Below are positions 1 through 64,000 of a stretch of 64,000 bases of DNA, piece after piece. Below the pieces are notes generated by a model, which saw only the letters and a list, made by a program, of their open reading frames with translations, was not told where the DNA came from and did not search any database. Source of the stretch: Roseovarius sp. MMSF_3281 (lineage in GTDB: Bacteria; Pseudomonadota; Alphaproteobacteria; Rhodobacterales; Rhodobacteraceae); assembly GCF_030733685.1 (NCBI RefSeq), contig NZ_JASHIM010000001.1:248001-312000 (forward strand), written 5' to 3'. Numbering within the stretch: the stretch's first letter is position 1; each line of letters begins with the position of its first letter. The position numbers and the translations under genes are program-made.

Positions 1-170
1 GCGCCTTGGACCGGGTGTTGATTTCAGGTCGCTATGTCATACCGATTCACAGCTATGCCATTGGCCGCATTGCCCATTTGCGCGAATTGCGCTATCCACA
101 GGATCGCTTACCGATCTACGGGGATGGCATCGGCTTTCTCCCCACGGTTTGGTGGCACGAGGCAGAATAA
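1..170 (+). CDS. Extracellular solute-binding protein, family 5 (C-terminal end only)
   Basis: This is the 3' end of a gene that begins before the window. The frame running through position 3 is open from the window edge and ends with TAA at 168-170. The last 55 residues include ALDRVL, GRYVIPIHSYAIGRIAH and a terminal FLPTVWWHEAE. These resemble the C-termini of YejA-like periplasmic binding proteins of peptide/microcin C importers, where the ALDRVL segment and tryptophan-rich end are typical. It would bind a peptide-like ligand in the periplasm for an ABC importer encoded upstream or elsewhere. Family 5 assignment is likely; the substrate cannot be judged from this fragment. Confidence 0.65.
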   Translation, partial: ALDRVLISGRYVIPIHSYAIGRIAHLRELRYPQDRLPIYGDGIGFLPTVWWHEAE

Positions 171-203
171 GAAGCAGTCTTGATAAACAAGAGGCACGAA
201 GCC

Positions 204-317
204 ATGAAGAAACTGATCGCTTTCGCCCTGATCGCGACATTGGCCGGTTGCGCAACCGTCGACGGCGTCGGCCGCGATATTTCTGGCGCGGCACGCGGGG
301 TCCAAAGCTGGTTCTGA
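204..317 (+). CDS. Entericidin A/B-like small lipoprotein
   Basis: A 37-residue lipoprotein: N-terminal MKK, a hydrophobic stretch, and a lipobox LAGC with Cys16 as the lipidated residue. The short mature part contains VDGVGRDIS and ends in QSWF. Size, lipobox position and the GxGxDI motif match the entericidin family of membrane lipoproteins (EcnA/EcnB), which in enterobacteria form an antidote/toxin pair. In Rhodobacterales a single copy is common and its role is not established. The ATG has GAGG at 191-194 upstream. It is too short for most ORF callers. Confidence 0.75.
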   Translation: MKKLIAFALIATLAGCATVDGVGRDISGAARGVQSWF

Positions 318-397
318 GCTGAACCACTCCACCCCGGCCTACCCGGCTTACTTGATCCCGGCGCATGATCCGCATGATCGCCGCCCATCGTGCTGTT

Positions 398-982
398 TCA
401 TCGGGGCTTTGACGGCAAGAACCGCATGATCTGCTGGGTAACGCCCAACTCCAAAATCGGGCTGAACAGGTCCCGAAGCAGGCTGGGATCGCGGGCAAAC
501 CTTTGATCTTCCCGGCCTGCATCCAGGCAAAGCGTATCATCCAGAAGCGTGGATAAAATCCGTTCATCCAGTATCCAACGCCCCCGGCGCCCTTCCTCCC
601 GATCGCTTTGCTGAAACTCAAGCCAACGCGCCACCCGCTTGCGCGCGGCGATGTCCTGATGCGGATAGGCAAGGTAAAACCCGCTGTTCACCCGCAAACA
701 GATATTGTCCAGGACACGCGCCGCCCCGCGAAACTCCGGTGGGACGTCGCGTTTGCGAATATAGTTGAACCGTTCCGGTTCACCGTTGAAAAACGCCTCA
801 AGGGCCGCCCCAAGGTCGATTCCCTTTTGCGCCATGATCCAGCCAAGCACCGCCTCGGGATGCATTGACCAGTCATAGGCGCGGGCAAGGCCGGGCAAAT
901 CCTCCCGCGGCACCTTTTGGACCAGGGCAAGATGCTCCGCCTCGCTGCCTGTGCTCCAATCGTAGCCCTCAAAAAGGTGCAT
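398..982 (-). CDS. DUF4274-like protein of unknown function
   Basis: A 194-residue soluble protein without signal peptide or membrane segment. Residues about 25-75 (LARAYDWSMHPEAVLGWI, then a stretch ending EAFFNGEPERFN) look like the DUF4274 domain, in which an aromatic-rich helix is followed by a short segment ending in a phenylalanine-rich helix. The rest is rich in arginine and acidic residues and has no catalytic motif I recognise. The gene is divergent from the secreted protein at 1070, and its start codon lies 87 bp from that gene's start, so the two probably share a promoter region. Function unknown; domain assignment is by eye. Confidence 0.7.
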   Translation of the reverse strand: MHLFEGYDWSTGSEAEHLALVQKVPREDLPGLARAYDWSMHPEAVLGWIMAQKGIDLGAALEAFFNGEPERFNYIRKRDVPPEFRGAARVLDNICLRVNSGFYLAYPHQDIAARKRVARWLEFQQSDREEGRRGRWILDERILSTLLDDTLCLDAGREDQRFARDPSLLRDLFSPILELGVTQQIMRFLPSKPR

Positions 983-1069
983 TCCGTTTCTCCGAAACCG
1001 ACGTTAGGCTTATTGCATGGTGAACAAGGTGAAATTGCACCGCGAAAACGCTCAGATTTTGGAGCAATT

Positions 1070-1783
1070 GTGACGGTCTTGCGGCCATCGGCATGGGGCG
1101 CTCTTTTTCTCTGCGGGCTCACCGGTATCCTTCCAGGTGCCTTGCACGCGCAAGCCATCGAACCTGTCCCCTATGCCGATCTGCAATCGACGCTGCAGGC
1201 GCGCATAACCTTCGACACTCTCCCGCGACAACCTGAACCCGGGTTCAAGTTTGACGCGGCCATGCGGCTTGGCAGGGCATGGATGGGGCAGCATTTTGAC
1301 GGTCAATCACGGCACAACCGTGGCGGCTTTGATCATGTCACCGGCACCCCCGATGCCCCGCTCCGCGTCCAACCCGGCGCGCGTGGTCAAAACCTCTCGG
1401 TCGCATATCACCAGGGCTTTGAAAGCAATGCACTTTTCCCTCTTGGCCCGGCCGGGTTCCCTAGCCTTTCGGCGCGTGGCGAAGGGGCCGTTGCCCTGCT
1501 GTTCGACCAAGGCCAGCACGCCTTGGCGTTGAAGGTTCATTCCGATTACGTCAGTCCCTTGGGCCGCGCCCCCGAACCCGGCCAGGTATTCCTGACGCTC
1601 TACACCCGCCAGGGCATGGTCATCGCCCGCCATACACGGCCCTTGCGCCCCGGCATCACCCAAATCGGCCTGCGCCGCGCCAATGGTCTGCCCGATATCG
1701 CCGGTGTACTGATCACCAATGACGACCCCGGCGGGATTGCCATTGACGATATCCTCTATCAAACTGCCCCTGCTGCATTCTGA
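1070..1783 (+). CDS. Secreted beta-sandwich protein, function unknown
   Basis: A protein of 237 residues from a GTG start. I place the start at 1070 because GGAG at 1061-1064 is correctly spaced and because translation from there gives a clean signal peptide (LRPSAWGALFLCGLTGIL, cleavage after ALHA). Longer in-frame extensions would run over the divergent gene. The mature part has LQARITFDTLP, GGFDHVTGTPDAPLRV, FPSLSARGEGAVALLFDQ, VFLTLYTRQG and a terminal IAGVLITNDDPGGIAIDDILY. This arrangement resembles the jelly-roll domain of many PEP-CTERM proteins (calcium or sugar-binding type folds), but no PEP-CTERM tail is present. It is probably periplasmic or extracellular. No enzymatic motif seen. 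Confidence 0.7.
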   Translation: MTVLRPSAWGALFLCGLTGILPGALHAQAIEPVPYADLQSTLQARITFDTLPRQPEPGFKFDAAMRLGRAWMGQHFDGQSRHNRGGFDHVTGTPDAPLRVQPGARGQNLSVAYHQGFESNALFPLGPAGFPSLSARGEGAVALLFDQGQHALALKVHSDYVSPLGRAPEPGQVFLTLYTRQGMVIARHTRPLRPGITQIGLRRANGLPDIAGVLITNDDPGGIAIDDILYQTAPAAF

Positions 1784-1796
1784 ACCGGAGGGATAG

Positions 1797-2090
1797 ATGC
1801 CAAAAGGCTACTGGGTGGGACACATGGAAATTGATGGCCCCGCACAATACGAAAACTACAAAACCGCGAATGCGGCCCCCTTCGCGGAATACGGCGCACG
1901 CTTCCTTGCCCGTGGCGGCCCGTTTGAATGTGTCGAGGGCGAAACCCGCGCCCGCACCGTGATCATCGAATTTCCCAGCTATCAGGCCGCGCTTGATTGC
2001 TATAACTCCGACGCATACCAAAAGGCCAAGGCCCTGCGCGATCCCGTGGCGCGCGGTGATCTGGTCATCGTCGAAGGCTACGAAGGATAA
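1797..2090 (+). CDS. DUF1330 domain-containing protein
   Basis: A 97-residue protein that is a complete DUF1330 domain, a dimeric alpha/beta-barrel (ferredoxin-like) fold. Diagnostic segments are MPKGYWVGHMEI at the N-terminus, YENYKTANAAPFAEYGARFLARGG, the conserved RTVIIEFPSYQAALDCYNS and DLVIVEGYEG at the end. Family members are of unknown function. It starts 13 bp after the secreted protein and ends 5 bp before the first TerB gene, so it is likely part of one transcript with its neighbours. GGAGG at 1788-1792 serves as ribosome binding site. Confidence 0.9.
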   Translation: MPKGYWVGHMEIDGPAQYENYKTANAAPFAEYGARFLARGGPFECVEGETRARTVIIEFPSYQAALDCYNSDAYQKAKALRDPVARGDLVIVEGYEG

Positions 2091-2095
2091 AGCGC

Positions 2096-2545
2096 ATGTT
2101 CCAAGGCATCCTGAACGCCCTCAAGGCGCCCACGCCGCAACCCCTGCCCGAACCCGACGCCAAGCTGGCCCTTGGTGCGCTGCTGGTTCGCGTGGCACTG
2201 TCCGATCACCGTTACCGTGTCGAGGAAATCGGCCGGATCGACTGGCTGCTGGCACGGATCAACGGCCTTAACCCGGTTGAGGCCGCCAAGATGCGCGCCA
2301 CCTGTGAAAAGCTTGAAAAACAAGCCCCCGACACCCAGGATTTCGCCCACCTCATCCGCGAAACCGTCAGTTTCAACGCCCGCATCGACGCGCTTGAAGC
2401 GATGTGGGAAGTCGCGCTTGCCGATGGTGTTCGCCAGGACGAAGAAGTGGCCGTTGTCCAGGCCGCGCAAGAGGCCCTCGGCCTCTCGCAACATGACAGC
2501 GACGCCGCCCGCGCCCGCGCCGAATCCGAAATGAAACCGGGCTGA
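2096..2545 (+). CDS. TerB-family protein, first of a tandem pair
   Basis: A 149-residue all-helical protein of the TerB (tellurite-resistance B-like) fold. It shows the typical repeat of acidic helices: ALLVRVALSDHRYRVEEI near the N-terminus and ALEAMWEVALADGVRQDEE near the C-terminus. In TerB the two paired helices with D/E residues bind divalent metal. The next gene is a clear paralogue with the same landmarks (ALLVRLARSDNDY, IEALWQVALADGERDQHED). Rhodobacterales carry such pairs outside any ter operon, so tellurite resistance itself is not implied. Role unknown; a cytoplasmic metal-binding or membrane-stress role is only a guess. Confidence 0.8.
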   Translation: MFQGILNALKAPTPQPLPEPDAKLALGALLVRVALSDHRYRVEEIGRIDWLLARINGLNPVEAAKMRATCEKLEKQAPDTQDFAHLIRETVSFNARIDALEAMWEVALADGVRQDEEVAVVQAAQEALGLSQHDSDAARARAESEMKPG

Positions 2546-2582
2546 CACTGGCCCCCGCCGCGATAAGGCTTATATTCCCCCC

Positions 2583-3023
2583 ATGTTTGCAGATTTCATC
2601 AAATCCCTGTTTCAGGATGATCCCGAACCTCTCACCGATCACGACGCGCGTATTCCGTTGACGGCCCTTCTGGTGCGCTTGGCGCGGTCCGACAACGATT
2701 ATGCCGCCGCCGAGATGATCCGCATCGAACAAATCGCGCAAACCCGTTTCGGCCTGACCAAGCCCGAGGCCTCCCGCCTGCGTGCCGATGCCGAACAGTT
2801 CGAGTCCGAGGCCCCCGATACCGTCCGCTTCACCCGCGCCATCAAAGAGGCCGTGCCCTATGAAGCCCGCATCGGGGTGATCGAGGCCCTGTGGCAGGTG
2901 GCCCTTGCCGACGGCGAGCGCGACCAACACGAAGATGCCCTGATCCGATTGGCGGCCAATCTTCTGGGGGTGAACGATCGCGATAGCGCGCTGGCCCGTC
3001 AACGGGTCGATACCCAAGGCTGA
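2583..3023 (+). CDS. TerB-family protein, second of a tandem pair
   Basis: A 146-residue TerB-like helical protein, paralogous to the gene just upstream (2096-2545). The conserved block LTALLVRLARSDNDYAAAE aligns with LGALLVRVALSDHRYRVEE of the partner, and EALWQVALADGERDQHE aligns with EAMWEVALADGVRQDEE. The N-termini also match (MFADFIKSLFQDDPEPL against MFQGILNALKAPTPQPL). The pair therefore arose by tandem duplication. The 37-bp gap between them carries no terminator I can see, so they are probably co-transcribed. The two may form a heterodimer; this is inference. Confidence 0.8.
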   Translation: MFADFIKSLFQDDPEPLTDHDARIPLTALLVRLARSDNDYAAAEMIRIEQIAQTRFGLTKPEASRLRADAEQFESEAPDTVRFTRAIKEAVPYEARIGVIEALWQVALADGERDQHEDALIRLAANLLGVNDRDSALARQRVDTQG

Positions 3024-3126
3024 CAACACCCTCCAAAATGGGCTGACCCTGCGTCAGAACGGCGGAATTTTCCCCGTTGCCTCCGTTTTGCAAGTTGCAT
3101 CGCGCCATTTTTTCGGCCCTATTGTC

Positions 3127-3936
3127 GTGTCAGAATGTAAATCACTCACGGATGCTGCCTTGGCCAACGACACGCCCGTCATCGAAATTCGCAACCTGCA
3201 CAAGGCCTATGGTGCGCTCGAAGTGATCAAGGGCGTGGATATCACCGCCCACAAGGGCGATGTGATCTCGCTGATCGGCTCCTCCGGCTCGGGCAAATCC
3301 ACCATCCTGCGCTGCGCCAACCTTCTGGAAGACAGTCAGCAGGGCGATATCCTTTTCAAGGGCGAGCCGGTGAAATGGCGCGGTGAGGGCCTGCACCGCC
3401 ACCCCGCCGACCCGCATCAGGTGCTGCGCATCCGTACGAACCTGTCCATGGTCTTTCAACAGTTCAACCTTTGGGCCCATATGACCGTTCTGCAAAACGT
3501 CATGGAAGCCCCGGTAACCGTGCTTGGCCGCGACCGCGCCGAGGTGGAAGAAGCCGCCCGTGGTTACCTCGACAAGGTCGGCATCGGCGACAAGGCCGAT
3601 GTCTACCCCGCGCAGATGTCCGGCGGCCAGCAACAGCGCGCGGCCATCGCCCGCGCGCTTTGCATGGAACCCGAGGCGCTTTTGTTCGATGAACCCACCT
3701 CCGCCCTCGACCCCGAGCTGGAACAAGAGGTGGTCCGCGTCATCAAGGATCTGGCCTCCGAAGGGCGCACCATGATGATCGTCACCCACGATATGAAAAT
3801 GGCGGCGGATGTTTCCGATCACGTCGTTTTCCTGCACCAGGGGCTGATCGAGGAACAGGGCGCACCCGATGCCCTCTTCGGCGCCCCCAAATCCGAGCGG
3901 CTGCAACAGTTCTTAAGTTCGACAATGGCCGCTTGA
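3127..3936 (+). CDS. Polar amino-acid ABC transporter, ATP-binding protein (HisP/OccP type)
   Basis: The ATPase of an inner-membrane importer. From the GTG at 3127 it has 269 residues: Walker A GSSGSGKST at about 51-59, Q-loop FQQFNLWAHMT, signature MSGGQQQRAAIARAL, Walker B ALLFDEPTSALDP, H-loop VTHD. The internal GEPVKWRGEGLHRHPADPHQVLRI segment is typical of the histidine/octopine/arginine subfamily. Start choice is uncertain: TTG at 3088 would add 13 residues and TTG at 3160 would remove 11, and none has a strong Shine-Dalgarno sequence. It leads an operon with the binding protein and two permeases. The substrate is probably a basic or polar amino acid; it cannot be fixed from sequence. 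Confidence 0.9.
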   Translation: MSECKSLTDAALANDTPVIEIRNLHKAYGALEVIKGVDITAHKGDVISLIGSSGSGKSTILRCANLLEDSQQGDILFKGEPVKWRGEGLHRHPADPHQVLRIRTNLSMVFQQFNLWAHMTVLQNVMEAPVTVLGRDRAEVEEAARGYLDKVGIGDKADVYPAQMSGGQQQRAAIARALCMEPEALLFDEPTSALDPELEQEVVRVIKDLASEGRTMMIVTHDMKMAADVSDHVVFLHQGLIEEQGAPDALFGAPKSERLQQFLSSTMAA

Positions 3937-3962
3937 TCCAACCAACCAAAGGGAGAAACTTT

Positions 3963-4679
3963 ATGAAGAAACTGATCCTCTCCACCGCGGCACTGGCCTT
4001 TACCGCCAGCTTCGCCATGGCACAGGACGTCGTCCGCATGGGCACCGAGGGCGCATACCCTCCGTGGAACTTCCTCAACGACGCGGGCGAGGTTGACGGG
4101 TTCGAGCGCGAACTGGGCGATGAACTGTGCAAGCGCGCCGAACTCAACTGCGAATGGGTAACCAACGAATGGGATTCGATCATTCCCAACCTCGTTTCGG
4201 GCAACTACGACGTGATCATCGCGGGTATGTCCATTACCGACGAACGCGATGAAGTGATTGATTTCACTCAAAATTACACGCCGCCCGACCCCTCGGCCTA
4301 TGCCGCGATGTCCGATGACGTGGATGTTGAAAACGGTGTGATCGCCGCACAGACCGGCACCATCCAGGCAGGCTATATCGCCGACTCCGGCGCGACCCTG
4401 ATCGAATTCGCCTCGCCCGAGGAAACGCTGGCCGCCGTTCGTAACGGCGAGGCCGACGCGGTGCTGGCCGATAAATCCTTCCTCGTGCCCTTTGTCGATG
4501 AAGACCCCGACCTTGTCTTTACCGGCCCCGACGTGCCGCTTGGCGGTGGCGTGGGCATGGGCGTTCGCGAATCCGACACCGAACTTCGCGAAACCTTCGA
4601 CGCCGCCATCCAGTCGATGAAAGACGATGGCTCGCTCAACGAAATGATCACCAAGTGGGACGTCTCTTCCACCTTCTGA
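3963..4679 (+). CDS. Polar amino-acid ABC transporter, periplasmic binding protein
   Basis: A 238-residue periplasmic solute-binding protein (family 3, SBP_bac_3). ATG at 3963 follows GGGAGAAA at 3951-3958. The signal peptide MKKLILSTAALAFTASFAMA is cleaved before QDVVRMG. Hallmarks of the family are GTEGAYPPWNFLNDAGEVDGFE, the hinge MSITDERDEVIDFTQNY, and GEADAVLADKSFLVPFV near the C-terminus. The ligand would be a polar or basic amino acid, since the TEGAYPPWNF pocket is shared with lysine/arginine/ornithine and octopine/nopaline binding proteins. It captures substrate in the periplasm for the two permeases downstream. Confidence 0.92.
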   Translation: MKKLILSTAALAFTASFAMAQDVVRMGTEGAYPPWNFLNDAGEVDGFERELGDELCKRAELNCEWVTNEWDSIIPNLVSGNYDVIIAGMSITDERDEVIDFTQNYTPPDPSAYAAMSDDVDVENGVIAAQTGTIQAGYIADSGATLIEFASPEETLAAVRNGEADAVLADKSFLVPFVDEDPDLVFTGPDVPLGGGVGMGVRESDTELRETFDAAIQSMKDDGSLNEMITKWDVSSTF

Positions 4680-4695
4680 TCACACGACCCCGACG

Positions 4696-4721
4696 GAGGC
4701 CCGCGCGGCCTCTGTCTCTCT
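4696..4721 (+). terminator. Hairpin between binding-protein and permease genes
   Basis: GAGGCC at 4696-4701 pairs with GGCCTC at 4707-4712 across a CGCGC loop. It is followed by a pyrimidine stretch (TGTCTCTCTTTTC). It sits just after the binding-protein stop codon and before the first permease. Such hairpins in ABC operons usually act as partial terminators or 3' stabilisers, so that the binding protein is made in excess over the membrane subunits. The role is inferred; the structure is directly visible. Confidence 0.5.
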
Positions 4722-4735
4722 TTTCGGGCCGATAA

Positions 4736-5620
4736 ATGTTTTCCTACTGCGCCGATCCATCCACGCTGACGGGCCTCACATGGCTCTCGTGCTACCTGAC
4801 CACGGGCAAGCACATGGCCTTCTATACCTCCTTCGGCGTGGTGCTGTTGCTTCTGGCCATCACCGCACCCACCGCGCTGGCCTTCGGGTTTGGCGGGGCC
4901 GCGGCGGCGCGTTCACGGTTCCTGCCGATGCAACTTTTCGGCAAGGGTTATATCGCCATCGTGCGCGGCGTGCCCGACATCGCCTTTTTCCTGTTTTTCG
5001 TCATCGCCCTCGATCAGGGTTTTGAATGGCTGCGGCATCAGGTGCTTTGCCCCGACTGGGATCAACCCATCCGGCAGGGCAATGATTTCGTTGTCTGCCA
5101 GGCGGCCAAACTGCCCCTGGGCAACGCGCCGCAATGGATACATGAGGTCTATGGATTCCTTCTCGCGATGCTGACCTTCGCCATCGTCTTCGGCGCCTTC
5201 GCGGCCAATGTCCTATTCGGCGCCATGCGCGCGGTACCGCACGCCCAACTGGAAACCGCCGAGGCCTATGGCATGACCCGCCGCCAGACCTTCTGGCGTA
5301 TCCTCGTCCCGCAAATGTGGGTCTATGCCCTGCCCGGCCTTTCCAACCTCTGGATGGTGCTGATCAAGGCCACGCCGCTGTTGTTCCTGCTGGGGGTCGA
5401 AGACATCGTCTATTGGGCGCGCGAACTGGGGGCCACGGCCAACCCGCGCTTCACCCAGTACCCGCACGGCGACTGGCGCATGTGGTACTTCCTTGCGCTG
5501 CTGATCTTCTACCTCGGGTTCACGCGTGTTTCCGAGGTGCTGCTCGAACGCCTGATGCAAAAGCTGACCCACGGCCAGGCCACCACCGGCGGCGAAGCGC
5601 AACGAAAGGCGGCGACATGA
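4736..5620 (+). CDS. Polar amino-acid ABC transporter, permease 1
   Basis: A 294-residue inner-membrane permease of the HisMQ/GlnP type. It has a first hydrophobic segment around residues 25-50 (YTSFGVVLLLLAITAPTALA), further segments at about 70-95 and 135-160, and the EAA loop NVLFGAMRAVPHAQLETAEAYGMTRRQTF split across residues 160-190. The loop contacts the ATPase. The central insertion (CPDWDQPIRQGNDFVVCQAA) is longer than in E. coli HisQ. The weak ribosome binding site and the hairpin just upstream suggest lower expression than the binding protein. It overlaps the next permease by four bases (ATGA). Confidence 0.9.
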   Translation: MFSYCADPSTLTGLTWLSCYLTTGKHMAFYTSFGVVLLLLAITAPTALAFGFGGAAAARSRFLPMQLFGKGYIAIVRGVPDIAFFLFFVIALDQGFEWLRHQVLCPDWDQPIRQGNDFVVCQAAKLPLGNAPQWIHEVYGFLLAMLTFAIVFGAFAANVLFGAMRAVPHAQLETAEAYGMTRRQTFWRILVPQMWVYALPGLSNLWMVLIKATPLLFLLGVEDIVYWARELGATANPRFTQYPHGDWRMWYFLALLIFYLGFTRVSEVLLERLMQKLTHGQATTGGEAQRKAAT

Positions 5621-6423
5621 GCTGCTGGGAAACCATCGCGGATTACGGATTGCGCAGCCTCGGTATCGGCGAACGCCTCCTGCCGCGCGAAAACTTCACG
5701 CTTTGCCAACAGGTTACGCTGATTGGCTCGGGCCTTTTGTGGAACATCTACTTCGGCGTACTGGCGCTTCTAAGCGGGTTTTTCCTTGCCACCGCCGTGG
5801 CGCTTGGCAAGTTCTCGAACAACCGGGTTCTGCGCAAAGCTTCGGAATGGTTCATCTTCGTTTTCCGCGGCTCACCGCTTTTTATCCAGTTCTTCTTTGC
5901 CTATTTCGCCTTCCAATCGCTGAAATCGGTCTACCCGTTCTTTGACCCCTTCACCGCCGCATGGCTGGGCGCCCTGATCGTGCTTTTCCTCAACACCGCC
6001 GCCTACTCGGGCGAGATCTTTTACGGCGCGCTGCGCTCCATCCCAAAGGGCGATGTCGAGGCCGCCGATGCCTATGGTTTTTCGGGCTGGGCGCGCTTTC
6101 GGCGGATCGTCTGGCCCACCATGCTGCGGCTGGCATGGCCCGCCTACACGAACGAGGCGATCTTCCTGTTCCACGCCACGACGCTGGTCTTCTTCTCGGG
6201 CTTCCCGGCGTGGCAACAACGCGGCGATGCGCTCTATTACGCCAGCTACTTCGCCGACAAGACCTTCAACCCCTTCGTCCCCTATCCGATCCTTGCCGGG
6301 TACTTCATCCTGCTGACCTTGCTGATCATCGCGATCTTCGGGTTGATCAACAAACGCCTCAATCGGCACCTGCCCCAAGCGGCCAAGCGTGGGCTGAAAT
6401 TTCGGATGAACCTGATCCGTTGA
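5617..6423 (+). CDS. Polar amino-acid ABC transporter, permease 2
   Basis: A 268-residue partner permease of the HisMQ family. The start ATG at 5617 overlaps the previous stop codon (ATGA), indicating translational coupling. Membrane segments include LLWNIYFGVLALLSGFFLAT, FIFVFRGSPLFIQFFFAYFA and a C-terminal PILAGYFILLTLLIIAIFGL. The EAA loop is AAYSGEIFYGALRSIPKGD followed by VEAADAYGFSGW. The conserved RGSP motif in the third segment is the family's best marker. Together with the three genes upstream it completes the importer (ATPase, binding protein, two permeases). Its end is followed by a run of four palindromes. Confidence 0.92.
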   Translation: MSCWETIADYGLRSLGIGERLLPRENFTLCQQVTLIGSGLLWNIYFGVLALLSGFFLATAVALGKFSNNRVLRKASEWFIFVFRGSPLFIQFFFAYFAFQSLKSVYPFFDPFTAAWLGALIVLFLNTAAYSGEIFYGALRSIPKGDVEAADAYGFSGWARFRRIVWPTMLRLAWPAYTNEAIFLFHATTLVFFSGFPAWQQRGDALYYASYFADKTFNPFVPYPILAGYFILLTLLIIAIFGLINKRLNRHLPQAAKRGLKFRMNLIR

Positions 6424-6433
6424 AACCACGGGC

Positions 6434-6529
6434 CAAGCCCGTTCGAACGGGCTTGCACCACGCGGTTTCGAAACCGCGTCAAAAGGGCCTTCTAAGGCCC
6501 TTGCCCCAAGCCGCTTCGAAGCGGCTTGG
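6434..6529. repeat. Four consecutive perfect palindromes between convergent genes
   Basis: Four inverted repeats stand end to end in the 109-bp gap between a permease and ispG. They are at 6434-6455 (22-bp perfect palindrome), 6460-6479 (20 bp, perfect), 6483-6502 (two 9-bp arms around CT) and 6506-6529 (24 bp, perfect). Three have the same TTCGAA centre, but their arms differ, so they are not copies of one another. Each forms a strong hairpin in either transcript. They probably end both converging transcripts. Confidence 0.85.
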
Positions 6530-6532
6530 ATG

Positions 6533-7663
6533 TCATTCCGCCGCTGTCGCCTCGGCTTCCCCGGCCTCGATCTCTTCGGCGCGTTTCTCGACTTGCTCGA
6601 CGATATGGTCGATCATCTGGTCGTTGGTCATCTTGTGGCTGGCCTTGCCCGCCAGATAAACCATACCGCTGCCTGCGCCGCCGCCGGTAAAGCCCACGTC
6701 GGTCATCAGGGCCTCGCCGGGGCCATTCACCACGCAGCCGATAATGCTCAGGCTCATCGGTGTCTTGATATGCTCCAGCCGTTGCTCAAGCGTCTCAACG
6801 GTCTTGATCACGTCAAAGCCCTGCCGCGCGCAGCTTGGGCAGGAAATGATGTTCACCCCGCGATGCCGCAAGCCCAGAGATTTCAATATCTCATAGCCGA
6901 CCTTGACCTCTTCCACCGGATCGGCCGACAGGCTCACGCGCAGGGTATCGCCAATCCCCATCCACAACAGGTTGCCCATGCCGATCGAGGATTTGATCGT
7001 CCCGCTCATCAATCCCCCCGCCTCGGTGATCCCAAGGTGAATCGGCGCGTCACAGGCCTCGGCCAATTGCTGATAAGCGGCGGCGGCCATGAAGACGTCA
7101 CTGGCCTTCACGCTGATCTTGAACTCGTGGAAATCATTGTCCTGCAGGATGCGCATATGCTCCATGCCGGATTCGACCATGGCATCGGGGCAAGGCTCGC
7201 CGTATTTTTCCAAAAGATGCTTTTCCAAGCTTCCGGCATTCACCCCGATCCGCATGGAACAGCCATGATCTCGTGCCGCCGCGATCACCTCGCGCACGCG
7301 CTTTTCATCCCCGATATTGCCCGGGTTGATCCGCAAACAGGCCGCCCCGGCCTCGGCCGCCTCGACCCCGCGCCGGTAATGGAAATGGATATCGGCCACG
7401 ATAGGCACCGGGCTTTCGCGCACGATCTCTTTCAGGGCCTTGGCGCTTGCCTCATCCGGGACCGAAACCCGCACGATATCCGCCCCCACTTCGGCAGCGG
7501 CCTGCACCTGTGCGACGGTGGCCGCGACATCGGTGGTATCGGTATTGGTCATGGTCTGCACCGAAATCGGCGCATCGCCCCCGACAGGGACGTTGCCCAC
7601 GTGAATCTGGCGGCTCTTGCGGCGATAGACATTGCGCCACGGACGAATGTGATTGAGCGACAT
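6533..7663 (-). CDS. ispG: 4-hydroxy-3-methylbut-2-en-1-yl diphosphate synthase (flavodoxin)
   Basis: IspG (GcpE) converts methylerythritol cyclodiphosphate to HMBPP in the cytoplasm, the penultimate step of the non-mevalonate isoprenoid pathway. It has 376 residues. The N-terminal TIM barrel begins [17 protein letters not shown] and has [14 protein letters not shown]. The [4Fe-4S] ligands are visible in CPSCARQG and CVVNGPGEA (three Cys plus Glu). The window also holds ispDF of the same pathway. ispG follows the rodZ-like gene with a 68-bp gap, an arrangement conserved in many alphaproteobacteria. Cluster supply links it to the suf operon. Confidence 0.97.
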
Positions 7664-7731
7664 CAGGCCCCCTTCAGGGATTGGATACTGTCTTCACGGG
7701 GCAAGATAGGGCGCATGCCCCGGGGCTGCAA

Positions 7732-8973
7732 TCACTCGGATGCAGTGGCTTCCTGCGGCACGTCGCCCGTCTGCAACTCCGCCACATAGCGTGACAGGTC
7801 CTCGTCCCGGGTCAAATCGGCCACATCATAGGTTTGGCTCAGGTCGGTCGCATCCAACGCCAGGTCCGAGGTAACCGATCCGCGCGGCCCCGCAGGCCCG
7901 TAATGCTGACCGTTGACGTTGAAATAGATCGCACCGGATTCGCCCACCCGCAGGGTCGGCGGCTCTTCCGTCGGCGGTACATCCCATGTGTCCCCGGCAT
8001 TCATGATGCCTTCGTAAATCACCGTGCCATCGGCGGCCCGCACCCGCACCCACGCAGGCCGAACCGCGACCATGCGCACACCGGCAGGCGGCGTTTCCAG
8101 AACCTGTGGGCTGGGCCGATCCTGCGCCTCGGTCACCGCCACTTCGATCGACTCGCGGTCGGCCTGCGGCAAATCGGGCCGCAACAGGCCCACCTGCGCC
8201 GGGCTCAGGGTCGAAATCGGCGCATCGCGCGCCACCATCACGGGCACGTCCAATGCCTCGGGCCGATAAAGACGGTCCAGGCGGTCCTCGACATCTGGCG
8301 CGGCGAATCCGCCGGCAATCTCGGTGCTGTCCTCGTCCCGGTCCTCGGTTTCACGAACGGCCGTTTGCAAAGGGTCCAAATCCGACAGGACATCAGGCGT
8401 GTTTTCGACCGGGGCCACCTGCACGCGCTGAACTTCGTTCAAAACGCTCCACCCGCCATAGCCGATGCCGCCGATCAAAGCCAAAAGCACCAGCGCCGAG
8501 CCGATGGCCCCCGGTTCGATCCGCGCAAGAAAGCTCTCGCTGGCCGGAACAAAGGGCGTGCTGGGCGACATCAAGGGGTCGACCGGTTTTTTCGATTGGC
8601 TTGCCAGACGCGATGTGCTGTCGCTCTTGCGCCGCCCCGAGGCCTCCGCCGACATGCCATGCGCGGTGGAAAAGCCACTCTCGGCGCAAAATGCCGCGAA
8701 TGACTTGTCGGGGTCCATGTTCAGATAACGGGCATAAGACCGGACATAGCCGGGAATGAAACCGGGCGTGTCAAAGGCATCGGGATCGGCGTTTTCAATG
8801 GCCGCGATATAGCTGGCCTTGATCCGCAGTTCTCGTTCGACGTCCAGAAGGGATTTGCCAAGGGTTGCGCGTTCACCGCGCATCATATCGCCAAGCCGTA
8901 ACTCAAAATCGTCAAACCCACGGGGTTCAACTTCCTCGTCGTCTGGCTTGCGCGAAAAACGGCGCCCAATCAT
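7732..8973 (-). CDS. RodZ-like membrane protein with HTH and DUF4115 domains
   Basis: A 413-residue protein with a cytoplasmic HTH_25 domain at about 20-95 (RLGDMMRGERATLGKSLLDVE, then ASYIAAIENADPDAF and GFIPGYVRSYARYLNMDP). One transmembrane segment follows at about 165-190 (GSALVLLALIGGIGYGGW), then a low-complexity periplasmic linker. The C-terminal DUF4115 domain is at about 300-375 (RPAWVRVRAADGTVIYEGIM). This is the RodZ architecture; RodZ couples MreB filaments to the cell-wall machinery in rods. The linker is longer than in E. coli RodZ. The position just upstream of ispG is typical for rodZ. Confidence 0.85.
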   Translation of the reverse strand: MIGRRFSRKPDDEEVEPRGFDDFELRLGDMMRGERATLGKSLLDVERELRIKASYIAAIENADPDAFDTPGFIPGYVRSYARYLNMDPDKSFAAFCAESGFSTAHGMSAEASGRRKSDSTSRLASQSKKPVDPLMSPSTPFVPASESFLARIEPGAIGSALVLLALIGGIGYGGWSVLNEVQRVQVAPVENTPDVLSDLDPLQTAVRETEDRDEDSTEIAGGFAAPDVEDRLDRLYRPEALDVPVMVARDAPISTLSPAQVGLLRPDLPQADRESIEVAVTEAQDRPSPQVLETPPAGVRMVAVRPAWVRVRAADGTVIYEGIMNAGDTWDVPPTEEPPTLRVGESGAIYFNVNGQHYGPAGPRGSVTSDLALDATDLSQTYDVADLTRDEDLSRYVAELQTGDVPQEATASE

Positions 8974-9085
8974 GCAACCTGCCCCTTAGCGATGCTGCCC
9001 ACGCCCCAATGTCCCGATTCGAGCGTTTTCATGTTTGTTTAGGGAAAATTAGCACATCGCAAGGTTAATTGCACCTGCGGCGCGC

Positions 9086-10315
9086 TCAACCGGTTAATTC
9101 GGCGCGATTCAGCGCACAATGGCTCCATAATTCATCCATGGCCCGCACAAGTGCATCCATTTCGTTCGGTCCATGTACCGGCGAAGGTGTAAAGCGCAAC
9201 CGCTCGGTGCCGCGCGGCACAGTCGGGAAGTTGATGGGCTGAACGTAGCAGCCATAGCCATCCAGCAACATATCCGACAGTTTCTTGGTATGCACCGGGT
9301 TGCCCACGATCACCGGCACGATATGGCTACCGTGGTCAATAAGCGGCAGGCCCATGCCCTTCAGGCGGGTCTTGAGGATCTTGGCCTGGGTCTGTTGCTG
9401 ATCCCGCAGCTTTTGACCTTCCGAGGTTTTCAGGAAGGCAACCGAGGCCGTGGCCCCCGCCGCCAAGGTCGGCGCCAGCGAGGTCGAAAAGATGAATCCC
9501 GGCGCGTAACTCCGCACCGCGTCACACATTTTTGCCGAGGCCGCGATATACCCGCCCATCACGCCATAGGCCTTGGCCAGCGTGCCGTTGATGATGTCCA
9601 GACGGTGCATCAGGCGGTCGCGTTCGCAAATCCCGGCCCCGCGCGGGCCGTACATGCCGACCGCGTGCACTTCATCGATATAGGTCAGCGCGCCAAATTC
9701 GTCGGCCAGATCGCAGATCGCTTCGATGGGTCCGAAATCGCCATCCATCGAATACACCGATTCAAAGGCGATCAGCTTGGGCGCCTTGGGGTCGTCGGCG
9801 GCCATCAACTCGCGCAGGTGTTCCACGTCGTTGTGGCGGAAAATCCGCTTGGCGCCGCCGTTGCGGCGCACGCCTTCGATCATCGAGGCATGGTTCAACT
9901 CGTCGGAATAAATGATCAGCCCGGGGAACAGCTTGGGCAGCGTACTCAGCGTGGCGTCATTGGCGATATAGGCACTGGTGAACAAAAGCGCGGCTTCCTT
10001 GCCGTGCAAATCGGCAAGCTCGGCCTCCAGCCGCTTGTGATACACGGTGGTGCCGGAAATGTTGCGCGTCCCGCCCGATCCGGCGCCGGTGGCATCCAAG
10101 GCCTCGTGCATGGCTTCCAGAACGACGGGATGCTGACCCATCCCAAGGTAATCGTTGCCGCACCAGACCGTAATCGGTTGCTCGGACCCGTCGGGTTTGC
10201 GCCATGTGGCATGGGGGAACTGGCCATTCTGGCGCTCAATATCGATAAAGGTGCGATAACGCCCTTCCTCGTGTAGCTTCGCAATCGCCGCATCCAGCTG
10301 TGCCGAATAATCCAA
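9086..10315 (-). CDS. hemA: 5-aminolevulinate synthase
   Basis: PLP enzyme condensing glycine and succinyl-CoA to 5-aminolevulinate (C4 Shemin pathway), the first step of haem and bacteriochlorophyll synthesis. I take the TTG at 10313-10315 as start because AAGGAGGGG lies just upstream and because the product then begins [21 protein letters not shown] and has 409 residues, close to the usual 407. An in-frame extension to 10420 is not conserved. Landmarks are [34 protein letters not shown] and the PLP lysine in [12 protein letters not shown], about residue 248. An FNR box lies upstream. Confidence 0.96.
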
Positions 10316-10460
10316 CGGGTTCCCCTCCTTGGTCGTATCCGCATGAGATCGCCGCCCACACGGAGCAGTCCTCCTCAGGACTGACATATTCATCAACTTA
10401 GATGCATATATCGCGCGCACCTCTCACGCAACAGGTTACAATTTGCCGCCCCCCATCACT

Positions 10461-10474
10461 TTGATTTTGATCAA
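10461..10474. promoter_or_regulatory. FNR/FnrL-type operator
   Basis: TTGATTTTGATCAA is a perfect match to the FNR consensus TTGAT-N4-ATCAA. It lies in the 249-bp divergent region between hemA (start 10315) and the M20 peptidase (start 10565). Oxygen control of hemA by FnrL is known in Rhodobacter sphaeroides, so hemA is the likelier target. The site is about 147 bp from the hemA start codon and 91 bp from the peptidase start. Which promoter it serves is not shown by the sequence. Confidence 0.75.
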
Positions 10475-10564
10475 GTTCCGCATGCGAGTTCGGTCAAGGT
10501 GCTGGACAGTCCCGCGCGCCCTGTTACCCTCCGCGCAAAACACCAACCAACCAAGGAAAGCGCC

Positions 10565-11959
10565 ATGTCCATCGACGCCGTTCTGTCCCGAATCGACGAT
10601 CAACTGCCCGAGGCGACGGAACGCCTGCTAGAGCTTCTGCGCATCCCCTCGATCTCGACCGATCCGGCCTATGCCGACCATTGCCAAAGCGCGGCCGACT
10701 GGCTGGTCAAAGACCTGCAAAGCCTTGGTATAAAGGCCGAAAAGCGTACAACCCCGGGCCACCCCATGGTCGTGGGGCACGTCGAAGGGCCCAAAGACTC
10801 CGCGGCCCCGCACCTGCTGTTTTACGGCCATTACGATGTGCAACCCGTCGACCCGCTGGACCTGTGGGACAATGACCCCTTCGACCCGCAACTCGAAGAC
10901 ACCCCCAAGGGCCGGGTGATCCGTGGCCGGGGCAGTTCCGACGACAAGGGCCAGCTTATGACCTTTGTCGAGGCCTGCCGCGCATGGAAGGCGGTCAACG
11001 GCACCCTGCCCTGTTCCATCACCTTCTTTTTCGAAGGCGAAGAAGAATCAGGCTCGCCCTCGCTAACCCCCTTCATGAAAGAAAACGCTGACGAGTTGCG
11101 CGCCGATCTCGCGCTGATCTGCGACACCGGCCTCTTTCAATCGAAAACCCCGGCCATCGTCACCATGCTGCGCGGCATGCTCTCCGAGGAGTTCACCATC
11201 ACCGGGCCACGCGTCGATCTGCACTCCGGCTTTTTCGGTGGCCTCGCCATGAATCCTATTCGCGTGATGTCGCAGGTGCTGGCCGATCTGCACGACAGCC
11301 AGGGCCGGGTCACCATCCCCGGCTTTTACGATGGCATCCCCGAACTCTCCGACGAGGTGCGCGCCCAATGGGACGGCCTCGGCTTTGACTGGCAAAGCTT
11401 CCTTGGCGGCGTCGGCCTGTCGAAACCCGCAGGCGAAGAGGATCGCACCCCGCTGGAAATGATCTGGTCCCGCCCCACGGCGGAAGTCAACGGCATCTGG
11501 GGCGGCTATACCGGCGACGGGTTCAAAACCGTCCTGCCCGCTGAGGCCCACGCCAAGATCAGCTTTCGACTTGTCGAAGGTCAGGACCCCTTGAAACTCC
11601 GCGCCGCATTCCGCGATTTCGTGCAATCCCGCCTGCCCGAGGATTGCAGCGTTGAGTTCAAGGGCTACGGCGCCTCGCCCGCCTCGATCATGGACAACAC
11701 CGACCCCGCCTTCGAGGCCACCCGCCAGGCCCTGTCCGAGGAATGGCCCGATCCCGCCGCCTTCGTCGGCTGCGGCGGCTCGATTCCCATCGCGGGCCAT
11801 TTCGGCAGCATCCTTGGCATGAACGCCATGCTTGTGGGGTTCGGCAAGGATGACGACGCCATTCACTCGCCCAACGAAAAATACGACCTGGAGAGTTTTC
11901 ACAAAGGCACGCGAAGCTGGGCGCGCATCCTGCACCGGTTGGCGGCTAACGCGGCATAA
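10565..11959 (+). CDS. M20/M28-type dipeptidase
   Basis: A 464-residue zinc dipeptidase of the M20 family (ArgE/DapE/CPG2 fold) that hydrolyses short peptides in the cytoplasm. The ATG at 10565 is preceded by AAGGAAAG. Metal ligands and catalytic residues are in YGHYDVQPVDP (His), GRGSSDDKGQ (Asp), EGEEESGSPS (general-base Glu and ligand Glu) and a final HSPNEKYD (His). The lid/dimerisation domain spans about residues 205-370. It is divergent from hemA and is followed by an unrelated hydrolase. The exact substrate cannot be inferred; carnosinase-like dipeptidases are nearest in pattern. Confidence 0.92.
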   Translation: MSIDAVLSRIDDQLPEATERLLELLRIPSISTDPAYADHCQSAADWLVKDLQSLGIKAEKRTTPGHPMVVGHVEGPKDSAAPHLLFYGHYDVQPVDPLDLWDNDPFDPQLEDTPKGRVIRGRGSSDDKGQLMTFVEACRAWKAVNGTLPCSITFFFEGEEESGSPSLTPFMKENADELRADLALICDTGLFQSKTPAIVTMLRGMLSEEFTITGPRVDLHSGFFGGLAMNPIRVMSQVLADLHDSQGRVTIPGFYDGIPELSDEVRAQWDGLGFDWQSFLGGVGLSKPAGEEDRTPLEMIWSRPTAEVNGIWGGYTGDGFKTVLPAEAHAKISFRLVEGQDPLKLRAAFRDFVQSRLPEDCSVEFKGYGASPASIMDNTDPAFEATRQALSEEWPDPAAFVGCGGSIPIAGHFGSILGMNAMLVGFGKDDDAIHSPNEKYDLESFHKGTRSWARILHRLAANAA

Positions 11960-11966
11960 ATGTCTC

Positions 11967-11990
11967 GCCCGGCGGCATCACCCGCCGGGC
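11967..11990 (+). terminator. Hairpin after the M20 peptidase
   Basis: GCCCGGCGG at 11967-11975 pairs perfectly with CCGCCGGGC at 11982-11990 across a six-base loop, starting 8 bp after the peptidase stop codon. No U-tract follows, so it may end transcription with Rho or simply protect the 3' end. The next gene begins 48 bp later. Confidence 0.45.
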
Positions 11991-12038
11991 AGCGCCGACC
12001 CGCCCTATCGAATAGTCCCAGCCTAGCAGGGCAGACAC

Positions 12039-12908
12039 ATGACCATCCCCGGCTTCACCGACCATGCCATAACCCTCGCAGGCCAGGACATCGCCTATTC
12101 CATCGGCGGCTCCGGTCCGCCGCTCCTGCTATTGCACGGCTTCCCGCAAACCCGCGCCATGTGGGCCCGCATCGCACCGGAACTGGCGCAATCTCATACC
12201 GTGGTCTGCCCCGATCTGCGCGGCTATGGGCAATCCGGCAAACCGCAGGAGGTCAGCGCCTACAGTTTCCGCGCCATGGCCGAGGACATGCGCCTGCTGA
12301 TGGGCCACTTGGGCCATACCGAATTCGCCGTGGCGGGCCATGATCGCGGCGGGCGCGTCACCCATCGTTTGGCGCTTGACGCGCCGCAATGCGTGACCCG
12401 CGCCTGCGTGATGGATATCGTACCGACCCACACACTCCTGTCGGACCTGAAACAGGAGGTGGCGACAGCCTATTATCACTGGTTCTTTCTGGCCCAGCCC
12501 GCGCCGTTTCCCGAAACCCTTATCGGGCACGATCCCGACGCCTATTACCAATCCTGCCTTCTGGGCTGGGGCGGTGCGCGGCTCTCGGATTTCGACGCCG
12601 ATCAGCTGGCCGCCTACCGCGGGGCGTGGCGCGATGCCGAAACCATTCGCGGCATGTGCAACGATTACCGCGCCACGCTCAGCCATGACATGGCCCACGA
12701 CAGCGCCGATCTCACCCAACGCATCGGCTGTCCTACGCTGGTCTTGTACGGGGCCGATGGCGCGATGGCCCAACACTACGATGTCGCACAAACGTGGGCC
12801 GCAAAATGCACCCAGATGCAGGCCCACCCGATCCCCGGCGGTCACTTCTTCCCCGACACGGCCCCAAATGAAACCACAGCCGCGCTAAAGGCGTTCTTCA
12901 CTCTCTAG
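12039..12908 (+). CDS. Alpha/beta hydrolase, haloacetate dehalogenase-like
   Basis: A 289-residue alpha/beta hydrolase. The oxyanion region is LLLLHGFPQTRAMW, the nucleophile is Asp102 in GHDRGGRVTHR (Asp rather than Ser, as in dehalogenases and epoxide hydrolases), and the histidine base is in PGGHFFPD near the C-terminus. YYHWFFLAQPAPFPE carries the His-Trp pair and CNDYRA the Tyr that bind the leaving halide in fluoroacetate dehalogenases such as that of Rhodopseudomonas palustris. The likely reaction is hydrolysis of haloacetates, though natural substrates in this genome are unknown. No transport or regulator gene for haloacids is adjacent. Confidence 0.85.
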   Translation: MTIPGFTDHAITLAGQDIAYSIGGSGPPLLLLHGFPQTRAMWARIAPELAQSHTVVCPDLRGYGQSGKPQEVSAYSFRAMAEDMRLLMGHLGHTEFAVAGHDRGGRVTHRLALDAPQCVTRACVMDIVPTHTLLSDLKQEVATAYYHWFFLAQPAPFPETLIGHDPDAYYQSCLLGWGGARLSDFDADQLAAYRGAWRDAETIRGMCNDYRATLSHDMAHDSADLTQRIGCPTLVLYGADGAMAQHYDVAQTWAAKCTQMQAHPIPGGHFFPDTAPNETTAALKAFFTL

Positions 12909-12914
12909 CGCAAG

Positions 12915-12961
12915 CCGATTTCTTCAAAAGAAATCGGACCGAAATCTTTTCAAGATTTCGG
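12915..12961. repeat. Two consecutive palindromes between convergent genes
   Basis: Two hairpins with 10-bp perfect arms stand side by side: 12915-12937 (CCGATTTCTT / AAGAAATCGG, loop CAA) and 12939-12961 (CCGAAATCTT / AAGATTTCGG, loop TTC). The second overlaps the stop codon and last codons of the small membrane-protein gene on the minus strand. They probably terminate both converging transcripts, as at 6434-6529. Confidence 0.8.
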
Positions 12962-13171
12962 CATCGCCCGCCCGCCCTTCACCAAAGCCAAGACCCACGG
13001 GGCCGAATGCAGGATCAGGTCAAACCAATCCAGCCCGCCGCGCAACTCCCCGGCAAACAGCATCTTCAGCTTTTCCCAGATATGCGGCTCGGGCGTATAG
13101 GGTGCCAATCCAAGCGTCAGTACCATGAAACCGACGATCCACCACGGAAGCCTGTCTATGAAACCACCCAT
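12950..13171 (-). CDS. Small two-segment membrane protein (annotated as RND transporter in relatives)
   Basis: A 73-residue protein with two hydrophobic segments: LPWWIVGFMVLTLGLAP at the N-terminus and LILHSAPWVLALVKG near the C-terminus. They are separated by a conserved EPHIWEKLKMLFAGELRG stretch. Proteins of this size and pattern are common in Rhodobacterales and are often labelled RND transporter, but they are far too short to be an RND pump. The EPHxxEK segment suggests a conserved cytoplasmic or periplasmic contact. Its last four codons form half of a palindrome that also serves as terminator. Function unknown. Confidence 0.8.
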   Translation of the reverse strand: MGGFIDRLPWWIVGFMVLTLGLAPYTPEPHIWEKLKMLFAGELRGGLDWFDLILHSAPWVLALVKGGRAMPKS

Positions 13172-13200
13172 GGGCCTGCTCGCATCGTGGTTGGGGAAAA

Positions 13201-13277
13201 TGGCGCGGTTGACGGGGCTCGAACCCGCGACCTCCGGCGTGACAGGCCGGCACTCTAACCAACTGAGCTACAACCGC
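13201..13277 (-). tRNA. tRNA-Asp (anticodon GTC)
   Basis: The minus strand gives a 77-nt cloverleaf with GCGGTTG acceptor, D-arm GCTC/GAGT, anticodon loop CTGTCAC and T-arm with GTTCGAG. The CCA end is encoded (TGG at 13201-13203). The anticodon GUC reads Asp codons. A second, identical copy follows at 13446-13522. Confidence 0.97.
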
Positions 13278-13445
13278 GCGTGAGGGGCTGATTAAATCAC
13301 GCCCCTGCCCCCGTCAATGGGCAATTCACCGATAATTCCACCCATGTAATACCCGCGTTTTCCCAACGCGCCGAACGCCCCTTAAAGGCGTGAAAAAAAG
13401 GCGTGAAAATTGTCACATGATTTTCCGGGAAAAGAGACGCAGCAG

Positions 13446-13522
13446 TGGCGCGGTTGACGGGGCTCGAACCCGCGACCTCCGGCGTGACAGGCCGGCACTC
13501 TAACCAACTGAGCTACAACCGC
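13446..13522 (-). tRNA. tRNA-Asp (anticodon GTC), second copy
   Basis: This 77-nt gene is identical to the copy at 13201-13277, including anticodon loop CTGTCAC and encoded CCA. The 168-bp spacer between the copies is unrelated to the flanks and carries no gene I can see. Both lie on the minus strand and may be one transcript. Confidence 0.97.
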
Positions 13523-13710
13523 CCGCTGCGTGAAGGGCGGTTTACGCCGCCCGCCTGCCCCCGTCAAGCGCCTCTTTCACATCCATGTCGGATTTTTCGC
13601 CACCCGCCCAAAGCGCGGCATTCCGGCGCAGCTTTCCCAGCCGTGTTGTCGGCGTGAAACCGCCGCCTATTTCGTCACCTGAAAAGGAAACCACCAGAAG
13701 GAAATGCAAT

Positions 13711-13842
13711 ATGTTCAAAGGCTTCGGTACCGCCATGATCTTTGTCACGGGCTTTCTCGTGGCACTTCCCGCCGTCTTCGCCCTTGCGGTATCCGGCGAC
13801 GGCTGGCTCCAGCAACTTGACCAGATGTCACCCTTTTTCTAA
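13711..13842 (+). CDS. Small membrane protein of 43 residues
   Basis: MFKGFGTAMIFVTGFLVALP starts a 43-residue protein with one hydrophobic segment (about residues 5-27), followed by a short polar tail with WLQQLDQMSPFF. AAGGA at 13698-13702 is well spaced from the ATG, better than for any upstream start in the same frame. It lies between two tRNA genes, on the opposite strand. No family recognised. The good ribosome binding site and clean membrane segment make it more likely real than chance, but short size keeps it uncertain. Confidence 0.5.
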   Translation: MFKGFGTAMIFVTGFLVALPAVFALAVSGDGWLQQLDQMSPFF

Positions 13843-13866
13843 GGGCCAGTTCTTGCAAAGGGGAAA

Positions 13867-13942
<76 letters not shown>

Positions 13943-14037
13943 GATGCGCGGGTATTTAGCCCGGCTTTTTCAAAGGCGCAAGGGGTGTTGTTGCACGATT
14001 GTCCCTTAACTCGGGCAATAGGGCGCCAAGCCATATG

Positions 14038-14127
14038 AAAGCGGTTTCGCGAAATGCCGTGCATCGTTCAATGGTTGCCTGCGTGCCGCTCTTTGCCGAT
14101 GTCTCGGGTCAAAGGCGAAACGCTTTC
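14038..14127. repeat. Dispersed intergenic repeat, copy A
   Basis: A roughly 90-bp element bounded by near-perfect inverted ends (AAAGCGGTTTCGC and GCGAAACGCTTT). It shares its order of segments with the element at 15791-15906: GTTTCGCGAAA, then GTGC-TCG-TCAAT-GTTGC, then CCGC-CTTTGC-GATG-CTC-GGT, then AAAGGCG-AACGCTTT. It fills the gap between tRNA-Val and the membrane protein at 14133. No ORF is inside. Confidence 0.65.
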
Positions 14128-14132
14128 AACAC

Positions 14133-14711
14133 CTATCCATAAAGCCGCCGGGTAAACCGCCGCCACATCAAAAGCGGTGTGGCCAACACCATGAAAAACA
14201 TCACCCCGCCCGAAAGCTGCACCCACCATGGAATTTGCAGCATGGTGTGGATCAGCGTGAACAGCCCAAACAGGAACGGCGGGCTGATGAACGACAAGAT
14301 CACCGCAAGGTTGAAAACCCATTTCTTGACCCGAAAGGCCGCCGTTTTGTTGAGGTGTTGACGATATTCATACCAATAAACGTCCCCCTTGGTGTCAACG
14401 CTTTGCTCCTTGCGAAACAGGAAACGGTCGATCCCTGCAATCGTCAAGGCATCGTCGATCCAGAACAGGAACAGCGTGATTGAAATCACGGTCAGCACGC
14501 ACATCAGGGCAAAGACAAAGGCCGCGTTCTGCATGATCTTTTGCGCCACTTCACCGCCGCCGACGACAACGCTGAAGATCCCGAAGAAAGAAAGCACCCC
14601 AACGTTGATCAAGCTCAGGCGGACATATTCAAACTGCTGTCGGCTTCGGCGGTTTTTCTCCTCGCGGAGCATCGCCAACTCGTTCAGCATGATGTCCTTT
14701 TCAATATCCAT
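14133..14711 (-). CDS. Four-helix membrane protein of unknown function
   Basis: A 192-residue integral membrane protein with a charged N-terminus (MDIEKDIMLNELAMLREEK, a likely short coiled coil). Four hydrophobic segments arranged as two pairs follow: LINVGVLSFFGIFSVVVG, AAFVFALMCVLTVISITLFLF, VFNLAVILSFISPPFLFGLF and LSGGVMFFMVLATPLL. Between the pairs is a soluble loop of about 45 residues (DDALTIAGIDRFLFRKEQSV, YWYEYRQHLNK). The C-terminus is basic (MWRRFTRRLYG), consistent with a cytoplasmic end. I do not recognise a family. It sits among tRNA genes, a common integration neighbourhood, but no integrase is near. Confidence 0.75.
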   Translation of the reverse strand: MDIEKDIMLNELAMLREEKNRRSRQQFEYVRLSLINVGVLSFFGIFSVVVGGGEVAQKIMQNAAFVFALMCVLTVISITLFLFWIDDALTIAGIDRFLFRKEQSVDTKGDVYWYEYRQHLNKTAAFRVKKWVFNLAVILSFISPPFLFGLFTLIHTMLQIPWWVQLSGGVMFFMVLATPLLMWRRFTRRLYG

Positions 14712-14841
14712 GGCGCGGTCCTGATCCTGCGTGGGGGCTGGCCTTATATTGCCCGCCCGCGTGATCGTTTTTCAAGGCAAACCGACACGACCTGGCCCTT
14801 AAACAACAACGGCGCACCTATTTAGGCACGCCGTCGGGAAA

Positions 14842-14916
14842 TGGTGGGTGATAGAAGATTCGAACTTCTGACATCTTCGATGTGAACGAAGCGCTCTACC
14901 ACTGAGCTAATCACCC
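14842..14916 (-). tRNA. tRNA-Val (anticodon CAC)
   Basis: A 75-nt minus-strand cloverleaf: acceptor GGGTGAT/ATCACCC, anticodon stem CTTCG/CGAAG with loop TTCACAT (CAC), T-loop GTTCGAA and encoded ACCA. The anticodon reads GUG. Its anticodon stem is the same as in the tRNA-Val(TAC) 900 bp away. Confidence 0.96.
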
Positions 14917-14935
14917 GTTGCCGGGTTCATTAGCG

Positions 14936-15448
14936 TCACTCAGCAGCCTCTGCAACACCATCTTTGGGATTTTCTGCATCGCCTTCGCCCGCCTCGCTTT
15001 TCTTGGCTTTGCTCTGGCGAATCTTGGCCACCGTGACCCTCACGTTCGACGAGTCCTTGGTGCGCTGTTGCTTGATCTTGGCAAAAGGCGGCAAGTTCAG
15101 GTCGCGGCCCTCGCCGATCGCCTCGCCCATGACTTCCATCATCGCCTCGATAACGGGCTTGGCAAATTTCTTGCGCACGCCCGAGCGTTCGATAACCGCA
15201 TCCATCAGCTCTTTCTTGCGCAGCATCGGGGCATGGGTGCTGGGGGTGCTTTCGCTGACCACCGTGGCCTTGGGCGCGGGTGTCGATGCCACCTCGATCT
15301 TGGCCGCGGTCGCGGGCTTCTTCACGTTCGCCTTGGTCGGTGCCGTCGCTTTGCGCGCGGATGCGGTTGAGCGTGTTTTGGAGGTTTTGCCCGCTGTCGT
15401 CGACGGCTTCACTCGCGTTGACGTGCCGGTTTTGCGTCGCGTGCTCAT
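14936..15448 (-). CDS. HU-family DNA-binding protein with histone-H1-like basic tail
   Basis: A 170-residue protein in two parts. Residues 1-75 are low-complexity, rich in Lys, Ala, Thr and Ser (TRRKTGTSTRVKPSTTAGKT, then KANVKKPATAAK), like the tails of bacterial H1/AlgP proteins. Residues about 76-150 form an HU/IHF-like domain: LRKKELMDAVIERSGVRKKF, AKPVIEAMMEVMGEAIGEG, LNLPPFAKIKQQRTKD. The usual HU arm motif (RNPxTG) is absent, and RVTVAKIRQSKAKK takes its place. It is probably a nucleoid protein binding DNA without sequence preference. Divergent from the small secreted protein at 15574. Confidence 0.85.
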   Translation of the reverse strand: MSTRRKTGTSTRVKPSTTAGKTSKTRSTASARKATAPTKANVKKPATAAKIEVASTPAPKATVVSESTPSTHAPMLRKKELMDAVIERSGVRKKFAKPVIEAMMEVMGEAIGEGRDLNLPPFAKIKQQRTKDSSNVRVTVAKIRQSKAKKSEAGEGDAENPKDGVAEAAE

Positions 15449-15515
15449 AATGGCCTCAATTGTTGCTCTTTGATCAACAATTTAACGCAAAAGCATTGAC
15501 AATACCACCCGAGAG

Positions 15516-15545
15516 TTGACCAGCAAGCGCCAGAATCGGTACTTT
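15516..15545 (+). promoter_or_regulatory. Possible sigma-70-type promoter for the small secreted protein
   Basis: TTGACC at 15516-15521 and TACTTT at 15540-15545 are 18 bp apart, about 30 bp before the GTG at 15574. A second TTGACA lies at 15496. Elements match only loosely, so this is a suggestion. Confidence 0.3.
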
Positions 15546-15573
15546 AAAGCCACACTATCCGGGGAAGATAATC

Positions 15574-15774
15574 GTGAAAAAGACAATAACAGCCCTCCTG
15601 TGCGCCGCCAGCCTCATCACCACGACACCGGCTCTCGCCGGAAGCCTCTCGGACCCCGTTGTCGCACCCGAAGTTATCATCGAAGAGACAATCCAAAGCT
15701 CCTCGTCCGAGAAACTGCACGGCCTCTTGGCAGCCCTGACAATCGTGTTGATCATCGTCGGCAAAGGCGCCTGA
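15574..15774 (+). CDS. Small secreted or membrane protein of 66 residues
   Basis: From a GTG start with GGGGAAG at 15561-15567, the product begins MKKTITALLCAASLITTTPA and is probably cleaved after ALA. The mature part has SDPVVAPEVIIEETIQSSSS and then a hydrophobic C-terminus (HGLLAALTIVLIIVGKGA) that could span the membrane. Similar small proteins with PVVxPxVIxE plus a serine run occur widely in Rhodobacterales and are sometimes mislabelled ferrochelatase; they lack any ferrochelatase motif. Function unknown. Confidence 0.65.
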   Translation: MKKTITALLCAASLITTTPALAGSLSDPVVAPEVIIEETIQSSSSEKLHGLLAALTIVLIIVGKGA

Positions 15775-15790
15775 TCAAGCAACCCTGCCC

Positions 15791-15906
15791 TAAAGCGTTT
15801 CGCGAAAAACCTGAATCACAGATTTTCGCGAAACGCAGTGCTCCGCTCAATCGTTGCACGCGTTCCGCCTTTCGCTGATGCCTCAGGTTAAAGGCGGAAC
15901 GCTTTA
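15791..15906. repeat. Dispersed intergenic repeat, copy B
   Basis: A 116-bp element with inverted ends (TAAAGCG at 15791, CGCTTTA at 15900-15906). Inside it has a strong hairpin made of GCGTTTCGCGAAAA and TTTTCGCGAAACGC. The right half ends CTCAGGTTAAAGGCGGAACG. It is related to the element at 14038-14127 and to a partial copy at 62310-62340. It lies downstream of the small secreted protein and of lon. Confidence 0.7.
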
Positions 15907-15933
15907 GGCAGGGCCACCACGGTAAAACGCGAA

Positions 15934-15963
15934 AAACCCCGCCGGAGTGTTCCGACGGGGTTT
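15934..15963 (-). terminator. Rho-independent terminator of lon
   Basis: Read on the minus strand, AAACCCCGTCGGA pairs with TCCGGCGGGGTTT across a short ACAC loop (one internal mismatch) and is followed by T residues. It lies 46 bp beyond the lon stop codon. The A-run on the other side could let it also work in reverse. Confidence 0.8.
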
Positions 15964-16009
15964 AAAGCTTCTGTGCTGGGCTGATCGCTCAGGGCAAAGA
16001 CACAACGCT

Positions 16010-18418
16010 TTAGTGCGCCGTCGCCCCTGTTCCGTCCCCGCCTTTCATCGCGGCTTCGGCAGCGGCGGCCTCTTCGGCCTCCTCGTCCCATTCCACCGGC
16101 TCGGGCGTACGCACCAAGGCCAGTTTCAGAACGTCGCGCACGTGATCGACAGGGATGATATCCAGCCCCTCTTTCACGTTGTCGGGAATCTCGACAAGGT
16201 CCTTCTCGTTCTCACGCGGAATAAGCACCGTCTTGATCCCACCGCGCAGCGCCGCCAACAGCTTTTCCTTCAAGCCGCCAATCGCCAGGGCATTGCCGCG
16301 CAGCGTCACCTCGCCGGTCATCGCGATATCCTTGCGCACCGGAATACCCGTCAGGACCGACACGATCGAGGTGACCATGGCCAAGCCGGCACTCGGGCCA
16401 TCCTTGGGCGTGGCGCCCTCGGGGACGTGCACGTGAATATCCCACTTTTCAAACCGCGGCGGTTTCACCCCGATGTCCGGGCTGATCGACCGAACATAGC
16501 TCGAGGCCGCGTCGATGCTTTCCTTCATCACATCGCCCAGCGTCCCGGTGGTCTTCATCCGGCCCTTGCCGGGCAGGCGCACCGCCTCGATGTTCAAAAG
16601 CTCACCGCCCACCGAGGTATAGGCAAGGCCGGTCACGACACCCACCTGGTCCTTCTCTTCGGCAAGGCCGTACTTGAACTTCTTGACGCCAAGGAAATCA
16701 CCAAGGTTCTCCGGCGTCACCTCGATGGTCTCGGCCTCTTTCTTGATGATCTTGGTCACCGCTTTCCGCGCCACCTTGGCCAATTCACGCTCAAGGTTCC
16801 GAACACCGGCTTCACGGGTGTAATGCCGGATGATGTCGGTCAGCGCCCCGTCGCTCAGGTCGAATTCGCCCTTCTTCAGGCCATGGTTCTTGACCTGCTT
16901 GGGCAGAAGGTGCTGCTTGGCGATCTCGCGCTTTTCGTCCTCGGTGTAACCCGCCAGCGGAATGATCTCCATCCGGTCCAAAAGCGGCCCCGGCATGTTG
17001 TAACTGTTCGCCGTGGTCAGGAACATCACGTCGCTCAGGTCGTATTCCACCTCCAGGTAGTGGTCCACGAAGGTCGCGTTTTGCTCGGGGTCCAGAACCT
17101 CCAGCATCGCTGACGCCGGATCGCCCCGGAAATCCTGCCCCATCTTGTCGATTTCATCGAGCAGGATCAGCGGATTGGTGGTTTTGGCCTTTTTCAACGC
17201 CTGGATGATCTTACCGGGCATCGACCCGATGTAGGTCCGGCGGTGACCGCGAATTTCGCTTTCGTCACGCACGCCGCCAAGGCTGATGCGGATGAACTCG
17301 CGCCCCGTCGATCGCGCAACACTTTCCCCGAGCGAGGTTTTCCCCACGCCCGGCGGGCCGACAAGGCACATGATCGGCCCTTTGAGCTTTTTCGAGCGTT
17401 GCTGCACCGCCAGATATTCCACGATCCGTTCCTTGACCTTCTCAAGGCCATAGTGATCGGTATCGAGGATTTTCTCGGCGCGGCTAAGATCCTTCTTCAC
17501 GCGGGATTTCTTGCCCCACGGAATCGACAGCATCCAATCCAGATAGTTGCGCACAACCGTGGCCTCGGCGCTCATCGGGCTCATGTTCTTGAGCTTTTTC
17601 AGCTCGCCCTCGGCCTTTTCGCGCGCTTCCTTGGAAAGCTTGGTCTCGGCAATGCGGTTTTCCAGCTCTGCAATTTCGCCTTCGCCATCCTCGCCATCGC
17701 CAAGTTCCTTCTGAATGGCCTTCATCTGCTCATTCAGGTAATATTCGCGCTGCGTGCGCTCCATCTGGCTTTTGACGCGTGTCTTGATCTTCTTCTCGAC
17801 CTGCAAAACGCTCATCTCGCCCTGCATCAGGCCGTAAACCTTCTCCAAACGCTCGCTCACGCTCAGCGTTTCCAGCAGGTCCTGCTTTTGCTCCACCTCG
17901 ATGCCCAGATGCCCGGCCACCAGATCGGCCAGTTTCGCGGGCTCCTCGGATTCACTGACCGCGGCCAATGCTTCCTCGGGGATGTTCTTTTTCACCTTGG
18001 CATAGCGCTCGAACTCGTCGCTGACGGTCCGCAACAGCGCGTCAATCGTCGCCTGATCGCCCGGCATCTCGGTCAGGTACTCGGCCCGCGCCTCGAAATA
18101 ATTGTCGTTTTCAAGGTATTCGGTGATCTTCACCCGCGCCACGCCTTCGACCAGCACCTTAACGGTGCCATCGGGCAGTTTCAGCAGTTGCAGTACATTG
18201 GCCAGCACACCGCTTTGATAAATCCCTTCGCTCGAAGGGTCGTCTTCGCCGGCGTCGATCTGACTGCTCAGCAGGATGTGCTTGTCGTCCTGCATCACCT
18301 CTTCCAGTGCCCGGACCGATTTGTCTCGGCCCACGAAAAGCGGCACGATCATGTGGGGGAAAACCACGATATCGCGCAGCGGCAGCACAGGGTAAGATGC
18401 GTTGAGAGGCTCTTGCAT
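16010..18418 (-). CDS. lon: ATP-dependent protease La (Lon)
   Basis: A 802-residue cytoplasmic AAA+ serine protease that degrades misfolded and regulatory proteins. The start is the ATG at 18418, with GAAGGAAA upstream; the longer frame has no conserved sequence. The N-terminal substrate domain begins NASYPVLPLRDIVVFPHMIV. The ATPase core has Walker A GPPGVGKTSLGES, Walker B LILLDEIDKM and sensor TANSYN. The C-terminal protease has the catalytic Ser in PKDGPSAGLAM and the Lys in the segment GGLKEKLLAALRGGIKTV. A sigma-32-like promoter lies upstream and a terminator downstream, so it is probably a single-gene heat-shock unit. Confidence 0.98.
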   Translation of the reverse strand: MQEPLNASYPVLPLRDIVVFPHMIVPLFVGRDKSVRALEEVMQDDKHILLSSQIDAGEDDPSSEGIYQSGVLANVLQLLKLPDGTVKVLVEGVARVKITEYLENDNYFEARAEYLTEMPGDQATIDALLRTVSDEFERYAKVKKNIPEEALAAVSESEEPAKLADLVAGHLGIEVEQKQDLLETLSVSERLEKVYGLMQGEMSVLQVEKKIKTRVKSQMERTQREYYLNEQMKAIQKELGDGEDGEGEIAELENRIAETKLSKEAREKAEGELKKLKNMSPMSAEATVVRNYLDWMLSIPWGKKSRVKKDLSRAEKILDTDHYGLEKVKERIVEYLAVQQRSKKLKGPIMCLVGPPGVGKTSLGESVARSTGREFIRISLGGVRDESEIRGHRRTYIGSMPGKIIQALKKAKTTNPLILLDEIDKMGQDFRGDPASAMLEVLDPEQNATFVDHYLEVEYDLSDVMFLTTANSYNMPGPLLDRMEIIPLAGYTEDEKREIAKQHLLPKQVKNHGLKKGEFDLSDGALTDIIRHYTREAGVRNLERELAKVARKAVTKIIKKEAETIEVTPENLGDFLGVKKFKYGLAEEKDQVGVVTGLAYTSVGGELLNIEAVRLPGKGRMKTTGTLGDVMKESIDAASSYVRSISPDIGVKPPRFEKWDIHVHVPEGATPKDGPSAGLAMVTSIVSVLTGIPVRKDIAMTGEVTLRGNALAIGGLKEKLLAALRGGIKTVLIPRENEKDLVEIPDNVKEGLDIIPVDHVRDVLKLALVRTPEPVEWDEEAEEAAAAEAAMKGGDGTGATAH

Positions 18419-18499
18419 GCTCGTTTCCTTCGTTCTGGGCAGGTGATCCGGGCCCCTGTCACAGGCAGCCGCGCCCACCTCCACGTTTCCTGATTGTTA

Positions 18500-18528
18500 A
18501 CTTGGGGCGCAGGCCCACCCGTTTCAAC
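18500..18528 (-). promoter_or_regulatory. Sigma-32 (RpoH) heat-shock promoter of lon
   Basis: On the minus strand GTTGAAA (18528-18522) and CCCCAAGT (18507-18500) are 14 bp apart. The RpoH consensus is CTTGAAA with CCCCATNT at 13-15 bp. The site is about 80-110 bp before the lon start codon. Heat-shock control of lon is established in many proteobacteria. Confidence 0.65.
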
Positions 18529-18656
18529 CAATTGCCGCACAGTTTGCCCCTGTAGGCGGGCCGCCACAAGGCCTCATTGCGCTGCAATCGCGGCAAATCC
18601 GGCAAAGCCGCCGCACGGCATGACTTTTTCCTGATCCCCCGGCACTGCGGCGGGGA

Positions 18657-19787
18657 TCAAAGCCGTTCGATATCCCCGGCCTTCCGCGCCTCGTGGAAAT
18701 CGGCCTCCCATTCGGCAAACCGTCCTGCGGCAATCGCCTGCCGCATCCCCTCCATGATCTGCTGGTAATAATGCAGGTTATGCCATGTCAGAAGCATGGA
18801 ACTTATGATTTCCTGGCTGCGGAACACATGATGCAGGTAGGCGCGTGAATAATTCCGGCAGGCCGGACAGGTGCACTCTTCATCCAAGGGGCGCGGGTCG
18901 TCCTGATGCCGGGCATTCTTGATATTAAGTTGCCCGTGGCGGGTGAAGACCTGCCCGGTGCGCCCCGACCGCGACGGCAAGACACAATCCATCATGTCCA
19001 CGCCACGTTTCACCGCGCCAACGATATCGTCGGGCTTGCCCACCCCCATCAGGTACCGCGGTTTCCCGGCAGGCAGGTAGCCCGGCGCATAATCCAGAAC
19101 GCCGAACATCGCCTCCTGCCCCTCGCCCACGGCCAGCCCGCCGATGGCATAGCCGTCAAAGCCGATTTCCGTCAGTGCCTTGGCCGATTCTTCACGCAGC
19201 CCGGGGTTGACGCCCCCCTGCATGATGCCAAACAGCGCATGACCGGGCCGGTCGCCGAAGGCCTCTTTCGACCGCGCCGCCCACCGCATCGACAGGCGCA
19301 TCGCGCGGGCGACCTCCTCGTCGCTGGCAGGCAGCGCCGGGCATTCGTCGAAACACATCACGATATCGCTGCCCAGAAGCCGCTGAATCTCCATCGACCG
19401 TTCGGGCGTCAAGGCGTGCTTGGACCCGTCGATATGGCTTTTGAAGGTCACGCCCTCTTCGGTCAGCTTGCGTAACCCTGCAAGGCTCATCACCTGGAAG
19501 CCGCCGCTATCGGTCAGGATCGGCCGCTCCCAGTTCATGAAACGATGCAACCCGCCCAAACGGTCGATCCGCTCGGCCGTCGGGCGCAGCATCAAATGAT
19601 AGGTATTGCCCAGCAGGATATCGGCCCCGGTGTCCCGCACCGACTCGGGCATCATCGCCTTCACCGTGGCCGCCGTGCCCACCGGCATGAAGGCCGGTGT
19701 GCGGACCTCGCCCCGTGGGGTGGAAATCACGCCTGTCCGCGCCGCCCCATCAGTGGCCTTGAGTTCGAAGCCGAATAATGCTGTCAT
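18657..19787 (-). CDS. tgt: tRNA-guanine transglycosylase (queuine tRNA-ribosyltransferase)
   Basis: Exchanges guanine 34 for preQ1 in tRNAs with GUN anticodons, such as the tRNA-Asp(GTC) also encoded here. It has 376 residues from the ATG at 19787; a GAGG precedes it and the longer frame is not conserved. Catalytic and base-binding motifs are [13 protein letters not shown] (Asp) and [16 protein letters not shown] (nucleophile Asp region). The zinc site is [18 protein letters not shown] (three Cys and one His). It lies 53 bp from a divergent protease-RimK fusion at 19854, so they may share a promoter region. Confidence 0.97.
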
Positions 19788-19853
19788 CAGAGCCTCATAT
19801 GCTGGTTGCGCCCATATCGGGCAAATCACGCCCCATGACAAGAAGGCTGACCC

Positions 19854-21281
19854 ATGAGTGATACCGACAATCCCACCGAACCCCTGAATTTCGGCTGGGA
19901 GGAATGGATCAGCTTACCCGACTTGGGCGTGCCCGCCCTGCGCGCCAAGGTCGACACCGGGGCGCGCACATCCGCTTTGCACGCCTTCGATATCGAAACC
20001 TTCGGGCCAAGCTCCAAACCCAAGGTGCGTTTTACCGTCCACCCGATCCCCGGGCGCGACGACCTGGTGATCCCCTGCTCCGCCCCGATCCTCGACCGGC
20101 GCGAGGTCGCCTCCTCGAACGGCGAAAAAGAACTGCGCTACGTGATCGAAAGCACCCTGTCGGTCAACGGCGATGCCTGGCCGATCGAGATCACCCTCAC
20201 CAACCGGTCGACCATGACATCGCGGATGCTCTTGGGGCGCCAGGCGCTCAAGGATCATATCTCGATCGTCGCCACCGACCGCTTCTTGCAGCCCGAGCTT
20301 AGCTACGATGTCTATCACACCTCCAAGATGCGCTCGGTCCAACCCAACCGCGCCCTGCGGATCGCGGTTTTATCGCGCGAGGATAACTATTCCACCCGCC
20401 GCCTTGTCGAAGAAGGCGAAAAGCGCGGCCATGCGGTTGAGGTGATCAATACCACCCGGTGTTACATGGCGATCAATGCCATGGCCCCCGAAGTGCATTA
20501 CGACGGCAAGCGCCTGCCGCGCTTCGATGCCGTGGTTCCGCGCATCGGGGCATCCATCACGCCTTACGGAACCGCCATCATCCGGCAGTTCGAAACCATC
20601 GGCACCTATTGCGTGAACGGCAGCGATGGCATCTCGGCCAGCCGCGACAAACTCTATGCCCATCAGATCATGGCCCGCGCCAAGATCGGCATGCCCAACA
20701 CCGCCTTTGCCGCCTCGCCCAAGGATACCGGCAACCTCATCGGGCTTGTCGGCACCGCCCCCCTGATCGTGAAGCTTTTGGAATCCACCCAGGGCAAGGG
20801 CGTGGTGCTGGCCGAAACCAAGAAAGCCGCCGAATCCGTGATCGACGCCTTCCGGGGCCTCAAGGCCAACTTTCTCGTGCAGGATTTCGTCAAGGAAGCC
20901 GCCGGTGAAGACATCCGTTGCCTCGTGATCGGCGGCAAGGTGGTGGCCTCGATGAAGCGCACCGGCGCCGATGGCGATTTCCGCTCCAACCTGCACCGTG
21001 GCGGGTCGGCCAAATCCGTGCGCATCAACAAGGAAGAACGCGATACCGCGATCCGCGCCGCCAAGGCCTTCAACCTCAACATGGCGGGCGTTGACCTGCT
21101 GCGCTCGGAAAACGGCCCCAAGGTGCTCGAGGTCAACTCCTCCCCCGGTTTCGAAGGTATCGAGAAATCCACTGGCAAGAATATCGTCGGCATGCTCTAC
21201 GACCAGATCGAAAGCCGCGTGCGCCCGGCCCCGATCCGCCGCCGCAAGGCGGCCACCGGCACGGCAAAATCCAAGGGCTGA
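19854..21281 (+). CDS. rimK: Retropepsin-like zinc-protease domain fused to RimK-type glutamate ligase
   Basis: A 475-residue two-domain protein. Residues about 10-160 form the PF05618 (ATP-dependent zinc protease, RimB/retropepsin-like) domain: [24 protein letters not shown] with catalytic-type Asp34-Thr-Gly, and [10 protein letters not shown]. Residues about 165-460 form an ATP-grasp ligase of the RimK family: [81 protein letters not shown]. RimK adds glutamates to the C-terminus of ribosomal protein S6. The basic tail ([14 protein letters not shown]) is extra. Elsewhere the two domains are often separate neighbouring genes. Whether the target here is S6 is inference. Confidence 0.9.
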
Positions 21282-21288
21282 CCCCATG

Positions 21289-21370
21289 TTTTCGTACGAC
21301 TCGTACGACGCGTGATCTGACCCCGGCGATTTTCGTACGAAACTCGGGATTTTTCGTACGACTCGTACGA
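21289..21370. repeat. Cluster of TCGTACGA palindromic repeats
   Basis: TTTTCGTACGACTCGTACGA occurs twice (21289-21308 and 21351-21370), with a shorter TTTTCGTACGA between (21330-21340). Each long copy contains two TCGTACGA palindromes one base apart. The cluster occupies most of the 162-bp gap between rimK and sufT. The same 19 bases recur inside ispDF at 47376-47394. Confidence 0.8.
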
Positions 21371-21443
21371 TGTGTTTCGCTGCACTGGACGTCGCAATCT
21401 ATAAAACTTATATGTTCTGTCAGGATAACCGCAGGAACCTACC

Positions 21444-21806
21444 ATGACGCACAGCCCCGAACCCCTCGAAGGTGCCCCCCTGATCGCGCCATCCAGCACG
21501 GAGCATCCGCTTTACGATCAATTGGTCGAGGCCTGCCGCACGGTCTATGACCCTGAAATTCCAGTGAATATTTACGATCTGGGGTTGATCTACACGATCG
21601 AGATTTCCGAGGATAACGCCGTGCGCGTGATCATGACCCTTACCGCGCCGGGCTGCCCCGTCGCCGGTGAAATGCCCGGCTGGGTGGCCGAGGCGATTGA
21701 ACCTGTCGCAGGCGTCAAGCAAGTCGATGTCGAACTTGTCTGGGATCCGCCCTGGGGCATGGATATGATGAGCGACGAAGCCCGCCTTGAATTGGGCTTT
21801 ATGTAA
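21444..21806 (+). CDS. sufT: SufT-like Fe-S assembly protein (DUF59/MIP18 domain)
   Basis: A 120-residue protein with a DUF59 domain over residues about 20-115. Typical segments are CRTVYDPEIPVNIYDLGLIY, MTLTAPGCPVAGEMPGWV (the reactive Cys) and VDVELVWDPPWGMDMMS. SufT helps mature Fe-S proteins together with the SUF machinery; relatives include PaaD and eukaryotic MIP18. It stands 29 bp before the sufA-like gene, forming a two-gene Fe-S unit. The main suf operon lies 31 kb away at 53-61 kb. SufT is a fair symbol given context, but other DUF59 roles are possible. Confidence 0.85.
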   Translation: MTHSPEPLEGAPLIAPSSTEHPLYDQLVEACRTVYDPEIPVNIYDLGLIYTIEISEDNAVRVIMTLTAPGCPVAGEMPGWVAEAIEPVAGVKQVDVELVWDPPWGMDMMSDEARLELGFM

Positions 21807-21835
21807 AACATTCAACAGGTTGGAGGCCAAACCTA

Positions 21836-22186
21836 ATGTTCGGAATTCCCGGCAAACAAGCGGTCAGCATGACCAATGCCGCCGCCAGCCAGATCGCGAA
21901 ACTGATGGACAAAGAGGGCCATCAGGGCCTGCGCATCGGCGTCAAGAAAGGCGGTTGCGCGGGCATGGAATACACCATGGAGTATGTCACCGAGGTCGAT
22001 CCCCACGATGAGGTGGTCGAACAGGATGGTGCGCGGGTGCTGATTGCCCCCATGGCGCAGATGTTCCTCTTCGGGACCGAGATTGATTATCAAACCTCGC
22101 TTCTGGAATCGGGGTTCGTGTTCAACAACCCCAATGTGACCGAGGCCTGCGGCTGCGGTGAATCCATCAAGTTCGAAGGCATGTAA
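21836..22186 (+). CDS. sufA: A-type Fe-S carrier (HesB/IscA/SufA family)
   Basis: A 116-residue A-type carrier that delivers Fe-S clusters to target proteins. The three conserved cysteines are in KKGGCAGMEY and TEACGCGESIKF. The domain starts at about residue 10 (SMTNAAASQIAKLMDKEG) and spans the protein. The YxME segment after the first cysteine is of the SufA/ErpA type. The ribosome binding site is GGAGG at 21821-21825. SufA, IscA and ErpA cannot be told apart by sequence alone; the pairing with sufT favours SufA. Confidence 0.9.
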   Translation: MFGIPGKQAVSMTNAAASQIAKLMDKEGHQGLRIGVKKGGCAGMEYTMEYVTEVDPHDEVVEQDGARVLIAPMAQMFLFGTEIDYQTSLLESGFVFNNPNVTEACGCGESIKFEGM

Positions 22187-22238
22187 GCTTTGCGCTTCAT
22201 GTCATTGATAAATAATAATAAAACGGAATACCTTTTGC

Positions 22239-22988
22239 ATGACACGTAAACTTGCCGCCGGGAATTGGAAGATGAACGGCACAGGTGCCGCGCTGGATGA
22301 ACTCAATGCCATCGCCAAGGCCCACAGCGCCCCGGCCGTCGATATCCTGATTTGCCCGCCGGCGACCCTGCTCATGCAGGCCGCGGCGTTAACCGCTGAT
22401 AAACCACTAGATATAGGGGCACAGGATTGTCATCCGCAGGCCTCCGGCGCCCATACCGGCGATATCTCGGCCCCGATGATTGCCGACGCCGGCGGTGCCG
22501 CGGTGATCGTAGGCCATTCCGAGCGCCGGGAAAATCACAACGAAAACAATGATTTGGTGCGCGAAAAGGCGCAGGCTGCGCATGACTCCGGCTTGACCGC
22601 CGTGATCTGTATCGGCGAAACCCTCGCCGAACGCGAAAGCGGCGATACACTTCTGATTATCGAAGATCAGCTATCCGGCTCAATTCCGGACGGGGCGACA
22701 CCCGACAACACCGTTATCGCCTACGAACCCGTTTGGGCCATCGGCACCGGCAAGGTGCCAAGCCTTGACCAGATCGGTGAAGTGCATGATTTCATTCGAA
22801 AAAACCTGACCGAGCGGTTTGGCGACACGGCACAGGGGATCCGCATCCTCTATGGTGGGTCGGTCAAGCCGGGCAATGCCGCCGAGATTTTTGCCGTGCC
22901 CAATGTCGACGGTGCCCTTGTCGGCGGCGCCAGCCTGAAAGAGGCCGATTTTTCGCCTATTATCAATGCCCTGGAAGACGAAGCTTAA
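22239..22988 (+). CDS. tpiA: Triosephosphate isomerase
   Basis: A 249-residue TIM-barrel enzyme interconverting dihydroxyacetone phosphate and glyceraldehyde 3-phosphate in central carbon metabolism. The catalytic residues are Lys in AGNWKMNG (about residue 11), His in VGHSERRE and Glu in [12 protein letters not shown]. Phosphate loop residues are in [11 protein letters not shown] and [10 protein letters not shown]. The 52 bp upstream are strikingly AT-rich (AAATAATAATAAAA) and probably hold its promoter. Its stop codon overlaps that of the convergent Lrp-type gene by four bases. Confidence 0.97.
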
Positions 22989-23455
22989 TTAACCTCAAGG
23001 GGTAACATGGTGGTGGATTTGATCTCTTCCATCGACAATAGCGCCGTCACATTGTGCACCTTCACCTCTGAAATCAGCGCCTGGTAAAAAATATCGTAGG
23101 CCCGCGCATTGGCCACCCGCACTTTCAGGATATAATCGATATCCCCCGCCAACCGATGCGCCTCCTGCACCTCCGGCCGATCCCGCAAGGCTTGCAGGAA
23201 GGCGCCCTGCCATTCTGCATCATGCTCTGACGTGCGGATCAGCACGAAAAAGCAGGCCTCATATCCAAGCGCCTCGGCATCCAGCAGAAAGGTTTGCTGC
23301 TTGATGATCCCGGCTTCGCGCATTTTGCGAATCCGGTTCCAAACCGGTGTCTTCGAGCTCCCCACGATCTTCGCGATTTCATCCAGTGACTGCCCGCCAT
23401 CGCGCTGCAGCTGCACAAGGATTTTTCGATCCAGCTCATCTATCCGAACAGCCAT
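22985..23455 (-). CDS. Lrp/AsnC-family transcriptional regulator
   Basis: A 156-residue regulator with an N-terminal winged HTH ([39 protein letters not shown]) and a C-terminal RAM/effector domain ([20 protein letters not shown]). The start is taken at 23455 (MAVRIDELD); an upstream ATG at 23482 is possible. It is divergent from the sulfate-assimilation operon beginning with cysG, and a palindrome lies between them. In Rhodobacterales this regulator regularly sits next to cysG-cysI-cysH, so control of that operon by a sulfur or amino-acid signal is likely. That role is inferred from position. Confidence 0.9.
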
Positions 23456-23505
23456 TCCTGTTTTTCCTTTTTCCGAGAACACGCCCCGCCGGCATCAGCA
23501 CCATT

Positions 23506-23519
23506 AGAACGTATGTTCT
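23506..23519. promoter_or_regulatory. Palindrome in the lrp-cysG divergent region
   Basis: AGAAC-GTAT-GTTCT is a perfect inverted repeat with AT-rich flanks (ATT before, TAAT after). It lies 51 bp from the regulator start and 82 bp from cysG. It is a good candidate binding site for the divergent Lrp-type regulator. No experimental consensus is known to me for this regulator. Confidence 0.45.
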
Positions 23520-23600
23520 TAATTGCGCCAGCATATGGCATCAATGTGGGAATAAATTCTATATTAGCCCGAGAGTCAAACAGATCGCGGGGCCTGTCCC

Positions 23601-24995
23601 ATGAAACATTTTCCCATCTTTCTGGCCGTCGAGGGCCGCGGCATCGTTCTGTCGGGCGGTGGTGACGCCGCGCTAGCCAAGCTGCGCCTGCTGCTCAAGA
23701 CCGAAGGCCGTATCACGGTATTCGCCGCCTCGCCCGCGCCCGAGATCGAAAACTGGGCCGCCGAGGGCCGTTTGACCCTCAAGCGCCGCCCACTGGCACC
23801 CGGCGACACGCGCGACGCCGCGCTGTTTTATGCCGCCGACGAGGACGAGGCCGAGGATGCCCGCACGTCGGCCATTGCCCGCACCGACGGCGCCTTGGTC
23901 AATATCGTCGATAACCTGGAAGACAGCCAGTTCATCACCCCCGCCATCGTGGACCGTGACCCCGTCACCGTCGCCATCGGCACCGAGGGCGCGGCCCCGG
24001 TTCTGGCGCGATCCATCAAGGCAGACCTCGAGGCGCGCCTGCCCGCAACCCTTGGCAGGTTGGCCCGCATCGGCAAGGCCTTCCGCAAGGCGGTTGAGGT
24101 GCTGCCCATGGGCCGCCGCCGCCGCGATTTCTGGGCGGATTTCTATTTCAACGAAGGCCCTCGCGCCTTGGAGGATGGCGGAGAGGTGCAGGTCAACAAC
24201 GCTCTGCAAACCCTTCTATCCAAATATGAAAACGCAAGTGACCGCGAGGGGCACGTGGCCTTCGTCGGGGCCGGTCCGGGCGACCCGGAGCTTTTGACCC
24301 TCAAGGCCCGCAAGGCGCTTGATGCGGCCGATGTGGTGATCCACGACCGCCTGGTCACGCCGGAAATCCTTGAACTCGCTCGCCGCGAGGCGGTGCTGGT
24401 CAACGCCGGCAAAGAGGGCTTCGGCCCTGCCATGACCCAAGAGGAAATCAACGCCCTCATCACCCACCACGCCGCGCAAGGCGCCCAAGTTGTGCGCCTC
24501 AAAGGCGGCGACCCAACGGTCTTTGGCCGCTTGGACGAAGAAATCGAGGCCGTCGAGGCCGCCGGCATCACATGGCACATCGTCCCTGGCATCACCGCCG
24601 CCTCGGCCAGTGTCGCCAGCATCGGCCAGAGCCTCACACAACGGGGTCGCAATGCCTCGGCGCGTATCCTGACGGGCCATGACATGAAGGGCTTTGCCGA
24701 TCACGATTGGCAGGCGCTTGCCCGCCCCGGCGAGGTCGCCGCGATCTACATGGGCAAACGCGCCGCGCGCTTCATCCAAGGCCGCCTGATCATGCATGGC
24801 GCGGCGCGCGGCACCCCGGTGACCGTTATCGAAAACGCCTCGCGCCCCGATCAACGGGTGATTGGCACATCCCTCGATCAACTCTCGCAGGATCTTGATG
24901 CGGCCAAGGTCACCGGCCCGGCCCTCTTGGTCTATGGCCTTAACCCCCGGGCGGCCCAGGCCCAAATTTTGCATAACAAACAGGAGCTTGCCTGA
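23601..24995 (+). CDS. cysG: Siroheme synthase
   Basis: A 464-residue trifunctional enzyme making siroheme from uroporphyrinogen III. The N-terminal dehydrogenase/ferrochelatase domain (residues about 1-150) has LSGGGDAALAKLRLLL and NIVDNLEDSQFITPAIVDRD. The C-terminal SAM-dependent methyltransferase (about 215-455) has AGPGDPELLTLKARKAL, VIHDRLVTPEIL, VRLKGGDPTVFGR and VPGITAASASVA. The product is the cofactor of the sulfite reductase CysI two genes downstream. It is the first gene of the sulfate-assimilation operon, two bases before the DUF2849 gene. Confidence 0.96.
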   Translation: MKHFPIFLAVEGRGIVLSGGGDAALAKLRLLLKTEGRITVFAASPAPEIENWAAEGRLTLKRRPLAPGDTRDAALFYAADEDEAEDARTSAIARTDGALVNIVDNLEDSQFITPAIVDRDPVTVAIGTEGAAPVLARSIKADLEARLPATLGRLARIGKAFRKAVEVLPMGRRRRDFWADFYFNEGPRALEDGGEVQVNNALQTLLSKYENASDREGHVAFVGAGPGDPELLTLKARKALDAADVVIHDRLVTPEILELARREAVLVNAGKEGFGPAMTQEEINALITHHAAQGAQVVRLKGGDPTVFGRLDEEIEAVEAAGITWHIVPGITAASASVASIGQSLTQRGRNASARILTGHDMKGFADHDWQALARPGEVAAIYMGKRAARFIQGRLIMHGAARGTPVTVIENASRPDQRVIGTSLDQLSQDLDAAKVTGPALLVYGLNPRAAQAQILHNKQELA

Positions 24996-24996
24996 C

Positions 24997-25305
24997 ATGC
25001 CCCGTGAATTCACCCCCAAGGTCGTGACCGCCAATGCCCTTGTCGAAGGCGATGTTGTTTACCTGACCGAAAACGATGAATGGACCCGCCATTTGTCCGA
25101 GGCCGAGGTCATCACCGATGAGGCCCACGCCCAGTTGCGGCAGCTTCAGGCCGAAACGGAAACCGAAACCGTCGTCGGTGTCTACCTCGCCGATGTCACG
25201 CCCGGTGCAACGGGCCCCGAACCCACCCACTTCCGCGAGGATTTTCGCCGCACCGGCCCCTCGAACTATCCCCATGGAAAACAGGCAGAGCTAACCGATG
25301 TATGA
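24997..25305 (+). CDS. DUF2849 protein of the sulfate-assimilation operon
   Basis: A 102-residue soluble protein that begins MPREFTPKVVTANALVEGDV and has VVYLTENDEWTRHLSEAEVI. This pattern defines DUF2849, found in alphaproteobacteria almost always between cysG and cysI. Its acidic sequence has no catalytic motif. It overlaps cysI by eight bases. By conserved position it probably helps sulfite reductase assembly or electron supply, but no function is established. The start at 24997 comes one base after the cysG stop, so the two are translationally coupled. Confidence 0.9.
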   Translation: MPREFTPKVVTANALVEGDVVYLTENDEWTRHLSEAEVITDEAHAQLRQLQAETETETVVGVYLADVTPGATGPEPTHFREDFRRTGPSNYPHGKQAELTDV

Positions 25306-26965
25306 TTATACCGACTTCGACGCGGCCTTCGTGGCCGAGCGTAACCGCCAATTCCGCGCACAGGTGGAACGCCGCCTCGCGGGTGCGCTGACCGAGGATG
25401 AGTTCAAGCCCCTGCGCCTGATGAACGGCCTCTACCTGCAACTGCACGCCTATATGCTGCGGGTGGCGATCCCTTATGGCACGCTCAACAGCCGCCAGAT
25501 GCGCCAACTGGCTTATCTGGCCGAACGGTGGGACAAGGGCTATGGCCATTTCACCACCCGTCAGAACATCCAGTACAACTGGCCCAAGCTGCGCGATGTG
25601 CCCGATATGCTGGATGCCTTGGCCGAGGTGAACATGCACGCCATCCAGACCAGCGGGAACACCATCCGCAACGTCACCGCCGATCACTTCGCCGGGGCCG
25701 CCGCCGATGAATTGGCCGACCCGCGCCCGGTGGCCGAGCTGATCCGGCAGTGGTCGACCGACCACCCGGAATTCCAGTTCCTGCCCCGCAAGTTCAAGAT
25801 CGCGGTGACAGGAAGCCCCAATGACCGCGCCGTGACCCGCGCGCATGACATCGGGCTTCAGATCACCGAACAAAACGGCGAGTTGGGCTATCGCGTCATC
25901 GTGGGCGGCGGTCTTGGCCGAACGCCGATGATCGGCAAGGTGCTGAATGACTTTGTGACCCAAGAAGATCTGCTGCCCTATCTTGAGGCCGTGGTCAGTG
26001 TTTGGAACCTTCTGGGCCGTCGCGACAACAAATATAAATCGCGCATCAAGATCACCGTGCATGAACACGGGATCGACGATATCCGCGCCCGTGTGGATGA
26101 ACGCTTTGCGGTGATCCGCCCGACCTTCACCGGTGTCGACACGCAGCTTTTCAAGGAGATCAAAGCCGCCTTCGCCGCACCCGCCTTCAAGACCGCGCCG
26201 ACCGCGCTGCACGACACCACCTATCAGACCGATCCGATCTATCGCGCATGGTGCGATACCAACCTCGCCACGCATCGCGCGCCGGGCTATGCCATCGTAC
26301 AGATCAGCCTCAAGGCCCATGGCGCCACACCCGGCGATGCCACGGCCGAGCAGATGCGCGTCATGGCCGATCTGGCCGAATTCTATGGCCATGATGAGCT
26401 GCGTATCAGCCATGAGCAGAACGTGATCCTGCCGCATGTCCATAAATCCGACCTGCCCGCGATCCATGGCATCCTGAAACGCCATGGGCTGGCCACCGCC
26501 AATATCGGGCTGGTCTCGGATATCATTGCCTGCCCCGGCATGGATTACTGCGCGCTTGCCACGGCGCGGTCGATCCCGATTGCCCAACAGATTGCCACCC
26601 GGTTCGACGAGTTGAAGCTGGAACATGAGATCGGCGATCTGAAGATTAAAATCTCGGGCTGCATCAATGCCTGCGGGCATCACCACGTGGGTCACATCGG
26701 AATTTTGGGTCTCGACCGGGCGGGGGTGGAAAATTACCAGATCACCCTTGGCGGCGACCACACCGAAACAGCCGAAGTCGGTCAACGCACCGGCCCGGGC
26801 TTTTCGGCGGATGACATCATCCCGGCCATTGAACGCTTGGTCCAAGCCTACCTGACGCATCGCGACGGTTCGCAGGAAACTTTCCTGCAAACCTATCGCC
26901 GGCTTGGCATGGCCCCTTTCAAGGCTGCGCTCTATGACGAGGCACAGGCCTATGCCGCCGAATGA
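25298..26965 (+). CDS. cysI: Nitrite/sulfite reductase, haemoprotein (siroheme and [4Fe-4S])
   Basis: A 555-residue reductase that takes sulfite to sulfide with six electrons. It has the duplicated NirBSir ferredoxin-like and catalytic halves: RIPYGTLN-like VAIPYGTLNSRQMRQLA, GYGHFTTRQNIQYNW and QTSGNTIRNVTADH in the first half. The cluster ligands are in DIIACPGMDYCALATARS and KISGCINACGHHHVGHIG. Context (cysG, cysH) makes sulfite the substrate. As with other such enzymes of alphaproteobacteria the electron donor may be ferredoxin rather than a CysJ flavoprotein; a ferredoxin-NADP reductase gene follows this operon. Confidence 0.95.
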   Translation: MYDYTDFDAAFVAERNRQFRAQVERRLAGALTEDEFKPLRLMNGLYLQLHAYMLRVAIPYGTLNSRQMRQLAYLAERWDKGYGHFTTRQNIQYNWPKLRDVPDMLDALAEVNMHAIQTSGNTIRNVTADHFAGAAADELADPRPVAELIRQWSTDHPEFQFLPRKFKIAVTGSPNDRAVTRAHDIGLQITEQNGELGYRVIVGGGLGRTPMIGKVLNDFVTQEDLLPYLEAVVSVWNLLGRRDNKYKSRIKITVHEHGIDDIRARVDERFAVIRPTFTGVDTQLFKEIKAAFAAPAFKTAPTALHDTTYQTDPIYRAWCDTNLATHRAPGYAIVQISLKAHGATPGDATAEQMRVMADLAEFYGHDELRISHEQNVILPHVHKSDLPAIHGILKRHGLATANIGLVSDIIACPGMDYCALATARSIPIAQQIATRFDELKLEHEIGDLKIKISGCINACGHHHVGHIGILGLDRAGVENYQITLGGDHTETAEVGQRTGPGFSADDIIPAIERLVQAYLTHRDGSQETFLQTYRRLGMAPFKAALYDEAQAYAAE

Positions 26966-27686
26966 TTTGAGCCAACGTGCCGAGGCGCTTAACGCGCGTT
27001 ACCGGCATCACTCGGCCACCTCGGTGCTATCGCACACGTTGCGAGACCCGGAGGCAGGCGCGCTTGCGCTTGTCTCCAGCTTCGGGGCCGAGTCGGTGGT
27101 GCTGTTGCATATGGTGGCCGTCGCCAAGCCCGATACGCCGGTAATTTTCATCGACACACAGATGCTCTTTACCGAAACGCTGGTCTACCAACAGGAGGTT
27201 TGCGAACGTCTGGGCCTGTCCGATGTACGCGTGATCCGCGCCTCGGACGAGGCGCTTGAAACCACCGACCCGGCACAGACGTTGCACCGGCACGATACCG
27301 ACGCCTGTTGCACCCTGCGCAAGACGGTGCCGTTGCAACGCGCTTTGCAAGGATTCGACGGCTGGATCACCGGGCGCAAACGCTTCCAGGGGGCCACCCG
27401 CGCCAGCCTTGATTTCTTCGAAGTCGAAGACGGCACAGACCGCCTCAAGGTCAATCCGCTGGCCCATTGGACGCCTGACGATATCCGCACCTACATGGAG
27501 GAAAACCGCCTGCCCAAACATCCGCTTGTGGCACGTGGCTACCCGTCCATCGGCTGCCAACCCTGTACCACGCCGGTTGCCCCCGGCGAAGACCCCCGCG
27601 CGGGCCGCTGGCCCGGGCAAGACAAAACCGAATGCGGCATCCATTTTGTGGATGGCAAAGTGACCCGCCAAGGAGAAAACGCATGA
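26952..27686 (+). CDS. cysH: Adenylyl-sulfate (APS) reductase, [4Fe-4S] type
   Basis: A 244-residue enzyme reducing activated sulfate to sulfite. The start at 26952 (MPPNDLSQ) overlaps the end of cysI by 14 bases. The nucleotide-binding start is ALVSSFGAESVVLLHMVA and GRKRFQGATR contributes to the active site. DACCTLRKTVPL plus GCQPCTTPV supply the two CC-type motifs that bind a [4Fe-4S] cluster in APS reductases, and KTECGIH carries the catalytic Cys. These cysteines place it with APS reductases, which lack need for a separate APS kinase, rather than with the cluster-free PAPS reductases of E. coli. Confidence 0.94.
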   Translation: MPPNDLSQRAEALNARYRHHSATSVLSHTLRDPEAGALALVSSFGAESVVLLHMVAVAKPDTPVIFIDTQMLFTETLVYQQEVCERLGLSDVRVIRASDEALETTDPAQTLHRHDTDACCTLRKTVPLQRALQGFDGWITGRKRFQGATRASLDFFEVEDGTDRLKVNPLAHWTPDDIRTYMEENRLPKHPLVARGYPSIGCQPCTTPVAPGEDPRAGRWPGQDKTECGIHFVDGKVTRQGENA

Positions 27687-28087
27687 GTTACATCGTCACC
27701 GACAAGGGCTTTCAATCCGACGATTGGACAGCCCCCATCACCGCCCTTGAAGACGCCCGCGAAGGTCACGGCATTGACCTGCCCAGCAGTGCGGACCCCA
27801 ACGAACTGGCCGGCCGCCTGCGGACTACCCCTTTGATTCGCGTGGATTTTCCCAGTTTCGCCGATGGTCGCGGCTTTACCATTGCCCGGCAATTGCGCCT
27901 GATGGGTTTCAAGGGGCGCCTGCGGGCGCGGGGCCATGTGATCGCCGACCAATACGCCATGGCCCGCCGCGCGGGCTTTGACGAGGTGGAAATCAGCGAT
28001 GATCTGGCCACCCGCCAACCCGAGGATCAATGGCAATTCCGCGCCGATTGGCGCGCGCATGACTACCAAGCGCGCCTGCGCGGATAA
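27683..28087 (+). CDS. DUF934 protein of the sulfate-assimilation operon
   Basis: A 134-residue member of DUF934, which accompanies cysH and cysI across proteobacteria and is often called a sulfite-reductase-associated oxidoreductase. The typical core is RVDFPSFADGRGFTIARQLR followed by GFKGRLRARGHVIADQYAMA and RAGFDEVEISDD. The start codon overlaps the cysH stop (ATGA). No cofactor motif is visible. It closes the operon; the next gene has its own 70-bp leader. Confidence 0.9.
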   Translation: MSYIVTDKGFQSDDWTAPITALEDAREGHGIDLPSSADPNELAGRLRTTPLIRVDFPSFADGRGFTIARQLRLMGFKGRLRARGHVIADQYAMARRAGFDEVEISDDLATRQPEDQWQFRADWRAHDYQARLRG

Positions 28088-28157
28088 ACCGCCCTTCACC
28101 TGACCTAAATCAAAGATTACTCTGAGGTGTCGGTTTAATTCACCGGCAAGCGACACA

Positions 28158-29012
28158 ATGAATGAGATCAGTAAAGTGACCGAAGCCGCGGCCAAATCTG
28201 TGCCCAAAACCCCCACCCTGCCCGATGCCCAGACCGTCACACAGGTCAAGCATTGGACAGACCGCTTGTTTTCCTTCCGGGTGACCCGACCCGCCTCGCT
28301 CCGATTCCGCTCGGGCGAGTTCGTGATGATCGGGTTGATGCAGACCGATGAAAAGACAGGCAAGCAAAAGCCTCTCCTGCGGGCCTATTCCATCGCCTCC
28401 CCCTCGTGGGACGAGGAGTTGGAGTTCTATTCGATCAAGGTGCAAGACGGCCCGCTTACCTCGCGCCTGCAGCACATCGAACCCGGCGATCAGATCATCC
28501 TGCGGCCCAAGCCCGTGGGCACCCTGGTGCATGACGCCCTTCTGCCCGGCAAACGCATCTGGTTCTTTGCCACCGGCACCGGCTTTGCGCCCTTCGCCTC
28601 GCTACTGCGCGATCCGCAGACCTATGAGGATTACGACGAGGTGATCATTACCCACACCTGCCGCGAAGTTGGCGAGTTGGAGTATGGCGCGCAATTGATC
28701 GAAGACATCCGCAGCGACGAGATGCTCGAAGAGCTTATCGGCGAAGGCTTCCATGAAAAGCTGCGCTACTATCCCACGACCACCCGCGAAGACAGCCCCA
28801 AGATGGGCCGCATCACCGACCTGATGCGCAAGGGCGAGGTGTTCGCGGATCTGGGTGTGGAACCGCTCAAGCCGGAAACCGACCGTGCCATGGTTTGTGG
28901 CAACCTTGCCTTCAACCTCGAGATCAAGGAAATGCTTGAGGAATACGGCCTGCGCGAGGGGGCCAATTCGGACCCCAAGGAATACGTCGTGGAAAAAGCC
29001 TTCCTCGACTAA
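28158..29012 (+). CDS. fpr: Ferredoxin--NADP+ reductase
   Basis: A 284-residue FAD enzyme moving electrons between NADPH and ferredoxin or flavodoxin. The FAD domain has the family motif RAYSIASPSWDEELEFYSIK and GPLTSRLQHIEPGD. The NADP domain has WFFATGTGFAPFASLLRD and ITHTCREVGELEYG. The C-terminus KEYVVEKAFLD is typical of bacterial class Fprs. An N-terminal extension of about 20 residues precedes the core. It follows the cys operon and could feed electrons to CysI, and also to Fe-S or oxidative-stress pathways. A bidirectional terminator lies immediately after. Confidence 0.95.
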   Translation: MNEISKVTEAAAKSVPKTPTLPDAQTVTQVKHWTDRLFSFRVTRPASLRFRSGEFVMIGLMQTDEKTGKQKPLLRAYSIASPSWDEELEFYSIKVQDGPLTSRLQHIEPGDQIILRPKPVGTLVHDALLPGKRIWFFATGTGFAPFASLLRDPQTYEDYDEVIITHTCREVGELEYGAQLIEDIRSDEMLEELIGEGFHEKLRYYPTTTREDSPKMGRITDLMRKGEVFADLGVEPLKPETDRAMVCGNLAFNLEIKEMLEEYGLREGANSDPKEYVVEKAFLD

Positions 29013-29033
29013 ACCCTTCTCCCGACAACGAAA

Positions 29034-29062
29034 AAACCCGCGCCAGTCACTGGCGCGGGTTT
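29034..29062. terminator. Bidirectional terminator between fpr and the repeat protein
   Basis: AAACCCGCGCCAGT pairs with ACTGGCGCGGGTTT. An A-run stands to its left and TTTCTTTTT to its right. It serves fpr on the plus strand and the convergent gene at 29086 on the minus strand. Confidence 0.9.
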
Positions 29063-29085
29063 CTTTTTGGTCGCTAAGCTGTGGC

Positions 29086-30090
29086 TTACATACCCAGTGC
29101 GTCGCGCACCCGGCCCAGAACCTCTTGCAGCGCGTCGGGGTTCTCTTGCGCTTTCTCAAGCGATCCCTTCAGCAGGGTCTTTTGCATATCACCCAACTCC
29201 GAGTTGTCGATCATGTCGGATACTTTCGACATGTCGAACCCGTCAACGGTCAGCAACTCGGACATGCCGCCGGTGCTTTCCGCGGCAGCGTCGTTTGCCG
29301 CGTCGGTCGCGGTATCAGCAGCGTCCGAGGCGGCATCTTCCGTGGTTGTGTCCACGGCGTCCTCGGCCGCTTCTGCGCCTTCGGTCATGGTGTCGCTGGC
29401 GGCGTCTGCCGCACTGTCAACCGAGTCTTCGGTGGCTTCGGCCGCGTCGGTTGCGGCATCCGTTGTACTGTCCACGGCCTCTTCGGTGGCGTCGGCTGCG
29501 TCCGTCGCGGTCTCGGTGGCGGCATCCGTGGTGCTATCGACGGCCTCCTCGGTGGCTTCAGCCGCGTCATTCGCCGTTTCACTGGCTGCCTCGGTCGCCG
29601 TGTCAACCGCGTCCTCGGTTGCTTCGGCGGCATCCGACCCCATGTCGGTTACGGTATCGGCTGCCCCTTCAGCGGCCTCCGTCGCGGTATCAACCGCATC
29701 CGATGCAGCGTCGCTTGCCGCGTCGGCGGCTTCGCTGGCGGTATCCGCCGCTGCATCCGCTGCGTCACCGGCCGCTTCGGTGGCCGTGTCAACCGCATCG
29801 CTTGCCGCCTCTGTCGCGGTATCCACGGCATCGTCGGCCGCGTCCGCAGCGGCATCCGCCGCCTCGCCGGCCGCATCCGCCGCCTCGTCAACCGCATCGG
29901 CTACGGAGTCCGCGGCCCCGTCGACCGCATCACCGGCGGCATCGGCCGCATCGTTCAGGGCTTCGGGTGCTTCGACATCCTCTCCCCCGGTCACGGTCTC
30001 GGTCATCTCCTCAACGGATTTGCCCGTGAACAGCATGTAACCGCCAATCAGCACAACTGCGGCCAGAATGATCCACAACAGGTTTCTCAT
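29086..30090 (-). CDS. Membrane-anchored protein with about 20 alanine-rich 11-residue repeats
   Basis: A 334-residue protein. Residues about 1-22 (MRNLLWIILAAVVLIGGYML) form one membrane segment. Residues about 45-270 are nearly all Ala, Asp, Thr, Glu, Ser and Val in an 11-residue pattern such as DAVDTATEAAS, DAVDTATEAAG, DAADAAADTAS and EAADAASDAAS. The last 60 residues are normal (SELLTVDGFDMSKVSDMIDN, then GDMQKTLLKGSLEKAQENP). The start at 30090 fits AAGGGG upstream better than the ATG six bases earlier. The pattern predicts a long amphipathic helix as in LEA or apolipoprotein-like proteins. Probable periplasmic or cytoplasmic rod; function unknown. Confidence 0.8.
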   Translation of the reverse strand: MRNLLWIILAAVVLIGGYMLFTGKSVEEMTETVTGGEDVEAPEALNDAADAAGDAVDGAADSVADAVDEAADAAGEAADAAADAADDAVDTATEAASDAVDTATEAAGDAADAAADTASEAADAASDAASDAVDTATEAAEGAADTVTDMGSDAAEATEDAVDTATEAASETANDAAEATEEAVDSTTDAATETATDAADATEEAVDSTTDAATDAAEATEDSVDSAADAASDTMTEGAEAAEDAVDTTTEDAASDAADTATDAANDAAAESTGGMSELLTVDGFDMSKVSDMIDNSELGDMQKTLLKGSLEKAQENPDALQEVLGRVRDALGM

Positions 30091-30296
30091 AGTCATAATC
30101 CCCTTGGTATAAAGGCCCACCCAATTAACCGGACCCCCGTTTCATATGGAATTACAGATGCCGACCTAAAAGAGAAGGTGCAAGGGGGAAACCGTTGGAT
30201 TTCGGCTCAGATCAGCCGATTTTGCTGCTTGAAACACGGCCCCCGCGCGGTTACCTTTCGACTTCAACTTTTTACAACTATCGAAGGAACGAAGCC

Positions 30297-30842
30297 ATAG
30301 CCCGCAGACCTCACAACGCGCCGCCCACGCGCGATACCGGCCCCCGCGTCAACGAAAAAATCCGCGCAGCAGAAATCCGGCTCATCGGGGCCGATGGCGA
30401 CAACGTCGGCGTTGTCTCGCCGGAGCGGGCGATGGACATGGCGGAGGCGGCTGGGTTGGACCTGGTTGAGATTTCGCCGAATGCCAATCCGCCGGTCTGC
30501 AAGATCATGGACTATGGCAAGTACAAGTACGAACAGCAAAAACGCGAGTCCGAGGCGCGCAAGAAACAAAAGGTCATCGAGGTGAAGGAGGTGAAGTTCC
30601 GCCCCAACACCGACACGCATGACTATGACGTGAAAATGCGCAACGTCCTGAAATTCCTTGAAAAAGGCGACAAGGTAAAGGTTACCCTGCGGTTCCGTGG
30701 CCGTGAAATGGCGCACCAGGACCTGGGCCGTGAATTGCTCAATCGCGTGGCCGAGGACGTCAAGGAAGTCGGCAAGGTCGAGAACATGCCGAAGATGGAA
30801 GGCCGCCAGATGATCATGATCATCGGTCCCGTCGCCAAGTAA
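30297..30842 (+). CDS. infC: Translation initiation factor IF-3, probable AUA start
   Basis: IF-3 binds the 30S subunit and checks start codons. The conserved protein begins [20 protein letters not shown], and the codon just before it is ATA at 30297-30299, preceded by GAAGGA at 30283-30288. No ATG, GTG or TTG lies near; the next upstream candidate (TTG at 30195) would add 34 unconserved residues. E. coli infC also uses a rare start (AUU) for autoregulation. From ATA the protein has 181 residues, the usual size. Motifs are [40 protein letters not shown] and [17 protein letters not shown]. Confidence 0.95.
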
Positions 30843-30850
30843 TCCAAGAC

Positions 30851-30926
30851 GTACATTTTGTACAAAATTCTTCGAGTTTTGTACATGAATCGCGGCCCAT
30901 CCGGCGCGCTCTGTACAGACTGTACA
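30851..30926. repeat. GTAC-rich cluster downstream of infC
   Basis: Five GTAC tetramers fall in 76 bp (30851, 30860, 30881, 30913, 30922), mostly as TGTACA or TTGTACAA palindromes. The surrounding DNA has few. It resembles the GTACG clusters at 21289-21370 and inside ispDF, though the flanking bases differ. Confidence 0.5.
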
Positions 30927-30929
30927 TAA

Positions 30930-30963
30930 CCGCCCCTGGCGCCATCGGCCCGGGGGCGGTTTT
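30930..30963 (+). terminator. Rho-independent terminator of infC
   Basis: CCGCCCC at 30930-30936 pairs with GGGGCGG at 30953-30959 and is followed by TTTT. It ends the infC transcript 88 bp after the stop codon. It touches an upstream ATG (30965) of the methyltransferase frame, which argues for the later start at 30992. Confidence 0.8.
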
Positions 30964-30991
30964 CATGTCAAAAACACCAAGGGAGGCACAA

Positions 30992-31588
30992 ATGTGGGAA
31001 GAGCGTTTCCAAACGCCGGACTACGTCTTCGGCACCGAACCGGCGGCCTTTTTGAAAGACCACGTGGAGCTTTTGGCCCCGACTGGCGCCACGGCCTTGT
31101 CCGTCGCCGATGGCGAGGGGCGCAATTCGGTGTTCATGGCCGAACAGGGGCTTGAGGTGACGGCCCTGGAATACGCACCCTCGGCGATCACGAAGGCCCG
31201 CAAACTGGCCCAGGCGAAAGGGGTCACCGTGGATTTCCACGAGGTGGATGTTCTCGCCCATGACTGGCCCGACACCTACGACATCGTCGCTGGCATATTC
31301 ATTCAGTTCGTCGGACCAGACGCGCGCCCTGCCCTGTTCGACGGCATGAAGCAAAGCGTGAAGCCCGGTGGGCTGATCCTGCTGCACGGCTACACGCCCG
31401 AGCAGTTGACGCATGGCACCGGCGGCCCACCCTGCGCCGAGAACATGTATACCGAAGAGATGCTGCGCACCGAGTTCGCCGATTGGGAGATTTTGGAGTG
31501 CCGCGCCTATGAACGGCATATCGAAGAAGGCGAAGGCCACAAGGGCCAATCGGCGCTGATAGACCTGGTGGCGCGGAAGCTGCGTTGA
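30992..31588 (+). CDS. Class I SAM-dependent methyltransferase (TehB-like)
   Basis: A 198-residue methyltransferase. The start is ATG 30992 with GGGAGG at 30981-30986; an in-frame ATG at 30965 adds nine residues but overlaps a terminator. It begins MWEERFQTPDYVFGTEPAAF, characteristic of TehB/thiopurine-type enzymes. The SAM-binding motif I is ATALSVADGEGRNSVFMAEQG, and motif II is FHEVDVLAHDWPDTYDIVAG. PGGLILLHGYTPEQL marks the later strand. Substrate unknown; TehB methylates tellurite, and related proteins act on thiols. No tellurite gene stands beside it. Confidence 0.85.
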   Translation: MWEERFQTPDYVFGTEPAAFLKDHVELLAPTGATALSVADGEGRNSVFMAEQGLEVTALEYAPSAITKARKLAQAKGVTVDFHEVDVLAHDWPDTYDIVAGIFIQFVGPDARPALFDGMKQSVKPGGLILLHGYTPEQLTHGTGGPPCAENMYTEEMLRTEFADWEILECRAYERHIEEGEGHKGQSALIDLVARKLR

Positions 31589-31755
31589 CGGTTGTGGTGG
31601 TCGTGCGACCCAAGGGGTCTTGAGCGGTCATTGACTGCTGTCAGCCCCAGAGCGGACCAACGGCCCGCGACGCGTATTGCGATAGCTGACCTTCACCGAT
31701 CATGTCGCGATATGGGAAAATGCATGCGGAGCGTATAGCGACTGCAGCTAATGTA

Positions 31756-32682
31756 TTACGCTGTTGTCTTTCTAGACTGATGATAGCCCGAATAACCAAC
31801 TGTGCCGAGCTGGCCAACGAGCTTAAGACTAGATTTGTGGGCGTCGTAGGCTACTGAACGATCAATCGGTTCGTCATATCGAGCAGAAGAACGATACGGG
31901 ATTTTTGGCAGCAGCGGTTCAAGATTGTCTATGCCTACAATTCCACAGTCAGTTCTCAGCTTTTTGAACAAACCATCCAGCCCGTGGACATAAGGTGCTT
32001 TTTTATCTGTGACTACAGCATAAAGCCCTTTCATGAACTTTTCGGCGACCTGATAAGACGAATATAAGGATTGACCATAGTCTGGCCTCTGAGCAGTCAA
32101 ATGCAATGTCGCTGCTGCCCAATCCGCCTCTGCTCTGACGAACAATGGGTTAAATTTCATGAACCGCTTGAACGCGTCTCTCGCATTCAGCCCCAAATTA
32201 TATAGCTCAACTACCTCGTTGATATCGTCATTGGTGAAGCGGTCGAGGCGAGCTTGAGTAATGCCTGTCAAATGGGCGCATGGGTTATATATTTCCGGAC
32301 CATTCTGGCTTTTGCCTGAGGTGTCTGGCAAACTGCGACTTGGGGCCACTAAGCCACCAAAAATGATTGGAAGATTGCCTTCCCAAATATCACCATCAGC
32401 AATGATCGCGACACGAGCATTGGCAGATGGATCTAGTTTGAGACGGTCACCATAAAACTCTTGATACCATGATGAGATCCTCTGTGTGATCAAATCAGGA
32501 AAGCTATCTTTTTCAGGATCGTGCTCGTTAAGTGGAAAGAGCGGCAATCCGGGAAGGTCCAAAGCTTTTGCAACCTTCATAACAGCATGAATTTGCCGTG
32601 CATGTGGTGGAACATCGTCGGCTTGAAGTTCTCGATCCGCAGTTTCGATGATCGAGTTCAAATTCTCTGGCAAGTCACTCAT
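31756..32682 (-). CDS. HEPN-like protein of unknown function in an AT-richer patch
   Basis: A 308-residue protein whose codons are clearly less GC-rich than those of its neighbours, suggesting recent transfer. The C-terminal part (residues about 190-250: GQSLYSSYQVAEKFMKGLYA, then APYVHGLDGLFKKL) resembles the HEPN domain, where a helix with QxAEKxxKxL and a later xxHxL segment are typical. The N-terminal half (MSDLPENLNSIIETADRELQ, ARVAIIADGDIWEGNLP) is not recognised. The Rx4-6H RNase motif of toxic HEPN proteins is not obvious. It has no partner nucleotidyltransferase nearby and stands alone. Family assignment is tentative. Confidence 0.6.
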   Translation of the reverse strand: MSDLPENLNSIIETADRELQADDVPPHARQIHAVMKVAKALDLPGLPLFPLNEHDPEKDSFPDLITQRISSWYQEFYGDRLKLDPSANARVAIIADGDIWEGNLPIIFGGLVAPSRSLPDTSGKSQNGPEIYNPCAHLTGITQARLDRFTNDDINEVVELYNLGLNARDAFKRFMKFNPLFVRAEADWAAATLHLTAQRPDYGQSLYSSYQVAEKFMKGLYAVVTDKKAPYVHGLDGLFKKLRTDCGIVGIDNLEPLLPKIPYRSSARYDEPIDRSVAYDAHKSSLKLVGQLGTVGYSGYHQSRKTTA

Positions 32683-32994
32683 ACGTTATTCCCTTACCTG
32701 TATTTCAGAGCATGCTACACGAATGACAGCTATCGGAAAACGGACCATACTTTGCAAAGGTCACTATCTGCGCAAAGCCGCCATTCGCTCCCCGCGCGGA
32801 ATCACGGGCCGCAGGCCCGCCGCGCATCGACGGGCCGCCCCCCGGCACGGCGATTGCGTTGGGCTTGGTGCGCCGCTGGGAGGTTACGCGCCAGTGTCCT
32901 GGATAAAGTGCTTTCGCTCAACGTGTGGTTCGCCGTACCGCGGCCCGTCGATGCGCGGCTTTGACACAGGCGGCTTGCAACGCGCCACCTGCCC
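32683..32994. other. 312-bp intergenic region without a gene
   Basis: No convincing ORF with start and ribosome binding site is visible. It contains the HEPN-like gene's promoter side (32683-32760), a degenerate motif similar to one on the other flank of that gene (32720-32749), and a 20-bp inverted repeat (32819-32838 and 32940-32959). The right part is GC-rich again. It may be the scar of a mobile insertion. Confidence 0.5.
32819..32959. repeat. 20-bp perfect inverted repeat, arms 101 bp apart
   Basis: GCCGCGCATCGACGGGCCGC at 32819-32838 is the exact reverse complement of 32940-32959. The enclosed 101 bp carry no gene. It stands between the AT-rich HEPN-like gene and hflX. It could be ends of a deleted element or a long stem-loop; no transposase is present. 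Confidence 0.75.
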
Positions 32995-34281
32995 CTAAAG
33001 CTGTTCGAACTGGGCCTGTTGCTTGGCGCTCCAGCGGACGGTGAGGGTGAAGCCTTCCTCGGTCTGCTGCTCGTCTTCCACCACGCCTTTTTCAAAAAGC
33101 CATGCGCGCTTGCGGCCTTCGTCGAAGCCAAGGGTCAGGGTGGTTTCATGGGTGGCTTCGGTGATGCCTTGGGTGATCGCCGCGATCAGCGGCTCCATCC
33201 CCTCGCCCGTCCAGGCCGAAAGCGCCTGCACGTGATCCTGCCGCGCGGCGCGGGTCAGTACCGCCTCGCGCCTGTCCGGGTCCAGCCGGTCGGTCTTGTT
33301 CCAGACCTCGATCTGCGGCGTATCCTCGGACACCCCGAGACTGTCCATGATGGCCTTCACATCCTCGGCCTGTTCCTCGGTTTCGGGATGCGAGATATCG
33401 CGCACATGCACGATCAGATCGGCGGCCAGCACTTCCTCAAGCGTGGCGCGGAAGGCGGCGACCAGTTCGGTGGGTAGATCGGAAATGAAGCCCACGGTAT
33501 CGGACAGTATCACCTCGGGGCCACCACCGGGTAATTCGATGCGCCGCATGGTCGGGTCCAGCGTGGCAAACAGCATGTCCTTGGCCATGACCTTGGCCCC
33601 GGTCATCCGGTTGAACAGCGTCGATTTCCCGGCGTTGGTATAGCCCACGAGGGCGACGATGGGAAACGGCACCTTGGCGCGGGCCGAGCGGTGCAATTCA
33701 CGGGTTTTGACCACCTTGTCGAGTTGCCGGCGCAGGCGTACCAGTTGTTCGTCGATGGCGCGGCGGTCGGCCTCGATCTGAGTTTCGCCGGGGCCACCGA
33801 CAAAGCCAAGCCCGCCGCGTTGCCGTTCAAGGTGGGTCCAGGCGCGGACAAGCCGCGTGCGTTGATAGGACAGCGCGGCCATTTCCACCTGCAACACGCC
33901 TTCGCGGGTGGCGGCGCGTTCGCTGAAAATCTCGAGGATCAGGCCGGTGCGGTCCAGCAGCTTCACGCCAAGGGCCTTTTCAAGGTTGCGCTGCTGTACC
34001 GGGCTGACCGGCCCGTCGACCAGCACAAGGCCCACCTCGTGGGCTTCCAGCCGCGCCTTCAGTTCCTCAAGCTTGCCCTTGCCGAAAAGCATCCCCGGAT
34101 GCGGCCGCGGCAGGCGCACGACCTCGCTGCCCACGACATCCAGGCCCGGCAGCGCATGCGCAAGCGAAATTGCCTCTTCCAGGGCAAGATCGGCATCGCG
34201 CGCCGCCTCGTGGCCGCGGATGTCGGGATGCAGCACCCATGCACGGGTGTCGTCGCGTTCCGTCGTCGTCGGGATCGTCAA
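32995..34281 (-). CDS. hflX: GTPase HflX
   Basis: A 428-residue ribosome-associated GTPase that splits stalled or heat-damaged 70S ribosomes. The N-terminal HflX domain contains [17 protein letters not shown] and [18 protein letters not shown]. The middle helical part has RERQRG-type [20 protein letters not shown]. The GTPase motifs are G1 [10 protein letters not shown]3 DTVGFI and G4 NKTD. It overlaps the hfq stop codon by four bases (ATGA), so translation is coupled, an arrangement conserved across proteobacteria. Confidence 0.96.
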
Positions 34282-34517
34282 CCTTGGTCGTCGCCTTCAT
34301 AAAGGCTGACCGGTTGCGAGGGCATGATGGTAGAGATCGCGTGCTTGTAGACAAGCTGCGATTGGCCGTCGCGCCGCAGAAGAATGCAGAAATTATCGAA
34401 CCAGGTGATCACACCTTGCAGCTTGACACCGTTGATCAGGAAGATCGTTACCGGAATCTTGGTTTTGCGGACCTGATTGAGAAATGCGTCTTGAAGATTT
34501 TGTCGGTCGGATGCCAT
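34278..34517 (-). CDS. hfq: RNA chaperone Hfq
   Basis: A 79-residue Sm-like hexameric RNA-binding protein that pairs small RNAs with their targets. The start is ATG 34517 with AAAGG upstream, giving [20 protein letters not shown]. Sm1 is [23 protein letters not shown] and Sm2 is the [10 protein letters not shown] motif, both diagnostic. The C-terminal tail is short ([13 protein letters not shown]), as in other alphaproteobacteria, where E. coli Hfq has about 30 more residues. It lies in the conserved trkH-hfq-hflX order. Confidence 0.97.
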
Positions 34518-34648
34518 GGTGATACTAACCTTTGTTCTTGCGTTGGCCGCGGATCGGCACGGTCTCTCCCTCGGGCGGAGTATGAAGGGGTCGCGCGCGC
34601 ATTTCCACCCCAAAAATCAATTCCTTGCGGGCCGTCAAATGGCAAGGG

Positions 34649-36169
34649 TCAATCCCGCCATAGGCCGGGATTTGCCAATGCGATGATGGCAAGGGTTTCA
34701 AGGCGCCCAAGGACCATGGCGGCACAAAGCACCAGCTTGGCGGCCGGGGTCATGGCCAGCAGATCAATCGGCGCTTCGGCGGCGGATTGCGTCAGCGGGC
34801 CGGTAGTGCTGAGCGCGGCGATGGACAGCACGATCGACTCCTGGAAGCTTTGCCCAAGACCGGCCAGCACGATCGTCACCAAGGCCAGCGACAGCGCGAA
34901 CAGCATGAAGAAAATCCATGCGATAAAGGCCCCCTGGCGGCGCAACCGGCGGCTTCCGGAATTGGCGCGCCCCACCGACGATGGGTGAACAAGCCGCTCC
35001 ATCTCGCGGCGGCCATTGAGGTAAAGCGCATAGACCCGCAACAGTTTCACCCCGCCCGCCGTGGTGGCCACACCGCCGCCCACCAAGGCCAGCCCAAGCA
35101 GGATCAGCCCCGGCGTGCCCAGACCCGACCAGCCGCGCGCGGCCTCCCACGCGGCGCTTTCAAAGCCGGTGGTCGACAGGAAGGACAGCACCGTGAACAT
35201 GCCCCCCCACAGCGCGCCCACCGCTTCACCGATGTTTTCCATTTCGTCCACGTCGAAGGCGCCGATGAAATGCCGCGAGAACAGCAAAAGCGGCACGCCC
35301 AGCACCAACAGGATACCGATGCGGAATTCGGGATCGTCCCAAAGGCTTTGCCGCCCGGTTGTCAGGGTATCGGTTGAAAAGGTCAGCCGCGACAGCGCGA
35401 ACAGCAAGAACAGGAAGATCACCACCTCGCCGCCATACCCGGCCGCGCCGTTATGGATACCGCCGATGGGGGAAATCCCGCTGGTGGCCATGGTCGACAT
35501 GGCATGGATCAGCGCCACGAAGGCGCGTTCGCCGTTGATCATCATCAAAAGGCACAGGATCGCCGTCAGGCCAAGGTACATCGGCCCGAGCGTCGCACTG
35601 ACCTGTTGCAGGCGCTTGATGGCGCTGGCCCGTTCGAAGCGTTGAAACCCGGTGGCCTCCTGCCCCGGTTCGGCGCTGGCGGTCACTTCGAACCCGCCCA
35701 GATTGAGCGGTGCAAGGATGGCCGACGCGGCGATCCAGATCATCAAGCCGCCGAACCAGCCCACCAATCCGCGCCAAAGATGCAGCGGTTCGGGGATTCG
35801 GCCGGGATTGTCGAAAAGCGTGGCCCCGGTTGTCGTCAGGCTTGAGACCATTTCGAAATAGGCATTCAGAAAACGGGTGGTCTCAAGCCCCTCGTAAAAC
35901 GGCAAGGCCAAGAACAGCGGCAGCGCGGTATAGGCCAGGAAAAGCGCCCCGAGGTGTTGGATATCGGTGGTGTTTTCCCTGTCTCGCCCGGATATGGCCA
36001 AGCCGATGATCGCCACGCAAGCCAGCCCCAGAACGCTTGAATAGAAGAACGCCCGGGCGACACTGTGATCGTCCAGCATCAGGGCATGCACGGCGGGCAA
36101 AAGCATGGCCAGCGCGGCAAGCCCGGCCAGCACAAGGATCAACGGAAAGGTGAGCAACCGGGCGATCAT
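34649..36169 (-). CDS. trkH: Potassium uptake protein TrkH, membrane subunit
   Basis: A 506-residue K+ channel-like transporter. Four pore loops can be seen: SSLTTTGATLF, MSTMATSGISPIGG, LSFLSTTGFESAAW and IAALSTTGPLTQS. Each carries the glycine of the selectivity filter. About ten hydrophobic segments surround them. TrkH imports K+ with regulation by TrkA, encoded three bases upstream on the same strand, so the two form an operon. A cytoplasmic basic stretch (HPSSVGRANSGSRRLRRQ) lies before the last pore loop. Confidence 0.95.
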   Translation of the reverse strand: MIARLLTFPLILVLAGLAALAMLLPAVHALMLDDHSVARAFFYSSVLGLACVAIIGLAISGRDRENTTDIQHLGALFLAYTALPLFLALPFYEGLETTRFLNAYFEMVSSLTTTGATLFDNPGRIPEPLHLWRGLVGWFGGLMIWIAASAILAPLNLGGFEVTASAEPGQEATGFQRFERASAIKRLQQVSATLGPMYLGLTAILCLLMMINGERAFVALIHAMSTMATSGISPIGGIHNGAAGYGGEVVIFLFLLFALSRLTFSTDTLTTGRQSLWDDPEFRIGILLVLGVPLLLFSRHFIGAFDVDEMENIGEAVGALWGGMFTVLSFLSTTGFESAAWEAARGWSGLGTPGLILLGLALVGGGVATTAGGVKLLRVYALYLNGRREMERLVHPSSVGRANSGSRRLRRQGAFIAWIFFMLFALSLALVTIVLAGLGQSFQESIVLSIAALSTTGPLTQSAAEAPIDLLAMTPAAKLVLCAAMVLGRLETLAIIALANPGLWRD

Positions 36170-36172
36170 GGC

Positions 36173-37549
36173 TCAGAAAAAATCAATCGAGACCTGAAGC
36201 AATTGCTCCACCCGGCCCACGTCGGCGGCCAGCGCAAACAGGACCACCACATCGCCCGCCTCGATCTTCAGACCGCCGGTCGGCTTGCGGATGTCCGCGC
36301 CCTTGCGCACGGCCCCCACAAGAACGCCTTCGGGAAAGTCGATATCGCGGATCGCCTTGCCCGCGATCGAGGAGGTGGACATCACCTCGGCCTCGATCAC
36401 CTCGGCCTCGGCATCGCCGATGGAATAGACCGATTTCACCCGCCCATGCCGGATGTGCCGCAAAATCGAACTGACGGTCGTGGCACGCGGATTGATATAG
36501 GCATCAATGCCCAGTGGCTCCATCAAGGCGGCCAGCGTCGGGTCATTGATCAGCGCGATGGCATAGGGGCAGCCCTCGGCCTTGGCGCGGACGGCGGACA
36601 GCATGTTGGTCTTGTCATCGTCGGTGACGCAAAGCACCGCATCGGCCCGGGCGATCCCGGCCTCTTTCAGCAGGCTGCTTTCCAAACCGTCGCCGTTCAA
36701 CACGATGGTGCGTTCAAGCGCATCCGCCGCGCGTTCGGCACAGCGCCGGTCGCGTTCGATCACCTTGGTGCGGGTGCCGCTGCGGTGTTCTTCAAGGGAT
36801 TTGGCCACCGCAAGGCCGATATTGCCGCCCCCCACCACGACCAGACGTTCCTGTTTGTCCTGGCTTTTGCCGAACACCTCAAGCGTGCGGGGGATGTCCT
36901 CACGCGGGGCGAAGACATAAGCCTCGTCACCGACGAAAAGCTGGTCGCCCGCCTCGGGGGCAAAAAGCCGCCCGTCGCGGCGAATGCCCAGAACCACGAC
37001 CCGCAGGGTGGAAAACAGATCGCTCAATTGCCGCAAGGGGGTGTTGACGACCGGGCAATCGCCATCCAGCCGCAGGCCCATCAGTTGCGCGCGCCCGCCC
37101 ATGAATTGCTCGGTATCGAAGGCCGCGGGGGCGGCCAGACGTTGCAGTGCGGCCTCGGCCACCTCGCGTTCGGGGCTGATCACCACGTCGATGGGCATGT
37201 GATCGCGGCGGTAAAGATCGGAATAGATCGCGTCGAGGTAGGATTGGCTGCGCAGCCGGGCGATCTTGCGCGGGATGGCAAAGACCGAATGCGCAACCTG
37301 GCAGGTGACCATGTTCACCTCGTCCGAATAGGTGGCCGCGATGATCATATCGGCATCGCGCGCCCCTGCCCGATCAAGAATGTCGGGATAGCTGGCAAAA
37401 CCGGCCAAGCCCTGCACATCCAGCGTATCGGTGGCACGGCGCACCAGATCGGGGTTGTTATCCACGACCGTGACGTCGTTCTTTTCGCCCGACAGGTGGC
37501 GCGCGATTTGCCAGCCCACCTGACCGGCCCCGCAGATGATGACTTTCAT
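36173..37549 (-). CDS. trkA: Trk system potassium uptake regulatory protein TrkA
   Basis: A 458-residue cytoplasmic regulator with two RCK units. Each has an NAD-binding Rossmann fold: MKVIICGAGQVGWQIARHLS at the start and RLVVVGGGNIGLAVAKSLEE in the second half. Each is followed by a TrkA-C domain (for example EVNMVTCQVAHSVF and the C-terminal DVVVLFALAADVGRVEQLL). TrkA gates the TrkH channel according to NAD(H)/nucleotide status. In many alphaproteobacteria trkA directly follows ntrX; here a block of about 2.1 kb stands between them. Confidence 0.95.
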   Translation of the reverse strand: MKVIICGAGQVGWQIARHLSGEKNDVTVVDNNPDLVRRATDTLDVQGLAGFASYPDILDRAGARDADMIIAATYSDEVNMVTCQVAHSVFAIPRKIARLRSQSYLDAIYSDLYRRDHMPIDVVISPEREVAEAALQRLAAPAAFDTEQFMGGRAQLMGLRLDGDCPVVNTPLRQLSDLFSTLRVVVLGIRRDGRLFAPEAGDQLFVGDEAYVFAPREDIPRTLEVFGKSQDKQERLVVVGGGNIGLAVAKSLEEHRSGTRTKVIERDRRCAERAADALERTIVLNGDGLESSLLKEAGIARADAVLCVTDDDKTNMLSAVRAKAEGCPYAIALINDPTLAALMEPLGIDAYINPRATTVSSILRHIRHGRVKSVYSIGDAEAEVIEAEVMSTSSIAGKAIRDIDFPEGVLVGAVRKGADIRKPTGGLKIEAGDVVVLFALAADVGRVEQLLQVSIDFF

Positions 37550-37650
37550 CGGCCTCCAAGCCTCGTCTTGTCTCGAAACAGTTGCATGACAGGTTGGCTA
37601 TGCTTGGTCAATTGGTTTGTCCTTGGGCGAATTTGCGGTAAAATACCCCC

Positions 37651-38142
37651 ATGACAAAGGTTTCATCTTTTCGCACCGCGCCCGTTCTCGTGCTTTTCAC
37701 CCTGTTGGCGGCCTGTGCGCCCCTGACGGTTTATTATAAGCAGGGGGCCTCGGTCGCGGCGATGGAGCAAACGCTGAACGATTGCAAGATAAGCGCCATT
37801 CGCAAGGTGCCGCCGCGTATCCTGACGCGTTATATCCCGCCGACAAGGGCGCCCTATACGCAGTGCGACGCCGATGGCAATTGCTATACCTATTACCGGA
37901 TCACCTCGCCCGGGCGTCATGAACGCTATGACGCCAACGAGGATTTGCGCCGCCAGACAGAGCGGCTGTGCATGGCCGGGGCCGGATACGAGAAAGTCAG
38001 CATCAAGGAGTGCGACCCCAAGCAGGTTGAAAACGCCCGCCCGCTAAGCGCCACGCGCACCTTTCCGCCGCTGACCGAGGCCTCCTGCGCGGTGCGCCTG
38101 AAATCGGGCCGCTGGAAGATCGTGACACCGGGCGCGGAGTGA
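37651..38142 (+). CDS. Predicted lipoprotein of unknown function
   Basis: A 163-residue lipoprotein. The signal peptide is VLVLFTLLAACAP with lipobox LAAC. The mature part has seven further cysteines (for example AMEQTLNDCKIS, YTQCDADGNCYTYY, RLCMAGAGYEK, IKECDP, EASCAVRL), suggesting disulfides in the periplasm. The DADGNCYTYYRITSPGRHER segment is striking but I do not recognise the family. It is divergent from trkA and convergent with the truncated haemoglobin gene. Part of a small block inserted between ntrX and trkA compared with relatives. Confidence 0.75.
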   Translation: MTKVSSFRTAPVLVLFTLLAACAPLTVYYKQGASVAAMEQTLNDCKISAIRKVPPRILTRYIPPTRAPYTQCDADGNCYTYYRITSPGRHERYDANEDLRRQTERLCMAGAGYEKVSIKECDPKQVENARPLSATRTFPPLTEASCAVRLKSGRWKIVTPGAE

Positions 38143-38182
38143 CGGGCCCCGCAAGGCACGGCCCGCCCTTGGTGCGGCGCGG

Positions 38183-38584
38183 TTACTTGTGGACGATCTC
38201 GGCCTTCAACGATTGCAGTATTGCGTATACCTCGTCCCGCAGGGCCGCGTCATAGTTCAGCGCGGTCATGGTCGTCATGATGTCGTCGGCTGCCGCCTCG
38301 TATTCCTCGGGCGCGATATCCATGTCGCGATGCGCCTCGGCCATGCTGCGCCCACGGTAGGCATCGGGCCCGCCACTTCCTGCGGCGAAGAAATCGCAGG
38401 TGTGCTGCTTGATCTCTTCTACCCGCTCGGGGCGGTCTTCGTAGGGCAGGAAGCGTGCCTTGATGACCGGGTTGCGCATATGCGCGGCCACGGTGCCGTC
38501 GACGATCCGCCGGATTCCGGCGGCTCCACCAAGTTTTTCGAACAGGGTCACGGTGCTAAGGTCTTGCGCCAGTGATCGGGGCAT
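38183..38584 (-). CDS. Group 1 truncated haemoglobin
   Basis: A 133-residue 2/2 globin. The pattern LFEKLGGAAGIRRIVDGTVA (helices A/B) and IKQHTCDFFAAGSGGPDAYRGRSMAEAHRDMDI (split here into helix E and the F region, with the proximal His in AHRDM) are typical of trHbN/group I proteins. The CFM region PVIKARFLPYEDRP also fits. Such globins bind O2 or NO and may detoxify NO. It follows a 4-oxalocrotonate-tautomerase-like gene by 45 bp and is probably co-transcribed. Confidence 0.85.
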   Translation of the reverse strand: MPRSLAQDLSTVTLFEKLGGAAGIRRIVDGTVAAHMRNPVIKARFLPYEDRPERVEEIKQHTCDFFAAGSGGPDAYRGRSMAEAHRDMDIAPEEYEAAADDIMTTMTALNYDAALRDEVYAILQSLKAEIVHK

Positions 38585-38629
38585 TTCTTGCTCCTTTCCG
38601 GTAGGGCTGTTCTGGGGGATGCGACCCGG

Positions 38630-38851
38630 TCAGGCGGGCGCCGATTGCGCGGCCTTGACCGCCTTGGCGGTCATTGCCTTACCGCCGATGGCCCATTCGC
38701 CACTGGCAACCTCCTGCACCCTGACCCAGGTCACACCGCGCAGCGCCTCGCCCTCGATCTTGACCATGGCTTCGGTCACGTCGTGGATCATCTTTTGTTT
38801 CTGGCTGTCGTCAAAAACGCCCTCGATCAGTTGAATATCAACAAGTGGCAT
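38630..38851 (-). CDS. 4-oxalocrotonate tautomerase-family protein
   Basis: A 73-residue tautomerase of the 4-OT family. The start at 38851 gives MPLVDIQLIEGVFDDSQK; Pro2 becomes the N-terminal catalytic proline after Met removal. The following helix (KMIHDVTEAMVKIEGEAL) and the WVRVQEVASGEWAIGG end fit the fold. The 15-residue upstream extension in frame is not conserved and hides Pro2. It leads a two-gene unit with the truncated haemoglobin and is divergent from an HxlR regulator. The substrate is unknown. Confidence 0.88.
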   Translation of the reverse strand: MPLVDIQLIEGVFDDSQKQKMIHDVTEAMVKIEGEALRGVTWVRVQEVASGEWAIGGKAMTAKAVKAAQSAPA

Positions 38852-38906
38852 GGAATTCCTCCCTTGAATTCGGTTGGTTATTTGCTTCACCGGCATCGAT
38901 CCGGTG

Positions 38907-38983
38907 CCAGTTCAGGCTGACATCTGGGGCAGGTTTCACACCAGTTCACGAAGTGAACCCCGGCGGTACATTATCTGAACTGG
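38907..38983. promoter_or_regulatory. Repeated CCAGTTCA motifs and a palindrome in the divergent region
   Basis: CCAGTTCA occurs at 38907-38914 and 38941-38948, and in reverse (TGAACTGG) at 38976-38983. The middle copy overlaps a perfect palindrome GTTCAC-GAA-GTGAAC at 38944-38958. All lie between the tautomerase start and the HxlR start. They are probable binding sites for that regulator. Confidence 0.55.
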
Positions 38984-39037
38984 CCGCGGGCGGGGTTTGG
39001 ATGGCACACTACCCCCACCCCGAGAAAGGAGGCCGGA

Positions 39038-39736
39038 ATGACAAACGAAAGCTACAGGCAGTTCTGCCCCGTCGCCATGGCGGCCGAGGTTCTGTGTACC
39101 CGGTGGACGGTTATCGTGCTGCGCGAGTTGATCGCCGGCTCGACACGCTTCAACGAATTGCGCCGTGGCGTGCCGCGGATGTCGCCGGCCCTTCTGTCCA
39201 AGCGGCTGGGCGAACTGGAACAGGCCGGTATCGTCAAGCGCAGCCGCATCCCCGGCCCGCCCGAGATCGAGGCCTATTGCCTGACGCAGGCCGGGCGCGA
39301 CCTGCAACCGGTGGTCGAAGCCATCGGCATGTGGGGCCAGAAATGGGTGGAGACCGAACCCTCGCTGGAAAACCTCGATCCCGAGCTTTTGATGTGGGAC
39401 ATGCGGCGCAACCTGAACACCGATCCGGTACCGCGCCGGCGCACGGTGATCGAGTTCATTTACCCAGAATTGCCCGAATCCCAACGCAAATGGTGGCTTA
39501 TCGTGGAGCCGGACCGCACGGTGGACCTGTGCCATATCGACCCGGGATTCGATGTCGATCTTTACGCCACGGTCGACCTGCGCACGATGACGGAAATCTG
39601 GATGGGCCTGCGCAGTGTCGCCAACGCGGTGGACCGCGAAGCCCTTGTTCTGGTCGGGCCAAGGGCCCTGATCGACACCATGCAAAGCTGGCTGGGCCTT
39701 AGCCCCTTTGCGGCGCAGGACAAGCTGGCAGGGTGA
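39038..39736 (+). CDS. HxlR-family transcriptional regulator with SCP2-like C-terminal domain
   Basis: A 232-residue regulator. Residues 1-100 form the HxlR winged helix: RQFCPVAMAAEVLCTRWTVI with the conserved Cys, ELIAGSTRFNELRRGVPRMS, LLSKRLGELEQAGIVKRS. The remaining 130 residues (RRTVIEFIYPELPE, KWWLIVEPDRTVDLCHIDPG) resemble the SCP2/sterol-carrier-like ligand-binding domain found fused to some HxlR proteins. HxlR regulators respond to aldehydes, quinones or redox signals. Divergent from the tautomerase-globin pair, it probably represses them and itself. The ribosome binding site is AAGGAGG at 39027-39033. Confidence 0.9.
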   Translation: MTNESYRQFCPVAMAAEVLCTRWTVIVLRELIAGSTRFNELRRGVPRMSPALLSKRLGELEQAGIVKRSRIPGPPEIEAYCLTQAGRDLQPVVEAIGMWGQKWVETEPSLENLDPELLMWDMRRNLNTDPVPRRRTVIEFIYPELPESQRKWWLIVEPDRTVDLCHIDPGFDVDLYATVDLRTMTEIWMGLRSVANAVDREALVLVGPRALIDTMQSWLGLSPFAAQDKLAG

Positions 39737-41146
39737 TCACCCTGCCGCGGTATTCTCATCCTCCACGACGGCTTTTGCCCCGGCCTTGGTGCCTGTCACG
39801 ACGCCCAGGGACTTCAGCTTGCGGTGCAGCGCGCTGCGCTCCATCCCGACGAATTCCGCCGTGCGGCTGATATTGCCGCCAAAGCGGTTGATCTGGGTCA
39901 TAAGGTATTCGCGTTCAAAGGCTTCGCGTGCTTCGCGCAGGGGCATGGTGGCCACGGCGCTGGACAAGACAACGCGGCCCTCATCCACAGGCCCGCCTTC
40001 GTTGTCGCCGGGCAATTCACGCGCCTCGATCTCGCCGCTGCTGTCGCCAAGGATCAACACCCGCTCGATCACGTTGCGCAGCTGCCGCACGTTGCCGGGC
40101 CAGTTCATTGTTTGCAAAAGCGCCGAGGCCTCATCGCTCAGGCCACGGTTTGGCAGGCCCTGCGTCCGGTGCAAACCGTCGATGAAATGCGCGGCCAGTG
40201 CGGGGATATCCTCGCGCCGTTCCTCAAGCCCGGGAACATCGATCGGCACCACGTTCAGGCGGTGAAACAGCTCGCGCCGGAAACGCTCGGCGGCAATTTC
40301 GGCCTCAAGATCGCGCGAGGTTGAGGAGATCACCCGCAAATCCACCTGCACCTTGCCGCTGCCGCCCACGCGCAGGAAGGTCTGATCGACAAGCACACGC
40401 AGAATCTTGGACTGCGTGCCAAGCGGCATGTCCGCCACTTCGTCGAAATACAGCACCCCGCCGTTGGCCTCTTCCAGAAGGCCGGGCTGCACGCCGTCTT
40501 CGCCCTCGCGTCCGAACAGCACCTCTTCCATGCGGTCGGGCTCCACGGCGGCACAGCTGACGGTGATAAAGGGCGCATCGGCGCGGTTCGAATTGGCGTG
40601 GATGTAACGTGCGGCCAATTCCTTGCCGCTGCCCGCTGGCCCCGACAGCATCACCCGCCCGTTGGATTTGGTCACCTTGTCCAACTGCCCGACAAGCATG
40701 CGGAAGGCCGAGCTTTCGCCCAGCATCTCGGTCGGGCCGGTTTCACGCCGCTTGAGTTGCTGGTTCTCGCGACGCAGGCGGCTGGTTTCCATGCCGCGCC
40801 GGATCACCACCATCAGTTGGTCGATGTTGAAAGGCTTCTCGATGAAATCATAAGCGCCCTGCTTGATCGCGGCGACGGCGATTTCGATATTGCCGTGCCC
40901 GGAAATGATCACCACCGGCACATCGGGGTAATCGCGCTTGACCGTCTTGAGGATGTCGATGCCGTCCATCTGGCTGTCTTTCAGCCAGATATCGAGGATC
41001 AAAAGCGCGGGCGGCGCATCGGCGAATTGCGCCATGCATTCGTCGGAATTGCCCGCAAGGCGGGTGCCGAACCCCTCGTCCTGCAAGATGTCCGCGATCA
41101 GTTCCCGGATGTCCCGTTCATCGTCGACAATCAGAATATCGCTCAT
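39737..41146 (-). CDS. ntrX: Nitrogen-regulation response regulator NtrX (without GAFTGA loop)
   Basis: A 469-residue response regulator paired with NtrY. The receiver domain has ILIVDDERDIRE, phospho-Asp in LLILDIWLKDSQ and Lys in IEKPFN. The AAA+ domain has Walker A SGPAGSGKELAARYI and Walker B NGGVLYFDEV. Between them the GAFTGA sigma-54-contact motif expected after LFGREG is missing; the sequence runs EDGVQPGLLEEA. The C-terminal Fis-type HTH is GGNISRTAEFVGMERSALHR. The start ATG 41146 follows ntrY by seven bases. Without GAFTGA it is unlikely to open sigma-54 promoters. Confidence 0.95.
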   Translation of the reverse strand: MSDILIVDDERDIRELIADILQDEGFGTRLAGNSDECMAQFADAPPALLILDIWLKDSQMDGIDILKTVKRDYPDVPVVIISGHGNIEIAVAAIKQGAYDFIEKPFNIDQLMVVIRRGMETSRLRRENQQLKRRETGPTEMLGESSAFRMLVGQLDKVTKSNGRVMLSGPAGSGKELAARYIHANSNRADAPFITVSCAAVEPDRMEEVLFGREGEDGVQPGLLEEANGGVLYFDEVADMPLGTQSKILRVLVDQTFLRVGGSGKVQVDLRVISSTSRDLEAEIAAERFRRELFHRLNVVPIDVPGLEERREDIPALAAHFIDGLHRTQGLPNRGLSDEASALLQTMNWPGNVRQLRNVIERVLILGDSSGEIEARELPGDNEGGPVDEGRVVLSSAVATMPLREAREAFEREYLMTQINRFGGNISRTAEFVGMERSALHRKLKSLGVVTGTKAGAKAVVEDENTAAG

Positions 41147-41153
41147 GTGCGCC

Positions 41154-43424
41154 TCATACCGCCTGTTGTTCCATTTCACTCATACATTCGCCTGCGGGCT
41201 TCAACGGCAGGCGTACCACCGCCATTGCCCCGCAATGACCGTTCCCGTCAAAGGCGGGCGCATCGGTCAGTTCCAGCGTCCCGCCATGTTCTTCGATGAT
41301 CTTTTTCACGATGGGCAGGCCAAGGCCCGTGCCCTTTTCGCGGGTTGTCACATAGGGTTCAAACAGCCGCGTGCGATCCTCGGGAAGCCCGATACCGTTG
41401 TCGCAGATGCGGATCACCGCATTGTCGTCCTCGACCGTGCTGGTGACCCGGATCATCGGGCGGTGCCCTTCGGGCGCGCCTTTTTCCTGAAGGCTTTCAA
41501 TGGCTTCGCCGGCGTTCTTGATCAGGTTGGTCAAGGCCTGCGAAATCATCGTGGAATCCAGATCGGCGGGCATCGCCTCGTGGCGCAGGTCGGTATCGAA
41601 ACGAACCTCGGGCTGACCGGCCTCTTGCAACAGCACCGCCTCGCGCAGGATCTGGCCCAGATCCTCTTGCTTGGTTTGCGGCTCGGGCATGCGTGCGAAC
41701 TTGGAAAACTCGTCCACGATCCGCCGCAGATCATTGGTTTGCCGCACCACCACGTCGGTCAGCTCCTCAAGCGATTGCGCCTGGTCGGTGTCCAACAGGC
41801 GCGAAAACTTGCGCTTGATCCGTTCGGCCGACAATTGAATGGGCGTCAGCGGGTTCTTGATTTCATGGGCTATGCGCCGGGCCACGTCACCCCATGCCGC
41901 CATCCGTTGGGCGGCCACAAGATCGGTCACATCGTCGAAGGCCACAACATAACCCTCACGCCGGCCATCCTCGTTATGGCGGGTCGACATGCGGACCAGA
42001 AGGTTTTCAACCCGCCCGCCGCGCGCCACCCGGATTTCTTCCTGGACAAAGCCGCCCGACGTGGACTTGAGCCGCGAGAAAAGCGCGCCGAACTCGGGCA
42101 CCGCAACGCCGATATCCACCGATTGCTGATCTTCCTGCCAATCCAAAAGGCGCTTGGCCGAGCGGTTGACGAAAGTGACCCGGCCTTTCACATCCAGCCC
42201 CACAACCCCGGATGACACCGAGCCAAGCACCGAATCGAACAACCTCCGGCGGCGTTCGATCTGCCGGGTATTGGCCAAAAGCGCCTCGCGCTGGCCTTTC
42301 AACTGGCGGGTCATCTGGTTGAAATAGGTGGACAACTGGGCGATTTCGTCGTCGCCCTCTTCCTCGCGCACGCGCACGTCAAGATCCCCCTCGCCCACGC
42401 GCTGCGCGGCACTGGTCAGGCGCCCGACGGGCCGCGACAGGCGTTCGGCGAACCAAAGCCCCAGCCAGATCGAGGCAAGGATCAGGATCAGGGCAAAGCC
42501 GATGTAAAGCAGGCCAAACTCGAACAGGACACGGCCCCGTTCGCTTTCGCGTTGCTTGTAGAATTCGGCGGTTTCCTTGGTTTCGTCCAGCAGGCTCAGG
42601 ATATCGCCATCGACATTGCGGCTGACGTAAAGATAGCGGTCGGGAATCTCGCGCAGCGGCATCAGGGCGCGAAACTCGTTATTGTCCCAATCCTGAATGA
42701 CGATGATGCCCTCTTCGCGGGCCTGGGCAATCTGTTCAGGCGTCGGTTGTTCATAATCGAATAGATAGGATCGTTCGCCGCGCGAGCGCAAATCGCCGGT
42801 GCCGTCGATCACGAAGGCCTCGCGCAGGCCGCGTTGAATCTCGCGTTGTCCCCGCGACAAGACCTGCCGGATTTCGCCATCGTCGATGAATACCGCCGCC
42901 TGCTTGGTGGCATTGATGACCGAGGCCAAGGCGCGCGCATCGGTGATCAGATCGCGGCGGTGCTCGTCTTCATAGGCCTGCGCCGCGGCGACCGAACTGT
43001 CCACCACGCGGCCAACCCGGTCGGAAAACCATGCTTCAAGCCCCATGTTCACCGACAGCGTGGCAAAAACCGCGACCGCCACCGTGGGCAGAAGCGCGAT
43101 CACCGTGAAAACCCCGGTCAAGCGCAGGTGCAACCGCGACCCGGCCGAGCGCCTGCGCCGCGCCGCCACCATGCGCGCAACCCGTTGCAGCACCAAGCCC
43201 GCAACGATGAGAACATAGACCAGATCAAGCAGCATCACGCCGCGCAACACGCGGCTTGAGGCGCCTTGATCCAGCGGCCCCATGACAAGGAAGGTCACAA
43301 CGGCAAGAATCGGCCCAAGGATGACAAGACCAAGCGTGGCGATGGTCTGAATCCGCCGCTTGCGCCGCATACGGCTCAGACCGTCCCATGTCAGGATCGC
43401 AGGTATGCGTGTCCGTGTTGCCAC
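41154..43424 (-). CDS. ntrY: Nitrogen-regulation sensor histidine kinase NtrY
   Basis: A 756-residue membrane histidine kinase. Three N-terminal membrane segments (IATLGLVILGPILAVVTFLV, VMLLDLVYVLIVAGLVL, GVFTVIALLPTVAVAVFATL) precede a periplasmic region of about 190 residues, then a fourth segment (EFGLLYIGFALILILASIWL). These are followed by HAMP, PAS (FDSVLGSVSSGVVGLDVKGR), HisKA ([20 protein letters not shown]) and HATPase (ICDNGIGLPED, GTGLGLPIVKKII) domains. It phosphorylates NtrX. Known roles in alphaproteobacteria include nitrogen metabolism, redox and envelope responses. A hairpin separates it from ntrC. Confidence 0.96.
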   Translation of the reverse strand: MATRTRIPAILTWDGLSRMRRKRRIQTIATLGLVILGPILAVVTFLVMGPLDQGASSRVLRGVMLLDLVYVLIVAGLVLQRVARMVAARRRRSAGSRLHLRLTGVFTVIALLPTVAVAVFATLSVNMGLEAWFSDRVGRVVDSSVAAAQAYEDEHRRDLITDARALASVINATKQAAVFIDDGEIRQVLSRGQREIQRGLREAFVIDGTGDLRSRGERSYLFDYEQPTPEQIAQAREEGIIVIQDWDNNEFRALMPLREIPDRYLYVSRNVDGDILSLLDETKETAEFYKQRESERGRVLFEFGLLYIGFALILILASIWLGLWFAERLSRPVGRLTSAAQRVGEGDLDVRVREEEGDDEIAQLSTYFNQMTRQLKGQREALLANTRQIERRRRLFDSVLGSVSSGVVGLDVKGRVTFVNRSAKRLLDWQEDQQSVDIGVAVPEFGALFSRLKSTSGGFVQEEIRVARGGRVENLLVRMSTRHNEDGRREGYVVAFDDVTDLVAAQRMAAWGDVARRIAHEIKNPLTPIQLSAERIKRKFSRLLDTDQAQSLEELTDVVVRQTNDLRRIVDEFSKFARMPEPQTKQEDLGQILREAVLLQEAGQPEVRFDTDLRHEAMPADLDSTMISQALTNLIKNAGEAIESLQEKGAPEGHRPMIRVTSTVEDDNAVIRICDNGIGLPEDRTRLFEPYVTTREKGTGLGLPIVKKIIEEHGGTLELTDAPAFDGNGHCGAMAVVRLPLKPAGECMSEMEQQAV

Positions 43425-43472
43425 CCATGTCCCCCATCAGCTTGTGGTGCCGCAGGGGCACCGCCGCAATAT

Positions 43473-43508
43473 GTGGCTATTCTTGGGGTGGCAGCCCCCA
43501 AAAGCCAC
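43473..43508. terminator. Long hairpin between ntrC and ntrY
   Basis: Outer arms GTGGCT (43473-43478) and AGCCAC (43503-43508) enclose an inner stem of TTGGGG (43483-43488) and CCCCAA (43496-43501). The gap between the two minus-strand genes is 99 bp. It could terminate or attenuate transcription between the NtrBC and NtrYX pairs. There is no clear U-tract. Confidence 0.5.
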
Positions 43509-43523
43509 AGCGTTGTTGCACTT

Positions 43524-44885
43524 TTACATCAACTTGCGGCGGCGTGTCACGTGAATATCAAGCTCGGTGATCTTCTTACGCAGCGTATTGCGGTTGATCC
43601 CCAGCAGATCGGCGCATTTCGCCTGGTTTCCGCCGGTGGCATCGAGGGCGATTTCGATCAAGGGCAGCTCAACCTCGCGCAGGATTCGCTGGTAAAGGCC
43701 CGGTGGCGGCATGACGTTGCCGTGCAAATCGAAATAGCGCCGCAAGTGCCGCGACACCGAGGCCGAAAGCGATTCCCCCTGCCCCTGCGTCAAAACCGGC
43801 TGCGCGGCGGGTTGATTGCCCAGAACGGCCTCGACCTCGGTGCGGCTGACCTCTTCGTTCTGCGCGGTCAGCCCGATCCGGCGCACGGCGTTTTCCAACT
43901 GTCGCACGTTGCCCGGCCAGCTATAGGCGCGCATCAATTCCAACGCGCCCTCCGACAAGCGGCGCGGCGCGTGGCCCTCGCGTTCGGCGCGCAGCAGGAA
44001 ATGCTCGACCAGAAGCGGCACGTCATCCACCCTGTCGCGCAGGCTGGGCACGGCCACGACGGCCCCCGACAGCCGGTAATACAGATCCTCGCGGAACCCC
44101 TCGTTTTCCAGCTTCTCGGCCAGGCGCCCCTGGCTGGTGGCCATGAAGCGCGGCACGTGATCGCCCGGCGCATCCATCATCCGCACCACCCGCGCCTGTG
44201 CCTCGGCGTCCAGATCGCCCACCTCGTCCAGAACGATGGTGCCGCCCTTGGCCCGCGACATCACCTTGGCCGGGCCTTCCAGATCGGTCAGGTCCGATGG
44301 CGTGACGGTAACGAAGGGCAAGGTGCGCCTGTCGGAAAAATCATGGATCGCGCGGGCGATCAGGCTTTTGCCGGTGCCCGACTCGCCAGTGATCAGAACC
44401 GCCAGATCGGTGTTCATCAACCGCGCCACCACGCGGTACAACCCCTGCATCGCCGGTGTCCGCCCAATCAGCGGCAATTCCTCGGGCCGCTCGTCCTCGG
44501 CCGTTGGCGTAAGTTGCCGCGCGCCCGCCTCCAGGGCGCGCGAGGTGCGCTTCATCAGGTCGGGCAAATCGAAGGGCTTGGGCAGGTAGTCGAAGGCATC
44601 CGCCTCCTCGGCCTGAATCGCCGTCATGATCGTGTTCTGCGCCGAGATCACGATCACCGGCAGGCCGGGCCGGTCGGCGGCGATCTTGGGCAGCATCTCA
44701 AGCCCATTGCCATCGGGCATCATGACATCGGTGATCACCGCGTCGCCCTTGCCTTCGCCCACCCACCGCATCAGCGTGTGCAAGGACGATGTTGCATGCA
44801 CCTTGCACCCCGCCCGCGTCAGGGCCTGCGTCAAAACCGTGCGGATCGTGCGATCGTCATCGGCAACCAATACCGTGCCATCCAT
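43524..44885 (-). CDS. ntrC: Nitrogen-regulation response regulator NtrC (without GAFTGA loop)
   Basis: A 453-residue response regulator of NtrB. The receiver has [12 protein letters not shown], phospho-Asp in [12 protein letters not shown] and Lys in LPKPFD. The AAA+ domain has Walker [16 protein letters not shown] and Walker [12 protein letters not shown]. Where GAFTGA is expected, the protein reads [16 protein letters not shown]. In Rhodobacter capsulatus NtrC, which also lacks GAFTGA, the protein activates sigma-70 RNA polymerase. The C-terminal HTH is [20 protein letters not shown]. Its ATG shares one base with the ntrB stop (TGATG). Confidence 0.96.
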
Positions 44886-45952
44886 CAGCTTTCCTCCAGC
44901 TCCTTGCCTGCCCGTGGCAGGGAAATCCGAAATGCCGTGCGCCCCGGCACCGAGTTGACCGAGATCCAGCCGTCATGCTCGGAAATGATCTTGGCCGCGA
45001 GGGCAAGGCCCAGCCCGGTGCCGTTGTCGCGCCCCGAAACGAAGGGGTCGAAAATATCGCCTGCAATCTCTTCGGGCAGGCCGGGGCCATCGTCGATCAC
45101 CTCGATCTGCAAGGGCAGGCTTTTGCCGCCGCCATCGCGGCGCACCCGCAGGCTTTGTTCGTAATAGCTGTGCAATCGAATCACGCCGCCGCCCTCGCCC
45201 GCCGCCTGCGCGGCATTGCGCAGCAAGTTCTGAATGACCTGCAACAATTGGTCCGGGTCGCCCTGTGCCAATGGAAGCGAGGGGTCGTAATCCTCGATGA
45301 TGGTCATATCGGCGGCCACCCCCACGATGGCCGAGCGCCGCGCCCGGTCCAGCACATCGTGCAGGTTCACCGCCTGCATCTTGGGCGCGCTGACATTGCC
45401 GAATTGCTCCACCTGTTCGAGCAGGCCGACGATGCGGCGGCTTTCGCTGACAATCAGATCGGTCAGTTCCAAGTCCTGCGGATCAAGGTTCATCGACAAA
45501 AGCTGTGCCGCGCCGGTGATCCCGGCCAGCGGGTTCTTGATTTCATGGGCCAGCATTTCGGCCATGCCGATGGCCGATTTCGCCGCCGATTTCACCGATT
45601 GGCCTTGCGTCACCCGCCCCGCCAACTCGCGCGGGGAGATCAGCAAAAGCATATGCCCCGCCTCACCGGCCAAGGGTGCGATTTGCAGGTTGCAATGCAA
45701 CGGCGCACGATCGCCGGTGCCCACGTCCACGTCATTGACGAACAAGGGTGCATCGTTGTCGCGGGCCCGCTCGAAGGCTTCCTCAAGCGGCGCATCCACG
45801 GCCAGTTTGTCCCAAACCGGTTGACCGCGAAGCGCCTTCGACGAGGAATTCAAAAACCCCTCGGCTGCCGGGTTCACGCGGTCTATGCGGTCCATCGCGT
45901 CCAGAACCAGCGCCGGCACCGGCAGGGAAGACCAGATCGCCTCGTCACTCAT
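44885..45952 (-). CDS. ntrB: Nitrogen-regulation sensor histidine kinase NtrB
   Basis: A 355-residue soluble kinase that phosphorylates NtrC under nitrogen limitation and is controlled by PII protein. The N-terminal PAS domain (residues about 5-115) has [20 protein letters not shown]. The HisKA motif is [20 protein letters not shown] with the phosphorylated His. ATP-binding motifs are [19 protein letters not shown] and [13 protein letters not shown]. The gene overlaps dusB upstream by four bases (ATGA) and ntrC downstream by one, forming the dusB-ntrB-ntrC operon known from Rhodobacter (nifR3-ntrB-ntrC). Confidence 0.96.
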
Positions 45953-46941
45953 GCGGCGGCCCTTTCACCATCGCGGATGGCCTGCGGGATCAGGCGCAAG
46001 ACCTCGGCGCTGTCGCGGCTGGTCAACAGCCGTTTGCGCAGCTCAACGCCGGTGCCCGCCTCGTCCAGGTACCAGCCCAGATGCTTGCGCGCGACACGGT
46101 TGCCCAGTTCGGGGCCGTAAAACCGCAGCATTTCTTCGTAGTGATCCGCCACCATATCCTCGAATTCCCCGCCCTGCGGGATTTGCGGCGCGGGTGCGCC
46201 CCAAAGCTCGGCGGCCACCTGTGCCAAAAGCCATGGCCGCCCCTGTGCGCCGCGCCCGATCATCACGCCATCGGCCCCGCTGGCCGCAAGCGCCTGCTTT
46301 GCTGTCTTGCCATCCACGATATCGCCATTGGCCACCACCGGGATATCAACCGCCTCTTTCACCGCCCGAATGGCCGCCCAATCGGCACGGCCCTTGTAAA
46401 ACTGGCAGCGGGTTCGCCCGTGGATGGTAATCATCTGAATGCCCGCCGCCTCGGCCCGCCGCGCCAGGTCGGGCGCATTCATCAGGTTATCGTCCCATCC
46501 CAATCGGGTCTTGAGCGTGACAGGCACGTCAACCGCGCCGACCACCGCCTCGATCAGGCCAAGCGCATGATCAAGGTCTTTCATCAGGGCCGAGCCACTG
46601 GCGCCTGCGCCGCTGCTGCTGGTCACTTTTTTCGCGGGGCAACCCATGTTGATATCAATCAGCCGCGCGCCATTGGCCGCGACCATGCGTGCCGCTTCGG
46701 CCATCCAATGGGCCTCGCGCCCAGCCAGTTGGACGGATGTGTTTTCAACCCCGAAGCCAAGCTCCGCACGCTCGCGCACGCCCGGCTTGGCCTGCACCAT
46801 TTCCTGGCTGGCAACCATTTCACTGACCACCAGCCCCGCGCCGAAACCTGCCACCAGATTGCGAAACGGCAAATCGGTGATTCCCGCCAAGGGCGCCAAT
46901 AGAACCGGGGGTGTCAGGTTTCTGTCTGCGATGGGCAGCAT
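45949..46941 (-). CDS. dusB: tRNA-dihydrouridine synthase B (NifR3)
   Basis: A 330-residue FMN enzyme reducing uridines in tRNA. The barrel start is PPVLLAPLAGITDLPFRNLV. The catalytic Cys is in DINMGCPAKKVTSSSGAGAS, and the FMN/phosphate sites are ITIHGRTRCQFYKGRADW and PVVANGDIVD, ADGVMIGRGAQGRPWL. It was first named nifR3 in Rhodobacter capsulatus because it is the first gene of the ntrBC operon. It diverges from ispDF with 161 bp between, which should hold both promoters. Confidence 0.95.
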   Translation of the reverse strand: MLPIADRNLTPPVLLAPLAGITDLPFRNLVAGFGAGLVVSEMVASQEMVQAKPGVRERAELGFGVENTSVQLAGREAHWMAEAARMVAANGARLIDINMGCPAKKVTSSSGAGASGSALMKDLDHALGLIEAVVGAVDVPVTLKTRLGWDDNLMNAPDLARRAEAAGIQMITIHGRTRCQFYKGRADWAAIRAVKEAVDIPVVANGDIVDGKTAKQALAASGADGVMIGRGAQGRPWLLAQVAAELWGAPAPQIPQGGEFEDMVADHYEEMLRFYGPELGNRVARKHLGWYLDEAGTGVELRKRLLTSRDSAEVLRLIPQAIRDGERAAA

Positions 46942-47102
46942 CGTGTGCTTAATCCTTGTGCAATGCCTTCTCTCTACGCGTTTGCCCTCGGCTCAACAAC
47001 GTTTACAAGGTGTTTTCGACCCATTCTCGGGCGGTTTGCCTATTTTTTATGCACGATCTTCGAGGATTGCGCTTGGCCTGACCACCGCCTATTGCTTCCT
47101 CC

Positions 47103-48248
47103 ATGCAATGCGCCGCCATCATCGTCGCCGCCGGGCGCGGCACCCGCGCCGGGGGGGATCAGCCAAAGCAATGGCAACCCCTTGCAGGGCGTCGCGTGAT
47201 CGATTGGACGGTGGCTGCCTTCCAGGCCACGCCCGAGTTAGACCGTATTGTCGTGGTCCTGCATGCCGACGATCTTGATCGCTATGATCCGCCCGAGGGC
47301 GTTGAGGTGACGACCGGCGGGGCCGAGCGGTCAGACTCCGTGCGGCTTGGTCTGGACTACCTTTCCGCAACCGGGTTTTCGTACGACTCGTACGTTGCCA
47401 TTCATGACGTCGCCCGAAGTTGTACGAAACCGGCGTACGTTTCGTACGTTTTGTACGAATTATCCCAAGGCCCACAGCGCGCCGTGGCCCCCGCGCTGCC
47501 CGTCACCGATGCGCTTTGGATCGGGCAGGATGGCGAGGTGGCAGGCACCCGGGATCGCAGCGGGCTGTTTCGCGCGCAAACCCCGCAAGCCTTTGTTTTC
47601 GAAGATATTTTAGCCGCGCACCGCGCGCATGCTGGCCCCGCCGCCGACGATGTCGAGGTGGCCCGCGCCGCGGGCCTGCCGGTGCGCATCATCGAAGGCG
47701 ACGAAAACAACCTCAAGATCACCCATGCGCACGACTTTGCAAGGGCTGAAAAAATACTGGAATTTCAAATGGATATACGCCTTGGCAATGGCTATGACGT
47801 GCACCGTTTCGGCGATGGTGACCATGTTGTCCTCTGCGGTGTCAAAATCCCGCATACCCGTGGATTGCAAGGCCACTCCGACGCAGATGTCGGGATGCAT
47901 GCCCTGACCGACGCTATATATGGGGCGTTGGCCCTGGGTGACATTGGCCGCCACTTCCCTCCGAGTGACCCGCAATGGAAAGGCGCGGAAAGTCATATTT
48001 TCCTACGCCATGCCGTTGAGCTGACTCGCCAAAAAGGTTTTGAATTCAGTAACGTAGACGTCACTCTTATCTGCGAGCGCCCCAAGATCGGGCCGCATGC
48101 CGAGGCGATGCAACACGCCCTGTCCACGATCATGGGCCTTGAGACATCCCGCATTTCGGTCAAGGCCACGACCTCCGAACGCCTTGGGTTTACCGGCCGT
48201 GAAGAAGGTATCGCCGCCCAAGCCACCGCAACATTGGTGAAGACATGA
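47103..48248 (+). CDS. ispDF: Bifunctional IspD-IspF enzyme of the MEP pathway
   Basis: A 381-residue fusion. Residues 1-220 are IspD (MEP cytidylyltransferase): [34 protein letters not shown] and [19 protein letters not shown]. Residues about 222-381 are Isp[40 protein letters not shown] with the zinc ligands, and [20 protein letters not shown]. Such fusions are common in alphaproteobacteria. Residues 92-98 and 106-119 are encoded by GTACG-type repeat DNA. The usual motif HDAARP reads HDVARS, so the proline is lost. pgpA overlaps the stop by four bases. Confidence 0.97.
47376..47458. repeat. GTACG repeat units inside the ispD coding sequence
   Basis: TTTTCGTACGACTCGTACG at 47376-47394 matches 19 bases of the intergenic repeats at 21289 and 21351 exactly. 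A second group of GTACG/CGTAC units follows at 47421-47458. Together they encode FSYDSYV and [14 protein letters not shown] in frame, without interrupting the gene. Confidence 0.75.
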
Positions 48249-48742
48249 CTATAACCCACTCTATTGCAACGTTTTTCGGCATCGGCCATATGCGTCCCGC
48301 CCCCGGCACCTGGGGATCACTCGCCGCTATCCCGGTGGCATGGGGCCTGCACGCTTTGGGTGGGCCGATCCTCTTGGCCCTTGGCGTGATCCTGTCGTTT
48401 ACTTTAGGATGGTGGTCCACCGCATTGGAAACAAAAGGAAAATCCGATCACGACCCTTCCGAGATCGTGATTGACGAGGTCGCGGGCCAATGGCTGGCCT
48501 TCCTTCCGGTCTCTATCGGCGCGGCCCACACCGGCGCCGCCCTTACCGCGCTTTGGCCGGGCTGGATCACGGCCTTTGTCCTTTTTCGCCTGTTCGACAT
48601 CTGGAAACCCGGCCCCGTCGGCTGGGCCGACCGGCGCGGCGACGCGCTTGGCGTGATGCTTGACGATATCATCGCCGGTGTCTTCGCCGCCCTTGGTGTG
48701 CTACTCTTTGCGGGCTTGTCACACGGAGTTCTGGGACTGTGA
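48245..48742 (+). CDS. pgpA: Phosphatidylglycerophosphatase A
   Basis: A 165-residue inner-membrane phosphatase that dephosphorylates phosphatidylglycerol phosphate to phosphatidylglycerol. The family motif block is [20 protein letters not shown], with [13 protein letters not shown] and [18 protein letters not shown], and the final [16 protein letters not shown]. Acidic residues in DEVAGQ and LDDIIAG coordinate metal. Hydrophobic segments occupy about half of the sequence. It overlaps ispDF (ATGA) and the following pncC gene (GTGA), so the three form one coupled operon. Confidence 0.95.
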
Positions 48743-49206
48743 TCGCACAGGAGATCCTCGACCTTGCCCGCGCCGATGGCGTGATGATCACCACCGCCGA
48801 ATCCTGCACAGGCGGCATGGTGGCGGTGGCGCTGACAGATTTGCCGGGGTCGTCGGATGTACTTGAACGGGGCTTTGTAACCTATTCGAATAACGCGAAA
48901 AAAGAGCAACTTGGCGTATCGCAAAATACCCTTGATGCGCAGGGCGCCGTGTCGGAACAAACCGCCCGCGAAATGGCCGAGGGGGCGCTGGTCCACTCCC
49001 ACGCCGATCTTGCCGTTTCCGTTACCGGCATTGCCGGTCCCGGCGGCTCGGATCATAAGCCCGAGGGCCGGGTTTGTTTTGGTCTGGCCCGCAAGGGCCT
49101 GAAAACGTTCACGGAAACCAAGGAATTCGGCGCCCAAGGCCGGGCAGAGGTGCGCCGCCTGTCACGCGATTACGCCCTGGCCCTTCTCAAACGGGCCCTG
49201 ACCTGA
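48739..49206 (+). CDS. pncC: Nicotinamide-nucleotide amidohydrolase (CinA C-terminal family)
   Basis: A 155-residue CinA-C domain enzyme that hydrolyses NMN to nicotinate mononucleotide in NAD recycling. The catalytic motif is TTAESCTGGMVAVALTDLPG with the Ser nucleophile, followed by GFVTYSNNAKKEQLGVSQNT and SVTGIAGPGGSDHKPEGRVC. It is a stand-alone form without the N-terminal MoaB-like CinA domain. The GTG start overlaps the pgpA stop. Its last 20 bases overlap the end of the convergent MmgE/PrpD gene. Confidence 0.93.
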   Translation: MIAQEILDLARADGVMITTAESCTGGMVAVALTDLPGSSDVLERGFVTYSNNAKKEQLGVSQNTLDAQGAVSEQTAREMAEGALVHSHADLAVSVTGIAGPGGSDHKPEGRVCFGLARKGLKTFTETKEFGAQGRAEVRRLSRDYALALLKRALT

Positions 49207-50491
49207 AGGGTTCCATTTGCATCAACTCTGAAAGGGCATCCAGATCGGGGGCCCTTTCTGTCTGCACCGCCTGCCATAGCTGTGCCTCGTGCTCCCCGAC
49301 AAGGGCCGCCCCCTTACGGCGCAGCGCCTGCCATTTCTGATCCGGGTCTTGCGCTGCCATCAGGTCATGATGCCCCTCGCGCTGTGGACCGTCCTTGAGG
49401 TCAAGCGCGACCCGCGCCTCGGTTTCGGCCAAGCCCTCGTCGGCCACGACCCGAACCTTGTCGCGAAACGCCACAAGCGCGGCATCCTGCGCGCAGGCAT
49501 CCGAGAAACTGGCGATATCGGCGGTGTTCCAGCCATGCAGCACCATCCCGGCCACATGGGCATAGGAAAACTTTGCCCCAAGCCCGGTGTCAGGGGCGGG
49601 TTGATTGCAGACCGTCAGCCAGCGGGGGTGCGTGGTGATCGTGATGGCCTTCACAGCCTCGGCCTCTGCCTTCAAGGGCGTCAGCGCCTCGATCGTCGCG
49701 TGCAGACCGTGACAACAGGCGTGCAGTTTATGCGACACTTCGGCCATCTGCCAAACCTCGCCCAGGCCGTCCCATGCAGCCATATTCGCCTCGCCCGCAT
49801 GTGTCGGGCCAAAGCCCTGCGGGCCATCCAATCCGTCCGGGTTGGAAACAAAGCCGCGCGCCGCCAGATCGGCACAGACCACCCCGCATTCGGCGGCAAG
49901 CCCCGCATTCATCGGCTTGCCCATGGTGCCGAACTGCGATTTGAGGCCCGCGGCCTTCGTTGCGGCCAAGCCGAACGCATGGGCCACCTGCCCCGCGTCC
50001 AGCCCTTTCAGGCGGGCGACGGCCGCCGTGGCCCCAAAAGCGCCTGCCGTCGCCGTCTGATGAAAGCCGGCCTGATAATGCCCCCGGCCCAGCCAAAGGC
50101 CCACCCGCGTGGCCACCTCGAACCCGATACAGGCGGCCTCAAGCGCGGCCAGACCGTCCTTGGGCGCAGCGGCCATCACGGCGGGCAGCACCCCCACCGA
50201 CAAATGCCCGATATGGGCGAAATGCGTGTCGTCGTAATCCAGGGCATGGGAGATCGTCCCATTGACCAAGGCCGCCGCCCGCGCCGGGACATGACCCCCG
50301 CCAAACATCGACGCCTGTGCCGTGCCGCCATCGTCAAGCGCCTGCGCGCGCATGATCGCGGCCACGGGCTCGGACACGCCTGCCATCCCGCAGGCCATCC
50401 AGTCGTAAAGCGATTGGGCCATGATCCCGCGCGCCGCCTGCGCGGGTTCCGCGTTTGCCACAAACGTCGCGATGTCACGCGCCAATGTCAT
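49187..50491 (-). CDS. MmgE/PrpD family protein
   Basis: A 434-residue member of the MmgE/PrpD family (2-methylcitrate dehydratase and relatives such as cis-aconitate decarboxylase). The helical domain has LYDWMACGMAGVSEPVAAIM and ALVNGTISHALDYDDTHFAH, the family's active-site stretch. A central FGATAAVARLKGLDAGQVAH and KSQFGTMGKPMNAGLAAECG follow. Without prpB or prpC nearby, a methylcitrate role is not supported; the reaction is probably dehydration or isomerisation of another organic acid. The start codon overlaps the stop of the COQ10-like gene (ATGA). Confidence 0.88.
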   Translation of the reverse strand: MTLARDIATFVANAEPAQAARGIMAQSLYDWMACGMAGVSEPVAAIMRAQALDDGGTAQASMFGGGHVPARAAALVNGTISHALDYDDTHFAHIGHLSVGVLPAVMAAAPKDGLAALEAACIGFEVATRVGLWLGRGHYQAGFHQTATAGAFGATAAVARLKGLDAGQVAHAFGLAATKAAGLKSQFGTMGKPMNAGLAAECGVVCADLAARGFVSNPDGLDGPQGFGPTHAGEANMAAWDGLGEVWQMAEVSHKLHACCHGLHATIEALTPLKAEAEAVKAITITTHPRWLTVCNQPAPDTGLGAKFSYAHVAGMVLHGWNTADIASFSDACAQDAALVAFRDKVRVVADEGLAETEARVALDLKDGPQREGHHDLMAAQDPDQKWQALRRKGAALVGEHEAQLWQAVQTERAPDLDALSELMQMEPFRSGPV

Positions 50492-50934
50492 CCGTAAAGC
50501 TCCTTTGCGCGGGTTTCGAAGGCGCGCACGATCCGCTGCATCGCCTCGTAGAAAAACAGGCCCGCCGCTTTTTGCAGGATCATGTTCTTGAATTCGAAAT
50601 CAACGTCGAAATGCACGATACAGCCCTCGTCATCCTCTTCGAACCGCCAGTTCGAGCGCATGTATTTGAACGGCCCGTCCAGATATTCGGTTTCGATCAC
50701 CCGATCCCCGGGCCACAGGACGACGCGGCTGCCGAAACGTTCGCGAAAGACCTTGAAGCTGATCACCAGGTCGGCCTCCATGACCCTGGAGCCATCCGCC
50801 TGATCGGTGACGCTGCGCACCCGGGCCGCCGCAGTCCACGGCAAGAACTTGGGATAGCTGCCCACATCGGCCACAAGGTCATACATCTGTTGCGCCGAGT
50901 AAGGTAGCGGGCGGCTTTCGGAATGGGAGGGCAT
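50488..50934 (-). CDS. COQ10/RatA-like START-domain protein
   Basis: A 148-residue protein of the polyketide cyclase/START family. It begins MPSHSESRPLPYSAQQMYDL and shows the typical DVGSYPKFLPWTAAARVRS, SFKVFRERFGSRVVLWPGD and VHFDVDFEFKNMILQKAAG. In mitochondria and alphaproteobacteria the COQ10 branch binds ubiquinone and helps respiratory chain function; RatA of E. coli was described as a ribosome-association toxin in the same fold. The start is taken at 50934; upstream extension runs over the divergent hpt gene. It is co-transcribed with the MmgE/PrpD gene. Confidence 0.88.
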   Translation of the reverse strand: MPSHSESRPLPYSAQQMYDLVADVGSYPKFLPWTAAARVRSVTDQADGSRVMEADLVISFKVFRERFGSRVVLWPGDRVIETEYLDGPFKYMRSNWRFEEDDEGCIVHFDVDFEFKNMILQKAAGLFFYEAMQRIVRAFETRAKELYG

Positions 50935-51012
50935 TGATGAAGCAAGCCTTGATTTTCGCGTGACAGTATCTGGCTTTTTCATAGACTGGCCCACGAAATT
51001 CAAGGGGGCGGA

Positions 51013-51552
51013 ATGACCAAACACCCATATGTAATCGACCAGATGATCGGCAGCGCCGAGATTTCCGCGCGGATCGACGCGTTGACCCAAGAGATCAAGG
51101 CAGAGTTCACGGATACCCGGAAACTGGTGGTCGTCGGGCTTTTGCGCGGCTCTTTCATCTTTATCGCCGATCTGGTGCGGCAGCTTGAGATGGAGGTCGA
51201 GGTGGATTTCATCGAAACCTCGTCTTACGGCAACAGCACCGAATCCAGCCGCGAAGTGCGGATATTGAAAGACCTGCGCGGCGATATCGAGGGGCGCGAC
51301 GTTCTGGTGGTCGAGGATATCGTGGATACCGGCCACACGCTGGCCCATGTTCTGACCCTGCTGCGCAGCCGCCAGCCCGCCAAGCTGCGCAGCATTGCCC
51401 TTCTTGACAAGCCCTCGCGCCGCGAGGCCGAGGTCACCGCCGATTGGATCGGCTTTACCATCCCGGACGAATTCGTCGTGGGCTATGGAATTGACTACGC
51501 CCAAGCGGGCCGAAACCTGCCCTATATCGGCAAGGTGCGTTTCACGGAATGA
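51013..51552 (+). CDS. hpt: Hypoxanthine phosphoribosyltransferase
   Basis: A 179-residue purine-salvage enzyme making IMP (and GMP) from the free base and PRPP. The PRPP-binding loop is [19 protein letters not shown], the flexible loop is [14 protein letters not shown], and the base-binding end is [20 protein letters not shown]. The ATG at 51013 follows GGGGGCGGA at 51004-51012. The divergent COQ10-like gene starts 78 bp away. A tRNA-Arg gene in opposite orientation follows. Confidence 0.96.
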
Positions 51553-51564
51553 CCGAAAGGAAAA

Positions 51565-51641
<77 letters not shown>

Positions 51642-51756
51642 CTTTGGGTGCGGCTATAAGACAAAGCGCTGCGCCCTGCAATCGGAAATCAGGGGGCTTG
51701 CACAATCCGCGATACCCGGCCCCAATGGCGACGCCCCACAAGGACAGACTACAGAT

Positions 51757-53250
51757 ATGCGCAACACACCCCTTTGGCTTTTGGTTTTTCTGCAAGCCGC
51801 CGTTTCCGCGGCCAGCCTGATCGTCGAAATCGTCGCGGGGCGCATGCTTGCGCCTTACGTTGGCATGTCGCTTTACACCTGGACGGCGATCATCGCGGTG
51901 GTTCTGGCGGGCTTTTCCGCCGGTCACTGGCTGGGCGGGCGATGGGCGGAAAGGCCCGCAGCACGGGCCATGACGCTAACGGGTTGGGCGCTTTTGGCGG
52001 CCGCGATCACCACGGCGCTTGCGGGTATGCTTTTGCGGCTCGGGGCGGGGCCTGTGCTGTCGCTGACGGACAACCCGCTTTGGTCCATTACACTGCTTTG
52101 CACGCTGGCCTTCTTTGCCCCATCGTTTTTTGCCGGTGTTCCGGCCCCCGTTCTGGCGCAAATCGCCGTCACCCGCGCCGAACAGTCAGGTCGCGCGCTT
52201 GGTGCGATGTTTGCGGCCGGGGCCATCGGAGCGATTGCCGGCACGCTTCTGGCCGGGTTCCTTTTCATCGCGTGGCTGGGCAGCGCCCTGACCATGGTAA
52301 CCGTGGCCTTGGCCTATGTTCTGGGGGCGGTGCTGTGCTTTCATCTTGCGCGCGGCCTGGTGCGCCTGCCGGTGGCGGCCGTTGCGGCGCTCACCCTCGG
52401 GCTTTGCAGCTACAGCGCCACCCAGCCAACCCCCTGCGACAGCGAAAGCCGCTATTTCTGTATCCGCACCGAAAGCATCGGCGCCGACCCGAACAGCCCC
52501 GTGCACCTTATGGTGATCGACCATCTGGCCCATGGCATCAGCGCGCGTGACCTGCCCCGCGTCATGTTCACCGATTTCGCCGCCATGCTGGATGGACTGG
52601 CCCGGATGCGCATGGGCGAGCGCCCGTTTTCCGCCTTCTTCGTGGGGGGCGGCAGTTTCTCGATACCCCGCGCCTGGGCGGATCGTGGGACCGGGCCGTT
52701 GACGGTGGCCGAGATCGACCCCGAGGTCACGCGCATCGCCGCGCGGGATTTCTGGTTCGATCCCGAGACCGCCACCATCCTGACCCAAGACGCCCGCCGT
52801 GCCCTGCTGAGCCGGCCAATGGCACGTTATGACGTGATCGTGGGCGATGCCTTCACCGATATCGCGGTGCCGTCGCACCTGATCACGCAAGAGTTTTTCG
52901 AGCTGGTCCGCGACCGTCTCAACACCGGCGGAGTCTACGTGATGAACGTGATCGACTTCGAAGACAGGCTTGAGGCGCTGGCCGCGGTACATGCCACCTT
53001 GGCAACGGTTTTTCCCAAGGTTGAAATCTGGACCGAGCAACGCCAGCCACAGCCGGGGCAACGCATGGTGTTCGTGCTTGTCGCCTCGGGCGCGCAAAGC
53101 CCGGTGGATAGCATCACCCTGCCCGCGCCCGACCCCACAACCTATGGCGCCCTTGGGCGCGGCTTTACCGAAGGCCTTCTTGCCCGGAAAAAACCGCTCA
53201 TCCTGACGGATGATTACGCGCCCATCGACCGCCTGCTTGGGCCGGGTTAA
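51757..53250 (+). CDS. Membrane protein with C-terminal spermidine-synthase-like domain
   Basis: A 497-residue fused protein. The first 215 residues hold about seven hydrophobic segments (for example LWLLVFLQAAVSAASLIVE, YTWTAIIAVVLAGFSAGHWL, ALTMVTVALAYVLGAVLCF), as in the MFS-like N-terminal part of fused spermidine synthases. The C-terminal half has the Rossmann pattern SAFFVGGGSFSIPRAWAD, TVAEIDPEVTRIA and YDVIVGDAFTDIAVPSHLIT. The Gly-rich loop differs from true polyamine synthases (GGG with SFS after it), and no polyamine genes are near. The acceptor substrate is unknown. Confidence 0.85.
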   Translation: MRNTPLWLLVFLQAAVSAASLIVEIVAGRMLAPYVGMSLYTWTAIIAVVLAGFSAGHWLGGRWAERPAARAMTLTGWALLAAAITTALAGMLLRLGAGPVLSLTDNPLWSITLLCTLAFFAPSFFAGVPAPVLAQIAVTRAEQSGRALGAMFAAGAIGAIAGTLLAGFLFIAWLGSALTMVTVALAYVLGAVLCFHLARGLVRLPVAAVAALTLGLCSYSATQPTPCDSESRYFCIRTESIGADPNSPVHLMVIDHLAHGISARDLPRVMFTDFAAMLDGLARMRMGERPFSAFFVGGGSFSIPRAWADRGTGPLTVAEIDPEVTRIAARDFWFDPETATILTQDARRALLSRPMARYDVIVGDAFTDIAVPSHLITQEFFELVRDRLNTGGVYVMNVIDFEDRLEALAAVHATLATVFPKVEIWTEQRQPQPGQRMVFVLVASGAQSPVDSITLPAPDPTTYGALGRGFTEGLLARKKPLILTDDYAPIDRLLGPG

Positions 53251-53262
53251 ACCGCCCACCCC

Positions 53263-53283
53263 GTCCCGGACCTGATCCGGGAC
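53263..53283. terminator. Hairpin between convergent genes
   Basis: GTCCCGGA (53263-53270) pairs with TCCGGGAC (53276-53283) across CCTGA. It lies between the spermidine-synthase-like gene and sufS, 14 bp from the sufS stop. The same hairpin sequence type is common between genes of alphaproteobacteria. It may end both transcripts. Confidence 0.55.
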
Positions 53284-53297
53284 CTCAGGCCACCACC

Positions 53298-54518
53298 CTA
53301 ACCGAACAGCTCATGCGCCAGTTCCAGCGCATCGACCAGCGCGTCGATTTCCTCGGTCGTGTTGTACATGGCGAAAGACGCGCGGCAGGTCGCCGTGACT
53401 CCCAGATGATCCATCAACGGCCCGGCGCAGTGATGGCCCGCGCGCACCGCGACGCCCTTCTTGTCAAGGATCGTGCTGATGTCATGGGCATGGGCCGCCC
53501 CCTCCATGGTGAAGGAAAAGATCGCCGCCTTGTCGGGCCGCGTGCCCTGCTGGTGCAGCCAATTGAGGCCGGTCAACCGCTCCTGTGCATAGCGGCTGAG
53601 CGTATCTTCGTAGGCGGCAATCGCCTCCATGCCGACGTCCATCATGTATTCCAAGGCCACCCCGAGGCCGATGGTCTGCACGATCCCGGGGGTTCCCGCT
53701 TCGAACTTCATCGGCGGGTCGGCATAGCTGACCTCGTCCTTGCTGACCTCGCGGATCATGTCCCCGCCGCCCATGAAGGGGCGCATTTCGGCCAAGCGGT
53801 CCTTGTGCACGAAAATCGCGCCGGACCCCGAGGGGCCATACAGCTTGTGACCGGTGATCGCATAGAAATCACAGCCCAGGTCATCTATATTCACCGGCAT
53901 ATGCACCGCCGCCTGTGAGCCATCCACCAGAACCGGCACGCCCTTTTCGCGCGCCGCGTCACAGATCGCCTTTATATCCACCTTGGTGCCCAGAACATTC
54001 GACAAATGCGTGATCGCCACCAGTTTGGTCTTGGGGCCGATGGCATCAATCACCTTTTGCGGGTCCAGATGGCCGGTGGCATCCACATCCACCCACTTGA
54101 GGTTGACGCCCTGCCGTTCGCGCAGGAAGTGCCACGGTACGATATTGGCGTGATGCTCCATCACCGACAGGACGATCTCGTCGCCTGCTTCCATGCGCGG
54201 CATGGCCCAACCGTAGGCGACCATGTTGATGCCCTCGGTGGTGCCGGAATTGAGGATGATCTGATCCTCGTCCGCCACACCAAGGAAGCGCGCGATGATC
54301 CCGCGCACGCCTTCGTATTTCTCGGTGGCCAGATTGCTCAGGTAATGCAGGCCACGATGCACATTGGCGTATTCCTCGGCATAGCTCTTGGTGATCGCGT
54401 CGATCACCGCCCGGGGTTTCTGCGCACTGGCCCCATTGTCCAGATAGACAAGCGGCTTGCCATTCACCTCGCGCGACAGAATCGGGAAATCACCGCGTAT
54501 CTTTTTGACATCCAGCAT
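53298..54518 (-). CDS. sufS: Cysteine desulfurase SufS
   Basis: A 406-residue PLP enzyme that takes sulfur from cysteine for Fe-S assembly. The group II (SufS) pattern is LVYLDNGASAQKPRAVIDAI, HRGLHYLSNLATEKYEGVR, PLP lysine in YAITGHKLYGPSGSGA and catalytic Cys in RAGHHCAGPLMDHLG. The ATG at 54518 shares a base with the stop of the preceding gene (TGATG), which supports this start over the GTG one codon earlier. It is the last gene of the suf operon. A second desulfurase-like gene stands at the other end (59593). Confidence 0.96.
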   Translation of the reverse strand: MLDVKKIRGDFPILSREVNGKPLVYLDNGASAQKPRAVIDAITKSYAEEYANVHRGLHYLSNLATEKYEGVRGIIARFLGVADEDQIILNSGTTEGINMVAYGWAMPRMEAGDEIVLSVMEHHANIVPWHFLRERQGVNLKWVDVDATGHLDPQKVIDAIGPKTKLVAITHLSNVLGTKVDIKAICDAAREKGVPVLVDGSQAAVHMPVNIDDLGCDFYAITGHKLYGPSGSGAIFVHKDRLAEMRPFMGGGDMIREVSKDEVSYADPPMKFEAGTPGIVQTIGLGVALEYMMDVGMEAIAAYEDTLSRYAQERLTGLNWLHQQGTRPDKAAIFSFTMEGAAHAHDISTILDKKGVAVRAGHHCAGPLMDHLGVTATCRASFAMYNTTEEIDALVDALELAHELFG

Positions 54519-55120
54519 CACGTCGTCCCCACGAATACCGAGGCTACAACCCCGAGGAAAATTGACAGGCCAACCGTCGCCCCGACAATCGAAACGATCA
54601 AGACAGCGGCGGATTTCACCATGCTGTCAAACTCATGCGCCACATCCAGCGCCGAAATCACCGCCCAGACCCACCAAACCGCCATGGCCAGGATCAAAAG
54701 CGAACTGACGAAAGGCATCAGAACACCCAGCACCGCAATCCCCAGCATCAAGGCGAAGGTCACCGCCTGAAGCCAGGCCATGACGGCCAGAACATCCGAC
54801 AAACGCCCCTGCCCGCCAAAGACCGTTCCAACCCAATAAAGCACGAAGACCGAAACCACCGCGCGCGCCCATTGCAGCAGGGCAAAGATCAAGGGCGCAT
54901 CGTAGGCGGGCGTGCCGCGGATCAGTTCGCCCATATCGGCGGCCGGCATCGGGGCCATCTGCAAAAGCCCCGCGAACACCATCGAGGTCACGACCGAGAC
55001 CAGCGTGAGCGCCATCCAAAGCGCCTGCGCGGGCAGATCAAGCGCCAAGAGGTGGCGGGCGGCCTCCTTCGGGGTTTTCAGCGTCACGAAGAACAACGCC
55101 TTCCAGTCTGCAAATACCAT
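54518..55120 (-). CDS. Yip1-family membrane protein, second of a pair
   Basis: A 200-residue protein with about five hydrophobic segments, for example AQALWMALTLVSVVTSMVFA, WARAVVSVFVLYWVGTVFGG, FALMLGIAVLGVLMPFVSSL and SAAVLIVSIVGATVGLSIFL. The pattern and its position resemble Yip1-domain proteins found in the suf operon of Rhodobacterales. The start is placed at ATG 55120 since the longer frame would run through the neighbouring gene. It follows the other Yip1-like gene by two bases and overlaps sufS by one, so it is coupled to both. Function in Fe-S assembly unknown. Confidence 0.75.
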   Translation of the reverse strand: MVFADWKALFFVTLKTPKEAARHLLALDLPAQALWMALTLVSVVTSMVFAGLLQMAPMPAADMGELIRGTPAYDAPLIFALLQWARAVVSVFVLYWVGTVFGGQGRLSDVLAVMAWLQAVTFALMLGIAVLGVLMPFVSSLLILAMAVWWVWAVISALDVAHEFDSMVKSAAVLIVSIVGATVGLSIFLGVVASVFVGTT

Positions 55121-55122
55121 GG

Positions 55123-55602
55123 CTACCCCCAACCGGATTCCCGTAAGTTGGCCAACCAGAACCACAAAAAGACGATGCACCACAAGGCCCCGACCAGCAT
55201 CAAGGCCCCCCCCGGCCCGATAAACCCGGCCACGAGACCGTTCAAAAGCATCAATGGACTGGCCGCCAGAAAGGCCCAGAAAAGCGCAAGACGCGAGGCA
55301 AACCCGCTGGCGCGACCGCCAAACACCCGAAGGATCAGGCCGCTTAGAAACGCCAGCAGATAGAAAATCAACGGTGCGATGAACATCCACGCCAGCAGCG
55401 AGGCCCCCATCATCGGGTAAACATCCTGCTCTGTCAGATGTGCCTCGCGCGACAGACGTGGCCATTGCGCAACGAAAGTCACCGCGCAGCCGGCCATCAG
55501 GATGGCAAGCGCGCGGCCCTCGTTTTCGCCCATGGACAAAAGCCTGCGAAAAACGGTCCGCGGCCCCCTGTAAGAGGCCGCGATATCGCGTGTGACAGGC
55601 AT
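55123..55602 (-). CDS. Yip1-family membrane protein, first of a pair
   Basis: A 159-residue protein with four hydrophobic segments (ALAILMAGCAVTFVAQWP, GASLLAWMFIAPLIFYLLAF, LFWAFLAASPLMLLNGLVAG, LMLVGALWCIVFLWFWLANL) after a basic N-terminus (DIAASYRGPRTVFRRLLS). A Yip1-like domain is the best guess. Its ATG shares one base with the sufD stop. Together with the 200-residue neighbour it forms a membrane pair embedded in the suf operon between sufD and sufS. Homologous pairs occur at this place in related genomes, as I recall; the role is unknown. Confidence 0.75.
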   Translation of the reverse strand: MPVTRDIAASYRGPRTVFRRLLSMGENEGRALAILMAGCAVTFVAQWPRLSREAHLTEQDVYPMMGASLLAWMFIAPLIFYLLAFLSGLILRVFGGRASGFASRLALFWAFLAASPLMLLNGLVAGFIGPGGALMLVGALWCIVFLWFWLANLRESGWG

Positions 55603-56888
55603 CAGCCGCGCCGCCGCTCCAGCCAGCCTTCCAGCCGTGCGTTGATCTCGTCGCGCAGGGCTTCGTCCTCGATTTCCTCGACCGCTTCGGCAAGGAACGA
55701 GAGCGTCAGCATATCTGTCGCGATCGCCTTGGGCACGCCGCGCGCCCGAAGGTAATACAGCGCATCCTCGTCAATCGCTCCCGACGTGGAGCCATGCGAA
55801 CAGGCCACGTCATCGGCGTAAATCTCAAGCTCGGGCTTGGCGTTGAACTCGCTGTCGCCATCCAGAAGCAAGGATTGGCTGATCTGGTAGCCATCGGTTT
55901 TCTGGGCATCGGGTTTGACAAGGATCTTGCCTTGGAAAATCCCCTTGGCCCCGTTGCGCAGCACCTTCTTGAACACCTGGCGGCTTTCGCAATTCTGCGC
56001 ATCGTGGGTGACGAACACCGTATCGTCGTGGTGGAAATCACCGTCGCCCACACAGGCCCCGGCAATATGGGCCACACCGTTGTCGCCGACCATCTCGACC
56101 ACGCATTCGTTGCGCGTCAGAACGCCATTGGCAGTCAGCGTGAAGGTCTTGAAGGCGCTCTCCTCGCCCACCCGGGCGAAAACATGCGTTGCCGCGCGCC
56201 GCTCGTGGTCACGCCCTTGGGTGCGCACGTGGTTGAAAGCCGCGCCATCGGCGACGTCCACTTCCATCACATTGTTGAAGCGCGCCGCCGCCGGACCGTT
56301 TTCCAAAACGGTCAGGTCCGCGCCGGCATCAAGCTTGACAACATGGTGCAAGAGTGCGTCGGAACGTGTTGATTTATGGTGATAAATCAGGTTCACGGGT
56401 TTGCTTACCTTGCCGGTGACATGGATCACCACGCCATCTTCCGCCAGCGCGGTGTTCAGCGCCGCAAGCGGGCGATGCACCGGGTCTTGGCCGCGCGCTT
56501 CCATGCTGCCGTACAGGTCTTTTGCCCAATGGATATCGGCCTGCGCCACATCTGAAAGCCGCTCGATGCTCAGACCTTCAAGCGAAAGGTCGTCACTGGC
56601 CTCGGCGTCGAACACTCCATCGACAAAGACGACCTTAAGGCGGTCCACGCCGTCGAAAATCGGGGCTTCGCCCTCGTCGAACAGTGCCGCCTCGGGCACC
56701 TCGGCCTGAACCAGCGTATCGGGCCTTGTGAATTTCCAGTATTCATCGCGTGCCGTGGGCAGGCCCATCTCGCGCACCCGCGCGATGGCGGCTTCACGCA
56801 GTTGCGTCAGCCACGCCGCCCCTTGCGGCAAGCTTACCGTGCTCAACCGCGCCTCGGTCGCGTCCTGTTTTGCCTGCGGCAATGCCAT
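55602..56888 (-). CDS. sufD: Fe-S cluster assembly protein SufD
   Basis: A 428-residue scaffold subunit of the SufBC2D complex. The N-terminal helical part ends near residue 100. The beta-helix core has VKLDAGADLTVLENGPAAAR, NECVVEMVGDNGVAHIAGAC and HHDDTVFVTHDAQNCESRQV. The conserved C-terminal region is QSLLLDGDSEFNAKPELEIY, DDVACSHGSTSGAIDEDALY and YLRARGVPKAIATDML. The His in CSHG is the conserved SufD residue. It begins one base inside the sufC stop (TAATG) and ends one base inside the next gene. Confidence 0.96.
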   Translation of the reverse strand: MALPQAKQDATEARLSTVSLPQGAAWLTQLREAAIARVREMGLPTARDEYWKFTRPDTLVQAEVPEAALFDEGEAPIFDGVDRLKVVFVDGVFDAEASDDLSLEGLSIERLSDVAQADIHWAKDLYGSMEARGQDPVHRPLAALNTALAEDGVVIHVTGKVSKPVNLIYHHKSTRSDALLHHVVKLDAGADLTVLENGPAAARFNNVMEVDVADGAAFNHVRTQGRDHERRAATHVFARVGEESAFKTFTLTANGVLTRNECVVEMVGDNGVAHIAGACVGDGDFHHDDTVFVTHDAQNCESRQVFKKVLRNGAKGIFQGKILVKPDAQKTDGYQISQSLLLDGDSEFNAKPELEIYADDVACSHGSTSGAIDEDALYYLRARGVPKAIATDMLTLSFLAEAVEEIEDEALRDEINARLEGWLERRRG

Positions 56889-57643
56889 TACGCCACCTCC
56901 TCAAGCAGATCGCTGTAACCATTCTTTTCGACTTCCAGCGCCAGTTCCGGACCGCCGGTCTTGATGATCTTGCCATCGGCCATGATGTGCACCACGTCTG
57001 GTTTGATGTGGTCCAAGAGGCGCTGATAGTGAGTGATCACAAGGAAACTGCGGCCTGCGTCGCGCAGGGCGTTCACCCCCTCCGACACCAGCTTCATCGC
57101 GTCCACATCGAGGCCGGAGTCGGTTTCGTCCAGAATGCACATCTTGGGTTCCAGCACAGCCATTTGCAGAATCTCGTTGCGCTTCTTCTCACCCCCCGAA
57201 AAGCCCACGTTGACCGGACGCTTGAGCATGTCGTTGCTCATCTTCAGGGTCGCGGCTTTCTCGCGCACCAGCTTGAGGAAATCGGCCGCGCTCATCTCTT
57301 CTTGGCCACGTGCCTTGCGCTGCGAATTGAGGGCGGTGCGCATGAAGGTCATGTTGCCCACGCCGGGAATTTCCACCGGGTACTGGAACGCCAGGAAAAG
57401 GCCCGCCGCGGCGCGCTCTTCGGGTTCCATATCCAGAATATCCTCACCTTCCAGCGAAGCCGACCCCTCGGTCACCTCGTAACCATCACGGCCGGAAAGG
57501 ACATAGGACAAGGTCGATTTGCCCGACCCGTTCGGCCCCATGATCGCATGCACCTTGCCCGCTTCCACGGTCAGGTCCACACCCTTGAGGATGGTCTTTT
57601 CCTCTTCTTCAAGATCAACGTGCAGGTTCTTGATTTCCAACAT
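56888..57643 (-). CDS. sufC: Fe-S cluster assembly ATPase SufC
   Basis: A 251-residue ABC-type ATPase that powers SufB-SufD remodelling. From ATG 57643 the sequence begins MLEIKNLHVDLEEEEKTILK. Walker A is MGPNGSGKSTLSYVLSGRD, Q-loop AFQYPVEIPGVG, signature FSGGEKKRNEI, Walker B CILDETDSGLDVDAM and H-loop VITHYQRLL. The DETDSGLD variant of Walker B is typical for SufC. It sits between a YbjQ-type gene and sufD. Confidence 0.97.
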   Translation of the reverse strand: MLEIKNLHVDLEEEEKTILKGVDLTVEAGKVHAIMGPNGSGKSTLSYVLSGRDGYEVTEGSASLEGEDILDMEPEERAAAGLFLAFQYPVEIPGVGNMTFMRTALNSQRKARGQEEMSAADFLKLVREKAATLKMSNDMLKRPVNVGFSGGEKKRNEILQMAVLEPKMCILDETDSGLDVDAMKLVSEGVNALRDAGRSFLVITHYQRLLDHIKPDVVHIMADGKIIKTGGPELALEVEKNGYSDLLEEVA

Positions 57644-57697
57644 GTTTTTCGCTCCTAACTCGTGTATTTCGCGGGGCCGGTCCGCCCCTTGTTCCAT

Positions 57698-58012
57698 TCA
57701 GTCCAGCACGACGGCGGTGCCACTGGCCGAGACCATCAGCATCGACTCGCCCACAACCTCGTAATCCAGATCGACACCGACAACGGCATTGGCGCCAAGC
57801 GCCGCCGCGCGTTGCTCAAGCTCGTTCAGTGCCGTGTCGCGCGCATCCTGCAACTTGCTTTCATAAGCGCCCGAACGGCCACCGACGACATCGGTGATCT
57901 GGGCAAAGAAATCCCGAAAGATATTCGCCCCCATGATCGCCTCACCCACCACGATCCCGCGGTAATCGGTGATCTTGCGACCTTCAACGCCGTTGGTGGT
58001 CGTGACAATCAT
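57698..58012 (-). CDS. YbjQ/UPF0145-type heavy-metal-binding domain protein
   Basis: A 104-residue member of the YbjQ family (PF01906), small pentameric proteins of unknown function. The pattern is [59 protein letters not shown] and [20 protein letters not shown]. The start at the second of two adjacent ATGs (58012) has AAGGAG six bases away. It is placed between sufB and sufC in the suf operon, which hints at a role in metal or Fe-S metabolism; this is inference from position. Confidence 0.88.
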
Positions 58013-58044
58013 CATGCGCTCCTTGTCAGGCCGGGCGGTGGGCC

Positions 58045-59568
58045 TTAGCCCACCGAGCCTTCGAGGCTGATCGCAACCAGTTGCTGCGCCTCCATGGCAA
58101 ACTCCATCGGCAGCGCCTGCAACACGTCCTTGCAGAACCCATTGACAACCAAGGCCACTGCCTCTTCCTCGTCCATGCCGCGCTGACGGCAATAGAACAT
58201 CTGGTCGTCATCCACCTTGGAGGTGGTCGCCTCATGTTCCACACGGGAAGAGTTGTTCTTAACCTCGATATAAGGCACCGTATGCGCCCCGCATTTGTCG
58301 CCAATGAGCAGGCTGTCACACTGGGTGTAGTTCCGGCTGTTCTTGGCCTTGGGGTGCATGCTGACCAGCCCGCGATAGGTATTCTGCGCCACGCCTGCAC
58401 TGATCCCCTTCGAGACGATCCGCGACTTGGTGTTTTTGCCCAGATGCACCATCTTGGTGCCGGTATCGGCCTGCTGGTGGTTGTTGGTGATGGCGATGGA
58501 ATAAAACTCGCCCTGGCTTTCATTGCCGCGCAGGATGCAGGACGGATACTTCCAGGTGACCGCCGAACCGGTTTCCACCTGCGTCCACATCACCTTGGCC
58601 CGGTCGCCCCGGCAATCGGCCCGCTTGGTCACGAAGTTGTAAATGCCGCCGGTGCCATCCTCGTTCCCGGGGAACCAGTTTTGCACGGTGGAATATTTCA
58701 CCTCGGCGTCTTCCTCGACGACAATTTCAACCACCGCCGCGTGCAACTGGCTTTCATCGCGCTGCGGCGCGGTGCAGCCCTCAAGATAGCTCACGTAAGA
58801 GCCCTTGTCGGCAATGATCAGCGTCCGCTCGAACTGTCCGGTATTTTCCGCATTGATCCGGAAATAGGTGCTCAGCTCCATGGGGCAGCGCACACCGGGG
58901 GGCACGTAAACAAAGGAGCCATCCGAGAACACCGCCGAATTGAGCGTAGCATAGAAGTTGTCGCTCACCGGCACCACCGAGCCAAGGTATTTCTTGACCA
59001 GTTCGGGGTGTTTCTCGATCGCTTCGGAGATCGAACAGAAAATGACGCCCGCCTTCTCAAGCTCTTTCTGGAAGGTCGTGCCGACCGAAACCGAGTCAAA
59101 CACCGCGTCAACCGCCACCTTGCGGCCCTCGGCGGGGGCCTCCTCGGCCCCTTCGACACCGGCAAGGATCATCTGCTCCTTCAGCGGGATGCCCAGCTTT
59201 TCATAGGTTTCCAGAAGCTTGGGGTCGACCTCGTCCAGCGATTTGGGCTTTTCGGTCATGCTCTTGGGACGGGCATAATAATACTGCTCCTGGAAATCCA
59301 CTTTCGGGTAATCCAGCATCGCCCAGTCGGGCTCTTTCTTTTGCAACCAGCGCTGATAGGCCTGCAGACGCCACTCGGTCATCCACTCCGGCTCGTTGTT
59401 CTTTTCGCTGATCAGGCGCACGATATCTTCGGTCAGGCCCTTGGGCGCATATTCCATCTCGATATCGGTTTCCCAGCCGTATTTGTAAGCGCCGCCAACC
59501 TCGCGCACCGCATCGACCGTTTCCTGATCAACGCCTTCCTTGACCTGTGTGTCATCCAGTGCCGCCAT
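58045..59568 (-). CDS. sufB: Fe-S cluster assembly protein SufB
   Basis: A 507-residue core scaffold of SufBC2D on which Fe-S clusters form. Marker segments are [60 protein letters not shown] and [20 protein letters not shown]. Later segments are [20 protein letters not shown] and [19 protein letters not shown] with the C-terminal Cys. The conserved Cys in SYLEGCTAP is one candidate for sulfur transfer. It follows the first desulfurase by 24 bp, in one operon. Confidence 0.97.
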
Positions 59569-59592
59569 AAGGCCACCTCCTTGGTTGTCGTG

Positions 59593-60636
59593 TCACGCCG
59601 CCCGGGCGCGATGCTTGGTCCATTGCTTCAGCCATGCCTCGCCAAAGCGCATGACCTCGTCTTTCGACGTCTCGGGTCCCAGTGAAACCCTCAGCGCACA
59701 GGCCGCGTCTTCGGGGGTGAACCCCATGGCCTCCAGCGTCCCGCTGGCGCGCACCTTTCCGCTGGAACAGGCCGAGCCGCTGGACACCGCAAAGCCTGCC
59801 AAATCCATCGCCATGACTTGCGTTTCGCCCTTCCATCCGGGCGTTATCATGCAAAGCGTATTGGGCAGCCGCGCGCTATCTTTCCCGACAAAAATAGTCT
59901 CTTTTGCCCCGTCTGCAATCACTTTTTCTAGAATCTTTCTAAATTCGGCAGTGCGCGCCCAAACTCCATCCGAAAGATCCCGCATGGCCGCCTCCGCCGC
60001 CGCGCCGAATCCGGCAATCCCGATAACGTTCTCGGTCCCCGACCGGCGGCCCATCTCTTGCCCCCCGCCCTTGATCCGCGCCGCCACCTCGGTGCCGCGC
60101 TTGACCACCAAGGCACCGACACCCTTTGGCCCACCAAGCTTGTGGGACGAGACAATCGCCATCTCGCACCCCGACCAGTTGAAGGCCAAGGGCAATTTGC
60201 CGAAGCCCTGCGTCATATCCGACATGGCCAGCCCCTCGGGCAGGTCCTGTATCACCCCGGTCTCCGAATTGGCCAGTTGCAACACCGATTGCGCCGGATC
60301 GCTCACCGTCACATGGCCATTCGAATCCACCGGCAAATCCGCCGTGATCCAGGCCTTGACCGCATCATGCTCCACCGCGGCCCCATGCAACCCCCGCCCG
60401 GCACAGGCCAAGGCCGCCGCTTCCGTGGCCCCCGAGGTAAAGATCACATCCGCCCCATCGGCCCCGAGTGCGGAGGCCACCTGCCCCCGGGCCCGCTCGA
60501 TCAGCCCCTTGGCCGCGCGCCCCTCGCCATGCACCGACGACGGGTTGCCGACCACGTCCATCGCCCGGATCATGGCCGCGCGCGCCTCGGCCCGCAAAGG
60601 GGCCGTCGCATTGTAGTCCAAATACACCCGGCTCAA
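59593..60636 (-). CDS. Cysteine desulfurase, IscS/NifS-type
   Basis: A 347-residue PLP enzyme of group I desulfurases. Landmarks are YLDYNATAPLRAEARAAMIR, VHGEGRAAKGLIERARGQVA, the PLP lysine in AIVSSHKLGGPKGVGALVVK, and the catalytic-loop Cys in SSGSACSSGKVRAS. It is shorter than IscS (about 400) and lacks an IscU partner here; it stands second in the iscR-suf operon. In Rhodobacterales this gene precedes sufB and is distinct from sufS at the operon end. The DNA at 59910-59945 is unusually AT-rich and holds an Irr-like palindrome. Confidence 0.93.
   Translation of the reverse strand: MSRVYLDYNATAPLRAEARAAMIRAMDVVGNPSSVHGEGRAAKGLIERARGQVASALGADGADVIFTSGATEAAALACAGRGLHGAAVEHDAVKAWITADLPVDSNGHVTVSDPAQSVLQLANSETGVIQDLPEGLAMSDMTQGFGKLPLAFNWSGCEMAIVSSHKLGGPKGVGALVVKRGTEVAARIKGGGQEMGRRSGTENVIGIAGFGAAAEAAMRDLSDGVWARTAEFRKILEKVIADGAKETIFVGKDSARLPNTLCMITPGWKGETQVMAMDLAGFAVSSGSACSSGKVRASGTLEAMGFTPEDAACALRVSLGPETSKDEVMRFGEAWLKQWTKHRARAA
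59927..59943. promoter_or_regulatory. Irr-box-like palindrome inside the first desulfurase gene
   Basis: TCTAGAA-TCT-TTCTAAA differs from the Irr/ICE consensus TTTAGAA-N3-TTCTAAA by one base. It lies within the coding sequence, about 360 bp before the sufB start. The surrounding 35 bp are AT-rich. It may be chance or a real internal iron-control site. Confidence 0.35.
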
Positions 60637-60680
60637 ACCGTCCGCTCTTTCTTCTTTTCACAAATATCCTGGGGGGAGCG

Positions 60681-60720
60681 TTGAAAACCGCAAGGTTTCA
60701 ACGTGGGGGGCAACGCCCCC
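60681..60720. repeat. Two hairpins between iscR and the desulfurase gene
   Basis: TTGAAAACC at 60681-60689 pairs with GGTTTCAA at 60694-60701 (one bulged base). GGGGGC at 60706-60711 pairs with GCCCCC at 60715-60720. They fill much of the 130-bp gap inside the iscR-suf operon. They may separate the levels of IscR and SUF proteins. Confidence 0.5.
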
Positions 60721-60766
60721 CGCCCGGGCGACGCCGAAGGCGGCGCAAATCCTCCGCGACCGGTCC

Positions 60767-61228
60767 TCATTCCTCATCCACCACGGCAAAGAATGTGGGC
60801 ACCGCCGGACACGGGGCCAAACCGTTGCCCACCACGTCGCTCAACCGGGTCTGGTGCAGGAAAACGTACACCTGTGCGCTCAACCCCTCCCACAAGCGGT
60901 TGGTCATCGACTGCGCCCGCGATCCGCTGGCCGCGCCCGAGGCACCGGCGCCCTTGTGCAGGGCATCCACGGTCTCATCCACCGCCGCCAGCACCTCGAA
61001 CACCCGGATTTCCGATGCCGGCCGTGACAGGCGATAGCCACCGCCCGGCCCACGGACCGAGGTCACCAGCTCGGCCCGCCGCAGCTTGACAAAAAGCTGC
61101 TCCAGATAGGGCAGGGAAATGTCCTGCCGCTTTGCAATATCGCTCAGCGTCACCAGTGTTTCGGCGTCCTGCAAGGCGATATCGACAAGCGCCACCATGG
61201 CGTAGCGGCCTTTTGTGCTCAGTTTCAT
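60767..61228 (-). CDS. iscR: Rrf2-family Fe-S regulator IscR, without the usual cysteine triad
   Basis: A 153-residue Rrf2 regulator. The winged HTH is LSTKGRYAMVALVDIALQDA, then LSDIAKRQDISLPYLEQLFV and SVRGPGGGYRLSRP. In E. coli IscR the [2Fe-2S] cluster is held by three Cys in the loop after the dimer helix; here this region (VDALHKGAGASGAASGSRAQ) has none. Only one Cys, in GLAPCPAVP near the C-terminus, is present. IscR of Rhodobacter sphaeroides is also of this single-Cys type and represses Fe-S genes. It heads the suf operon and has GGAGGAA upstream. Confidence 0.94.
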   Translation of the reverse strand: MKLSTKGRYAMVALVDIALQDAETLVTLSDIAKRQDISLPYLEQLFVKLRRAELVTSVRGPGGGYRLSRPASEIRVFEVLAAVDETVDALHKGAGASGAASGSRAQSMTNRLWEGLSAQVYVFLHQTRLSDVVGNGLAPCPAVPTFFAVVDEE

Positions 61229-61309
61229 GGCGCTTCCTCCGCGAATAGATTGACCTGACCCCGCGCAACGCTTATCTCGGCTAGGGTCTGGCCTGCCACG
61301 CTGGCCTAA

Positions 61310-61326
61310 TTTAGAACATTTCTAAG
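61310..61326. promoter_or_regulatory. Irr box (iron control element) before iscR-suf
   Basis: TTTAGAA-CAT-TTCTAAG matches the Irr/ICE consensus TTTAGAA-N3-TTCTAAA at 13 of 14 positions; the inner TTAGAA/TTCTAA is a perfect palindrome. It lies 82 bp upstream of iscR and 62 bp upstream of the divergent hydrolase. Irr acts when haem or iron is low in Rhizobiales and Rhodobacterales. Confidence 0.75.
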
Positions 61327-61387
61327 GTGCTTGAGCAATTCCGTCAAGAATACCGCCCACACCTTAGCAAGAAGGACAAGGGAATCC

Positions 61388-62041
61388 ATGCCCGAGGTAA
61401 TTTTTCCCGGCCCCGAGGGTCGGCTCGAAGGCCGCTATCACCCCCAAAAGGAAAAAGACGCCCCCATCGCCATCGTGCTGCACCCGCACCCGCAGTTCGG
61501 CGGCACGATGAACAACAAGGTCGTCTATAACCTGCATTACGCCTTTTACAACATGGGCTTCACCGTGCTGCGCTTCAATTTCCGCGGCGTGGGCCGAAGC
61601 CAGGGCGAATACGATCAAGGCGTTGGCGAACTTTCCGATGCCGCCTCGGCCCTCGATTATCTACAGTCGATGAACAACAACTCAAAGCACTGCTGGGTTG
61701 CGGGCTTCTCTTTCGGGGCCTGGATCGGCATGCAGCTTTTGATGCGCCGGCCCGAGATTACCGGATTCATCTCGGTATCGCCCCCCGCCAACATGTACGA
61801 TTTTTCCTTCCTTGCGCCCTGCCCTTCTTCGGGCTTGATCATCAACGGCGCGGCCGATCGCGTGGCACCCCCCGCCGACACGACGGCGCTGGTCTCGAAG
61901 TTGCAGGAACAGCAGGGTATCACCGTAACCCACGACGAGGTCGAAGGCGCCGGTCACTTCTTCGAAGAGCCGTACATGGATTCCATGATCGACAACGTGA
62001 CCGGTTACGTCAAACGCCGACTGACCGAATCCACGAGGTAA
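61388..62041 (+). CDS. Alpha/beta hydrolase, dienelactone-hydrolase-like
   Basis: A 217-residue hydrolase. ATG 61388 is preceded by AAGGGA; the longer frame adds a 19-residue unconserved stretch and would overlap the control region. Landmarks are IAIVLHPHPQFGGTMNNKVV, the nucleophile Ser in WVAGFSFGAWIGMQLL, Asp in INGAADRVAPPADT and His in EVEGAGHFFEE. The HPHPxxGGxMxN motif defines a conserved proteobacterial family whose substrate is unknown. It is divergent from iscR with the Irr box between, which suggests iron-linked expression, although this may serve only the suf side. Confidence 0.88.
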   Translation: MPEVIFPGPEGRLEGRYHPQKEKDAPIAIVLHPHPQFGGTMNNKVVYNLHYAFYNMGFTVLRFNFRGVGRSQGEYDQGVGELSDAASALDYLQSMNNNSKHCWVAGFSFGAWIGMQLLMRRPEITGFISVSPPANMYDFSFLAPCPSSGLIINGAADRVAPPADTTALVSKLQEQQGITVTHDEVEGAGHFFEEPYMDSMIDNVTGYVKRRLTESTR

Positions 62042-62044
62042 CCC

Positions 62045-62293
62045 ATGGGTGTCACCGAGGACTTGGCCGATGAACTGGCTTTGGACGTTATCAAGTATGT
62101 CGACGCCACCGGCGACGACAGCATCATTTCCGATATCGTCAAGCTGCTCGGTGCCACCTCGCAAACCGCCGAAGAGGCCTTTTTGACCTCGATGCGCGTG
62201 CGCCGCGCCAATATCGCGGCGCGCAAATTGCTTCTTGATCGCGCCAAGGCGTTCAAAGCCAAGGCCGAAAGCGGGTCAGGCAGTGCCGGCTGA
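62045..62293 (+). CDS. Small helical protein of unknown function
   Basis: An 82-residue soluble protein, starting three bases after the hydrolase stop, so almost certainly in the same transcript. Its sequence (MGVTEDLADELALDVIKYVD, ISDIVKLLGATSQTAEEAFL) is predicted to be helical, with a basic middle (RVRRANIAARKLLLDRAKAF) and a Ser/Gly-rich tail. I recognise no family. The tight coupling with the hydrolase suggests a shared process. Confidence 0.75.
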   Translation: MGVTEDLADELALDVIKYVDATGDDSIISDIVKLLGATSQTAEEAFLTSMRVRRANIAARKLLLDRAKAFKAKAESGSGSAG

Positions 62294-62309
62294 ACCGTTT
62301 CGCCCTTAG

Positions 62310-62340
62310 CTGGGGATCAGGTTAAGGGCGGACCGCTTTA
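62310..62340. repeat. Dispersed intergenic repeat, partial copy C
   Basis: CTGGGGATCAGGTTAAGGGC followed by GGACCGCTTTA resembles the right end of the element at 15791-15906 (CTCAGGTTAAAGGCGGAACGCTTTA) with few mismatches. Only the right third seems present. It lies in the gap between convergent genes. Confidence 0.45.
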
Positions 62341-62424
62341 ACGGCGGAACGGTTACGACGACGATACCGATAGCGCACGCCCTCGCCGACCTCCCGGGAA
62401 TCGGCATCCCGATTCGGTTTGACG

Positions 62425-64000
62425 TTACTGCGGCGCATCGGTTTCAGGCGGTACCGTCAGTTCGACACTCGCTGTAAACCCCTCGGGCAAGTACGACAGC
62501 CGGCGTTCGATGATGTCGCGTTGGCGGGGGCCGCTCACGCGCCCGCGCAGGCGGATCACGTCGCTATCCACCTCCAATGCACCGCGTTCGAGCATCGAAA
62601 GCGCCACGATTCCGGCCCGCGCCGCGCCCCACCATTCCGGGCTGGCCAAGACATCGGCAAAACTCAGATCGTCGGCCTGCACCTCGCGCCCAAAGATCGC
62701 CCCCTGCGAGGCCACCCCGAGATCCCGCGGCACTTTCCCGGCGCTGACCACCGCTTGGCCATCGAACTGCATCGTCAAGTAGAATGGGCGCCCGTCATCC
62801 AGGAAGTCCAACACGATATCCGGGGTGTAACCCTCTGGCATATCGCCAAAAATTTCTTTCACCGAAGCACCGGCATCAGGATCGCGCAACAAGGCATCAA
62901 GCCGCAACTGGCGTTCGTCAATCGACAGCTTGCCTTGCTCGGCCAGCGCCAAGGCCTTCACGCCTTTGTCCACCGCCCCGGAAAACCTCGGCTTGACCGG
63001 AAGATAGGCCACCGCAATTCCGTCATCCATGACAGGTGCGCCAAAAGTCTCGGCCATGGCGGCGATGTCCATTTCCTCCGGCAGTTTTCCCTTGGCGCGG
63101 GCCGTTTTTCCATCCCATTCCAACAGCAGTCGCGCCGGGCTGCCATCGTCTTTCAGCGTCAAATCCAGATCCACGACAACCTGGTCCGCAAGCGGGCGCA
63201 GCGCCGCTTCGATCCTGGCGCGCTCATCCGGGCCGAACGCCTGGCCCGAAAGGCGCAACCGCCCGTTCCGAACCCGCATTTCCCCCGCGTCGAACACCCC
63301 GAGCGCCTCCAGCCCCCGCGTCGCCGCGTCCCACCATGCCGGATTGGCCGAAACCTGGGCCAAGGTCATGTCGGATGCCGTCATTGGATGGCCCAGAAAA
63401 GCCCCTTGGGTGCGCAGGTTCAGATCATTCGGCACCTTGCCCGTGGCTTCGGCCTTGGCGCCATCGAATGTCACGGTCAAATCAAACGGTTGACCATCAT
63501 CCATCTGGATCACATCGACGCTTGCGATCATTTCCTCGGGCAATTCGGCCATCACATCCTGTACCTGCGCCATGGCCCGGTCCGACCACGCCTCGCCGTT
63601 CAGGCTCAGGCTGCGGCCGGTCACGCTCAGATGCCCGATCCGCAGATGGCTCAAGGCCTGCACCCCAAGACGCAGGGCCGTGTCCCAATCCGCCACGGGG
63701 GCGGAAACAGGGCTTCGCGCCACCTCGGAAAGGTCATAATCGGCGATTGTCATGCCCTCGGGCAGCTTGCCCGCGAAACGAATATTTCCCTCCACGCTGC
63801 GCCGTGCCGAAAGGCGCATCGGGCTGCCGTCATCCAGCAAATCCATATCGACAGACAGGTTGAACGCCGCCGGTGCCGCCTCAAGCAGGCGCTCGGCGCG
63901 ACCGGCGTCCAGCGGCGTAAGGGCGGTTGCCTCAAGCGTCACCGCATGATCTTCCATCACCACGCGCCCGGCCTCAAGATGGCCTGCGGCCTGCGCCACC
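62425..64000 (-). CDS. Repeat protein with four BON/OmpA-like modules (C-terminal part, runs off the window)
   Basis: The last about 525 residues of a longer minus-strand gene whose start lies beyond 64000. The visible part consists of four modules of 111-117 residues. Each contains a DDG-P core followed by a strand ending in DG or similar (MDLLDDGSPMRLS, QMDDGQPFDLTVTFDG, TLKDDGSPARLLLEWDG, FLDDGRPFYLTMQFDG), then GKxP, then a PxWW or related helix (NPAWWDAATRGLEALG, SPEWWGAARAGIVALS). Similar modules occur in Rhodobacterales OmpA-family proteins, likely periplasmic. This copy ends VELTVPPETDAPQ with no OmpA domain after it. The role is unknown. Confidence 0.65.
   Translation of the reverse strand, partial: VAQAAGHLEAGRVVMEDHAVTLEATALTPLDAGRAERLLEAAPAAFNLSVDMDLLDDGSPMRLSARRSVEGNIRFAGKLPEGMTIADYDLSEVARSPVSAPVADWDTALRLGVQALSHLRIGHLSVTGRSLSLNGEAWSDRAMAQVQDVMAELPEEMIASVDVIQMDDGQPFDLTVTFDGAKAEATGKVPNDLNLRTQGAFLGHPMTASDMTLAQVSANPAWWDAATRGLEALGVFDAGEMRVRNGRLRLSGQAFGPDERARIEAALRPLADQVVVDLDLTLKDDGSPARLLLEWDGKTARAKGKLPEEMDIAAMAETFGAPVMDDGIAVAYLPVKPRFSGAVDKGVKALALAEQGKLSIDERQLRLDALLRDPDAGASVKEIFGDMPEGYTPDIVLDFLDDGRPFYLTMQFDGQAVVSAGKVPRDLGVASQGAIFGREVQADDLSFADVLASPEWWGAARAGIVALSMLERGALEVDSDVIRLRGRVSGPRQRDIIERRLSYLPEGFTASVELTVPPETDAPQ

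Follow-up and report, generated by a model that had tools for sequence, protein, structure and literature searches.

The window, ie the whole 64,000-nt stretch that was analysed, carries an isc-suf operon on its reverse strand and an alpha/beta hydrolase gene that diverges from it on the forward strand. The genes and the regulatory features considered here are listed below by window position. The start site is placed from its homologue in Rhodobacter (Cereibacter) sphaeroides, whose position relative to the boxes is given, and the -10 hexamer by spacing.

56888-57697, reverse strand: SufC-like ATPase frame, farther along the operon (named by eye)
58045-59568, reverse strand: sufB
59593-60636, reverse strand: iscS-like cysteine desulfurase gene, bearing the putative internal operator pair
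59884-59899, reverse strand: IscR-type box inside iscS, GACTATTTTTGTCGGG; corresponds to the P3 motif GACTATTTCTGTCGG of R. sphaeroides
59927-59943, reverse strand: second Irr box, inside iscS, TTTAGAAAGATTCTAGA, codons 232-237; corresponds to the P3 box to which Irr of R. sphaeroides binds
60767-61228, reverse strand: iscR (Rrf2 family), single cysteine at residue 140
61310-61326, reverse strand: Irr box of the iscR promoter (P2), CTTAGAAATGTTCTAAA in iscR orientation; 1 mismatch, overlaps the -10 and the predicted transcription start
61311 (about), reverse strand: predicted P2 transcription start
61319-61324, reverse strand: predicted -10 hexamer TAGAAA, within the Irr box, 17 nt after TTGACG
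61330-61347, reverse strand: IscR-type box, TTGACGGAATTGCTCAAG, covering the -35; layout as in the R. sphaeroides P2 IscR box
61342-61347, reverse strand: -35 hexamer TTGACG; TTGAC at constant distance in 56 of 57 box-bearing sequences
61388-62041, forward strand: divergent alpha/beta hydrolase gene, by position the counterpart of R. sphaeroides RSP_0444

The product of iscR, the first gene of isc-suf, was above the cut-off for PF02082 and scored 143 bits against TIGR02010 (IscR), below the cut-off of 207.55. The E. coli IscR has three cluster cysteines, which this Rrf2-family protein, having one cysteine only, does not share. Its relatives are in the Rhodobacteraceae, with Roseovarius among the nearest. 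The iscR-iscS intergenic region holds a palindrome-rich dispersed repeat (60640-60745), with 29 matches in the genome including itself, mostly partial. As RNA, 60640-60766 folded no better than shuffled sequences (z 0.07).

On the forward strand the box at 61310-61326 reads TTTAGAACATTTCTAAG. All scoring was done against the palindrome TTTAGAA-N3-TTCTAAA (TTTAGAANNNTTCTAAA), which we take to be the consensus of the Irr box (ICE), and the site fits it at 13 of the 14 specified positions, the sole mismatch being the last base. Both this degree of match and a location in a divergent promoter region had been claimed in a sequence-only reading of the window, and both were confirmed; the site lies between the start of iscR (61228, reverse strand) and that of the hydrolase gene (61388, forward strand). 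The P3 box of R. sphaeroides, as printed in Nie 2019 (PMC6956336), agrees with the consensus used.

With up to 3 mismatches allowed, the window contains three Irr-like sites compared with a mean of 0.48 in shuffled sequences, and three were reached in 1 of 100 shuffles. In the whole genome (4.3 Mb, 61 contigs), of which the window is C11:248001-312000, there are four sites with at most 1 mismatch, two of them in the iscR-suf operon, where 0.03 would be expected in 4.3 Mb from a second-order Markov model of the window. At 2 mismatches or fewer there were 10 sites in the genome and 23 for the control pattern read backwards. Genome-wide enrichment at that level was dropped as evidence because the control outnumbers the pattern; only a strict cut or conservation discriminates, and the weaker sites in the genome need caution. 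Conservation was followed in the best 80 of at least 574 confirmed iscR loci which, having been selected in this way, are near relatives by iscR and an uneven sample. In these 80 loci (273 kb), 99 sites with up to 2 mismatches fell in two homologous stretches (-270 to -60 and +1050 to +1700 relative to the iscR start) and none elsewhere, with a single site for the backwards control. At up to 3 mismatches the figures were 104, 2 and 14, respectively. Judged by its match and its recurrence among relatives, 61310-61326 is very probably a genuine Irr binding site. The Irr-like site at 35842-35858, with 3 mismatches, is compatible with chance.

When the window was added to the 80 loci, the best upstream match in the 81 sequences was bimodal, with 3 mismatches or fewer in 57 and 5 or more in 24. 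The distance from the start of TTGAC to the start of the box is exactly 21 nt (16 nt between) in 56 of the 57 box-bearing sequences and 22 nt in the other, L051, while the hexamer 17 nt after TTGACN, inside the Irr box, is TAGAAN in all 57. Since the box starts 21 nt after the start of TTGAC, its left half would hold the -10 of the iscR promoter. The composite TTGAC-N17-TTAGAAN3TTCTAA, with at most 2 mismatches, was present anywhere in the genome in at least 327 of 394 genomes of the family, compared with about 66 of 394 for the backwards control (hand count). A scan of 60600-61500 for sigma-70 promoters and terminators found none, and the iscR promoter is recognised by comparison only. In P2 of R. 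sphaeroides the IscR box extends from -36 to -19, over the -35, and a predicted Irr box from -13 to +1; the layout in the window is the same, and by that register the -35 would lie under IscR, with the -10 and the start under Irr.

The promoter box was absent from all 12 loci in which no iscS was found behind iscR (other genes follow iscR in the 10 of these that were inspected), and from 12 further loci in which iscS does follow. The divergent hydrolase gene is present in 80/80 loci. The presence of the box thus follows suf linkage, and neither the hydrolase nor iscR as such; it probably serves suf. An origin of the box outside the family gained no support: it was found (up to 3 mismatches) in 0 of 28 iscS-like loci from other families (L130-L157), a weak result, with sufB alongside in only five of the 28. 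Of 76 genomes 64 gave matches, and the 28 are what is left of their 30 best loci once the window's own locus and another from its family are set aside; they were chosen without regard to Irr. In L129, a locus of the window's family that is outside all counts, the upstream box is perfect and the internal box is absent.

The sequence-only reading had made its proposal depend on there being an Irr homologue in the genome, and one is present. Of two Fur-family genes, the Irr gene (L092:1423-1842, reverse strand, 139 amino acids) scored 209 bits against NF045678 (cut-off 150) and 202 bits against NF045677 (cut-off 170), thereby passing both Irr equivalog cut-offs; it adjoins a fabA-like frame, named by eye. 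Its protein contains HPH within NTHDHPHFFW (by eye), an HXH haem motif of the form described for R. sphaeroides Irr, and is predicted to bind haem. The second gene (L091) matches Fur-type models below their cut-offs. Irr was above cut-off in 70 of the 78 genomes searched (42/49 and 28/29), these being the genomes of the 80 loci less those of L021 and L030. Seventeen genomes with Irr have no promoter box, and in five of these iscR is uncoupled. Irr was below cut-off in G011 (L049), in the Paracoccus genomes G019-G023, in G033 (L029, 108 bits, partial model) and in G076 (L068). Two of these eight, L029 and L068, bear the promoter box; the five Paracoccus and L049 do not, but all six are uncoupled too and their lack of the box is therefore not independent evidence. 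L068, a MAG, has both Irr boxes, yet no Irr above cut-off.

There are eight other sites with up to 2 mismatches in the genome, of which six fit an Irr regulon. These precede dps-like, nfuA-like, mbfA (two), katG/oxyR-like and ccpA-like (di-haem peroxidase) genes. The two that do not fit lie in an aroB-like frame and between sco-like and regA-like frames. The katG, oxyR, aroB, sco and regA frames were named by eye, and the sites at mbfA (two), katG/oxyR, ccpA, aroB and sco/regA have 2 mismatches each. A single perfect Irr box was found in the genome, at L081:1501-1517 (G000:C22:192488-192504), before the Dps/ferritin-like gene. A box with 1 mismatch, L084:1501-1517 (G000:C16:23622-23638), stands 58 nt before the gene for an Nfu/NifU-type Fe-S carrier, and Irr may on this sequence control a second Fe-S assembly gene. 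The katG-like gene and a divergent LysR-type (oxyR-like) gene have a box with 2 mismatches between them (L089:1501-1517), from which a link of Irr with peroxide defence is possible.

A second Irr box with 1 mismatch, absent from the sequence-only reading, lies inside iscS at 59927-59943. A codon alignment of iscS from 68 loci and the window has AGA for 49 of the 66 arginines at codon 233 and CTA for 48 of the 64 leucines at codon 236; from codon usage elsewhere, about 2 and about 1 would be expected, respectively. These rare codons rank first and second in synonymous constraint among 327 iscS columns. Ile235 is ATT in 43/43. A second constrained block, codons 244-252, spells GACTATTTTTGTCGGG, and its codon 247 is ACT in 44 of 46 threonines. 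The two internal boxes are separable: of 76 sequences, 43 have both, 9 the Irr box only, 7 the IscR box only and 17 neither. In L067 and L069 the internal Irr box is kept, and the region of the IscR box (codons about 247-253) is changed and is followed by an insertion of about 10 codons. The iscS site was unreadable in L018 and L078, and iscS as a whole in G007 and G011 (L105, L106); the frame used for L010 holds a stop, and that locus was retained in the counts.

The internal Irr box is kept in all four readable genomes that have Irr and an uncoupled iscR (L096, L101, L102 and L104). It is missing in 5/5 Paracoccus with iscS beside sufB and no Irr above cut-off, in which codon 233 is CGC (four) or CGT (one). 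The same five, a single clade, have also lost the internal IscR box, and their iscR is uncoupled. Their best scores with the Irr models were 66-71 bits compared with the cut-off of 150. A Fur-family protein of P. denitrificans is described as sharing 42-44% identity with Irr, Mur and Fur proteins of rhizobia (PMC9409073), so that the absence of Irr from Paracoccus rests on the family cut-off.

Sixty-seven operons (66 loci and the window) were readable at both places. Of these, 37 have both Irr boxes, 19 the promoter box only, 11 the internal box only and none neither (Fisher p 0.026, descent not corrected for). All 11 genomes with the internal box only have Irr above cut-off. On the IscS tree the fewest changes were 7 and 12, and a paired test had only three independent pairs on supported branches and hence no power. 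That the two boxes compensate for each other is kept as a suggestion only, shared ancestry not having been removed from the 0/67 pattern.

For comparison with R. sphaeroides we used locus L122, taken as that species or a near relative because all four motif strings in the available part of Nie 2019 (P1 Irr-like, P1 IscR-like, P3 Irr and P3 IscR) are present and their positions fit. Six genomes contain the P1 strings exactly, and L122 was the only one of them in which both P3 strings were seen; one of the six, L127, does not reach iscS. The internal box of L122 is intact, and its P2 box, ATTAGAACCATTCCACC, has 4 mismatches and a decayed right half.

The proposal of the sequence-only reading, that SUF synthesis is under the control of Irr in addition to IscR, is supported by position, conservation and the pattern of loss, although the picture it gave was incomplete, there being two Irr boxes. 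We consider it quite probable that Irr has a real operator at 61310-61326, on the iscR-iscS-suf core promoter, that Irr would brake cluster synthesis there, and that a second operator pair lies inside iscS. The left half of the box would hold the -10 hexamer and the right half the transcription start, next to an upstream IscR box that covers the -35. In the species studied, Irr is a repressor under iron depletion (Peuser 2012, PMC3413700), and at iron shortage it would block RNA polymerase at the iscR promoter. IscR would repress when clusters are plentiful; low iron would lift that repression, and Irr would limit the rise that follows, as a brake on cluster synthesis at iron or haem shortage. 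Transcription of sufB and the later genes from an internal promoter, P3 in R. sphaeroides, would be controlled by the pair inside iscS. A brake is the simplest reading of a box that lies over the -10 and +1, and the most likely role of Irr is to restrain iscR-suf at iron or haem shortage. What the analysis itself shows is the sites, their spacing and conservation, the presence of Irr, and the lack of the boxes where suf linkage or Irr is missing. Binding at 61310-61326, repression and a haem signal are what we infer; the haem part would follow from the family, as R. sphaeroides Irr has HPH and no haem regulatory motif, yet binds haem (Peuser 2012, PMC3413700). More broadly, there may be a two-site Irr circuit across the Rhodobacteraceae, with one operator on the iscR core promoter and another in iscS codons, paired with an IscR box, either of which could be lost provided that the other was kept. 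Through the internal pair, Irr and IscR would regulate the suf core independently of iscRS, and the pair would have shaped the iscS coding sequence, with rare codons retained for regulation. Our judgement of this wider proposal is evenly balanced.

Other readings of the promoter box were weighed against the Irr operator. The conserved word might be mainly the -10 region (TAGAAN) of the promoter, as TTGACN and TAGAAN stand at 17-nt spacing, and four of five Paracoccus loci (L072, L075, L077 and L079; by eye) lack the palindrome but retain TTGAC and, at the same spacing, a TAGA-type -10. This is very unlikely: the right half, TTCTAA, lies beyond the -10 and is also conserved in box-bearing sequences, those Paracoccus lack it though the -10 stays, and the same palindrome occurs inside iscS, in R. 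sphaeroides about 50 nt before the P3 start (Nie 2019, PMC6956336), off any -10. Most improbable of all is that Irr at 61310-61326 regulates the divergent hydrolase and not iscR-suf. The start codon of the hydrolase does follow the end of the box by 61 nt, and R. sphaeroides has a promoter (P5) for that gene, but a hydrolase found at every locus does not bring the box with it where iscS does not follow iscR (0/12), and the geometry of the box is fixed to the iscR -35.

The remaining two readings turn on the available results of Nie 2019 (PMC6956336), in which no Irr binding was observed at P2, the iscR promoter of R. sphaeroides. If the promoter box were a relic, Irr would act at the iscS-internal promoter, as reported in that species, and its effect on the iscR promoter would be indirect. 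The box is indeed missing in 11 of the 67 operons, but it is kept in 57 of the 81 sequences and is the only one kept in 19 of the 67, and in L122, the R. sphaeroides-like locus, the P2 box is decayed to an extent that the window's is not; we regard a relic as quite unlikely. It is also unlikely, if somewhat less so, that Irr activates from 61310-61326. The activity of P2 fell about 2-fold in iron-replete R. sphaeroides without Irr (Nie 2019, PMC6956336), an effect which looks indirect given the lack of binding at P2. Against activation, a box over the -10 and +1 is in the position of a repressor, and the induction of isc/suf by iron limitation was stronger without Irr (Nie 2019, PMC6956336). 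Should the preferred reading, a brake exerted by Irr at the iscR promoter, be true, organisms with an intact box would make direct Irr control of Fe-S assembly at that promoter testable, a question not closed by the negative R. sphaeroides gel shift, for which decay of the box is a simple explanation. An operator in coding sequence stands out as extreme synonymous constraint, and other intragenic operators could be searched for in the same way.

Like the isc-suf operon of R. sphaeroides (Nie 2019, PMC6956336), the window has the order iscR, iscS, suf. Gel shifts showed binding of Irr and IscR at the R. sphaeroides P3 region, where Irr binds the box inside iscS in vitro (Nie 2019, PMC6956336), and the internal Irr and IscR boxes are 43 nt apart, start to start, in both L122 and the window. 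The P2 Irr box differs, with 1 mismatch in the window and 4 in L122, and the failure of Irr to bind at R. sphaeroides P2 fits a box decayed as it is in L122. As to earlier predictions, the accounts disagree: Nie 2019 (PMC6956336) credits Rodionov et al. 2006 with predicting boxes for both Irr and IscR in front of R. sphaeroides iscR, and Peuser 2012 (PMC3413700) states that the only Irr boxes which that study predicted in R. sphaeroides were those of mbfA and ccpA. An Irr in Dinoroseobacter shibae is named in PMC8007024, the accessible part of which makes no mention of suf.

Irr binds at mbfA and ccpA in R. sphaeroides, at mbfA weakly, with a KD of about 800 nM (Peuser 2012, PMC3413700). Those ICE sites resemble the iscR promoter box in being Irr operators at a promoter, and the mbfA start lies within its box, as predicted for iscR here. 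They differ in their target genes, and in that the iscR promoter of the window adds an IscR box. We saw no account of conservation of the iscS-internal Irr box over the family in the open-licence literature or in the available part of Nie 2019. An Irr box upstream of iscR-suf is a kind of site already known; new, as far as that literature shows, are the fixed promoter geometry in many relatives, the codon-level conservation of the pair inside iscS and a reason for the negative result in R. sphaeroides.
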